From: an uncultured Clostridia bacterium | Lineage (GTDB): Bacteria > Bacillota > Clostridia > TANB77 > CAG-465 | Length of the DNA: 38,288 nt | Direction of reading: 5' to 3' | Assembly (NCBI GenBank): GCA_944386635.1 | Contig: CALXBV010000071.1 | Coordinates: forward strand, 1 to 38,288 | Part shown: positions 1-38,288 of the stretch, in pieces | How positions within the stretch are numbered: the first letter of the stretch is position 1 | Layout: every line of letters begins with the position of its first letter | Made by a program: the position numbers and the translations under genes | The notes under the pieces: generated by a model | The model's database searches: none | Told to the model about the DNA's origin: nothing | What the model saw: only the letters and a program-made list of their open reading frames with translations

Positions 1-68
1 CTCATTTATTAAATTATATATTAAAGGAAAAAATATATCAACAAAAATAATTTCCTTAATAATGAAAA

Positions 69-101
69 AATCATTCTATAAAATTAATTAATAGAATGAT
101 T
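69..101 (-). terminator. Rho-independent terminator after the esterase-like gene
   Basis: A perfect 11-bp inverted repeat (AATCATTCTAT / ATAGAATGATT, 69-79 and 91-101) surrounds an 11-nt AT-only loop. On the minus strand the second arm runs into TTTTTTC. It sits about 50 nt past the stop of the minus-strand gene at 153, so it most likely ends that transcript. The leftmost 60 bases hold no gene that I can see, only a weak AAGGAAA/TTTCCTT dyad. Confidence 0.7.
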
Positions 102-152
102 TAGTATATATTTTTAATTTATTAAATAATAAGCTTCTTACAAATATATTAA

Positions 153-845
153 CTAATCTAGAATCCATTTTATTCCCTTAGCCATTCTTAAAGATACTTC
201 TTTAAAATGATTTCCTTCATTTTCTACATAAATAGTATTTATTCCTTTTAAATTATATATTCTTTCTATTTCTTTTGTATTATTTTCAACAGTTGCCAAA
301 ACTTGATTTCTAACCTTACTCTCTTTATTTCCAAGTGAAAAATATATTTTCTCTATATTAGAACTTATATTATTACTTTTTACAAATTCTATAAAATTAG
401 GAAACCAAAATGAACCCGAAGCTGATGCTATCCTTTTAAATATGTCTGTCTTGTATACTATATAAACAGAAAATAATCCTGCTAAAGAATAACCAGCTAT
501 TGCATAATACCTTATTTTAAAATTTAATTCATTTATTATAATTTTTTTTACAGTTGGAATAATATAATTAATTAATACATTAATATATTCATCAGCATTT
601 CCTAAACAATCTACATCATTTTTATTTAGCTTTGGAGCAAACCAAGGTGACATATCATTATTCCAATCTAAATTTGAGATTGCTACTAATATAAACTCAT
701 TGCATTTTAACTCTTTACATATGTTCCACACATCTTCTCCCTCATTACCATATGTATTTAATATAACTACTGGCAACTCTTTTAAATTTGTATTATTATA
801 ATATATATCAATAATTTTATCTTCTATTTTAAATTGTTTATTCAT
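153..845 (-). CDS. Putative esterase (alpha/beta hydrolase fold)
   Basis: A 230-residue protein with the nucleophile elbow GYSLAG (near residue 118) after a hydrophobic strand, and a late Gly-Asn-His (GNHF, near residue 213) that would supply the catalytic histidine. This layout fits the putative esterase family (PF00756, esterase D/enterochelin-esterase-like). There is no signal peptide, so it probably acts in the cytoplasm; the substrate cannot be read from sequence. An AGGAGA ribosome site lies 6-7 nt before the ATG. It follows the MmcQ/EVE gene by 41 nt on the same strand and may be cotranscribed with it, ending at the hairpin at 69-101. The hydrolase fold is fairly sure; the exact activity is not. 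Confidence 0.75.
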   Translation of the reverse strand: MNKQFKIEDKIIDIYYNNTNLKELPVVILNTYGNEGEDVWNICKELKCNEFILVAISNLDWNNDMSPWFAPKLNKNDVDCLGNADEYINVLINYIIPTVKKIIINELNFKIRYYAIAGYSLAGLFSVYIVYKTDIFKRIASASGSFWFPNFIEFVKSNNISSNIEKIYFSLGNKESKVRNQVLATVENNTKEIERIYNLKGINTIYVENEGNHFKEVSLRMAKGIKWILD

Positions 846-886
846 TTTATTTTCTCCTATAATTCTTTTTTTAATATTATATATAT

Positions 887-1912
887 CTAACTTTTATTTA
901 ACTCCTTACTTAATTTACTTGTAATACTTCTAGGACCTCTTATTGCTTTTATTCCATACTCATTTAATTTTTTAAATGTTAATTCATTCTTTTCATATTT
1001 TTTTATTAGCTTTATTTTCATTACTTTTTGCATAGAAACATTTTTGTCTTTATACTTATATGGAATATTTGTTTCCACTACCTCACATTTATACATTATT
1101 GCAGAATATGGTTGTGCAACATACACATATACAATATCTCCTTTTAAAATATTACTTGATTGTTTCCACATAATAGTATCTGCATTATTAAAAGCATTTA
1201 TTATGTCATAATATTTAGGATTTGCAGGAACAACCCATTCCCCCTTAATATTTGAAATTTCATAACTAATATCTACAAGACTCATTATTTTTTCATCAGA
1301 CAAACTATCATCTAATATTATAGTTATCCAATTTTTTTTACTTAAATGATATGAAGAATAAATTCCTTCTTCTTTCAAATATTTTTCTACTTCATCATCT
1401 AATTTTATATTTAATATTTCAATATTTCCAGATTTATTAGATATTATTTTACTTTTATCAACATTCATAATTATACCAAACCATTTACTACTTCTTAAAT
1501 TTCTAAAAATAGCATCATTTGGAAATTTATCCCATAAAAATTCAGGTTTTACATTATATTTTTCTTTTATTAATCTTGTTATTCTATTTGATTGCTCAAA
1601 TAAGAAATATTTATCTTCAAAACAATTATCCTTTATATCCTGTAAAATTTTTATATATTCATTTTTTACTGTATTTATAAATTCACCTACTACATTTTCA
1701 ATTCTAAAATTTGTATACTCTTCTTCCATTTCCAAGTCATATACTTTTCCACTAACATTTCCATCTTTATTTATAATAATATCCGCTCTAAATTTATTAT
1801 CCATAAAATTTTTAGAATATCTATATTCATCTTTTTCTTTTATAAATCCATATTTTTCCAATTTATCAAAATCTATACTTGCTTTTTTAAATAATTCACT
1901 TTCAATGCTCAT
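887..1912 (-). CDS. MmcQ/YjbR-like protein with C-terminal EVE/PUA-like domain
   Basis: A 341-residue cytoplasmic protein in three parts. Residues 1-90 are a small alpha/beta region. Residues about 100-225 resemble the MmcQ/YjbR fold (PF04237), with a KPEFLWDKFP segment, a KWFGIIMNV strand and a KKNWITIILD strand typical of that family. Residues about 230-320 start with WVVPANPKYYDI and continue through ILKGDIVYVYVAQPYSAIMY, the pattern of EVE/PUA-like domains that bind modified bases or RNA. MmcQ proteins have a DNA-binding-like fold of uncertain function. The combination suggests a nucleic-acid-binding role, but this is inference. GGAGTTGAT lies about 9-11 nt before the ATG, and three TATAAT-like boxes lie upstream at 1941-1971. 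Confidence 0.65.
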   Translation of the reverse strand: MSIESELFKKASIDFDKLEKYGFIKEKDEYRYSKNFMDNKFRADIIINKDGNVSGKVYDLEMEEEYTNFRIENVVGEFINTVKNEYIKILQDIKDNCFEDKYFLFEQSNRITRLIKEKYNVKPEFLWDKFPNDAIFRNLRSSKWFGIIMNVDKSKIISNKSGNIEILNIKLDDEVEKYLKEEGIYSSYHLSKKNWITIILDDSLSDEKIMSLVDISYEISNIKGEWVVPANPKYYDIINAFNNADTIMWKQSSNILKGDIVYVYVAQPYSAIMYKCEVVETNIPYKYKDKNVSMQKVMKIKLIKKYEKNELTFKKLNEYGIKAIRGPRSITSKLSKELNKS

Positions 1913-1940
1913 AATGTTTTATCAACTCCATAAATGAATA

Positions 1941-1971
1941 ATTTATTATAATTTATTATAATTTTATTATA
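1941..1971. repeat. Three tandem copies of a 10-bp AT unit (ATTTATTATA)
   Basis: ATTTATTATA occurs twice exactly (1941-1950, 1951-1960), followed by ATTTTATTATA. Read on the minus strand this gives three TATAAT -10-like boxes in 10-bp register upstream of the gene starting at 1912. The segment lies between two divergent genes (1913-2052 in total) and no other feature is evident there. Confidence 0.6.
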
Positions 1972-2052
1972 TCATACACCTATTAATTTATATATAATTA
2001 GCGTATATTTCTTTTTTATATTTAATATATTGTTATGAGGTATTTTAAGATT

Positions 2053-3183
2053 ATGAGAAAAAACTTTGTATTAATTTTTTTATTTATTGTTTTCTTTAAT
2101 ATGTTTTATACTGTCTTTGCAACAGATATATCATCTCCAAGTGCTATAGTAATTTGTAACGAAACGGGAAGAGTATTATATGATAAAAACTCAAAAGATC
2201 AAAGAAAAATGGCCTCTCTTACTAAAATTATGACTGCAATATTATTAATAGAAAATTGTAAAATGGATGAAGAAATACAAATAGCTAAAGAAGCTTGTTA
2301 TATTGGAGGATCCGAAGTAGGACTAAAACCTAATGATACAGTAACAGCAGAAAATCTACTATATGGAATGCTACTCCCATCCGGAAATGACTGTGCCATG
2401 GCAATAGCATATCACATAGGCGGAAATGTAGAAAACTTTGCAAAATTAATGAATGCAAAGGCTCAAGAGCTAGGACTTGAAGACACACACTTTGCAAATC
2501 CACATGGTCTTGATAATGATGAGCACTATTCTAGTGCATATTCACTTGCACTTTTAACAAAATATGCTCTTTCTTATTCTAAAATAGTCGAAGTTGTTTC
2601 TACAAAAGAAAAAGATGTGAATTTTGGCTCATTTACCAAACATTTAAATAACACCAATGCACTACTTAGGACATATGATAAAGCTGATGGTGTAAAAACT
2701 GGATTTACAAATGGCGCAAATAGATGCTTAATTGCATCTGCCACACAAGATGACCTAAAACTTATTGCTGTTGTTCTTGGTAGTGATACATCTCAAATAC
2801 GATTTGATGATGCAAAAACAATACTAGAGGATACATTTAGTAAATATAAATTATTTGACATATCTAATTTTTTAAATGTATACATAAATATTCCAGTTAT
2901 TAAAGGAAAAGAAACCCGCTATATAAGTTCATTTAGTGATACAAAAAAAGAAGCATTAACTCAAGAAGAATATGATAAAATATATGTTTCACAAAATTTT
3001 ATAGATAAAATAGAAGCTCCAATGTATGCTGGAACATACATTGGAACATATACAGTAAGTATTGATGATGAAATATTGTATTCTAAAGACTTTTATCTAC
3101 CATATGATATTTTAAAAAAATCGCCATTAGACTACTTTATATTAAGTATAAAAAATATGTTTAATAAATTAGAAGCTATTTAA
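2053..3183 (+). CDS. dacF: D-alanyl-D-alanine carboxypeptidase (class C PBP, DacA/DacF type)
   Basis: A 376-residue serine DD-peptidase that trims the terminal D-Ala from peptidoglycan pentapeptides outside the membrane. The three penicilloyl-enzyme motifs are present: S55-L-T-K58, S110-G-N112 and K215-T-G. The N-terminus is a signal peptide (Met-Arg-Lys, a long Ile/Leu/Phe core, then VFA before TD). After the catalytic domain comes a beta-rich C-terminal domain and a final hydrophobic stretch suited to membrane association (PBP5-like family). An in-frame ATG at 2035 exists but has no ribosome site. GAGG at 2037-2040, though at a long spacing of 12 nt, fits the ATG at 2053 and gives a canonical signal peptide. 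It is the only plus-strand gene and overlaps the tcdA end by 8 bp tail to tail. The family is certain; the dacF versus dacB label is not. Confidence 0.9.
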   Translation: MRKNFVLIFLFIVFFNMFYTVFATDISSPSAIVICNETGRVLYDKNSKDQRKMASLTKIMTAILLIENCKMDEEIQIAKEACYIGGSEVGLKPNDTVTAENLLYGMLLPSGNDCAMAIAYHIGGNVENFAKLMNAKAQELGLEDTHFANPHGLDNDEHYSSAYSLALLTKYALSYSKIVEVVSTKEKDVNFGSFTKHLNNTNALLRTYDKADGVKTGFTNGANRCLIASATQDDLKLIAVVLGSDTSQIRFDDAKTILEDTFSKYKLFDISNFLNVYINIPVIKGKETRYISSFSDTKKEALTQEEYDKIYVSQNFIDKIEAPMYAGTYIGTYTVSIDDEILYSKDFYLPYDILKKSPLDYFILSIKNMFNKLEAI

Positions 3184-3865
3184 TAAAATCATTTATTACT
3201 TCAGATGCTATCATAAGCCCTGCAACAGATGGTACAAAGGATATACTTCCTTGTACTATCTTTCCATCAACTTTACTTGGTGGTAAAGGATTTTCTGTAG
3301 AATATAATACCTTAACGTCTTTTATATTGAGGCTTCTTAACTCTTTTCTTATAACTTTTGCTAAAGGACATACTGAAGTTTTAGAAATGTCACATATTTT
3401 AAATTCGAATGGATTAAGTTTATTTCCTGTTCCCATTGAACTTATTATATTAACATTTGCCTCTTTAGCTCTTTTTATTATCTCTATTTTGGCTTTTATA
3501 TCATCTATTGCATCTACAACATAATTATATTTTGAAAAATCTATTAAGTTAGAATTAGTCTCTCCAAATGTGATTTTAAATGTATTTATATTAGCTTTAG
3601 GATTAATAGATAATATTCTCTCCTTTTCTACTTCAACTTTATATTTACCAATAGTATCTACTGTAGCAATAATTTGTCTATTTATATTTGTCTCATCTAC
3701 TATATCCTTATCTACAATATCTATATTTTTTATTCCTGCTCTTACTAATCCTTCTATAACATATGAACCTACTCCGCCACAACCAAATACTATAACTCTT
3801 TTATTACTTATATTATTAAATTTTTCACTGCCAATCAAAAGTTTTTCTCTTTGAAATATGTCCAT
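3176..3865 (-). CDS. tcdA: tRNA threonylcarbamoyladenosine dehydratase (TcdA/ThiF superfamily)
   Basis: A 229-residue E1-like enzyme. It has a Rossmann ATP-binding motif (GCGGVGS, near residue 30), an acidic end of the second strand (DIVDKDIVDETNINRQ) and the DAIDD segment. The late region SSMGTGNKLNPFEFKICDIS and ENPLPP are typical of TcdA (CsdL/YgdL), which cyclises t6A37 of ANN-decoding tRNAs to ct6A. The ThiF/MoeB adenylating activity is general to the superfamily. The start is set at 3865 because GTGAGGAGA ends 5 nt before it and the mapped promoter (3889-3917) lies just upstream. The longer reading frame starting at 3889 would begin inside the -10 box. Confidence 0.85.
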   Translation of the reverse strand: MDIFQREKLLIGSEKFNNISNKRVIVFGCGGVGSYVIEGLVRAGIKNIDIVDKDIVDETNINRQIIATVDTIGKYKVEVEKERILSINPKANINTFKITFGETNSNLIDFSKYNYVVDAIDDIKAKIEIIKRAKEANVNIISSMGTGNKLNPFEFKICDISKTSVCPLAKVIRKELRSLNIKDVKVLYSTENPLPPSKVDGKIVQGSISFVPSVAGLMIASEVINDFIK

Positions 3866-3888
3866 TAAAATCTCCTCACTTTTATACA

Positions 3889-3917
3889 ATTATATTTTAT
3901 TTATACTAGTTAGTCAA
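3889..3917 (-). promoter_or_regulatory. SigA-type promoter of tcdA
   Basis: On the minus strand TTGACT (3912-3917) is followed by a 17-bp spacer and TATAAT (3889-3894). The expected start of transcription is near 3882, 17 nt before the ATG at 3865. The -35 box touches the T-tract of the upstream terminator. Confidence 0.75.
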
Positions 3918-3942
3918 TAAAAATACGGTATAAAATACCGTA
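3917..3942 (-). terminator. Terminator of the blaI-blaR1-3945 operon
   Basis: An 8-bp perfect stem TACGGTAT/ATACCGTA (3924-3931, 3935-3942) with a 3-nt loop. On the minus strand it is followed by TTTTTATT. It starts 2 nt after the stop codon of the gene at 3945. Confidence 0.85.
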
Positions 3943-3944
3943 CT

Positions 3945-5267
3945 TTATCCTTCCCAAGCTTCTGGCTCAGGTGTAAATTCTTCTACAAAATACCATGTTC
4001 TTCCACCATCACTAGACTCATATAACGCTTTATCATTACCATTATAGTCTCCATCACTTCCTTGACCCACTATAAGCTTATATTTTCCATTATAATTTTC
4101 AACTTCTTCTGGTGTATCATATATATCCTTAAAATTAAGAACACCATTATCTACCTCATTTTTAAATGTTCCGTCCGGCAACACAAGATCTTCAAATGTT
4201 CTCATAGTATCATATGAAACCATAACATTTGCATAACTTCCATCACCTTTTGGATCAATTAAAAATATAGCATTTTCATTTAAAGCAGTAAAGAAACTTC
4301 CATAACTAAGCCACCCTAAATTATTATAATCGTTAATAATATTCCAACTATTTCCACTATTTTCTGTTAAATATACAATCGGTGCATATCTTCCCATAGC
4401 ATAATCTGCACCTACAACCACATACATTTCAGTTGCTGAAGGCACATATAAAAATTTTATATCACCTTGCTCATTAAAATTAATCTTTTGAAAATTTTGA
4501 GCCTGATCAGTAGTAATATAAATATTATTTTTTCCAGATAAATATGTTATATTCTTATTTATTGAATATAATTGATCTTCTAATTTATATTCATCTTCAT
4601 CTAATATATCGTTATATATATCTTGTGGTACTTCTATCCATGTATTACTATAATCATATGTAAGATATAATTTTCCATCTTCAATTTTATATGTACACTC
4701 TTTATTCGCATCTTCGTATTTTTTTCTATTTATAAAGCTATGATACTCTTGATCATAGTTTGCTTGACCACTTTGATTATATATCATTACATCATAAGTA
4801 GCAGGTCTAACCATATAAGTTACAAAACATATTTTTTTAGATAAATTTAAATTCTCAATAACTTCAGGTTTTAATACTAATTGACATTCTATACTTCTAT
4901 TACCATCTGTAGTAGCAATAAACAGATTTGCCAAATTTTCAGAATTTTTAGCTTTTGTTTTTAAATTAAATTCTACTTGTACATAATCTTCATCTCTTCT
5001 AGTAATATTAATTATTTCATAATCTGTTATACTTAATTTATATGGCACATATTTTACCATATACTGCTCTATACATCCTTTGATCCATTTTTCTGCCATT
5101 TTCTCTATTGTATCATCTTGTTCTACCTCAACAAAAAAATGATTTTCATCCAATATTTGAACTTGACTTTGTTTATAAAAATAAAAAGCTGTATATGCTA
5201 AAATAACAATAACCATTATAGCAAAACAAGTTAATGCTCCAATTAAAATCTTATTTTTCTTACTCAT
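3945..5267 (-). CDS. Membrane-anchored BNR/Asp-box repeat protein
   Basis: A 440-residue protein with one N-terminal membrane segment (about residues 8-30) and the rest predicted outside the cell. The C-terminal half contains Asp-box-like turns, NSGNSWNI and SDGGRTWYF, plus related segments such as SYDTMRTFEDL. These motifs are typical of beta-propellers in sialidases and photosystem-assembly-like proteins. No sialidase active site (Arg triad, FRIP) is visible, so a hydrolase name is not justified. The N-terminal 160 residues resemble no family I know. It follows blaR1 by 39 nt with its own AAGGAGA site and is the last gene before the terminator, so it is probably the third member of the blaI-blaR1 operon. 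Confidence 0.65.
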   Translation of the reverse strand: MSKKNKILIGALTCFAIMVIVILAYTAFYFYKQSQVQILDENHFFVEVEQDDTIEKMAEKWIKGCIEQYMVKYVPYKLSITDYEIINITRRDEDYVQVEFNLKTKAKNSENLANLFIATTDGNRSIECQLVLKPEVIENLNLSKKICFVTYMVRPATYDVMIYNQSGQANYDQEYHSFINRKKYEDANKECTYKIEDGKLYLTYDYSNTWIEVPQDIYNDILDEDEYKLEDQLYSINKNITYLSGKNNIYITTDQAQNFQKINFNEQGDIKFLYVPSATEMYVVVGADYAMGRYAPIVYLTENSGNSWNIINDYNNLGWLSYGSFFTALNENAIFLIDPKGDGSYANVMVSYDTMRTFEDLVLPDGTFKNEVDNGVLNFKDIYDTPEEVENYNGKYKLIVGQGSDGDYNGNDKALYESSDGGRTWYFVEEFTPEPEAWEG

Positions 5268-5306
5268 AATAAATCTCCTTAATTAACTATTTAAAATTTA
5301 TATAGT

Positions 5307-7397
5307 TTATTCTAACCCATCAGTAGATATATATTCTCCTATATCTTTTAGATAATAAATATTTGCATTATTTTCATCCTTTTTTATTCTTACCATAATA
5401 TATGTTTTTATTTTACCCAAAGAATTTACCTGTCCAAATATAGAGCTTTTAGAATCTGTATCTAATTCACAATACACTCCAACAATGAATTCATTTTGAT
5501 CTCCTGCAATAAACTCATTGCTTAATGATATAAATTTATTTATTTTTTGCTCTGCTTTTATATCATCTGTAGAGAAGCTATAAAAATAACTTGAGAGTAT
5601 TCTGTTTGCTATTATCTTCATATCTTGAGATGAAATATTAGTATTATTTACTTTAGTTTCTATATCAATTAAAGGATATTTATCTATTATCCTATAAGTA
5701 AAATATCCATTTTCATATATATCTAAAAACTGACTTACTTCATTACATTTTTCTTTTAATTCATTATCATTTGTATTTGCTTGCCAACCATATGTTTTAT
5801 ATTCTTCATATGTCCATTTTGAAAAAAATGGTAAATTAAATTCTTTTTGTATAAACTTTAATGCATCTTTATATTCTTTTTTAAACTTATCATAAGCAAT
5901 AGACGAATTTTTAAAACACACTACTCCATTTTCATTAAATGTAATGCTATATTCTGGTTCATCTTTAAAACCATACTTTTTTTGTATATACTCTTCTAAA
6001 TTAAAGATATTGACATTTGAATCTATAACATCCATTTTATTATATGATACTATCTGATCATTAAAGTTATATGTTATTTTATCTAGATTATTTATTATGC
6101 AAAATAATATTAAGTTATTATAATCTAAATTCTTGTTATTAAAGTTTGAGTTATAATATATTTTTAATTCATATGGCTGTGTAGCATATAAATTTTCACA
6201 TTCCCCATAATATTTTGAAAAAGGAAGATATTTTAGTAATTCATCAACCTTTTTGTCTTCATTTAAATTAATTGCTCCTTTTTGTATTATCTCTTCTAAA
6301 TTTGTTATTTCAGTATAACTAGTTATTTTAGAAGTACCAAATACTAACAATATTAAGACTATAATAGTTATAGATATTATAGAAACATATACTTTTTCTT
6401 GTTTAAATCTATCAAATTGCTTTACCATTTCTATTCTAGTTTTTAAATTTCTTTTATCGTCACTCATACATAAAGACTTAGACATAAATCTATATCTTCT
6501 ACCATCAGTTAATTTTACTAATAATTTTAAATACTCTTTTTTCTCCTCATTATCATATTCTTTTAAAGCAATCTCATCAGTAGATAACTCTATATCTTTT
6601 ATCCACTGTTTTAACATTAGAAAAATTATAGGATTAAAAAAGTATACATATTTTAAAATAGAAATAAGTATTATTAAAATATTATCTTTTCTTTTATAAT
6701 GAGAGAGCTCATGAATAATTATATACTCTATTTGCTTATCAGATAAATCTTCTATACTTTTATTTAATAGTATTCTTACATTAAATACTCCAAATATAGA
6801 TGGCTCGTTAATATATTCTTGAAAAATTATTGTTATATTTCTATTTATATTTAATTTCTTTTTACATTTTTCCAATATTAAGTTTAGTCTTTCGCTAGAA
6901 TATTTACTATGCTTATTTTTAAAAGAAAAAATAAAATAAGTAATAATATATAATGTAATAAAAAATACTACTAAACATATCCACACATATGGAATAATAA
7001 CATCAAAAATAAGTGATTTATAAAAAGCACTATTTATTTTCTCTTTTGCATTTTCATTATTATTTTGATAATTCTCAATTTTTACATCATCATACAATTC
7101 TCTATAACTTACATTAGAAAATTCATCTATTTGATTATTAAGTGTAATTATAGAATCTGGTAAATAGTTATATATACTCATTTTTGTTTTTATGCTAAAT
7201 GGAATAACCAAAACAATAAAAAAAGTAATCCAAATTCTACTAATCCATTTTGGCGAGATAAACCTTTTTAAAATACTTCTTAATACTACTATAACTATTG
7301 ATACTATTGAAGCTATAATAGACATATATAATACTTTATAAAAAATAGGTGCTAAAATAAATGCAAAACTATCAATATAGCTTAATAACATATTCAT
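5307..7397 (-). CDS. blaR1: BlaR1-family M56 membrane metalloprotease with DUF4825-like outer domain
   Basis: A 696-residue protein. The N-terminus has membrane segments (about residues 12-35, 45-65, 130-155, and one near 340-360), with a zinc-protease motif H229-E-L-S-H233 in the cytosolic M56 domain. In the BlaR1/MecR1 family this protease inactivates the partner repressor BlaI after an extracellular signal. The outer part (about residues 365-696) has no penicillin-binding SxxK/KTG set. It opens with a pattern like DUF4825 (KVDELLKYLPF, then LYATQPYELKIYYN), so the signal need not be a beta-lactam. GAGG lies 9 nt before the start; a second ATG is two codons in. It starts 1 nt after the blaI stop. 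The M56/BlaR1 assignment is strong; the DUF4825 label is from memory of the family pattern. Confidence 0.85.
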   Translation of the reverse strand: MNMLLSYIDSFAFILAPIFYKVLYMSIIASIVSIVIVVLRSILKRFISPKWISRIWITFFIVLVIPFSIKTKMSIYNYLPDSIITLNNQIDEFSNVSYRELYDDVKIENYQNNNENAKEKINSAFYKSLIFDVIIPYVWICLVVFFITLYIITYFIFSFKNKHSKYSSERLNLILEKCKKKLNINRNITIIFQEYINEPSIFGVFNVRILLNKSIEDLSDKQIEYIIIHELSHYKRKDNILIILISILKYVYFFNPIIFLMLKQWIKDIELSTDEIALKEYDNEEKKEYLKLLVKLTDGRRYRFMSKSLCMSDDKRNLKTRIEMVKQFDRFKQEKVYVSIISITIIVLILLVFGTSKITSYTEITNLEEIIQKGAINLNEDKKVDELLKYLPFSKYYGECENLYATQPYELKIYYNSNFNNKNLDYNNLILFCIINNLDKITYNFNDQIVSYNKMDVIDSNVNIFNLEEYIQKKYGFKDEPEYSITFNENGVVCFKNSSIAYDKFKKEYKDALKFIQKEFNLPFFSKWTYEEYKTYGWQANTNDNELKEKCNEVSQFLDIYENGYFTYRIIDKYPLIDIETKVNNTNISSQDMKIIANRILSSYFYSFSTDDIKAEQKINKFISLSNEFIAGDQNEFIVGVYCELDTDSKSSIFGQVNSLGKIKTYIMVRIKKDENNANIYYLKDIGEYISTDGLE

Positions 7398-7398
7398 A

Positions 7399-7767
7399 TT
7401 ATTTATCCTCTTTATCTATAAGATCCATAAGTTCTTGTATGTCTTCTTTATTCAGATCTTTTTGTTTTACAAAATTTAAAAGCATGTTTTTTAATGAACC
7501 ATTATACAATTTTTTCACTAGACTTCTACTTTCCTCAATAACATATTCATCTTTTGAAATATTTGCCTTATACGTATATGTTTTTCCATTCTTTTCAACA
7601 GGAATAATGGCTCCTTTTTTACTAAGCCTATTAATCAATGTCCTAATTGTACTTTCATTCCATTCTTTTTTTTCTTTTAATATATCTATTATATCAAAAG
7701 ATGTTGTTTTTTCCTTTTCCCATATAATTTTTAACACTTCTAATTCTGCATCTGTTACTTTTATCAT
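7399..7767 (-). CDS. blaI: BlaI/MecI/CopY family winged-helix repressor
   Basis: A 122-residue protein matching the usual BlaI length. The N-terminal winged helix starts with VTDAELEVLKIIWE and continues through NESTIRTLINRLSKKGAI (recognition helix and turn) and KNGKTYTYKA (wing). The C-terminal helices would dimerise. Family members bind TACA-NN-TGTA dyads as dimers and are cleaved by BlaR1-type proteases. Two such dyads lie directly upstream in its own promoter, which implies autorepression. The start has GAAAGGAG four nt upstream. It is transcribed with blaR1 and probably with the Asp-box protein. No beta-lactamase gene is adjacent. Confidence 0.92.
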   Translation of the reverse strand: MIKVTDAELEVLKIIWEKEKTTSFDIIDILKEKKEWNESTIRTLINRLSKKGAIIPVEKNGKTYTYKANISKDEYVIEESRSLVKKLYNGSLKNMLLNFVKQKDLNKEDIQELMDLIDKEDK

Positions 7768-7782
7768 AGTACTCCTTTCAAA

Positions 7783-7835
7783 TTACAATTGTAAATTATA
7801 CTTTTTATTTTACAACTGTAAATTGTATTTGTCAA
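7783..7835 (-). promoter_or_regulatory. blaI promoter with two BlaI operators
   Basis: On the minus strand TTGACA (7830-7835), a 17-bp spacer and TAAAAT (7807-7812). A dyad TTACAACTGTAA (7810-7821) covers the -10 box and spacer and equals the core of staphylococcal bla/mec operators. A second, fully palindromic dyad TTACAATTGTAA (7783-7794) lies downstream of the expected transcript start. Dyad centres are 27 bp apart. Occupancy of both would block transcription of blaI-blaR1. Confidence 0.85.
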
Positions 7836-7845
7836 TAGAAAAATA

Positions 7846-7873
7846 AAAAGATCTACTAAAAAGTAGACCTTTT
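7846..7873 (-). terminator. Terminator of pheST
   Basis: The stem AAAAG-TCTACT / AGTAGA-CTTTT has one A/C mismatch and a 4-nt loop. On the minus strand it is followed by TATTTTTC. It begins 4 nt after the pheT stop and is followed within 10 bp by the blaI -35 box. Confidence 0.8.
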
Positions 7874-7876
7874 ATC

Positions 7877-10270
7877 TTATTCATTTATAAAAATATTATT
7901 TTTATTTAAAGCTTTAAGTATTATTTCTCTTTCTTCATCAATTTGTTCTTTTGTCAAAGTACCAGTATATGAGCCAATTGTAAATCTTATTGTAACAGTC
8001 TTCTTATTTTGTAATTTCTCATTACCCTCATAAATATCTACCAATGAATATTCCATAAGATATTTCATATTTGCTGTATTTATTATATCTTCTATTTGAC
8101 TATATTTAATATCTTTATCTACTATTAATGATAAATCAAAATTAACTGTTTGATATTTTGTTACCTCTTTATATGAAATGTCTCTTTTTATCATTTCTCC
8201 TAATGTATCTACCCTAAGCTCAGCTACTACTATAGAAGCCTTTGGATTAATTGCATCTTTAATTTTTGGATGAATAACTGTAATGTATCCTATATCTTTT
8301 CCATTTACTGTAATTTTAAAGGTATTTACAGGATGTATCCAATTATATTGAATATTTACCATATTTTCATATTTTGCATTTAGATTTCTATTTATATTTA
8401 CTACATTATCTATCATAGACTTTGCTTCATATACAAGTTCTTTTTCTGTTTGCTTAGTACTTGCAAGACCAATACCTAATACCTTATATTCTTTTGCATC
8501 TTTTCCATCAAACTCATAATCAAAAGTTCTTCCAACTTCAAATATCTTACATTCAGGCATATATTTTAGATTTTTATCTATAGCATAAAGCATAGTTGGT
8601 GCCATTTCTCTTCTTAAAGTATTGTCTAATTTTACTATTCCATTTACTATTTTTAAATTGTCCCTTACTTTTATTCCTAATTCTTGATTTAATTCAGTAT
8701 TATACCAAACATAACTATGTACTTCTGACATACCATATTTAATTGCAAGCATTTCTTTTGCATCATACTCTAATTCTCTCACAGGATCTTTTGGTACTGG
8801 TGAAATCTTCCATAGATTTGTTTTTGGCTCTATATTATCATATCCATGAATTCTAGCAATCTCTTCTATTATATCTGCTTTTTGACTTACATCCTTTGTT
8901 GCTCTAAATGAAGGAACATCTATTGTTAGATTTTTACCGTCAACCTTAACACCAAATTCTAGATTTGTTAAAGTAGTTACAATCTCATCCATTGTTAGAA
9001 CTTTTCCAATACATTTATCAATATAGTCTTTATCCATATGAATAGTTATATGAGGATATTTTTTAATATATATATCTGTAAATGATGATGTAACTTTTAT
9101 ATCTTTATCCTCTTCTCTTAATAATTTAATAAATCTAGCTATAGCTATTTTTGTAAGTTCTGGATCTAATGTTTTCTCATAATGAGCTGCAGCATCTGTT
9201 CTTAAATCTAATTTACTTGCAGTCTTACGTATTGCAACTGCATCAAAATTTGCTGACTCTAAAAATAGTGATGTTGTATTATCTGTTATTTCACTTGCAA
9301 GTCCTCCCATAACACCAGCAATTCCAACGGGTTCATCTTCATGACATATCATTAATGTTCCTTTATCTAATTTTCTTTTTTGAGAATCTAGTGTTACAAA
9401 TTCAATATCTTTATCTAAAGTTTTTACATTAACACTACTTACTACTTTTTCATCAAAAGCATGCATAGGCTGACCTAATTCAAGCATGATATAATTTGTC
9501 ATATCAGCAAGTAAATTAATACTTCTCATACCGCAATAATATAATCTAACCTTTACTTTCCATGATGCTTGTTTTTTAGTAACATTTTCTACTCTCATTG
9601 AACTATATCTTAAGCACAATGGATTCTCATCATCTTTTACTTCAACACCTATATTTAATTTTTCTAAATTATTATATAAATCTAAATTTTCCACTTCTAG
9701 TGGTTTTAATTTTCTTCCAGTAATAGCAGCGATTTCTCTTGCGATACCATAATGTCCCCATAAGTCTGGTCTATTTGTTAATGATTTATTATCTACCTCA
9801 TAAATAATATCATCTACAGGTATTATATTTTTAATGTTTTCTCCTAATGGAGCATCATCATCTAGTATAATAATTCCAGAATGATCATCACTAATTCCTA
9901 ATTCTTTTTCAGATAAACACATACCATTACTTTCTTGTCCTGCAAGCATTGCTTTTCCAATTTTTTGCCCTGATACAGTACTTCCAACTTGTGCATAAGC
10001 TACTTTTATTCCTTCTCTTACATTTGGTGCGCCACAAATAACTTGCAATTTTTCTTTTCCTGTATCTACCATTAATTTATGTAACTTTTTAGAATTTTCT
10101 ACATTTTCTACACTTATTACCTTTGCAACTATTACTCCATCAACATCTTGACCATGTTTTGTTATTCCTTCAACCTCAGCAGTTGACATTGTAAATTTAT
10201 ATATTAATTTCTCTACATCTATTCCATCTAAGTCTACAAAATCTTTTATCCAATTTATTGATATATACAT
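7877..10270 (-). CDS. pheT: Phenylalanyl-tRNA synthetase beta subunit
   Basis: A 797-residue protein, the usual length for bacterial PheT. Order of parts: N-terminal region starting MYISINWIKDFVD; EMAP/OB tRNA-binding domain (about residues 40-155, with KKLHKLMVDTG and QVICGAPNV); B3/B4 editing-type domain (about 210-385, with NYIMLELGQPMHAFD); B5 domain (about 400-475); a catalytic-like core; and a C-terminal ferredoxin-fold anticodon-binding domain (about 700-797, starting near YKEVTKYQTVNFDLSLIVD). It pairs with PheS as an alpha2-beta2 enzyme charging tRNA-Phe. It starts 12 nt after the pheS stop and shares its T-box leader. All expected parts are present. Confidence 0.97.
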   Translation of the reverse strand: MYISINWIKDFVDLDGIDVEKLIYKFTMSTAEVEGITKHGQDVDGVIVAKVISVENVENSKKLHKLMVDTGKEKLQVICGAPNVREGIKVAYAQVGSTVSGQKIGKAMLAGQESNGMCLSEKELGISDDHSGIIILDDDAPLGENIKNIIPVDDIIYEVDNKSLTNRPDLWGHYGIAREIAAITGRKLKPLEVENLDLYNNLEKLNIGVEVKDDENPLCLRYSSMRVENVTKKQASWKVKVRLYYCGMRSINLLADMTNYIMLELGQPMHAFDEKVVSSVNVKTLDKDIEFVTLDSQKRKLDKGTLMICHEDEPVGIAGVMGGLASEITDNTTSLFLESANFDAVAIRKTASKLDLRTDAAAHYEKTLDPELTKIAIARFIKLLREEDKDIKVTSSFTDIYIKKYPHITIHMDKDYIDKCIGKVLTMDEIVTTLTNLEFGVKVDGKNLTIDVPSFRATKDVSQKADIIEEIARIHGYDNIEPKTNLWKISPVPKDPVRELEYDAKEMLAIKYGMSEVHSYVWYNTELNQELGIKVRDNLKIVNGIVKLDNTLRREMAPTMLYAIDKNLKYMPECKIFEVGRTFDYEFDGKDAKEYKVLGIGLASTKQTEKELVYEAKSMIDNVVNINRNLNAKYENMVNIQYNWIHPVNTFKITVNGKDIGYITVIHPKIKDAINPKASIVVAELRVDTLGEMIKRDISYKEVTKYQTVNFDLSLIVDKDIKYSQIEDIINTANMKYLMEYSLVDIYEGNEKLQNKKTVTIRFTIGSYTGTLTKEQIDEEREIILKALNKNNIFINE

Positions 10271-10282
10271 TCTTACTTCCCC

Positions 10283-11311
10283 CTATTTAATCTTCATTTG
10301 CTTTAATATTCTTAAATCACATGAATTTAATGCACGTAAATCATTTATATTATATTTCATCATAGCTAAACGACTAAGTCCAAGTCCAAAAGCAAATCCT
10401 GAATATTTTTCTGGATCTATTCCACCCATTTTTAATACATTTGGATGTATCATACCACATGGACATAATTCTATCCAGCTTCCATTCTTACAAACTTTAC
10501 ATCCTTTTCCATCACAATATGGGCATTTAATATCTAATTCAAATCCAGGTTCGACAAATGGAAAATATCCGGGTCTAAGTCTTACTTCAACTTCTTTTTT
10601 AAAAATTTCTGATAAGAAAGTCTTCATAAAATATATTAAATTTGATATAGAAACATCTTTATCTATCATCATTCCTTCCATTTGGAAAAATGTATTCTCA
10701 TGAGATGCATCTAAAGCTTCATTTCTAAAGCATCTTCCTGGGAATATTGCTTTTAAAGGCGCACCATATTTTAGCATTATTTTATTTTGTGCTGCTGATG
10801 TTTGAGTTTTTAAAAGCTCCCCATTTTCTAACCAAAATGTATCTTGCATATCTCTTGCTGGATGATATTTAGGAACATTTACAGCCTCAAAATTATTATA
10901 TTCTGTTTCAACTTCATTTCCATCTTCTACTGTAAATCCCATACCAGTAAATATATCTTCTAACTCTTTTTGAACAATAGTAATAGGATGTAAAGAACCA
11001 ATCTTATCATCTACTGGAATTGTTATATCTATTTTTTCTGCATTTTTTATTCTATTTTCATATTCTTTCTCTTTTAATTCCTGCTTTTTTTGTTCAACTA
11101 TATTTTCAATTTCTTCTCTTAATTTATTAGCCTTTTGACCTACCTCTTTTCTTTTAGAAGGCTCAACATTTTTTAAATTTTTTAAAATTTCTACTACTTT
11201 TCCTTTTTTTCCTAGATATTCTACTCTAATGTTTTCAACATCTGTAGCTGTCTTAATTTCTTTCATTTCTTTTTCTAGTTGTTCTTTTAACAGTGACAAT
11301 TTTTCTTCCAT
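10283..11311 (-). CDS. pheS: Phenylalanyl-tRNA synthetase alpha subunit
   Basis: A 342-residue class II synthetase subunit. It has an N-terminal coiled coil (about residues 1-90, binds tRNA-Phe) followed by the catalytic domain. Motif 2 is seen in FPGRCFRNEALDASHENTFF and motif 3 in FAFGLGLSRLAMMKYNINDL. A CPYCDGKGCKVCKNG segment adds a cysteine cluster seen in many bacterial PheS proteins. GGAGGAG stands 7 nt before the ATG. It is the first gene after the phenylalanine T-box, whose terminator arm ends about 20 nt before the start. Confidence 0.97.
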   Translation of the reverse strand: MEEKLSLLKEQLEKEMKEIKTATDVENIRVEYLGKKGKVVEILKNLKNVEPSKRKEVGQKANKLREEIENIVEQKKQELKEKEYENRIKNAEKIDITIPVDDKIGSLHPITIVQKELEDIFTGMGFTVEDGNEVETEYNNFEAVNVPKYHPARDMQDTFWLENGELLKTQTSAAQNKIMLKYGAPLKAIFPGRCFRNEALDASHENTFFQMEGMMIDKDVSISNLIYFMKTFLSEIFKKEVEVRLRPGYFPFVEPGFELDIKCPYCDGKGCKVCKNGSWIELCPCGMIHPNVLKMGGIDPEKYSGFAFGLGLSRLAMMKYNINDLRALNSCDLRILKQMKIK

Positions 11312-11329
11312 TACTTTCTCCTCCTTAAA

Positions 11330-11599
11330 TAAAAAAAATCATTTCATCCTAAAATATAGGACGAAATGATTAAATTCCGCGTTACCACCTAAATTCATTC
11401 ATATAAAATGAATGCTCTCAAAAGCTATTACGGGCATACCCGCTTGTTCCTACTTAAATAGATTGTTCAAAACAAGACCTCCAAAGTGAAATTTCAGTAA
11501 CAGTATATTAGTAGGCTTACAGCCGATGACCCACATTCTCTATAATATATTTATCCATTACCTACTTTGCTTTATCATAGGTTTTTATGTATTCTTACA
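11330..11599 (-). ncRNA. Phenylalanine T-box leader of pheST
   Basis: Minus-strand leader of about 270 nt. The conserved T-box AGGTGGTAACGCGG is at 11377-11390. Just after it comes a strong terminator hairpin (AATCATTTC... arms, 11332-11373) followed by a run of eight T. Stem I closes with AGTAGG and CCTACT arms and contains AGAGAA. The likely specifier is TTC at 11488-11490, followed by the usual A and by CTTTGGAGG. TTC is a Phe codon and the gene downstream is pheS, so uncharged tRNA-Phe should favour antitermination. Confidence 0.93.
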
Positions 11600-11605
11600 A
11601 TTTGC

Positions 11606-11634
11606 ATTATAGCACACATATATTAATTTGTCAA
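11606..11634 (-). promoter_or_regulatory. SigA promoter of the pheST T-box transcript
   Basis: TTGACA (11629-11634), 17-bp spacer, TATAAT (11606-11611), both consensus on the minus strand. Transcription should begin near 11599, just before T-box stem I. Confidence 0.9.
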
Positions 11635-11642
11635 ACATATTT

Positions 11643-12110
11643 TTAAACAACATCTTTTCTCATCTTTATTTGATAATTTTCAAAGCCTACTTTTTCATAA
11701 AACGCTATTGCATTGTAATTATTGCTTAAGACATTTAGTTCAATACTTTTTAAGCCTCTTTCTTTTGCCCATGTATTTGCTTCATCTATTAAATATTTTC
11801 CGTACCCTTTTAATCTATACTCTGGTAAAATTACAACTTCATATACATATGCAAATTCATCTTCTTTAAATGAATCATATATTTTATATGGTGACTCTCT
11901 CTTTTCAATTAATATGTATCCTATAATTTTATCATCATCTTCAATTACTATATAATCTGAATCTGGTGAACTAATCATAGCTTTTATAAAATCCATCGGA
12001 AATCCAATAGGATTATATATCCTATCATTTAAAGTATTTAGTACAATAAAAAGCTCTGTATTTAAATTATATATTTGATCAACATCTTGCATATTTGCAA
12101 TTCTTGTCAT
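11643..12110 (-). CDS. GNAT family N-acetyltransferase
   Basis: A 155-residue cytosolic acetyltransferase. The acetyl-CoA loop is in the VVILPEYRLKGYGKYLIDEA region (R/Q-x-x-G-x-G/A pattern), with a preceding beta strand IIGYILIEKR and a C-terminal NVLSNNYNAIAFYEKVGFENY, the classical GNAT beta5-alpha4 motif. The acceptor is unknown. The start is ATG at 12110 because AGAGGTG lies 6-7 nt before it; the frame opens three codons earlier at a GTG that falls inside this ribosome site. It has its own promoter (12135-12163) and no hairpin between its stop and the pheST promoter. Confidence 0.85.
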   Translation of the reverse strand: MTRIANMQDVDQIYNLNTELFIVLNTLNDRIYNPIGFPMDFIKAMISSPDSDYIVIEDDDKIIGYILIEKRESPYKIYDSFKEDEFAYVYEVVILPEYRLKGYGKYLIDEANTWAKERGLKSIELNVLSNNYNAIAFYEKVGFENYQIKMRKDVV

Positions 12111-12134
12111 ATATTTCACCTCTTATCGGTGACA

Positions 12135-12163
12135 ATTATATTATATAGTTTTTCTTTTTTCAA
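12135..12163 (-). promoter_or_regulatory. Promoter of the GNAT gene
   Basis: TTGAAA (12158-12163), 17-bp spacer, TATAAT (12135-12140) on the minus strand, about 25 nt before the ATG at 12110. Confidence 0.7.
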
Positions 12164-12181
12164 TATATATAATAAAAAATA

Positions 12182-12215
12182 CACCTCTAAATGTTAGTTA
12201 CCTAACACTCGGGTG
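12182..12215 (-). terminator. Terminator after the DUF402 gene
   Basis: An inner stem TGTTAG/CTAACA (12192-12207) lies within an outer CACC/GGTG pairing (12182-12185, 12212-12215). On the minus strand it is followed by TGTATTTTTTA. It lies 10 nt after the stop at 12226. Confidence 0.65.
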
Positions 12216-12225
12216 ATATTTTATT

Positions 12226-12762
12226 TTATTTAAAGTTCTTCTCTATATAGCTTTTATGATCATTAGTTATATATTTATTACTATTTTGTGCTATTTCATT
12301 TAATAATTTTTTTAAAGTACCATATGCCATATCATATTGCTCTTTATTTATATCCTCTTCATCTAAAGCTTTTTGCAATTCATCTTCATCCCATACTTTT
12401 ACTAAATCATCACATAACCTATCAATAGTAATATCTAAATATAAATCATCATAAAACAATCCTTTATCATAATCTATTCCTGCTTTATCTATAATATCTA
12501 TATAATACGATAAATCATTTTTATTTTCATCTAAAAAAACTCTTACTCCATAATGTTCATTTTTAGGCATATACTCTAAAATATAATATCCTTCTTTTAA
12601 AAGACATATATCTTTTCCTCCTCTTGTTGACATATATGGCTTATCTATACTATTTACTTTTTTTATTACTGTATAGCAATCTAAAATGTCATCTTCAAAT
12701 TGCATCATAATATAGTTATCTATTCCTTTCAAATACGTATTTGTTAAAAATTTTCTTTTCAT
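12226..12762 (-). CDS. DUF402 domain protein
   Basis: A 178-residue protein whose middle and C-terminal parts follow the DUF402 pattern (PF04167): DDLYLDITID, then DDLVKVWDEDELQKAL and a long final helix. Some members of this family are nucleoside di/triphosphate phosphatases or ribonuclease-related, with acidic metal-binding residues as seen here. The role of this one is unknown. The start is put at 12762 because GAAGGTGAT lies 5 nt before that ATG and the promoter's expected transcript start is near 12775. Upstream in-frame codons to 12813 lack a ribosome site and overlap the terminator. Confidence 0.7.
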   Translation of the reverse strand: MKRKFLTNTYLKGIDNYIMMQFEDDILDCYTVIKKVNSIDKPYMSTRGGKDICLLKEGYYILEYMPKNEHYGVRVFLDENKNDLSYYIDIIDKAGIDYDKGLFYDDLYLDITIDRLCDDLVKVWDEDELQKALDEEDINKEQYDMAYGTLKKLLNEIAQNSNKYITNDHKSYIEKNFK

Positions 12763-12781
12763 AATAATCACCTTCATGCAA

Positions 12782-12810
12782 ATTATACCAAAAATAATTA
12801 AAAGCTTCAA
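12782..12810 (-). promoter_or_regulatory. Promoter of the DUF402 gene, -35 inside a terminator
   Basis: TTGAAG (12805-12810), 17-bp spacer, TATAAT (12782-12787) on the minus strand. The -35 hexamer falls within the hairpin that ends the upstream DHH transcript. Confidence 0.65.
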
Positions 12811-12824
12811 CATAGGAAGCTTTT
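12800..12824 (-). terminator. Terminator of the DHH phosphoesterase transcript
   Basis: A perfect 9-bp stem AAAAGCTTC/GAAGCTTTT (12800-12808, 12816-12824) with a 7-nt loop. It overlaps the stop codon of the DHH gene and is followed on the minus strand by AATTATTTTTGG. Confidence 0.7.
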
Positions 12825-13743
12825 ATGACAATAATATATTTAAAATTTCTTGTTTTTGCTTGTCTGAAATACTGTTTCCTGCCGCTTCATCATGACCTTT
12901 TCCGCCCATTTTTTCAGCAACTATTCTTACATTTACGCCTGGTTTTACACTTCTATATGAAATTGTACCATGTTCAATCGCAATTAACATTACAAAATCT
13001 ATATCATAATTTTCATCTGTTAGATATTGTGCTACATCATTTCTATACTCATAGGATATAAATACAATACCTGCTTTTAGCCCAAATATTTCTTTATATA
13101 CAATTCCTTCAACATAAGAAAGAACTTTTTCCATCATTTTTGCTTTTCTATTTTCTATTAAAAATTCTTCTATATGATTAAATTTAAATTCATCTTCATT
13201 TGATAATTTATTATACATAATTTCTATATATTTTTCAGTTCCAATAGTTTCAAATAACAAACTTAAATATCTAGCCATCTCATCATTGTATATTTTTTTC
13301 CACTCCCAAGTATCATGTCTTCTTGTTAATTCACAAAACTTATCTATAGCCTTATTTGATTTTATTATATCATTATTTAATAGATAATTATAAAATAAAG
13401 TAGTTCCACAACAATATCCATTTTTATCTTTTATAACTATATCCACAAAATCATAAGTATTATATTGTAAAACTGATTCATGATGATCAAATACTCTTAC
13501 TTTTTCTTTTAATATATCATCATTTTGTATGAGTTTTAAATGTTCGTCATCTAAGCATAAATCTGTAATATATATGTTATCATAATCATATAATAGATTT
13601 TTATTATAATACTCTTCAAACTTACTATTAACATTAAAAGTTTCACAAAGCTCATAATGTGTATTTTTATCTACAAGTTTTAAAAGTATAACAGAACCCA
13701 TTCCATCAATGTCACTTATATGAGAAAAAATCAAATTATGCAT
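12823..13743 (-). CDS. DHH superfamily phosphoesterase (NrnB-like)
   Basis: A 306-residue protein. The DHH domain shows SHISDIDGMGS at residues 7-17, an ITDLCLDD strand near 60, and the signature DHHES near 86. The C-terminal DHHA1-type motif is GGKGHDEAAG near residue 280. These Asp/His residues bind two Mn ions and cleave phosphodiesters in short oligonucleotides or cyclic nucleotides. The size and order fit COG2404 (NrnB/cAMP phosphodiesterase-like) more than NrnA or RecJ, but this is a judgement from memory. The ATG at 13743 has GGAGGAG 3-5 nt before it; the frame extends four codons upstream only through a TTG inside that site. The start lies 17 nt after the stop of the 13761 gene, so the two form an operon. 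Confidence 0.85.
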   Translation of the reverse strand: MHNLIFSHISDIDGMGSVILLKLVDKNTHYELCETFNVNSKFEEYYNKNLLYDYDNIYITDLCLDDEHLKLIQNDDILKEKVRVFDHHESVLQYNTYDFVDIVIKDKNGYCCGTTLFYNYLLNNDIIKSNKAIDKFCELTRRHDTWEWKKIYNDEMARYLSLLFETIGTEKYIEIMYNKLSNEDEFKFNHIEEFLIENRKAKMMEKVLSYVEGIVYKEIFGLKAGIVFISYEYRNDVAQYLTDENYDIDFVMLIAIEHGTISYRSVKPGVNVRIVAEKMGGKGHDEAAGNSISDKQKQEILNILLS

Positions 13744-13760
13744 GCTCTCCTCCAATCATA

Positions 13761-14156
13761 CTACTTTTCGGTTATTTCAACCTCGATTGAGCCATTTTTT
13801 ATATCAAGCATATTTACATTATATGGCATATCATTATCCTCACTATGTATTGAATAACCGTTACTAAAAGTATGACTTCCTGAATAATCTTGTCCATTTA
13901 CTTTTAAAGTATAAGGAACTTCATATCTATATTCTGTACTTTCATCATCAAAATTTAAATCTGAATTTATTACTAAAATTATCTCGTCATCCCCATTTGT
14001 TATTTTTAAACTCTCATTAGTATTTAACCAAGTTGCTTGTCCTATAGTTGAGTTAATTTCTTCTACTGTATTATTATTAAAAAATATAATACAAGCTACT
14101 ATAACAATAAGTAAAATTATAAGTGCTAATATAATTAATATCTTTTTATTTTTCAT
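13761..14156 (-). CDS. Small membrane-anchored protein of unknown function
   Basis: A 131-residue protein with a basic start (Met-Lys-Asn-Lys-Lys), a hydrophobic segment at about residues 6-27 containing VACIIFF, and a beta-rich outer part of about 100 residues. The cysteine does not form a clear lipobox (no small residue plus typical LxxC context), so a simple membrane anchor is likelier than a lipoprotein. The outer part has the pattern of a small immunoglobulin-like or lipocalin-like beta domain, but I do not recognise a family. It has an AGGAGAGG site and its own promoter, and is upstream of the DHH gene. Confidence 0.6.
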   Translation of the reverse strand: MKNKKILIILALIILLIVIVACIIFFNNNTVEEINSTIGQATWLNTNESLKITNGDDEIILVINSDLNFDDESTEYRYEVPYTLKVNGQDYSGSHTFSNGYSIHSEDNDMPYNVNMLDIKNGSIEVEITEK

Positions 14157-14182
14157 AAAATCCTCTCCTATTTTTCGCTTGT

Positions 14183-14211
14183 ATTATATCACAATATGCA
14201 TATTAAGACAA
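14183..14211 (-). promoter_or_regulatory. Promoter of the 13761-DHH operon
   Basis: TTGTCT (14206-14211), 17-bp spacer, TATAAT (14183-14188) on the minus strand, about 20 nt before the ribosome site. Nothing else is evident between 14157 and 14235. Confidence 0.7.
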
Positions 14212-14235
14212 GATAAAACTAATTTTAGAAATATA

Positions 14236-15270
14236 TTAATCCTCTAATGAATCCATATCATTTACCATATTCTCAATAAATGCACCGTATCCTCTTTGTG
14301 GATCATCCAAAAACACATGTGTTATTGCGCCTATCAATTTTCCATCTTGTACTATTGGTGCTCCACTCATACCTTGGACTATTCCTCCTGTCTTATCTAA
14401 TAAATCCTGATCTGTTATTTTAATTGCTATATTTTTATTTCCAGTAGAATTTAAAAATACTTTTTCAATTTCTATACTATATTTTCTCTTAACATTATCA
14501 TCTAAGGTAACATATATATATGCCTCTTTAAGCTTTATATCTTCCTTTCTTCCAAGCTGTACTATTTCATTATTTTCAAATATTTCACTATTTTCTATAT
14601 GTCCAAAGACTCCATTTTGAGTATTACAATAAATTTGCCCTATCGTATTGTTTGTTATCGTCCCCTTTAATTCTCCTGGTGCACTAGCAGCACCCTTTTT
14701 TATAGAATAAATTTCTGTTGTTGTAATCCCCCCTGTAGTAATTGGTAGTATATATTGCTCTGCAGTCTCTGTTATTGCATGGCCTAAAGCTGCAAATCTT
14801 GCTGTATCCTTTTCGTAGAATGTAATAGTTCCAACACCTGCACTACTATCTTTTACCCACAACCCAAGTCTATATTCTCCTGTTGTTTCATTATATTTTG
14901 GTTCTATATCAATACTTAGATTTTCATCTTGTCTCAATATATTTAAGCTTAACTTTTCACCAAGTGCAGTATACTCTTGAAGTTGTGCATCAGTTTCTAT
15001 CTTTTGTCCATTAACTTGTAATATAATATCTCCAACTTTCAAATCACAATCATCTCTATCTACTCCCATTACCAAAACACCACTAGCAAGTAATTTTATG
15101 CCGACAGCTTCTCCTCCAATATAATACTCCTTTTCTTTTAAGGAGCACATAACAGTATCTTCATTTTTTCCCATAAAAGCATATGTAATGTAGCAAAACA
15201 CAATAATTAATACAGCTACCATAAGAAATAGTATTTTCTTTTTATTATAAATTATAAATTCCTTAAACAT
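14236..15270 (-). CDS. spoIVB: Stage IV sporulation protein B (SpoIVB), S55 serine peptidase
   Basis: A 344-residue protein with an N-terminal membrane segment (about residues 13-32), a PDZ domain (about 50-125, with LLASGVLVMGV and DIILQVNGQKI), and an S55 peptidase domain. The catalytic histidine is H164 in ALGHAI. The serine is S302 in QGMSGAPIVQDGKLIGAITH, with aspartates 10-16 residues before it. In Bacillus subtilis SpoIVB is made in the forespore, secreted across its membrane and cleaves SpoIVFA, which activates sigma-K processing. All key residues are present and the length is normal, so the lineage probably sporulates or descends from spore formers. The start overlaps the stop of the TIGR04086-type gene by 8 bp, which couples their translation. 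Confidence 0.93.
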   Translation of the reverse strand: MFKEFIIYNKKKILFLMVAVLIIVFCYITYAFMGKNEDTVMCSLKEKEYYIGGEAVGIKLLASGVLVMGVDRDDCDLKVGDIILQVNGQKIETDAQLQEYTALGEKLSLNILRQDENLSIDIEPKYNETTGEYRLGLWVKDSSAGVGTITFYEKDTARFAALGHAITETAEQYILPITTGGITTTEIYSIKKGAASAPGELKGTITNNTIGQIYCNTQNGVFGHIENSEIFENNEIVQLGRKEDIKLKEAYIYVTLDDNVKRKYSIEIEKVFLNSTGNKNIAIKITDQDLLDKTGGIVQGMSGAPIVQDGKLIGAITHVFLDDPQRGYGAFIENMVNDMDSLED

Positions 15271-15622
15271 TTACACCTAATATTCCTCCAACTATTCCAG
15301 TAAGTGAACAAATTCCAATATATACTCCAAGTGTATTTGTAATATTAAATTGCTGATTTAATATACAAGATATTGCAAATATTATTAATACACATAAAAT
15401 ATTCACACAAACTCCATGTATTATTCCCTTTTTTTTAATTTTCTTACATAGAAAAAACGAAGATATAAAAGCAGATAAAGCCATTGAAAGAAAAATAGCC
15501 GAATCTATATACATATCATCTATATTAGTATAAGCAAATATTAATGATACTATAATTAAAAATAAAACTATTGACAATGCAAAACTTAAAATTGCAATTA
15601 AATAATTTTTTATATAATCCAT
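15263..15622 (-). CDS. TIGR04086-type (YrzE-like) four-helix membrane protein
   Basis: A 119-residue protein with four hydrophobic segments (about residues 8-32, 42-58, 68-86, 96-116) and a basic KKIKKKG loop between helices 2 and 3. This matches the small clostridial/bacillary TIGR04086 family of unknown function. GAGGTTGAT lies 5-6 nt before the ATG. It is translationally coupled to spoIVB (8-bp overlap), suggesting a link to sporulation, but no function can be read directly. I found no convincing sporulation sigma promoter in the 60 bp upstream. Confidence 0.7.
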   Translation of the reverse strand: MDYIKNYLIAILSFALSIVLFLIIVSLIFAYTNIDDMYIDSAIFLSMALSAFISSFFLCKKIKKKGIIHGVCVNILCVLIIFAISCILNQQFNITNTLGVYIGICSLTGIVGGILGVNV

Positions 15623-15681
15623 ATTATCAACCTCAATTAATTATATGAAATAATTATTCAAATATAACTCAAGGAAAAAAT

Positions 15682-15710
15682 AAAACTGTTGACATTAAGT
15701 CAACAGTTTT
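15682..15710 (-). terminator. Terminator of the ABC transporter operon
   Basis: A perfect 12-bp stem AAAACTGTTGAC/GTCAACAGTTTT (15682-15693, 15699-15710) with a 5-nt loop. On the minus strand it is followed by ATTTTTTCC. It starts 6 nt after the stop at 15716. Confidence 0.9.
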
Positions 15711-15715
15711 TTATA

Positions 15716-16438
15716 TTATAACAAATCTTTTATTTTATCTTTGTCATACTCTTGTGGTTTATCAATAAAATAATATTTAAAACCTCCTTTTTCGTCCTTA
15801 CCAAAAATGAGCATTCTATCACCCATGTACTGTGCTTCTTTTATATTATGACTAACAAATAATACAGTTTGTTTTTTTTCCTTTATTATTCTTTTAGTAG
15901 ATTCTTGAAGATTATCTCTTGTTGAAGCATCTAATGCTGCAAAAGGCTCATCCATTAATATTAAATCCGGTTCTACTGCAAGTGCTCTTGCAAATGCAAC
16001 TCTTTGTTTTTGTCCACCAGACAAAGTATTTGGAAATGCATCCATATAATCTTCCAATTCTACTAATTTAGCATAATACTCAGCTCTTTTCTTGGTTTCT
16101 TCTTTGCTAAGTTTTAGCTGCTCTATAGAAAAAGCTATGTTTTTTAATACATTTCTCCATGCAAATAGTTGCTCATAGTTTTGTTGTAAATACATAACAT
16201 TTTTAGTTGGCTTTTTATGCTCTTCTCCATTTACTATTATTCTTCCTGAAGTAGGAGTCAAAAAGCCTGCAATAATCTTTAGCATAGTAGATTTACCACA
16301 ACCGCTTTTTCCTATTACACTTATAATTTCACCTTTTTCCATTTCAAAAGAAAGATTTTCAATTACAAGTTTTTCTTTTTTTCCTTCCTTATAACTATGT
16401 GTTAAATTTTCAACTCTTAAAACACTATTCTCTTTCAT
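15716..16438 (-). CDS. ABC transporter ATPase, nitrate/sulfonate/taurine type (SsuB/TauB-like)
   Basis: A 240-residue ATPase with Walker A GKSGCGKS (residues 43-50), Q-loop region MYLQQNYEQLFAWRNV, signature LSGGQKQRVAFARAL (near 138-152), Walker B LILMDEP and switch histidine in LFVSHNIKEA. The pattern AxxR/LFAWRNVxxN after the Q-loop is typical of the NitT/TauT subfamily. It would power the permease encoded just upstream; its start lies inside the permease tail (14-bp overlap) with GGAGG 7-8 nt upstream. This gene is intact although the two upstream genes are frameshifted. The substrate cannot be determined. Confidence 0.9.
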   Translation of the reverse strand: MKENSVLRVENLTHSYKEGKKEKLVIENLSFEMEKGEIISVIGKSGCGKSTMLKIIAGFLTPTSGRIIVNGEEHKKPTKNVMYLQQNYEQLFAWRNVLKNIAFSIEQLKLSKEETKKRAEYYAKLVELEDYMDAFPNTLSGGQKQRVAFARALAVEPDLILMDEPFAALDASTRDNLQESTKRIIKEKKQTVLFVSHNIKEAQYMGDRMLIFGKDEKGGFKYYFIDKPQEYDKDKIKDLL

Positions 16439-17205
16439 AAGACATCCTCCATTTCTTAACAGTAAGTTTTTCTAGTCCAACAAATATTTTATCTATTATT
16501 ACACTAACTAGAATTATTAATATAACTCCAACCATAACTTTTGTTAAGTTACCATATGCCCTATTTACGTAAATATATAATCCAAGTCCACCAGATGTAC
16601 CAATAATTCCAAATATAGCTTCAGAACTTATTATGCTTCTCCAAGCTCTTGCACAACCTATTCTTGCTGCTGCTATTACACCAGGTAATATAAGCATCAT
16701 ATATACACATACTACCTTTTTTATAGATCCGAATCTGCATATTAGATAAAAGTTCATGATATACAGTTGGAATTGATTGTACTTTTTCTATTAAACTAAT
16801 TATCATTGGCCATACTACACTATGAACAACTAACACAAGCATCGCACTATCATTTATACCCATCCATATAATTACAATAGGTAAAATTGCAACACTTGGT
16901 AGTGGAGATAATATATTACAAATAGTTCGAGTAAAGTTTTCAAAATATTTAAATTTATCACATAGTATCAATACTATTATAGAAATTAATAACGATATTA
17001 TTAGTCCGGATAAAACTATTCTAAAAGAATTAATAACCTGCATTATAATACTTCCATCTCGAAATTCTTCTACAAGTTGCATAACTACCTTAGAAAAAGG
17101 TGGGAGAACATATGGTGATATGATCCCAAGTCTAGAAACGCTCTCCCAAATTATAATTATGACTACTATCCAAAAGATATTTGACTTTAATATTTTTTCT
17201 TTCAT
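16425..17205 (-). pseudogene. ABC transporter permease (SsuC/TauC-like), frameshifted
   Basis: One permease gene is split across two frames. The first frame (from 17205) encodes an N-terminal helix, WESVSRLGIISPYVLPPFSKV and several membrane helices up to NMQIRIYKK. The second frame then supplies ILPGVIAAARIGCARAWRSIISSEAIFG, the conserved EAA loop region of this family, to the stop at 16425. The switch occurs at a run of six A (minus strand, 16717-16722). Removing one A restores a single frame, YKKVVCVY. The first frame alone would read out of register to 16621. The start has AAAGGAGG upstream and follows the binding-protein gene by 23 nt. It is either a real decayed or phase-switching gene or a homopolymer sequencing error. 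Confidence 0.8.
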
Positions 17206-17228
17206 ATTAAGTCCTCCTTTTTTATTTT

Positions 17229-18219
17229 TTATCTAGGAATAGAATCATAATTTGGTAAATCCTCCAATTTCAAAGGTTTACTTAGCATATCCACCTCATA
17301 AAGCAACTGAGCTAAATCATTATATCCAGTTAATTTGTCTGTTGGTGGTTGTGTTTTCATTAAATCTATTACATCTTCTACGTCGCAATCGTATTGATCT
17401 GCTAGTAACTGTGCATTTTTATCCATATCTCTTTCCCAATTAGCAATTACTTCATTTTGCACTTTTCTTATTGCTTCACATATATCTGGATTTTCATTAT
17501 AAAAATCAGTATTAGCAATTAAAGCTGTACCTATACTGTATTTTTGTATTACATCTGTAAAGTCTCTTACCATGTGTACATTATCTAACTCTTCAGCCTT
17601 TAAGTTAGCAGAAAAAGATAATATACTACCTTTTATTTGGTTATTTGTCTCTAGCATAGATATTGCTTCTGTGTTTGGAATCTTAACTAACATTGCATTA
17701 TATTTTTGAACGTCAAGACCTTCTTCTTTTAAGGCTGCTAAATAAGCTGCTTGTGGATTAGAAGCTAAACCGCTTATACTTATTTGATCTCCTTCTTGGA
17801 AATCAGCTAATGAATTAATATTATCTTGATTTGTATATGCTTTTACTGTAGCATAACCATAAAAGCTCATTAGTGTCAATGGCATGTCATTATCTATAGC
17901 TGTCATATACGCCATAATTCCGTGGAGTTCCTATGTCTATATCTCCTGCGACCATTGCATCTCTTATATCTGATGCAGAACTTAAAGTTGTCCATTCAAC
18001 TGTTACACCTTCTGGTAAATATTTTTCCATCAAGCCTTCCTCTTTAGCTATTTGAAATACTGCTGAAGCATAATTATCCGGGTTGTAATTTATTACTACT
18101 GTCCTTTCGGCCACCTGGCCATTTTCCTCATTATTATTATTTTGCGATACCACTGCAGCAACAATTACAGCAATTATAATAATTGCTAATACAACAAATA
18201 AAACAAACTTATTCTTCAT
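17229..18219 (-). pseudogene. ABC substrate-binding protein (NitT/TauT family), frameshifted
   Basis: The first frame starts at 18219 with a membrane anchor (residues 5-26), then ERTVVINYNPDNYASAVFQIAKEEG and DAMVAGDIDIGTP. It runs off into an unrelated tail ending at 17890. The second frame continues with GIMAYMTAIDNDMPLTLMSFYGYA and the rest of a periplasmic-type binding domain to 17229. The break is at CCACGG (17920-17925). Removing one C restores GTPGIMAYMTA, which is what the family normally shows. An AAAGGAG site precedes the ATG. The anchor has no lipobox cysteine, so the intact protein would be tethered by an N-terminal helix. The ligand is not identifiable. Confidence 0.8.
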
Positions 18220-18364
18220 GTATTTCTTTCTCCTTTCAAAAATAATTTTTTACAAATATTTCCAACTAATATGTAGCAATATAAAAAATTTCACCTCCTT
18301 ACTAAAATATTAGTAAACTAAGTTACCAGCTACTAAATTATTAGTTACTACTTTATTCATACTC
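18220..18364 (-). promoter_or_regulatory. Structured leader with an orphan Shine-Dalgarno site
   Basis: A 145-nt leader between the promoter and the binding-protein gene. It contains AAGGAGGTGA at 18291-18300, fully complementary to the end of 16S rRNA, but no ATG follows at a usable distance. A 7-bp hairpin TTACTAA/TTAGTAA (18299-18316) abuts that site, and further CTAA/TTAG elements upstream (18318-18350) could pair alternatively. A 16-codon frame (18310-18360) ends in the hairpin but has only a weak ribosome site. The layout resembles mRNA-stabilising SD sites or translational attenuation; neither is proven. Confidence 0.5.
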
Positions 18365-18370
18365 GCCAAA

Positions 18371-18399
18371 AGTATACCACAGTATCAATATTATGTCAA
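18371..18399 (-). promoter_or_regulatory. Promoter of the ABC transporter operon
   Basis: TTGACA (18394-18399), 17-bp spacer, TATACT (18371-18376) on the minus strand. The transcript should start near 18364. Confidence 0.8.
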
Positions 18400-18437
18400 G
18401 CATTTTTTCAAATGATTTGCATTTTTTGTCGAAAAAA

Positions 18438-18462
18438 TGGTGTTACAATTACTGTAACACCA
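18438..18462 (-). terminator. Terminator of the dcw cluster
   Basis: The stem TGGTGTTAC/GTAACACCA (18438-18446, 18454-18462) with a 7-nt loop. On the minus strand it is followed by TTTTTTC. It lies 12 nt after the stop of the DUF975 gene and ends the long division operon. Confidence 0.9.
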
Positions 18463-18473
18463 AAAATTTTACA

Positions 18474-19355
18474 TTATTGTTTTATTGGATTATTATTTTC
18501 ATCTATATTAGTAGTATCATTATTAGTCTCTACTGTTGCTTCTTGTTGTTCTACTTTTACTTCATTAGATTCTTGACTTTGTACAACATTAATTTTTCCA
18601 GAATCATTTGAAGAAGTATCATTTATTACATTTGATTGTTTTATACCAGATAAATCTTCATAGAAGCATACAAAAGCCACACTCATATATGGAATTAATG
18701 CTATAAGTCCTATTCCAAATGTAACTACACATAATAGCATCCATCCTATAAATGAAAGACATAAGAAAACATATTTTAATCTATTACCATTCATTATAGT
18801 AGCAGATTTATTAACACATTCACTTGCACTCATTTGTGGATTATCTATAGCAATATATGTTGTTAATATGTATAACAACGCTTTTACAAATAAATATATA
18901 TATCCTATAAATAATACTAGCATACTTATCAATACAAAAAATGATGCAATAGCAGCACTTGATGCTCCTCCAAATAGAGAATTTATAGTTACATATACTG
19001 AAGATAAAATCAACACAACTAATGCAACAAAAACAATTATTAAAGGTACTAATATTTTTAATAATATTCTACCAGCAACACACCATGATCTTCCAAAATT
19101 ATTAATTGTATCCTTAAAAAATTCAAATGCACTATTAGTTTCTTTTCTTCTTAACCTTAATAAGTTCTTTATATAGCTATATGCTAATGGTACAATTAAT
19201 GCTAATGATACAATATATCCTATAATTGGTACAAATTGATTAATTAACATTAATACTGAAACAGCTAGTGCATACATAACATTTAATAAAATAAATGTAC
19301 CCCAATTTCCGGATAAAATTCCTCTTGCTTGAGCTCTAATTTCTTTTGCGCTCAT
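18474..19355 (-). CDS. DUF975 family integral membrane protein
   Basis: A 293-residue membrane protein. The N-terminal SAKEIRAQARGILSGNWGTF is the DUF975 signature, followed by about six hydrophobic segments (roughly residues 22-45, 47-65, 95-125, 133-165, 195-220) and a hydrophilic 50-residue tail rich in Asn, Glu and Thr. Its function is unknown. The start is ATG at 19355 because GGAGGG lies 5 nt before it; the frame opens at 19373 only because the ribosome site itself is in frame. It follows sbp by 37 nt and is the last gene before the operon terminator, an unusual member of a dcw cluster. Confidence 0.75.
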   Translation of the reverse strand: MSAKEIRAQARGILSGNWGTFILLNVMYALAVSVLMLINQFVPIIGYIVSLALIVPLAYSYIKNLLRLRRKETNSAFEFFKDTINNFGRSWCVAGRILLKILVPLIIVFVALVVLILSSVYVTINSLFGGASSAAIASFFVLISMLVLFIGYIYLFVKALLYILTTYIAIDNPQMSASECVNKSATIMNGNRLKYVFLCLSFIGWMLLCVVTFGIGLIALIPYMSVAFVCFYEDLSGIKQSNVINDTSSNDSGKINVVQSQESNEVKVEQQEATVETNNDTTNIDENNNPIKQ

Positions 19356-19392
19356 ATAATCCCTCCTATACAAAAAATATTAAATATAATTA

Positions 19393-19821
19393 TCATTGTT
19401 TTTCTTCTTCTACTTCAACATCTGTTTTTATAGCTTTATTTGAAATAGTAGTTCTCTTTAATTTATATTTTTTTCTTCTATCATCTGCTTTTTCCATAAA
19501 ATCTCTTCTAATAATAGAGAAATTGTTTAATATTCTTCCACCAAATACTATTATTGCCGCAAGATATATTTCTACATTTAATATTTCTCCTAAATATACT
19601 AAAAACATAGCAAATAAAGCATTAAAGAAAAATCCTGATAAAAATATTTTCATTTTAAAATTTTTACCTGTACTTGCTGCCAATGCACCAAAAATAGAGT
19701 CTAAACATGCCAAAATAGCAACAGCAACATATTGGTAAGTAGAATACGGTATGACAATAAATTGACCTACTAATATTCCAATTAATATAAATAAAATTAA
19801 TATTATTAATCCGACAATCAT
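19393..19821 (-). CDS. sbp: Small basic protein (DUF1290, Sbp)
   Basis: A 142-residue membrane protein with hydrophobic segments at about residues 2-25, 30-48, 55-80 and 85-97 and a basic C-terminal tail. The core AVAILACLDSIFGALAAS and AIIVFGGRILNNFSIIRR are typical of the DUF1290/small basic protein family. Its B. subtilis homologue lies between ylxX and ftsA in the division cluster. It is a little longer than usual (about 120) because of an acidic/basic tail. It sits 3 nt after the DUF881 gene. Its role in division is unknown. Confidence 0.88.
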   Translation of the reverse strand: MIVGLIILILFILIGILVGQFIVIPYSTYQYVAVAILACLDSIFGALAASTGKNFKMKIFLSGFFFNALFAMFLVYLGEILNVEIYLAAIIVFGGRILNNFSIIRRDFMEKADDRRKKYKLKRTTISNKAIKTDVEVEEEKQ

Positions 19822-19824
19822 AAA

Positions 19825-20568
19825 TTACTCTCCTTGTTTTGCAAAGTTAAAAGATAAAGCTCCTTCATATTTTGGAATACTAACATTTGTTTCCCTTGTT
19901 AATGTAACTTTAAGACCATATCCATTTAATACATCAACAACACCATTTTTTATTGTTAATGCACTTTCTAAATATTGTGAATTACCTATAGCCTTAATAA
20001 CAAATGGAGCTGCAACCTTCTGATAATTTATTTGTACAACAGACCCTACACATCTTACTGCTGAAGTATTAATTATTCTTTGCTCATTTACACTAATAGC
20101 TTCAGCTCCTGCAACTCTTAATTCATTTATTACAGTTAATATATCACTATCATGTACTAATGAGTCGGATGAATTTCCATCATATAATGTTATTACTATT
20201 CCCTCTCCCTGTACATCTGTAGTTCCAGCTAAAAGAGATAAAGTATTTATTTCATTACTCATAGAAGCAATCAAAGTATCATTAGTAGCAGCATTAGTTT
20301 TATACTCTTCAACTATAGCTTGACTATCATCATATTTTTTCTTAAGCTCATCATATTCTGTTTGAAGTCTAACTAGCGAATCAGCAAGCTCACTTTCTCT
20401 TTTTCCTTCAAGTATTGCCTCTGATTTACTAATAGTTGTAACTTGTGCAGTTATCATTATAGTTAACAAAAATAAAGCTATACCTATAGATATGTATGCT
20501 GAAATTGAATTTTTTTGCATATACTCTAAAACTTTATTTTTTTTCTTGTCTTTACTACCTTTCTGCAT
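19825..20568 (-). CDS. DUF881 family protein (YlxW/YlxX-like)
   Basis: A 247-residue protein with an N-terminal membrane helix (about residues 22-42), a coiled coil (about 50-95, SLVRLQTEYDELKKKYDDSQ) and a C-terminal DUF881 domain with GIVITLYDGN and INELRVAGAEAISVNEQRI. In B. subtilis ylxW and ylxX occupy the same place between divIB and sbp. The likely location is the outer face of the membrane at the septum, by analogy. The ATG at 20568 has AAGGAG 11 nt upstream; the longer frame opens at a GTG that overlaps this site. Confidence 0.85.
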   Translation of the reverse strand: MQKGSKDKKKNKVLEYMQKNSISAYISIGIALFLLTIMITAQVTTISKSEAILEGKRESELADSLVRLQTEYDELKKKYDDSQAIVEEYKTNAATNDTLIASMSNEINTLSLLAGTTDVQGEGIVITLYDGNSSDSLVHDSDILTVINELRVAGAEAISVNEQRIINTSAVRCVGSVVQINYQKVAAPFVIKAIGNSQYLESALTIKNGVVDVLNGYGLKVTLTRETNVSIPKYEGALSFNFAKQGE

Positions 20569-20583
20569 CAAAAAAATCACTCC

Positions 20584-21540
20584 TTAATCATATTCTGAAT
20601 AGACAGGATTATCTACACTCATGTCTATTGTTCCTTCCATATTATTTTCATTTTTTTGCATAATCCCTTTTAAAAATGATACCTTATAACTTAAATTTGA
20701 ATCATTTGCAAATACTATATTAAGTTTATCATCTAAGGTAATTATTGTCAAGGAATTAGAAAAATTAACCTTAGTTATACTTCCTTCTATTTTGAATTTT
20801 TCAAATTCTTTTTTTATTGTGTTATATACATCTAATTTTTCTAAATAAACATCATTTATTTTCTCTCCGAATTTTATATTTTCATCAAAAGTTAATCCTT
20901 CTATTAAAAGCTCATCCTGTTTAGAAGATAAATCACACTCCTCAAGTAAATATCCTTCATTATCTATTTTATAATATTTTCCAGTATTATTATCTAAAGC
21001 AATATACATAGGATATCTCTCTTCTACCTCTATAACTATTGTATCTGGTATAGAATAATGAAAATTACTTTGAGCTATATATGATAAATCGATATTTTTA
21101 TTATGAATACTTAACAATTGTTTAAACACATTTTCACCTATTGATAAGTTTGATTTTTCAATTATTTCTTCATCTGTGTATTTAGTATTTCCCTCAACCT
21201 TTATATCTTTTAAATTAAATGTATCTAAGTTAAATAGTAAGTATATAAAAACTATAATAATTCCAAGTAGAAATATAGTTTTTAATATTGTAGATGATTT
21301 TATTCTTTTCTTTTTTACATTTTTATTTTCTATATTTTCTTGATTTATATTGTTTTCTATATTTCTAGACGATTTATTTAATTTAATATTATTGCTGTTA
21401 TTTCTATTTTGTTGAATTTTATGTACGTTATTATTAATCCTTGTATTTTTTGAAGTAGTACTTAAAGGACCAGTACTACTTCTTTGTATTTTCATATTTT
21501 TATTATTTTTTGTACTTGTCCCATTTTTCTTCAATATCAT
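20584..21540 (-). CDS. ftsQ: Cell division protein FtsQ/DivIB
   Basis: A 318-residue bitopic protein. A long basic, Asn-rich cytoplasmic tail (about residues 1-85) precedes one membrane helix (about 86-105). Then come a POTRA domain (FNLKDIKVEGNTKYTDEEIIEKSNLSI pattern) and the FtsQ beta domain (IVIEVEERYPMYIALDN). DivIB forms a complex with FtsL and DivIC that controls septal peptidoglycan synthesis. It abuts the murG stop. GTG (21543), ATG (21540) and TTG (21534) are all possible starts around GTAGGTG; I chose the ATG. Confidence 0.9.
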   Translation of the reverse strand: MILKKNGTSTKNNKNMKIQRSSTGPLSTTSKNTRINNNVHKIQQNRNNSNNIKLNKSSRNIENNINQENIENKNVKKKRIKSSTILKTIFLLGIIIVFIYLLFNLDTFNLKDIKVEGNTKYTDEEIIEKSNLSIGENVFKQLLSIHNKNIDLSYIAQSNFHYSIPDTIVIEVEERYPMYIALDNNTGKYYKIDNEGYLLEECDLSSKQDELLIEGLTFDENIKFGEKINDVYLEKLDVYNTIKKEFEKFKIEGSITKVNFSNSLTIITLDDKLNIVFANDSNLSYKVSFLKGIMQKNENNMEGTIDMSVDNPVYSEYD

Positions 21541-21543
21541 CAC

Positions 21544-22662
21544 CTACTTCAATTTTATACAATTATATATCTTTTCTTCAACATTTTTTACAATTACTTT
21601 TTTAGCATTTTCTCCCATTATATTTAACTTATTATTATCTTTAACTATATCTAATACAGCATTATTTAATGTATCCTCTGTTAGATCTTTTTGTTCTATT
21701 ATCTTTGCAGCCCCAACATTTTCTAATACCTTTGCATTAAAGAATTGATGATTTTCGGCTGCTGTAGGAAGAGGAATTAAAATAGATGGCTTATGTGCAA
21801 GAGCAAGTTCACTAATTGTCATAGCTCCAGCCCTTGTTATACATAAATCTGCTACTTTATACATCTCATCCATTTTAAAAATAAATTTTTCTATCTTTAT
21901 ATATTTATCCAAATCTATTTTTATATCTTTTTGTATTTTATTTTTAATATTTATAATCTCATCATAATTCTTATCTCCCGTAACTAATATATAGTAAACT
22001 TCTTCATTATGATATTTCTTTATCATGTTAAGAACAACTTCATTTATTCTTTTTGCACCTTGACTTCCACAAGTAACCAATACTATCTTTTTATTTACAT
22101 TCTCAAGTCCAAGTGCTTTTAAGCATTCATCTTTATCTAAATTTTCTATATCCTGCTCATTAAATTTAGCAGGAGTTCCTGTATATACAGTATTTGCTTT
22201 TGGATTTAATCTCTTTTTAGCATCTTCAAATCCAAGCATTACACACTTAGCGTCCTTAGCTAGAAGCTTAACTGATACTCCAGGAAATGCATTACTCTCA
22301 TGCAATATGTATGGTATCTTTAAACTTTTTGCTGCCTTCATAACCGGTCCACATATATATCCTCCTGTACCAATAACAATATCTGGTTTAAATTCTTTTA
22401 AAATCTTTTTAGAATCAAAGATACCCTTATATGCATTTATTAGTGCAGTTATATTTTTTACAGTAAGTTCTCTTAATATTTTTCCTGTTCTAATATGTTT
22501 TATATCATATCCAGCATTTTTTACTAGCTTATTTTCAAGTCCTGTTTCTGTTCCTATAAATAATATTTTACTTTCAGGCTCATGCTTTAATACAATATTT
22601 GCCATTGCAATAGCCGGATTTATATGTCCACCTGTACCCGCACATGCAAAAATTACTCTCAT
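21544..22662 (-). CDS. murG: UDP-GlcNAc:lipid I N-acetylglucosaminyltransferase MurG
   Basis: A 372-residue GT-B enzyme adding GlcNAc to lipid I to make lipid II on the cytoplasmic face of the membrane. The N-terminal glycine loop is ACAGTGGHINPAIAMA (residues 6-21). The second loop is IGTGGYICGPV and the third is TCGSQGAKRIN. The donor-site LCITRAGAMTISELALAHKPSILIPLP and HQFFNAK are also intact. The length is normal. It follows ftsW by 14 nt with a GAAGGGAAG ribosome site and adjoins ftsQ. Confidence 0.97.
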   Translation of the reverse strand: MRVIFACAGTGGHINPAIAMANIVLKHEPESKILFIGTETGLENKLVKNAGYDIKHIRTGKILRELTVKNITALINAYKGIFDSKKILKEFKPDIVIGTGGYICGPVMKAAKSLKIPYILHESNAFPGVSVKLLAKDAKCVMLGFEDAKKRLNPKANTVYTGTPAKFNEQDIENLDKDECLKALGLENVNKKIVLVTCGSQGAKRINEVVLNMIKKYHNEEVYYILVTGDKNYDEIINIKNKIQKDIKIDLDKYIKIEKFIFKMDEMYKVADLCITRAGAMTISELALAHKPSILIPLPTAAENHQFFNAKVLENVGAAKIIEQKDLTEDTLNNAVLDIVKDNNKLNIMGENAKKVIVKNVEEKIYNCIKLK

Positions 22663-22676
22663 AAAATACTTCCCTT

Positions 22677-23813
22677 CTATTGTTCTTTTGTCTTATTACA
22701 ATTTTTAGATATATTTAAAATTATCCCCATAGAGCATAAATTTATAAATAATGATGTACCACCATAACTAAAAAATGGTAAAGGCATACCAGTAACTGGC
22801 ATACTACATGTTACAACAGCTATATTGATTAATATTTGAATTGCAAATACACTTGTAATACCCGCAGCAATTAAAGATCCATAGAAATCTTTGCAAGTCA
22901 TTGCAATTTTATATCCCTTATATATAAAAAATCCAAATAAACATACTACTACTGTAGTTCCGACAAAACCTAATTCTTCGCCAAGTATTGAAAAAATAAA
23001 GTCATTTTGTGCTTCTGGCAACCAAAGATACTTTTGCCTACTTTGCCCCAAACCTCTTCCAAAAAGTCCTCCAGATCCTATAGCATACAAGCTTTGTGCA
23101 GCCTGCCAGTTATCATCTTGTAAATTTTCTTCTGGATTCATAAAAGCAAGTATTCTTTGTAATCTAAAGTCTTCAGCCATTACAAAAGCTACTCCTACCA
23201 TTCCTATTACTAAAACACCTGCTGCAATAGCTCTAAATTTTAGTTTTATTCCACTAGCAAATATTACTGATACAGCAGCAACAATTAATACTAGCATACC
23301 ACTCATATGTTTTTGCAGATACATTAGTAATACCACTATTAGTAACATTATAATTGGAACAATATATCCTTTTATATTATTTAATTTTTTTACATTTCTA
23401 GATAAATATGTAGCAATTGCCAAAACTAAAACAGGTTTCATTATTTCAGATGGCTGAAACTGAAATGTCTCACCAATGCCAAGCCATCTTTGTGCTCCAT
23501 TTCTAGTAACACCTAAAGGTGTAATTACTAATAGTAATAGTATGGAAGCTATAATAAAAGCTAAATAACTCCATTTTTTATATTTTCTATAATCGATTCT
23601 AGAAATAATAATCATAGCTATAACACCAATTATTGCAAAAACTAATTGCTTATTAAATAGCTCATTACTATTTCCATAGTATATAAGTGAATGATATGAA
23701 CTTGCAGATGCAACCATAACAAGACCTATACATAACAATATTATAGTTATAACAAACATTCCAAAGTCCATATTTCCACTTGTTTTTTTCATATTATCAA
23801 CTTCTTTTTTCAT
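22677..23813 (-). CDS. ftsW: SEDS family peptidoglycan polymerase FtsW
   Basis: A 378-residue polytopic SEDS protein with about ten membrane segments. It polymerises lipid II together with a class B PBP. Family marks include RWLGIGETFQFQPSEIMKPVLVLA, the acidic loop SILGEELGFVG (near residue 265-275) and MPVTGMPLPFFSYGGTSL. FtsW, SpoVE and RodA are hard to separate by eye; the position between mraY and murG and the PBP upstream favour FtsW/SpoVE. The first ATG has GGGG 7 nt upstream; an ATG eight codons in has a weaker site. Confidence 0.92.
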   Translation of the reverse strand: MKKEVDNMKKTSGNMDFGMFVITIILLCIGLVMVASASSYHSLIYYGNSNELFNKQLVFAIIGVIAMIIISRIDYRKYKKWSYLAFIIASILLLLVITPLGVTRNGAQRWLGIGETFQFQPSEIMKPVLVLAIATYLSRNVKKLNNIKGYIVPIIMLLIVVLLMYLQKHMSGMLVLIVAAVSVIFASGIKLKFRAIAAGVLVIGMVGVAFVMAEDFRLQRILAFMNPEENLQDDNWQAAQSLYAIGSGGLFGRGLGQSRQKYLWLPEAQNDFIFSILGEELGFVGTTVVVCLFGFFIYKGYKIAMTCKDFYGSLIAAGITSVFAIQILINIAVVTCSMPVTGMPLPFFSYGGTSLFINLCSMGIILNISKNCNKTKEQ

Positions 23814-23830
23814 TCAAAAACCCCTACTTT

Positions 23831-24784
23831 TTAAATGAAATATGCTATCACACAGCATATTACGGTTATAATCCAAAATATCATAACAACTGTTGTTTCT
23901 TTGTATCCACTTAATTCTAAATGATGATGGAATGGTGCCATTTTAAATAATCTTTTTCCTTTTGTAGCTTTAAAATATAATACTTGTAATATTACAGATA
24001 CAGTATCTACAATACATACAAATGCTACAACTGCTAAATATAATGGCATCTTTAATATTAAAGCAATAACTGCAAGTGCTCCACCTAAAGCAAGTGAACC
24101 TGTATCTCCCATAAATACTTTTGCAGGATGTATATTAAATAGCAAAAATCCAATACAGCTTCCAACAGTACTAGCAGCAAAAATTACCATACTTGTATTT
24201 TGTTGTTTTAATGCAGCTAATGTAAAAAATGTCATTATTATAGCTACAACACCAGTTGCTAAACCATCTAATCCATCAGTTAAATTTACAGCATTTGTTG
24301 TACCAAGTAAAATAAATGCTGCAAATATTATAAATAATGGAACTCCTAAAGATATAGGCTGATCCACAAAAGGTATTATGATAGTTGTACCTAAGTCAAA
24401 AACAAACAAGTATAATCCTATTATTATTGCAGTTATTATGAGTAATCCGAGCATCTTCATTTTAGGAGATATTCCTTCTGGATCTTTTAATACTAGCTTT
24501 TTAAAATCATCTATAAAACCTATAACTCCAAATCCTAAAATTGCAATCATAGGCAATACTAAAACAGGATAATCTTTTAAGTAGAATGCTAAAATGCATG
24601 TTACTACTAATATTATAATTATTCCTCCCATAATAGGTGTTCCACTTTTTTTTAAATGCGATTTTGGTCCATCCTCTCTTTCGGAAGATCCCAAATGTTT
24701 CTTTCTTAGTATCGGTACAACAATCATTCCAAGTATTATTGTTGCAATAAAAGATACAAATAATAAAATTGTTTGTATGTTCAT
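23831..24784 (-). CDS. mraY: Phospho-N-acetylmuramoyl-pentapeptide transferase MraY
   Basis: A 317-residue ten-helix membrane enzyme that makes lipid I from UDP-MurNAc-pentapeptide and undecaprenyl phosphate. Conserved segments: GTPIMGGIIII near residue 48, GFIDDFKKL near 88, AVNLTDGLDGLATG near 164, FMGDTGSLALGG near 219 and MAPFHHHLELSG near 283. The catalytic aspartates are in the DD and GDTGS motifs. It has an AAGGAG site and starts 14 nt after murE. murF, which normally lies between the two, is absent. Confidence 0.97.
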   Translation of the reverse strand: MNIQTILLFVSFIATIILGMIVVPILRKKHLGSSEREDGPKSHLKKSGTPIMGGIIIILVVTCILAFYLKDYPVLVLPMIAILGFGVIGFIDDFKKLVLKDPEGISPKMKMLGLLIITAIIIGLYLFVFDLGTTIIIPFVDQPISLGVPLFIIFAAFILLGTTNAVNLTDGLDGLATGVVAIIMTFFTLAALKQQNTSMVIFAASTVGSCIGFLLFNIHPAKVFMGDTGSLALGGALAVIALILKMPLYLAVVAFVCIVDTVSVILQVLYFKATKGKRLFKMAPFHHHLELSGYKETTVVMIFWIITVICCVIAYFI

Positions 24785-24798
24785 CTCTTTCTCCTTGT

Positions 24799-26262
24799 TT
24801 ATTGAATATTTTTATCTGGCATTTCTTTTGCTATTTCTCTTACAACTTCTCTATCATCAAAATGTAATTTTTTGTTTTTTTCAACCTCTTGATATGTTTC
24901 ATGACCTTTTCCAGCTATTATAATTACATCACTTTTCCAAGCAATTCTCATTGCAAATTTTATTGCTTGACGTCTATTTTCTATCGATTTATATAATCCT
25001 CTTGTCTGTTTTATTCCACTTTCTATATCCTTTATTATCTCTAAAGGTTTTTCATTTCTAGGGTTATCTGATGTTATAACCGTAAAATCCGCAAGTCTAC
25101 CAGCAACTTCTCCCATCATTGCCCTTTTAGCTTTATCTCTATCTCCTCCACATCCAAATACACAAATTACTCTTCCTCTTGTATATTTTTTTGCAGATGA
25201 TAGTATTGCTTCAAGACTTGATGGTGTATGTGCATAATCTATTATAACTGTAAATGTCTTATTCAAATCTATAACTTCATTTCTACCAGGAACTTTTACA
25301 GCAGCTAAAGCAGCAAGTATTGAGTCCATCTGAGCTCCAAATAAACTACAAACTCCAATAGCAGCTAATGCATTATATACAGTAAATCTACCAGGTATAT
25401 TTATTCTTATTGTTTCCAACATTTTATTAATATACATCTTAAATTCAACAAAAGATGGATTAACTCTTACATCTGTTGCAGTTAAATCTACATCATTATC
25501 AAGTCCAAATGTAGCCACCTTTGTATGTATCATTTTCATAAGTTTTGGAGCATATATATCATCACCATTAATAATTGCAAAATCTGATACTTCAAATAAT
25601 TTAGCTTTAGCTTTTAAATACTCATCCATTGTCTTATGAAAATCTAAATGATCTTCTGATAAATTTGTAAACACACCAACTATAAATTTTATCCCATATA
25701 CTCTATTTAATTCTAAAGCATGAGATGAAACTTCCATTACCACATATTCCATTCCCGCATCTACCATTCTCGCAAGTAGTGCTTGTAAATCTAATGATTC
25801 TGGTGATGTTCTACTAGATTCTTCAACTTTATTTGCATATGTATTACATATAGTTCCAATCATTCCGATTTTTTTACCTGATGCAAGCATTATATCTCTT
25901 ATCATATAGGCTGTAGTAGTCTTACCTTTAGTTCCAGTAATACCAATTATTTTTAATTTTCTAGCAGGATTTCCATAATATGTTGCAGCCATTATAGCAA
26001 GCGTAATTCTTGAATCTTCTACCTCAATATATGTAATTTCATCTTTTTTTTCAATTTCTTCTTGTGTAACTATCGCAACAGCACCTTTGTCTATTGCTTC
26101 CTCCACATATTTATTACCATCTTCTTTATATCCATTTATTGCAACAAATATATCACCTTTGGTAATTTTTTTAGAATTATACTCAATTTTATTTATTTCT
26201 ATATTTGTATTTCCACTAACTTTAACATTTGTTAAATTTTCTATTAAATATTGTAAAAGCAT
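24799..26262 (-). CDS. murE: UDP-MurNAc-L-Ala-D-Glu:meso-diaminopimelate ligase MurE
   Basis: A 487-residue Mur ligase with ATP motif GITGTKGKTTTAYM (near residues 106-118), the carbamylated-lysine region KAKAKLFEVS, central YAHTPSSLEAIL and C-terminal D399-N-P-R-N-E404. DNPRNE is the signature of meso-diaminopimelate-adding enzymes; lysine-adding MurE has a different motif. The peptidoglycan is therefore probably DAP-type. GGAGG is 7 nt before the ATG. A separate promoter with a BlaI-like operator lies in the 58-nt gap after the PBP gene, so murE and the genes after it may have their own control. Confidence 0.97.
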   Translation of the reverse strand: MLLQYLIENLTNVKVSGNTNIEINKIEYNSKKITKGDIFVAINGYKEDGNKYVEEAIDKGAVAIVTQEEIEKKDEITYIEVEDSRITLAIMAATYYGNPARKLKIIGITGTKGKTTTAYMIRDIMLASGKKIGMIGTICNTYANKVEESSRTSPESLDLQALLARMVDAGMEYVVMEVSSHALELNRVYGIKFIVGVFTNLSEDHLDFHKTMDEYLKAKAKLFEVSDFAIINGDDIYAPKLMKMIHTKVATFGLDNDVDLTATDVRVNPSFVEFKMYINKMLETIRINIPGRFTVYNALAAIGVCSLFGAQMDSILAALAAVKVPGRNEVIDLNKTFTVIIDYAHTPSSLEAILSSAKKYTRGRVICVFGCGGDRDKAKRAMMGEVAGRLADFTVITSDNPRNEKPLEIIKDIESGIKQTRGLYKSIENRRQAIKFAMRIAWKSDVIIIAGKGHETYQEVEKNKKLHFDDREVVREIAKEMPDKNIQ

Positions 26263-26286
26263 AATAAGCCTCCATTCTGATTAATT

Positions 26287-26315
26287 ATTATATCATACTT
26301 ATGTTACAGTTGCAA
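26287..26315 (-). promoter_or_regulatory. murE promoter overlapping a BlaI-like operator
   Basis: On the minus strand TTGCAA (26310-26315), an exact 17-bp spacer and TATAAT (26287-26292), 25 nt before the murE ATG. The -35 box is the first half of TTGCAACTGTAA (26304-26315), which matches the operator TTACAACTGTAA at the blaI promoter in 11 of 12 positions. A bound BlaI dimer would hide the -35 box. Confidence 0.6.
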
Positions 26316-26320
26316 ATTAA

Positions 26321-28501
26321 TTATGGTAGCTCACTTAAATCGTCTACACACTTTATAGTAACGATGGAGCCTTTTTCAATTTCTTCTTGCGGTGTAACAT
26401 CCTGCGTCAGTACATATCCTGTTCCTTCCACTCTTACATTAAGACCTACACTTCTAAATGCCGCAGTAGCTTGTGCACTACTTAAGTTTCTAACATCAGG
26501 AACACTCACCTTTTGTACATCTTCTCCTTCTCTATACACCATTATACTAGAACCCGCTACTAAAGAAGCGCCACTTTTAGGAACTTGATTAGTTATAATT
26601 GTATCACCTGAAAGCTCTGAAGCTGTATTTAGAGTAAATCCACTTTCTTCTACTATACTTTTTGCTTCATCAAAAGTTTTGCCAATTATGTTAGGTATTA
26701 CTACCTCATTACTTTCTGTCTCTTCTACAGTATAGTCTGTTTGAATGTCCATATATTTTAATACTTCATCTATTATAGAACTAACAACTGGACCACAAAT
26801 TGTAGCACCACCATGACCAGATGGGCCCTTAGGATCATATAAATTCATTACAACTACTATTTCTGGATTACTTGCCGGACCTATTCCCACAAATCCTGCC
26901 AAATATTTTGTATTATCTCCTCTTCCATTTTCACCTGTAGCTGTTTTTCCAGCAATCTGATAATCTGAAATTTTAGCAGATTTCGCTGTTCCAAAATTAA
27001 CTGTATCAACAAGAGCACTCATTATATCTGATGCTGTTTGCTCAGACATTATTTGTTTTAAAACTTTTGATTCTATTTGCTCATCATAATTTCCTGAACT
27101 ACTCTTTATTTCCTTTACAACGTATGGCTTTACTAAATATCCACCATTTGCCACCGCACAATAATTTACTGCGGTTTGTAATGTTGTTATCTGTATAGTC
27201 TGACCAAATGAAGAAGTAGCTAAATCTACATCTGTCATAGTTGACTCATTATGCATTATACCAGTAGCTTCACCTGGTAGATCAATTCCTGTCTTTGAAT
27301 CTAAATTAAATGCTCTAATGTATTTCATAAATGCTGGTATTCCCATTTTTTGAGATACTTGCATGAATACAGGATTACATGAATTCATAATTCCCTCTCT
27401 TAATGATTCACTTCCATGAGGATTATAATATCTCCAACATTTTATAGTCCAAGTTCCAACATTCATTTGTCCAGCACAATAAAATACTTTATCGTCTATA
27501 TTTACTATATTCTCTTCAAGGGCCGCAGTAGCAGTAATAAGTTTAAATGTAGAACCTGGCTCTTGAGTATCTGATATTGCCTTATTTCTCCACATTTGAT
27601 TTAAAGCATCACTTTTTTGAGCAGTAGTCATAGAATCCCATTGGGATTTTAATTCATCTGTATTTGGTGTAAATGGATCATTAGGATCAAATGTTGGATA
27701 ATTTGCCATTGCAAGTACTTCACCTGTTGATGGTCTCATTATAACTATACTACCATATTCAGCTATATTTTCTTCAACAGCCTTACTCAAATACTTCTCT
27801 ACAATTGATTGTATTGTAGCATCAACTGTAAGTACAATGTCTTTTCCATCTTCTGCTGCTATGTATTGTTCTTGCGTAAAAGGTGTCTCTCTTCCGCTAC
27901 CATCAAAACTTGCTACAATCTTTCCTGGTGTACCAGATAAATCTTCATCATAGTATGATTCTACTCCTGCGAGTCCTTGATTATCTGTACCTACAAATCC
28001 TAATACATGAGACAACAATGTGCCATAAGGATATATTCTTAGCATATCTTCGTCTACACTTATTCCTGTTATATCATTTCCATCTATATATTCTAACAAC
28101 TTTTGAGCTGTTTCTTGATCAACTTTTGTTGCTAAAGTTACACTAGAAACATTTTTTTGTAATTTTGTTAATATCTCGTCTTTATCTTCTCCTAAAATTT
28201 CAGCAATATTGGTAGCAATATCTTCTTTATTATCTTTAGATACACTATTAGGTACTGCAGTTACTATATTAGTAGATATACTTTGTGCAAGTATTCTTTC
28301 ACCAGTCGCATCATATATAGTTCCCCTTTTAGGCTCTACACTTTTACTTCTTGTTTGTTGAGCATAGGCTTTTTGAGAATAATAGTCTGTTTTTACTATT
28401 TGTATATATAATAGCCTAACTATTAATAAAACAGCTACACTAATGCATGCTATCATCATTATAAGTACTCTTTTTTGACTATTTACACTAACATATGACA
28501 C
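26321..28501 (-). CDS. Class B penicillin-binding protein with PASTA domains (SpoVD/PBP2B/FtsI type)
   Basis: A 726-residue transpeptidase. One membrane helix (about residues 12-34) is followed by the PBP dimerisation domain, then the transpeptidase domain with S317-T-F-K320, S374-C-N376 and K519-T-A521. Two PASTA domains end the protein (about 595-660 and 665-726). Class B PBPs crosslink septal or spore peptidoglycan with an FtsW/SpoVE partner, here encoded downstream. The third motif is KTA rather than KTG. The start is GTG at 28501: AGAGGTGA lies 5 nt before it, and the frame upstream to a TTG at 28537 only passes through an inverted repeat. Two PASTA copies favour PBP2B-like over SpoVD, but the two cannot be separated surely. 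Confidence 0.93.
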   Translation of the reverse strand: MSYVSVNSQKRVLIMMIACISVAVLLIVRLLYIQIVKTDYYSQKAYAQQTRSKSVEPKRGTIYDATGERILAQSISTNIVTAVPNSVSKDNKEDIATNIAEILGEDKDEILTKLQKNVSSVTLATKVDQETAQKLLEYIDGNDITGISVDEDMLRIYPYGTLLSHVLGFVGTDNQGLAGVESYYDEDLSGTPGKIVASFDGSGRETPFTQEQYIAAEDGKDIVLTVDATIQSIVEKYLSKAVEENIAEYGSIVIMRPSTGEVLAMANYPTFDPNDPFTPNTDELKSQWDSMTTAQKSDALNQMWRNKAISDTQEPGSTFKLITATAALEENIVNIDDKVFYCAGQMNVGTWTIKCWRYYNPHGSESLREGIMNSCNPVFMQVSQKMGIPAFMKYIRAFNLDSKTGIDLPGEATGIMHNESTMTDVDLATSSFGQTIQITTLQTAVNYCAVANGGYLVKPYVVKEIKSSSGNYDEQIESKVLKQIMSEQTASDIMSALVDTVNFGTAKSAKISDYQIAGKTATGENGRGDNTKYLAGFVGIGPASNPEIVVVMNLYDPKGPSGHGGATICGPVVSSIIDEVLKYMDIQTDYTVEETESNEVVIPNIIGKTFDEAKSIVEESGFTLNTASELSGDTIITNQVPKSGASLVAGSSIMVYREGEDVQKVSVPDVRNLSSAQATAAFRSVGLNVRVEGTGYVLTQDVTPQEEIEKGSIVTIKCVDDLSELP

Positions 28502-28524
28502 ACTCTCACCTCTTTTCAAAGATA

Positions 28525-28580
28525 ATAACCAAGACAAACAAAAGCCCTACTACATAATACTTAAAATTTGTCTTGGTTAT
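28525..28580. repeat. Perfect 14-bp inverted repeat between ftsL and the PBP gene
   Basis: ATAACCAAGACAAA (28525-28538) and its exact reverse complement (28567-28580) flank a 28-nt spacer. It lies in the 87-nt gap after ftsL. Neither side has a T-run, so it is not an ordinary terminator. In the transcript it would be a long stem just before the PBP ribosome site. Confidence 0.8.
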
Positions 28581-28588
28581 TCATAATT

Positions 28589-29089
28589 TTACAAAAATAT
28601 TCCTTTTATATAGTTAATAATTTTCTCAATAATAGAAGCTTCTTGATTTACTTGTACTTTGTTTAACTCCTGTGAAGTATCTATATATACAGTTTGACTA
28701 CTATCAGCTTTTTGCATTCCCAACTGCTGTTTAGCATATGCTTCAATAGAATTTAAATCTGTATTTTGATCTACCTCTATCTGAGCTGTAGATGCTTGCG
28801 AGGATACAACTTCTAAGTCTTTTTCTAATTTCTGAACCATAAGATTTTTCTCGTTAATTAGTCCAAACCTATAAGTAATAATCACAGACATTGTAAAGCC
28901 ACAAAGTATGAATGCTACCATAGAAGCATTTTTTCTTCTTTGCACTTGCTGTGCTCTTGCATAGTTTTTCTTAGATACATTTCTTTTTATAGTAGTATTA
29001 GTTTTTCTTTTTGGTATATCATCAGGTACTATTTGTCTTGCTGCAGAACCGTCTTGATAATACTGACTATTAATTCTTCTAGCTGGCAT
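28589..29089 (-). CDS. ftsL: Cell division protein FtsL-like
   Basis: A 166-residue bitopic protein: a basic cytoplasmic tail (about 1-58), one membrane helix (about 59-78), then a coiled coil (about 80-115, NEKNLMVQKLEKDLEVVSSQ) and a short DivIC-like end with SIEAYAKQQLGM. FtsL is a small scaffold that binds DivIC and DivIB at the septum. Sequence conservation is low in this family; the position between rsmH and the PBP gene decides the call. AGAGGTG lies about 10 nt before the ATG. Confidence 0.85.
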   Translation of the reverse strand: MPARRINSQYYQDGSAARQIVPDDIPKRKTNTTIKRNVSKKNYARAQQVQRRKNASMVAFILCGFTMSVIITYRFGLINEKNLMVQKLEKDLEVVSSQASTAQIEVDQNTDLNSIEAYAKQQLGMQKADSSQTVYIDTSQELNKVQVNQEASIIEKIINYIKGIFL

Positions 29090-29164
29090 CTATACTTTTC
29101 ACCTCTTTTTCTATAAAATACCATTACTATTACTACATAAAATACTACATTTATTTTACATCTA

Positions 29165-30103
29165 TTATTTTACTATTCTCTCAAACACCCTAAGCTTAGC
29201 ACTCCTTGCTCTAGGATTTTCTTTTAATTCCTCTTCAGTTGAAACTATAGGCTTTTTATTAACTATTCTTCCATATGATTTATAATTACAAACGCATACA
29301 GGAAAATCTTTTGGACATGTACACCTGCCCTCCATCTCCTCATAAGCATGTTTTACAATTTTATCTTCTAGAGAATGAAATGTTATAATCGCAAGTCTTC
29401 CACCATCATTTAAAGATAAAATGCTATCCATTACTGCTTGTTTAAGTTTTTCTAATTCTTGATTTACTTCTATTCTTATAGCCTGAAATACTCTTTTTGC
29501 AGGATGCTGCTTTTCATTTAAAGCTCTTGCAGGCATAGCACTTTTTATAATATCTACAAGTTCAAAAGTAGTTTCAATCTTTTTTTGTTCTCGTGCCTGG
29601 CATATTTTCTTTGCTATTTGTTTCGAGTATCTTTCCTCACCATAATTTAAAAAGATTCTATATAACTTATCTTCATCATAACCATTTACGACTTCATATG
29701 CACTAAGCTTATCTTCTCTATTCATTCTCATATCTAGCTTTGCATCATGCATGTAACTAAAACCTCTATCGGCTTCATCTAATTGATATGAAGATACACC
29801 AAGATCTAATAATATTCCATCTACATGATATATTTTTAATTCATTTAATATATTAATAATATTTGCATGATTATCATGGATAGCTTTAAAATTTTTAAAC
29901 TCTTTTAATTTTTCACTTGCTGCATTTATAGCATCCATATCACGATCTATTCCAATTAACATGCCAGTGTTGTTTAATTTTTTCAATATATAATATGAGT
30001 GTCCACCGCCACCAAGCGTGCCATCAACATATATACCATTTTCCTTTATATTTAAATTTTCTATACATTCATTTAATAATACCGATCTATGTTTAAATTC
30101 CAT
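29165..30103 (-). CDS. rsmH: 16S rRNA (cytosine(1402)-N4)-methyltransferase RsmH
   Basis: A 312-residue SAM-dependent methyltransferase. The SAM loop is YVDGTLGGGGHSYYIL (near residues 24-39). Further marks are GILLDLGVSSYQLDEADRGFS, RVFQAIRIEVNQEL and the C-terminal RAIITFHSLEDKIVKHA-like segment followed by a cysteine-rich CTCPKDFPVCVC and ENPRARSAKLR. It methylates N4 of C1402 in the ribosomal P site. ACGAGG is 5 nt before the ATG. It is the second gene of the cluster after mraZ. Confidence 0.97.
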   Translation of the reverse strand: MEFKHRSVLLNECIENLNIKENGIYVDGTLGGGGHSYYILKKLNNTGMLIGIDRDMDAINAASEKLKEFKNFKAIHDNHANIINILNELKIYHVDGILLDLGVSSYQLDEADRGFSYMHDAKLDMRMNREDKLSAYEVVNGYDEDKLYRIFLNYGEERYSKQIAKKICQAREQKKIETTFELVDIIKSAMPARALNEKQHPAKRVFQAIRIEVNQELEKLKQAVMDSILSLNDGGRLAIITFHSLEDKIVKHAYEEMEGRCTCPKDFPVCVCNYKSYGRIVNKKPIVSTEEELKENPRARSAKLRVFERIVK

Positions 30104-30143
30104 TTTTACCTCGTTTAAATTACAGTTTTATTTAAATACTTTT

Positions 30144-30197
30144 ATCTTTTGTACATTTACTTTTTATCTTTAGTGCATTTTTAAATCTTTTGTATAT
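30144..30197. repeat. Three imperfect direct repeats between mraZ and rsmH
   Basis: On the minus strand the unit AT-G/A-Y-AC-W-AAAGAT occurs three times (plus-strand positions beginning 30144, 30166 and 30185; spacings 22 and 19 bp). Together they fill most of the 97-nt gap between the mraZ stop and the rsmH start. They could bind a regulator or be chance AT-rich similarity. Confidence 0.45.
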
Positions 30198-30200
30198 ATC

Positions 30201-30632
30201 CTAAATGCCTAAATTAGACATTTGAGATGCTATTTTTGAAACATCAAGAGAATCTGAATTTGTATATTTATTCCAATTATCACTACTCCATATTTCTACT
30301 CGTGTTGAAACTCCAACTATTACTACATCTTTTTGTATATTAGCATATTCTCTTAAATTTTGTGGTATATTAATTCTTCCTTGTTTATCTACTTCACATT
30401 CTGCTGCACCAGCAAAAAAGAATCTTACAAAACTTCTTGCATCCTGATTTGTTATAGGTAACTCCTTGAGCTTGTTTTCAAATGTTTGCCACTCGCTTTT
30501 AGAATATAGATATAGACAATTATCTAAGCCTTTAGTAACTACAAATGATTGTCCTAAATCTTCTCTAAATTTTGATGGTACACTTACTCTTCCCTTAGTA
30601 TCTACATTATGTCTATATTCACCTAACAACAT
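30201..30632 (-). CDS. mraZ: Transcriptional regulator MraZ
   Basis: A 143-residue protein made of two SpoVT/AbrB-like halves: [21 protein letters not shown] at the start and [22 protein letters not shown] in the middle (DxKGR and DxQGR motifs). MraZ forms rings that bind short direct repeats and represses the division cluster, including its own promoter. The start is ATG at 30632 with AGAGGTG 6-7 nt upstream. The longer frame to 30740 would translate through the promoter and the GTGG boxes. Confidence 0.96.
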
Positions 30633-30648
30633 TTTGTACACCTCTTTT

Positions 30649-30672
30649 CCACACGTTACCACTATATACCAC
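30649..30672 (-). promoter_or_regulatory. Candidate MraZ operator: three GTGG boxes at 10-bp spacing
   Basis: On the minus strand GTGG occurs at 30669-30672, 30659-30662 and 30649-30652, exactly 10 bp apart, between the -10 box and the ribosome site. Escherichia coli MraZ binds TGGGN repeats separated by 5 nt (10-bp period) at the same place, so these TGG-N repeats are likely its site here. Confidence 0.65.
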
Positions 30673-30681
30673 TTCACATTT

Positions 30682-30710
30682 ATTCTATTATAAATAAAAA
30701 TAAAAATCAA
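30682..30710 (-). promoter_or_regulatory. Candidate promoter of the dcw cluster
   Basis: TTGATT (30705-30710), 17-bp spacer, TAGAAT (30682-30687) on the minus strand. An overlapping TATAAT lies 5 bp upstream but at a poor distance. The expected transcript start near 30675 falls at the first GTGG box. Confidence 0.5.
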
Positions 30711-30855
30711 TAGTTTTAAATAAAAAATATTAAAAAACAAGCTACTTTTATCTACATTAGTTTACTTAATTAGTCAAAAATCTAAATGAATTTTTGTTAC
30801 AAAAAAGTTATTTTAATTTAACTCTATCGTTACATAGTGCATTATATAAAGTAAG

Positions 30856-30879
30856 TTTATGTATAAAAATTTACATAAA
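30856..30879. promoter_or_regulatory. 8-bp dyad upstream of mraZ
   Basis: TTTATGTA (30856-30863) and TACATAAA (30872-30879) are exact inverted copies separated by 8 nt. It lies 150 bp before the candidate promoter. The rest of 30711-30925 is AT-rich without a gene I can support. It may be an operator or chance. Confidence 0.35.
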
Positions 30880-30925
30880 TTTGTTTTATTATAGTAATAG
30901 TTTTGCAATCAAAATCAAAATAATT

Positions 30926-30953
30926 AAAAAAGTGGGGAATAGCCCCACTTTTT
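30926..30953 (-). terminator. Terminator after the cysteine desulfurase gene
   Basis: GTGGGG/CCCCAC with flanking A/T pairs gives a stem of at least 11 bp (30927-30937, 30943-30953) and a 5-nt loop. It is followed by a T-run on the minus strand and overlaps the stop codon at 30952. Confidence 0.9.
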
Positions 30954-32088
30954 AATTATTTTTTTTACTTCTAATAATATTTACACTTCTTTTTAAAATG
31001 TACACTATCTTATCCATTTCATACATTGTATTTTCTGAAGAAAGTGTTATTCTAAGAGCTGTGTTTTCCTGACCAATTGCTTTTAAAACATAAGATAATT
31101 CTTTAGTACTTGAATTACACGCACTTCCACCAGAGGCACATATTCCACTCATATCTAAAAATACCATAAGTTCTGAAGAATCAACTCCATCAATACTAAT
31201 ATTTAAATTACTATTTATCCTATAAGTATTATCTCCATTTATACTAATACCTTTTATTTCAGAATTTAGTCTATTATATAAATAATCTCTTAATGTTTTC
31301 TCTTTTTCATTGCAAGCATCTAAATTCTTAACAGTAATATCTAGAGCCTCTGCCATTCCTACAATTCCCGCAACGTTTTCAGTTCCAGGCCTAAGGCCTC
31401 TTTCTTGATGACCACCACAAAATAAATTATCTATACTTATATTATTTTTTAAATATAAAGCTCCTACTCCCTTTGGACCATTGAACTTATGTGCAGACAT
31501 TGTAAGAGCATCTATATTTGCTACATCTATTTTTAAATGTGGCATTGCTTGTACTGCATCAGTATGAAATATTATATTTTTTTCTTTTGCAATTTTTGCA
31601 ATTTCATCTATATTTTGTATAGTTCCAATTTCATTATTAACATACATAATTGATATTAATATAGTATCATTTCTTATTGCCTCTTTAACTTTTTTTACAT
31701 CAATTATACCATTTCTATCAGCTTTAATGTAAGTTATATCAAAACCTTCCATTTCAAGTTTCTTGCATGTATTTAAAACAGCTAAATGTTCAATATTAGA
31801 TGTTATAATATGCTTACCTTTATACATATACCTATGAGCTATACCTTGTATAGCAATATTATCTGATTCAGTACCAGATGCAGTAAAATATATTTCTTCA
31901 GGATCTGCATTTATACATTTAGCAATCTTTTTTCTGCTCTCCTCTATTGCCCTTTTTGATATTTTACCTAAATTATATGTCGTAGATGCATTACCATAAT
32001 TTTCTTTTAGATATGGTAGCATCTTATATAATACAGTTTCATTTAATTTTGTAGTAGAGCTATTATCCACATATATATATTCATTCAT
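30952..32088 (-). CDS. Cysteine desulfurase (NifS/IscS family)
   Basis: A 378-residue PLP enzyme releasing sulfur from cysteine as an enzyme persulfide. The N-terminus is YVDNSSTTKLNETVL. The PLP lysine is K201 in MSAHKFNGPKGVG, and the catalytic cysteine is C324 in ASGGSACNSST. The short active-site loop is of the IscS/NifS group. No IscU, ThiI or MnmA gene is adjacent, so the sulfur acceptor is open. The ATG at 32088 has AGGA about 10 nt upstream; a GTG three codons earlier overlaps that region. It follows the 616-residue protein by 68 nt with no terminator in between, so they may be cotranscribed. Confidence 0.92.
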   Translation of the reverse strand: MNEYIYVDNSSTTKLNETVLYKMLPYLKENYGNASTTYNLGKISKRAIEESRKKIAKCINADPEEIYFTASGTESDNIAIQGIAHRYMYKGKHIITSNIEHLAVLNTCKKLEMEGFDITYIKADRNGIIDVKKVKEAIRNDTILISIMYVNNEIGTIQNIDEIAKIAKEKNIIFHTDAVQAMPHLKIDVANIDALTMSAHKFNGPKGVGALYLKNNISIDNLFCGGHQERGLRPGTENVAGIVGMAEALDITVKNLDACNEKEKTLRDYLYNRLNSEIKGISINGDNTYRINSNLNISIDGVDSSELMVFLDMSGICASGGSACNSSTKELSYVLKAIGQENTALRITLSSENTMYEMDKIVYILKRSVNIIRSKKNN

Positions 32089-32156
32089 AAAAATCACATC
32101 CTATTTTATTTTATGAACTAATGCATATTTAGTGATATTAATATATAAATTTAATA

Positions 32157-34007
32157 TTAGTTAATATTTAAATCATATTGATCCTCTTCTATTTGTTTAA
32201 TATCTTGTGTTTTATATCTTTCTTTATCTATCATTACTATAGGTATGCCGAGTCTTTTACTCTCATCAATTTGTTCTTTTGTAATTTCTTTCATTGAAAC
32301 AAGATACGTTGGTCTCATTTCTTTATACTTACAATTATCTTCTTTTCCATCATAATCTTCATTTAATTCATTTTTTATATTTATCTCGCTAAAAGATGGA
32401 CTCGATTCTGCTATCTCATCAGGACTCATTATTCTATTTGCTCTATTGGTTAAGTTTTGATCATCCATTGTATAAGAGTCGCCCTCAAAAACGTTAATAA
32501 TTCTATTAGGATCTAATTTGTCATAACCATATAAATATGAAACTCTTCCATTTTCAAATACATTCAAATTTTTATTTGAAATAAGTGAATAACAAGACTC
32601 TGAACTATTTGTCTTTTCATGATACTCCATATTCAATGCTCTTACAAGCATATTAAAAGGCTTACCTTCTAATTTATATACTTTCAAATTATTCTTTTCA
32701 CTTGCTTCAACACAAAAATCTTCAACATTTTCTTCAGTTTTAAATAGGCTTTCACTTATTTCTTTATATGACATTTTCCTTAATATAGAAATATCATTAT
32801 AAAAGTCTGACATTATATCTTTATTCTTTAGATTCTCATACAGTTCGATTTTTTTATCATTTGAAATACTACTCAATTTTTTTATGATATTATAAAAATC
32901 AACCTTATTATTATCTAATACCTTTTTATCATCATCTAAATGATTATTATATCTTAGCATTTCATTTATATTAATATTTACGTTTTTCTTTGTATCATTA
33001 AATAAAGAATCAACTATTACTTCAGATAATTTTTCACTGGTTCTACTTTTTAAGTAATTTTCTAATTTTTCTTTATCCCCTATATTTTTTAATATATTAT
33101 ATTTTGTATCACCATCTAATATATAACTCTTATTATTTTCATATAGCTTATCTACTTGGTCTTGTGTTTTTATATCATAATCTTTAAATATTCCTTTTTC
33201 TTTATCATAAGAATTTATTATACCTTCTCTATACTTATCTACTTTTCTTTGAATAATACTTGAATAGTTATTTCTATATAAGACATTTATATTTCTTCTA
33301 AAATCAACAAAATTATCTACCTTTAGTTTTTCAAAGAAATAGTCTTGCCTCATTATATCATTGGGAAAATGTATACCATTTTTAGACATTTTTAAAATAT
33401 CAAAGTCTTTACACATAAATAGAGCTCTTGGATCATTATTTATAAATTCCTGCTGAATTTTTGAATTTGATAAAGATACAATTTCTTTTGTAATATCATA
33501 TTTTAAATCTTCTTTTAGCAATTTTTTCTTTGAATCATTATTAATTCCTCTAAAAAAATAATCTAAATTATCGTACTTTTCAGGCTCATTACTAATTTTA
33601 TCTATAATCTTTTTAATATCATCATAATTTGCATTCTCAACACATGAATAGCAATTATTTATATTCTTGAAAAAATAATCATAATAGCTATTATCATTGA
33701 CTACCTTTTTTAAGAGTTCTTCACTTCCATTATATTCAGATAAGGTAATTAAATATCTATATGCTGATTTCAAGCCTTTAATTCTATCAACATCAATATT
33801 TTTTATACATTCATCCGTACCAAAAGTTTCAACTACTTTTCTAATACAAGAATAAGAAAATCCATTTTCACTTAATTCTTTGTATAATTTTTCCTTAAAA
33901 TTAGCATTTGCAATTATACTTTTCTTGTTAATATTGTGATCAGACACATACTTACATATCTGCTCTATAGTAGCTTCACTATTTACAATATCATCTAAAT
34001 CATTCAT
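32157..34007 (-). CDS. Large uncharacterised protein with a distinct C-terminal domain
   Basis: A 616-residue acidic-and-lysine-rich protein without signal peptide or membrane helix. Residues about 1-430 are mostly helical and look like degenerate repeats (several Asn/Asp-rich helix-turn-helix units; a segment NFVDFRRNINVL followed by KVDKYREGIINSYDKEKG). Residues about 435-605 form a separate alpha/beta domain with SCYSLISNKNL, VSYLYGYDKLDPNRIINVF, RIMSPDEIAESSPSFSEI and a last strand LGIPIVMIDKERY. I have a memory of similar C-terminal domains in other unannotated gut Firmicutes proteins but cannot name a family. GGAGG is 8 nt before the ATG. It lies 20 nt after a 35-residue membrane peptide gene. 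Confidence 0.7.
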   Translation of the reverse strand: MNDLDDIVNSEATIEQICKYVSDHNINKKSIIANANFKEKLYKELSENGFSYSCIRKVVETFGTDECIKNIDVDRIKGLKSAYRYLITLSEYNGSEELLKKVVNDNSYYDYFFKNINNCYSCVENANYDDIKKIIDKISNEPEKYDNLDYFFRGINNDSKKKLLKEDLKYDITKEIVSLSNSKIQQEFINNDPRALFMCKDFDILKMSKNGIHFPNDIMRQDYFFEKLKVDNFVDFRRNINVLYRNNYSSIIQRKVDKYREGIINSYDKEKGIFKDYDIKTQDQVDKLYENNKSYILDGDTKYNILKNIGDKEKLENYLKSRTSEKLSEVIVDSLFNDTKKNVNININEMLRYNNHLDDDKKVLDNNKVDFYNIIKKLSSISNDKKIELYENLKNKDIMSDFYNDISILRKMSYKEISESLFKTEENVEDFCVEASEKNNLKVYKLEGKPFNMLVRALNMEYHEKTNSSESCYSLISNKNLNVFENGRVSYLYGYDKLDPNRIINVFEGDSYTMDDQNLTNRANRIMSPDEIAESSPSFSEINIKNELNEDYDGKEDNCKYKEMRPTYLVSMKEITKEQIDESKRLGIPIVMIDKERYKTQDIKQIEEDQYDLNIN

Positions 34008-34027
34008 ATATTAACCTCCTCTATTAG

Positions 34028-34135
34028 CTAAATTAATATATTACTATTTATTAAAGCATAAGCTATTGCAATACCTATAGCTAATACTATTATAATTATA
34101 CATACCACCATTACAATTTTATTTTTCTTATCCAT
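34028..34135 (-). CDS. 35-residue single-helix membrane peptide
   Basis: A short frame with a very strong ribosome site (GAGGAGG, 34141-34147, 5 nt before the ATG). The product begins MDKKNK, has one continuous hydrophobic helix of about 24 residues (VMVVCIIIIVLAIG and on) and ends with a short Asn-containing tail. Its stop is 20 nt before the ATG of the 616-residue protein, so the two are likely translated from one message. It could be a membrane tether partner, a small regulatory peptide or a toxin-like hydrophobic peptide. The strong ribosome site, basic start and clean helix argue against chance. Confidence 0.65.
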   Translation of the reverse strand: MDKKNKIVMVVCIIIIVLAIGIAIAYALINSNILI

Positions 34136-34174
34136 AATTTCCTCCTCAAGTGTTATTATATTTTATCATAATAA

Positions 34175-34201
34175 GTAAAAAAAGTATAGCAAATGCTATA
34201 C
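34175..34201 (-). terminator. Terminator after the 34229 gene
   Basis: The stem GTATAGC/GCTATAC (34184-34190, 34195-34201) with a 4-nt loop. On the minus strand it is followed by TTTTTTTAC. It separates the 34229 gene from the peptide/616 operon. Confidence 0.85.
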
Positions 34202-34228
34202 CTTATTACAAATACTATACTTATTTTA

Positions 34229-34882
34229 TTACTCTATAACTTTAGAAGAATTATCTGACATAACTGCAATAGGCATCACAGTCATTCCCCCATTATTTCT
34301 TAAGAACACTGATTTTTGTAATCTTACTACATCTTTTAAATCATCTACATTATTAAGTGTAAAATCCCCTTTTATTATATTACTTCCTTCTATAAATCTT
34401 ATTGTACCATCCTCCATAAGAAATAGCACTTTACATGAGCTACCATATCCACAAATCATCACTTGAACCACATCTTCATCTAAAGTATCTGATTCGTACA
34501 CTATCGGATCTCCATTATAATAAAAGAAAGTCTCTGCATAATCATTTGTGCGAATAGTAAATTTATTATCATTTACAAAAACATCAATTCCGGACAAAGA
34601 ATCATATAACAGTGATGTTCTTCTGTATTGCTCTGTATTATATGACATACTTTCTGGATCGACTTTGGCAGGTAAAATAGATTCTTCCTTATTAGCTTCA
34701 TTTTTAAAGTCATTATATTCTTTTTCTAAATTATCATAATTTACTTTTTCTTGCTCTAATTGAGCAGCTAATTGTGTTATACTATCATCTCTTTTTAATA
34801 TTGTATTAATACAAAATCCACATGCAACAATCGCTATAATTAAAAGTAAAAATAATGTAAGTGCTGGTATATGTTTTCTCAT
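34229..34882 (-). CDS. Membrane-anchored coiled-coil protein of unknown function
   Basis: A 217-residue protein with one N-terminal membrane helix (about residues 6-27), a coiled coil (about 33-62, ITQLAAQLEQEKVNYDNLEKE) and a beta-rich outer domain of about 140 residues. The outer domain has short repeated strands (KVLFLMEDGTIRFI) that resemble blades of a small propeller or a copper-amine-like fold; I recognise no family. ATG at 34882 is preceded by AGAGGTG at 7 nt; the frame extends three codons to a GTG inside that site. It is monocistronic, between its promoter (34902-34930) and the terminator at 34175-34201. Confidence 0.65.
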   Translation of the reverse strand: MRKHIPALTLFLLLIIAIVACGFCINTILKRDDSITQLAAQLEQEKVNYDNLEKEYNDFKNEANKEESILPAKVDPESMSYNTEQYRRTSLLYDSLSGIDVFVNDNKFTIRTNDYAETFFYYNGDPIVYESDTLDEDVVQVMICGYGSSCKVLFLMEDGTIRFIEGSNIIKGDFTLNNVDDLKDVVRLQKSVFLRNNGGMTVMPIAVMSDNSSKVIE

Positions 34883-34901
34883 TATATTCACCTCTAATTT
34901 T

Positions 34902-34930
34902 AGAATATCATATTATATTAAATTTCTCAA
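34902..34930 (-). promoter_or_regulatory. Promoter of the 34229 gene
   Basis: TTGAGA (34925-34930), 17-bp spacer, TATTCT (34902-34907). An overlapping alternative TTGTGT with TATGAT, 5 bp upstream, also has 17-bp spacing. One or both should serve the gene. Confidence 0.55.
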
Positions 34931-34965
34931 CACAAAACTAATACTATTTAAATCAAATTATTATA

Positions 34966-35001
34966 AAAATAGCGCCTATATAAAAATATAAGCGCTATTT
35001 T
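34966..35001 (-). terminator. Terminator of ileS
   Basis: A perfect 10-bp stem AAAATAGCGC/GCGCTATTTT (34966-34975, 34992-35001) closing a 16-nt AT loop that can itself pair. It starts 1 nt past the ileS stop, and the T-rich end (TATTTTTATA) follows on the minus strand. Confidence 0.85.
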
Positions 35002-35002
35002 T

Positions 35003-38000
35003 CTATTTTACAACTTCTACATCTATATTTATATGTTCACCGTTAATATTAGTATCAGTATAAGTATCTCTATCTTTATTATATTCAATATTTAAAGCTA
35101 AAGTCTCATGTTTTATATCATCTGCATACTTTCTAACAACTTCTTCTAGCATATCATTTCCAGATACATATAAATTAATTTTATCTAATACTTCAAATCC
35201 TTTATCTTTTCTCATATTTTGAACTTTAGATAATATTTCTCTTAAGTATCCTTCTTCTTTTAATTCTGGTGTAATAGTTGTATCAAGTACAACTCCAACT
35301 TCTCCTTCTCCTGCAAAAGCAAATCCTTCTTTTCCTTGCATAGTAATTAATAAGTTATTAGAATCTAATGGTATCTCAGTATCATCTATTAATATTGTTT
35401 CTACTTTTCCAGATTTAACCTTATTTGCTAAATCCATTTGATTCATCTTAGCAAGTTCTTGTCTTATTTTTGGAATAAATTTTCCATACTCCTTTCCTAG
35501 TACTGGTAAATTAGGTTTTATCTCAAAATTTACATACTCAGACATATCTGCTCCAAGAACTACTTCTTTTACATTTAACTCATCTTTTACTATATTACCA
35601 TAGTATTCTGGTAGTGTATCAACTGATATTAACATTTTAGACAATGGTTGTCTATTTTTAATATTTTCAGAATTTCTTGCACTTCTTCCAAGTTTTACTA
35701 TCTTATATGCTAAATCCATTTCTTTTTCTAATTTAGCATCAACTTCATTTTCATTTACCTCTGGCCAATAACACAAATGTACACTCTCAGGAGCTGTATT
35801 ATCTAATCCATAGACTAAATTTTGGTAAATTTCATCTGTGATAAATGGTACAAATGGAGCTGCTACTTTTATTAATGTTGTTAATACTCTATATAAAGTA
35901 ACATATGCGCCTATCTTATCATCAGTTAAACCTTGTGCCCAAAATCTTTCTCTATTTCTTCTTACATACCAATTAGATAATTCATCTGTAAAATCTTCAA
36001 TATAATATCCAGCATTAGTTACATCATAACTTGCTAATTTTTCATCTACAGATTTTACAAGTGTATTTAATTTAGATATTATCCATTTATCCATTACATT
36101 ATCTGACTTAAAATCTTTGTAATCTAATGGATTAAAGTTATCTATTTGTGCATATAAAACATAGAATGAATATACATTCCATAATGTACTTAGAAAACCT
36201 CTTTGACTTTCTTTTACATTTTCAATAGATAAGCGAGATGAGATCCATGGTGCACTTTCTGTATAGAAATACCATCTAGTAGCATCAGCTCCAACAGTAT
36301 TCAATAATACTAATGGATCAACACCATTCTTTTTAGATTTAGACATTTTCTGTCCATTTCCATCTAAAACAAGGCCTAAGACAATACAATTTTCAAATGG
36401 TATTTTATTAAATAGAGCTGTACCAAGTGCTGCCAAAGTATAAAACCATCCTCTTGTTTGGTCTACAGCTTCACTTATATACTGTGCAGGAAAATTATTT
36501 TTAAATATCTCCTGATTTTCAAATGGATAATGCCATTGTGCAAAAGGCATTGAACCAGAATCAAACCAACAATCAATAACTTCTTTTGCTCTTTTCATCT
36601 TTTTTCCACATTTTGGACATTTTAAATATACATTATCTATATATGGCTTATGTAATTCTATATCATCTGGAACATCTATTCCTTTTTCTTTTAATTCTTG
36701 TATACTTCCTATACACTCTCTATGTCCACAATTTTCATCTTCACAAGTCCAAATTGGAAGTGGAGTTCCCCAATATCTATCTCTTGAAATTCCCCAGTCA
36801 ATCACATTCTCCAAGAAATTACCAAATCTACCTTTTTTAATATTTTCAGGATACCAATTAACCTTATCATTGTTTGCAACCAATTCATCCCTTAAAGTAC
36901 TCATTGCTACAAACCAACTTTCTTTTGGATAATATAGAAGTGGTGTATCACATCTCCAACAATGTGGATATGAATGAACATGTCTTTCTTTTGAGAACAA
37001 TTTATTTTCATCTTCTAACCATTTGCAAATATCTACATCGCAGTCTCTAACAAATCTGCCTTTCCAAGGCTCAACTTCATCTACAAATTTTCCTTCTTTA
37101 TCTACTAAATTTACAAATGCAATTCCATTTTGCTTTGATACAAGACTATCATCCTCACCATAAGCTGGTGCTATATGTACTATTCCTGTACCTTCATTTA
37201 GTGACACATAATCTCCATGAATTATTACAAATGCTTTTCCATCTACTTTAGCAAATGGCATTAGTTGTTCATACTTTTTACCTAAAAGTTCGCTTCCCTT
37301 ATATTCTTTTAATACTTCATATTCTTTATCTTTTAATACAGTATCTACTAAATCTTTTGCTATTATATATACTTCATACTTATCTTCATCTACTTTTACT
37401 TTAACATCACAATAATCATAAGCTTTATTTACACATAAAGCAAGATTTGATGGTAAAGTCCATGGAGTAGTTGTCCAAGCAAGTACATATTTATCTTCAT
37501 CTTTTAATTTAAATTTAGCTATACAAGTCAAATCTTTTACATCTTTATATCCTTGTGCTACCTCATGAGAAGATAATGCAGTTCCACATCTTGGACAATA
37601 TGGCATAACTTTATGTCCTTCATATAATAGTCCTTTATTCCATAACTCTTTTAAAGCCCACCAAACAGATTCAATATAGTCATTATGATATGTTACATAT
37701 GGTGAGTCCATATCTACCCAATATCCAACTTTATTGGTCATTTCTTCCCATTCGTGAACATATTTAAATACACTTTCTTTACATTTTTGAACGAATTTTT
37801 CTACGCCATATTTTTCAATTTGTTCTTTTCCAGATATTCCTAGCTCTTTTTCTATCTCTAATTCAACTGGTAAACCATGAGTATCCCAGCCTGCTTTTCT
37901 TATTACTCGGTATCCTTTCATAACTTTATACCTAGGAATTATATCTTTCATAACCCTGGTCAAAATATGTCCTGCATGAGGCATTCCATTTGCTGTTGGA

Positions 38001-38140
38001 GGTCCATCATAAAAAGTAAAATATCTTTTACCCTTATTCATGTCGAAATTCTTTTTTATAATATTTTTCTCTTTCCAAATATCAGCAACTTCATGTTCCA
38101 TTCCAACAAACCCATCTTTTAGTTCAACTTTTTTATACAT
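35003..38140 (-). CDS. ileS: Isoleucyl-tRNA synthetase, type-2 (long, eukaryote-like) form
   Basis: A 1045-residue class I synthetase. The HIGH-type motif is HAGH in [18 protein letters not shown] (near residue 50). The editing domain includes [17 protein letters not shown] near residue 230, and the KMSKS motif is [14 protein letters not shown] near 600. Two zinc-type cysteine clusters occur (CEDENCGH and CPKCGKK). The length and N-terminus fit the long type-2 enzymes; type-1 bacterial IleS is about 920-940 residues. Type-2 enzymes are commonly mupirocin-insensitive. The ATG at 38140 has AAAGGAG 8 nt upstream; the frame runs 17 codons further without a ribosome site. The gene is complete in the window. 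Confidence 0.95.
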
Positions 38141-38176
38141 AAATATTTCTCCTTTCTGCATACAAGAATAAATAAT

Positions 38177-38215
38177 TATAAAAAAACGCACATACCTGTA
38201 TATAAGGAATGTACG
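38177..38215 (-). terminator. Terminator or attenuator hairpin upstream of ileS
   Basis: CGCACATACC (38187-38196) and GGAATGTACG (38206-38215) form a stem with one mismatch and one G-T pair around a 9-nt loop. On the minus strand it is followed by seven T. It lies about 45 nt before the ileS ATG. It may end a gene beyond the right edge or control ileS; a T-box sequence is not visible in the 73 bases that remain. Confidence 0.6.
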
Positions 38216-38244
38216 ATTATATCAACATAATATAATATATACAA
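38216..38244 (-). promoter_or_regulatory. Candidate ileS promoter
   Basis: TTGTAT (38239-38244), 17-bp spacer, TATAAT (38216-38221) on the minus strand. Its -10 box touches the hairpin at 38187-38215, so a transcript from here would start within the 5' arm and could not form the full stem. No other gene is visible from 38245 to the window end. Confidence 0.45.
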
Positions 38245-38288
38245 AATAATAACCACCTTAATATACAACATACCATCATATGTGCCCT

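What the first reader, a model, noticed from the sequence alone, without database searches (positions are those of the whole stretch)
32157..34007. 616-residue protein with a distinct, unnamed C-terminal domain
A helical N-terminal two thirds and a well-defined alpha/beta end domain (about residues 435-605) that matches no family I can name. It may be cotranscribed with a membrane peptide and a cysteine desulfurase (no terminator in the 68-nt gap). This is the largest gene in the window without a function.
Basis: inference. Interest (0 to 1): 0.6.

Follow-up and report, generated by a model that had tools for sequence, protein, structure and literature searches.

The report
Solenoid protein with divergent ADP-ribosyltransferase-like end
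A gut Clostridia protein that matches no catalogued family has a long helical front part and an end domain whose predicted shape most resembles enzymes that attach ADP-ribose to targets; that end domain is a shuffled module in many large unknown proteins of the same bacterial order.

Summary
Window 32157-34007 (-) encodes a 616-aa protein with a helical part (residues 1-420) and a compact alpha/beta domain (about 430-600). No Pfam, NCBIfam, PHROGs, PADLOC or PDB sequence match exists. Eight orthologues lie in one subclade of the genus. They evolve under purifying selection, and their tree agrees with that of the neighbouring cysteine desulfurase. The end domain alone recurs in 95 of 385 genomes of the order, fused to unrelated proteins of roughly 270-3300 aa.

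A confident AlphaFold2 model of it (pLDDT 90, 57 sequences) matches only ADP-ribosyltransferases (ARTs) among 650 aligned PDB chains: DarT at Z 4.7-4.8 and OspC3 at Z 2.2. Order and position of conserved residues fit an ART core: R456 on strand 1, S474 on strand 2, E541 (motif Y[N/S]E) opening strand 5. E541 is conserved in 54 of 57 sequences. Z is modest, profile comparison with DarT is negative, and no activity is known. I therefore call it a probable divergent ART-like domain on an alpha-solenoid (HEAT/ARM-like), confidence about 0.5. The nifS neighbour recurs in five orthologues. The membrane peptide belongs to the older housekeeping locus into which this gene was inserted.

The parts
32157..34007 (-). 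616-aa protein, whole gene
   Evidence: ATG ORF; eight orthologues, purifying selection
32748..34007 (-). N-terminal part, residues 1-420: helical, alpha-solenoid (HEAT/ARM-like) in the model, found only in the orthologues
   Evidence: AF2 model; best matches are PP2A A subunit, API5, PUF, armadillo proteins, Z up to 7.5, not diagnostic; NTD profile finds only orthologues
32205..32720 (-). C-terminal ART-like domain, about residues 430-601
   Evidence: AF2 pLDDT 89.6, pTM 0.86; all six Z>=2 structural matches are ADP-ribosyltransferases
32640..32642 (-). R456 on strand 1, candidate first residue of an R-S-E-like triad
   Evidence: invariant in 8 orthologues; R/H in 26 of 57 superfamily members, otherwise T/S/K/N/C; in strand 452-458
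32586..32588 (-). S474 on strand 2 (CYSLIS)
   Evidence: S/T in 53 of 57; in strand 470-477
32478..32480 (-). D510, conserved acidic residue after strand 4
   Evidence: 55 of 57
32385..32387 (-). E541 (FSE; family Y[N/S]E), candidate catalytic glutamate at the front edge of strand 5
   Evidence: E in 54 of 57, Q in 3; first residue of strand 541-545
34028..34135 (-). 35-aa membrane peptide, shortened member of a 74-88-aa family of this locus
34229..34891 (-). 220-aa TM/coiled-coil protein, most constant upstream neighbour
   Evidence: no Pfam family over its cut-off
30952..32097 (-). NifS-like cysteine desulfurase, downstream neighbour
   Evidence: Aminotran_5 E=2e-82; adjacent in 5 of 8 orthologous loci
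34181..34204 (-). terminator-like hairpin separating the upstream gene from the peptide-target-nifS unit

Best explanation
The protein is a soluble cytosolic two-domain protein. Residues 1-420 form an alpha-solenoid that most likely binds a partner or substrate (inferred). Residues about 430-600 form a highly divergent ADP-ribosyltransferase-superfamily domain (fold supported by a predicted structure, not proven). In this orthologue group the residues in triad positions are R456 (strand 1), S474 (strand 2) and E541 (start of strand 5), an R-S-E-like arrangement with a PARP-like YNE/YSE glutamate. The most likely mechanism is that the domain binds NAD+ and E541 polarises it, so that ADP-ribose goes to a target presented by the solenoid, or to water (NAD glycohydrolase). 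This mechanism is inferred. The gene entered the ileS-TM peptide-coiled coil-nifS-mraZ locus early in one subclade, was inherited vertically, and was lost or moved several times. It belongs to a larger pool of multidomain proteins in this order that carry the same domain. A regulatory or conflict role is likelier than a role in cysteine desulfuration.
For: Model of the domain: pLDDT 89.6, pTM 0.86, from 57 diverse sequences. VIA-align: of 650 chains only six reach Z 2 and all are ARTs: DarT2 (7omy, 7omx, 7yk3), DarT1 (8baq), Z 4.7-4.8, 121-140 residues aligned across nearly the whole domain, and OspC3, Z 2.2. The strand order places R456, S474 and E541 on strands 1, 2 and 5, as the ART superfamily requires (motif table in PMC7955679, where PARP1 has YNE at the front edge of strand 5). 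E541 is kept in 54/57 and D510 in 55/57 sequences, and all four residues are invariant in the orthologues. Purifying selection. No TM segment (max KD19 0.25). Orthologue tree agrees with the nifS tree. Domain shuffled among unrelated long proteins.
Against: Z 4.8 is modest and the tool warns that Z under 8 may be a common arrangement. Foldseek found no match with E below 1. Profile comparison with a DarT alignment is no better than shuffled columns. No Pfam ART family appears among the 25 families listed for the 57 domains. The strand-1 residue is T, S, K, N or C in 31 of 57 relatives, so many may be inactive or work differently. No macrodomain or other ADP-ribose eraser was recognised beside the gene.
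Confidence: 0.5

Rival explanations
1. ART-like fold without ART catalysis: a pseudoenzyme or binding module that uses the old nucleotide cleft to bind a ligand or peptide, with the solenoid as scaffold.
For: Strand-1 R/H is replaced by T/S/K/N/C in 31 of 57 relatives; three relatives have Q for E541.
Against: E541 and D510 are the most conserved polar residues of the whole superfamily (54/57, 55/57) and R456 is invariant in the window's own orthologues.
Confidence: 0.22
2. A distinct alpha/beta fold not related to ARTs; the DarT similarity is a chance resemblance of small split beta-sheets.
For: Foldseek E not below 1; Z only 4.8; hhalign at background.
Against: Every chain above Z 2 is an ART, including DarT and the separate OspC3 family; conserved residues fall on the expected strands in the expected order.
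Confidence: 0.23
3. Accessory protein of the cysteine desulfurase (Fe-S or tRNA thiolation), made in one operon with it.
For: Directly upstream of nifS in five orthologous loci, no terminator between them in the window.
Against: Six genomes of the genus have the coiled-coil gene and nifS with no such gene between them; in G004 the orthologue lies elsewhere, before a miaB-like gene, while its nifS locus lacks it.
Confidence: 0.05

Closest known systems
DarT (PF14487/DUF4433), DNA ADP-ribosyltransferase of the DarTG toxin-antitoxin system
   Same: Predicted fold aligns over almost the whole domain (Z 4.7-4.8); same order of strand-1 residue, strand-2 motif, glutamate strand, and a closing strand-helix-strand unit
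   Different: No sequence similarity; lacks the VPFYFxPRS motif with R51; fused to a solenoid; no DarG or macrodomain neighbour seen
PARP / ARTD catalytic domains
   Same: Glutamate motif YNE at the front edge of strand 5, as listed for PARP1 in PMC7955679
   Different: No PF00644 match seen; strand 1 carries R here and no HGx motif; the strand-2 motif is CYS, not YFA
ARTC / R-S-E mono-ADP-ribosyltransferases
   Same: R on strand 1, S on strand 2, E on strand 5 in the window's orthologue group
   Different: No ExE pair before the glutamate; no sequence match; the wider superfamily varies at strand 1
HEAT/ARM/PUF alpha-solenoids
   Same: Series of helical hairpins in the model of residues 1-260
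   Different: Z up to 7.5 only, typical of any helical repeat; no repeat family matches by sequence

Membership tests
ADP-ribosyltransferase (ART) superfamily | Split beta-sheet core of six strands flanked by helices | tested here: inconclusive
   AF2 model with the right strand order; only ARTs at Z>=2, but Z is at most 4.8
ADP-ribosyltransferase (ART) superfamily | Three active-site residues on strands 1, 2 and 5 (R-S-E or H-Y-[EDQ]) | tested here: inconclusive
   R456, S474, E541 on strands 1, 2, 5 and invariant in orthologues; strand-1 residue varies in the wider family; geometry not checked
ADP-ribosyltransferase (ART) superfamily | NAD+ binding and ADP-ribosyl transfer or hydrolysis | not testable with these tools
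   needs biochemistry
DarT (PF14487) | Match to the family profile | tested here: not met
   no match by hmmscan or in the own genome; hhalign at background
DarT (PF14487) | Catalytic arginine in VPFYF.PRS after strand 1 | tested here: not met
   motif invariant in eight DarT sequences, not seen in the aligned domains
DarT (PF14487) | Adjacent DarG macrodomain antitoxin | tested here: not met
   no macrodomain gene recognised in the orthologous neighbourhoods; most of the annotated DarT records have one next door
PARP (PF00644) | Family profile match and H-Y-E triad | tested here: not met
   no Pfam match of the window protein nor among the families listed for the 57 domains; R, not H, on strand 1 in the window protein
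HEAT/ARM repeat proteins | Recognisable repeat sequence or clear structural match | tested here: inconclusive
   no Pfam match; structural Z up to 7.5, below the tool's helical-repeat background

The most novel reading that the evidence does not exclude
The C-terminal domain founds a new, order-specific ART clade that serves as a shuffled module of a large, unrecognised system in uncultured gut Clostridia. In that system many big polymorphic proteins are coded next to a small partner with a basic amphipathic tail, and the window's solenoid-ART protein is a vertically inherited chromosomal offshoot.
Probability: 0.25. Interest if true: 0.75.

Novelty: new variant of a known kind. Interest (0 to 1): 0.5.

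Why it matters
If it is right, a family carried by a quarter of the sampled genomes of a common gut lineage gains a first testable activity (NAD+-dependent modification) and named residues to mutate. It would also add an ART branch that sequence libraries cannot see, and point to a two-gene system of unknown role present in most genomes of that order.

Tried and rejected
Sequence libraries (Pfam, NCBIfam, PHROGs, PADLOC, PDB sequences) gave nothing. Plasmid and phage collections gave no relative, nor did viral contigs. Foldseek against PDB and viral models gave no significant match; the best viral one is A0A2Z5XBI3 at E 0.0095. Profile comparison with DarT, alone and as a family alignment, was at the level of shuffled controls. 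Polo-box and streptococcal hemagglutinin hits are noise. TM or secreted protein: rejected, no hydrophobic segment. Traces of the gene at the empty sites in G003, G013, G012, G017, G026: none by tblastn. Literature searches found no description of this family.

Full report
OBSERVATION. The gene at 32157-34007 (-) is an ATG-initiated ORF of 616 aa. The host genome is a 1.46-Mb, 77%-complete assembly. Named records of its relatives are uncultured Clostridia MAGs, whose isolate names ('Lapin') suggest rabbit gut for some (inference). Orthologues occur in 8 of 28 genomes of the genus: G000, G015, G025, G004, G006, G007, G020, G010. Identity to the window protein is 41-66% and the alignment runs the whole length; the copies of G006 and G025 are cut by contig ends. 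The gene is under purifying selection: dN/dS 0.22 (N-terminal part) and 0.22 (C-terminal domain) against G015, and 0.15 and 0.08 for the pair G007/G020. So it is a real gene and not a chance ORF.

NO KNOWN FAMILY BY SEQUENCE. hmmscan found nothing credible in Pfam (best E 0.49), NCBIfam, PHROGs or PADLOC, and phmmer nothing in PDB sequences. Profiles of the C-terminal domain did not find PDB relatives either, and scanning 57 domain members singly gave only scattered weak Pfam hits, none of those listed to an ART family.

TWO PARTS. With only the eight orthologues, AlphaFold2 gives a full-length model (pLDDT 85.5, pTM 0.70). It is almost wholly helical from residue 4 to 420, then an alpha/beta domain follows. 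The N-terminal part resembles helical repeat proteins (PP2A scaffold, API5, PUF, armadillo) at Z up to 7.5, below what the tool considers diagnostic for helical repeats. A profile of residues 1-420 finds only the orthologues among all ORFs held. The C-terminal domain is the mobile part. A profile of it found 21 of 385 genomes of the order, and after adding distant members 95 of 385, but only 8 of 393 genomes drawn from the class. There it sits in open frames of roughly 240 to 3340 aa, usually followed by further sequence.

FOLD OF THE C-TERMINAL DOMAIN. From 57 domain sequences (A4) AlphaFold2 built residues 404-616 with pLDDT 89.6 and pTM 0.86. Foldseek alone gave no significant PDB match. 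VIA-align 2 on Foldseek's candidates gave six chains at Z 2 or more out of 650. Three are DarT2 (7omy, 7omx, 7yk3; Z 4.8; 121-128 aligned; rmsd 3.5-4.0), one is DarT1 (8baq; Z 4.7; 140 aligned) and two are OspC3 (Z 2.2). All six are ADP-ribosyltransferases or ART-fold ADP-riboxanases. The values are modest, and the tool notes that Z under 8 can be a common arrangement; what speaks for a true relation is that nothing else reached Z 2. The alignment spans nearly all of DarT (model 13-195 on chain 4-209 of 7omy).

RESIDUES. ARTs carry three active-site residues on strands 1, 2 and 5: R-S-E in one clade, H-Y-[EDQ] in another. PMC7955679 tabulates the strand-5 motif as X-X-E 'at front edge of beta-strand 5', with YNE for PARP1. 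In the model the strands after the leading edge strand are 452-458, 470-477, 491-495, 503-507, 541-545, 568-571, 590-593. R456 lies in strand 1, S474 in strand 2 and E541 is the first residue of strand 5. In the orthologues R456, S474, D510 and E541 are invariant. Across 57 diverse domains E541 is E in 54 and Q in 3, the preceding residues are mostly Y or H and N or S (hence Y[N/S]E), D510 is D in 55, and S474 is S/T in 53. Position 456 is H 15, R 11, T 15, S 7, K 6, N 2, C 1. So about half of the superfamily has an ART-like first residue and the rest does not, which leaves room for inactive or altered members. I could not superpose coordinates, so the triad is assigned by topology only.

TEST OF MEMBERSHIP. 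It is not a DarT. There is no PF14487 match, hhalign against an alignment of eight DarT proteins is no better than against shuffled columns, the invariant VPFYF.PRS motif of DarT is absent, and no macrodomain neighbour was recognised. DarT itself needs R51 and E160 (PMC9967889). It is not a catalogued PARP or ARTC either. The supported statement is 'ART-like fold, divergent, probably catalytic', not membership in a named family.

NEIGHBOURS. The locus order in the genus is ileS - small membrane protein (74-88 aa) - 220-250-aa TM/coiled-coil protein - nifS - mraZ - rsmH - ftsL - PBP, with some reordering and losses. Six genomes (G003, G004, G012, G013, G017, G026) have the coiled-coil gene and nifS at this locus with no target gene between them. 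In G000, G015, G007, G020 and G010 the target gene lies between the coiled-coil gene and nifS; in G025 it follows the coiled-coil gene at a contig end; in G004 and G006 it lies elsewhere. In G007, G020 and G010 only 6-21 nt separate it from the coiled-coil gene, so co-transcription with that gene is likely there. In the window a terminator-like hairpin (34204-34181) separates the two, and the peptide, target and nifS share the stretch up to the terminator at 30953-30927. The 35-aa peptide resembles the N-terminus of the 74-88-aa membrane protein (MDKKSKIWLVVCIVIIVLAIGI...), so it is a remnant or short form of a locus gene, not a partner specific to the target. The target and nifS trees agree in the groups that are resolved, which fits vertical descent with several losses and at least one move.

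FUNCTION. My best reading is an intracellular NAD+-using ART-like enzyme whose solenoid chooses the target. The chain of inference is: fold (predicted, supported), active-site positions (supported by topology and conservation), catalysis (inferred), target and role (unknown; regulation or conflict favoured because the same domain is shuffled among large variable proteins). A role in cysteine desulfuration is unlikely because nifS occurs at the same locus without it.

WIDER SYSTEM, IN PASSING. In 26 of 53 non-orthologous loci (my count) the ART-like protein has on its own strand, within 400 nt, a 90-200-aa partner, mostly 140-160 aa. The partner has a conserved helical N-terminal region and a basic amphipathic C-terminal helix (KWYKKIFKFIKKIFKK-like). 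That partner family has no consistent Pfam match, occurs in 320 of 385 genomes of the order, and often has several copies per genome. It also stands beside many large proteins without the ART-like domain, several of which end in a shared tail (EQEIGKATI...), found in four of the ART-like proteins too. The window protein has no such partner beside it; the own genome holds one shortened partner gene. I did not resolve what this system does.

VERDICT. A real, conserved and uncatalogued protein. The end domain is probably a new, very divergent branch of the ART superfamily. Interesting because it is abundant in one order and testable at named residues; uncertain because the fold link rests on a predicted model with modest structural scores.

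Noticed in passing
L123:7098-7565 and 25 other loci; A5; 320 of 385 genomes of the order: A small helical partner protein with a basic amphipathic C-terminal helix is coded next to about half of the ART-like-domain proteins and next to many other large proteins; no consistent Pfam match, often several copies per genome.
   Followed up: partly
L154, L155, L156, L158, L161, L165; L050, L101, L103, L104: Large unrelated proteins near the partner end in a shared tail (EQEIGKATI.T.T..K..A..R...DE), also seen in four ART-like proteins.
   Followed up: no
L163:4709-5155: A 148-aa protein weakly matching Tox-ART-HYD1 (E 0.005, below cut-off) directly follows a partner gene, a second ART-type protein in that setting.
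   Followed up: no
L186:2970-3470; L014:12014-13222: The stretch between ileS and nifS also receives other genes: a Fic-like reading frame (by eye, HPFxEGNTRT motif) upstream of nifS in G025, and an AAA_14/DUF4143 ATPase in G015. It looks like an insertion hotspot.
   Followed up: no
window 34028-34135: The 35-aa membrane peptide resembles the N-terminus of a 74-88-aa membrane protein conserved at this locus in other genomes of the genus.
   Followed up: yes
L054, L056, L058: Some ART-like genes in relatives are split into two ORFs by a stop or frame change, suggesting decay in some lineages.
   Followed up: no
L060:2002-2805, L107:4926-5729, L063: Three relatives have Q in place of the candidate catalytic glutamate; two of them (267 aa) are little more than the domain itself.
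   Followed up: no
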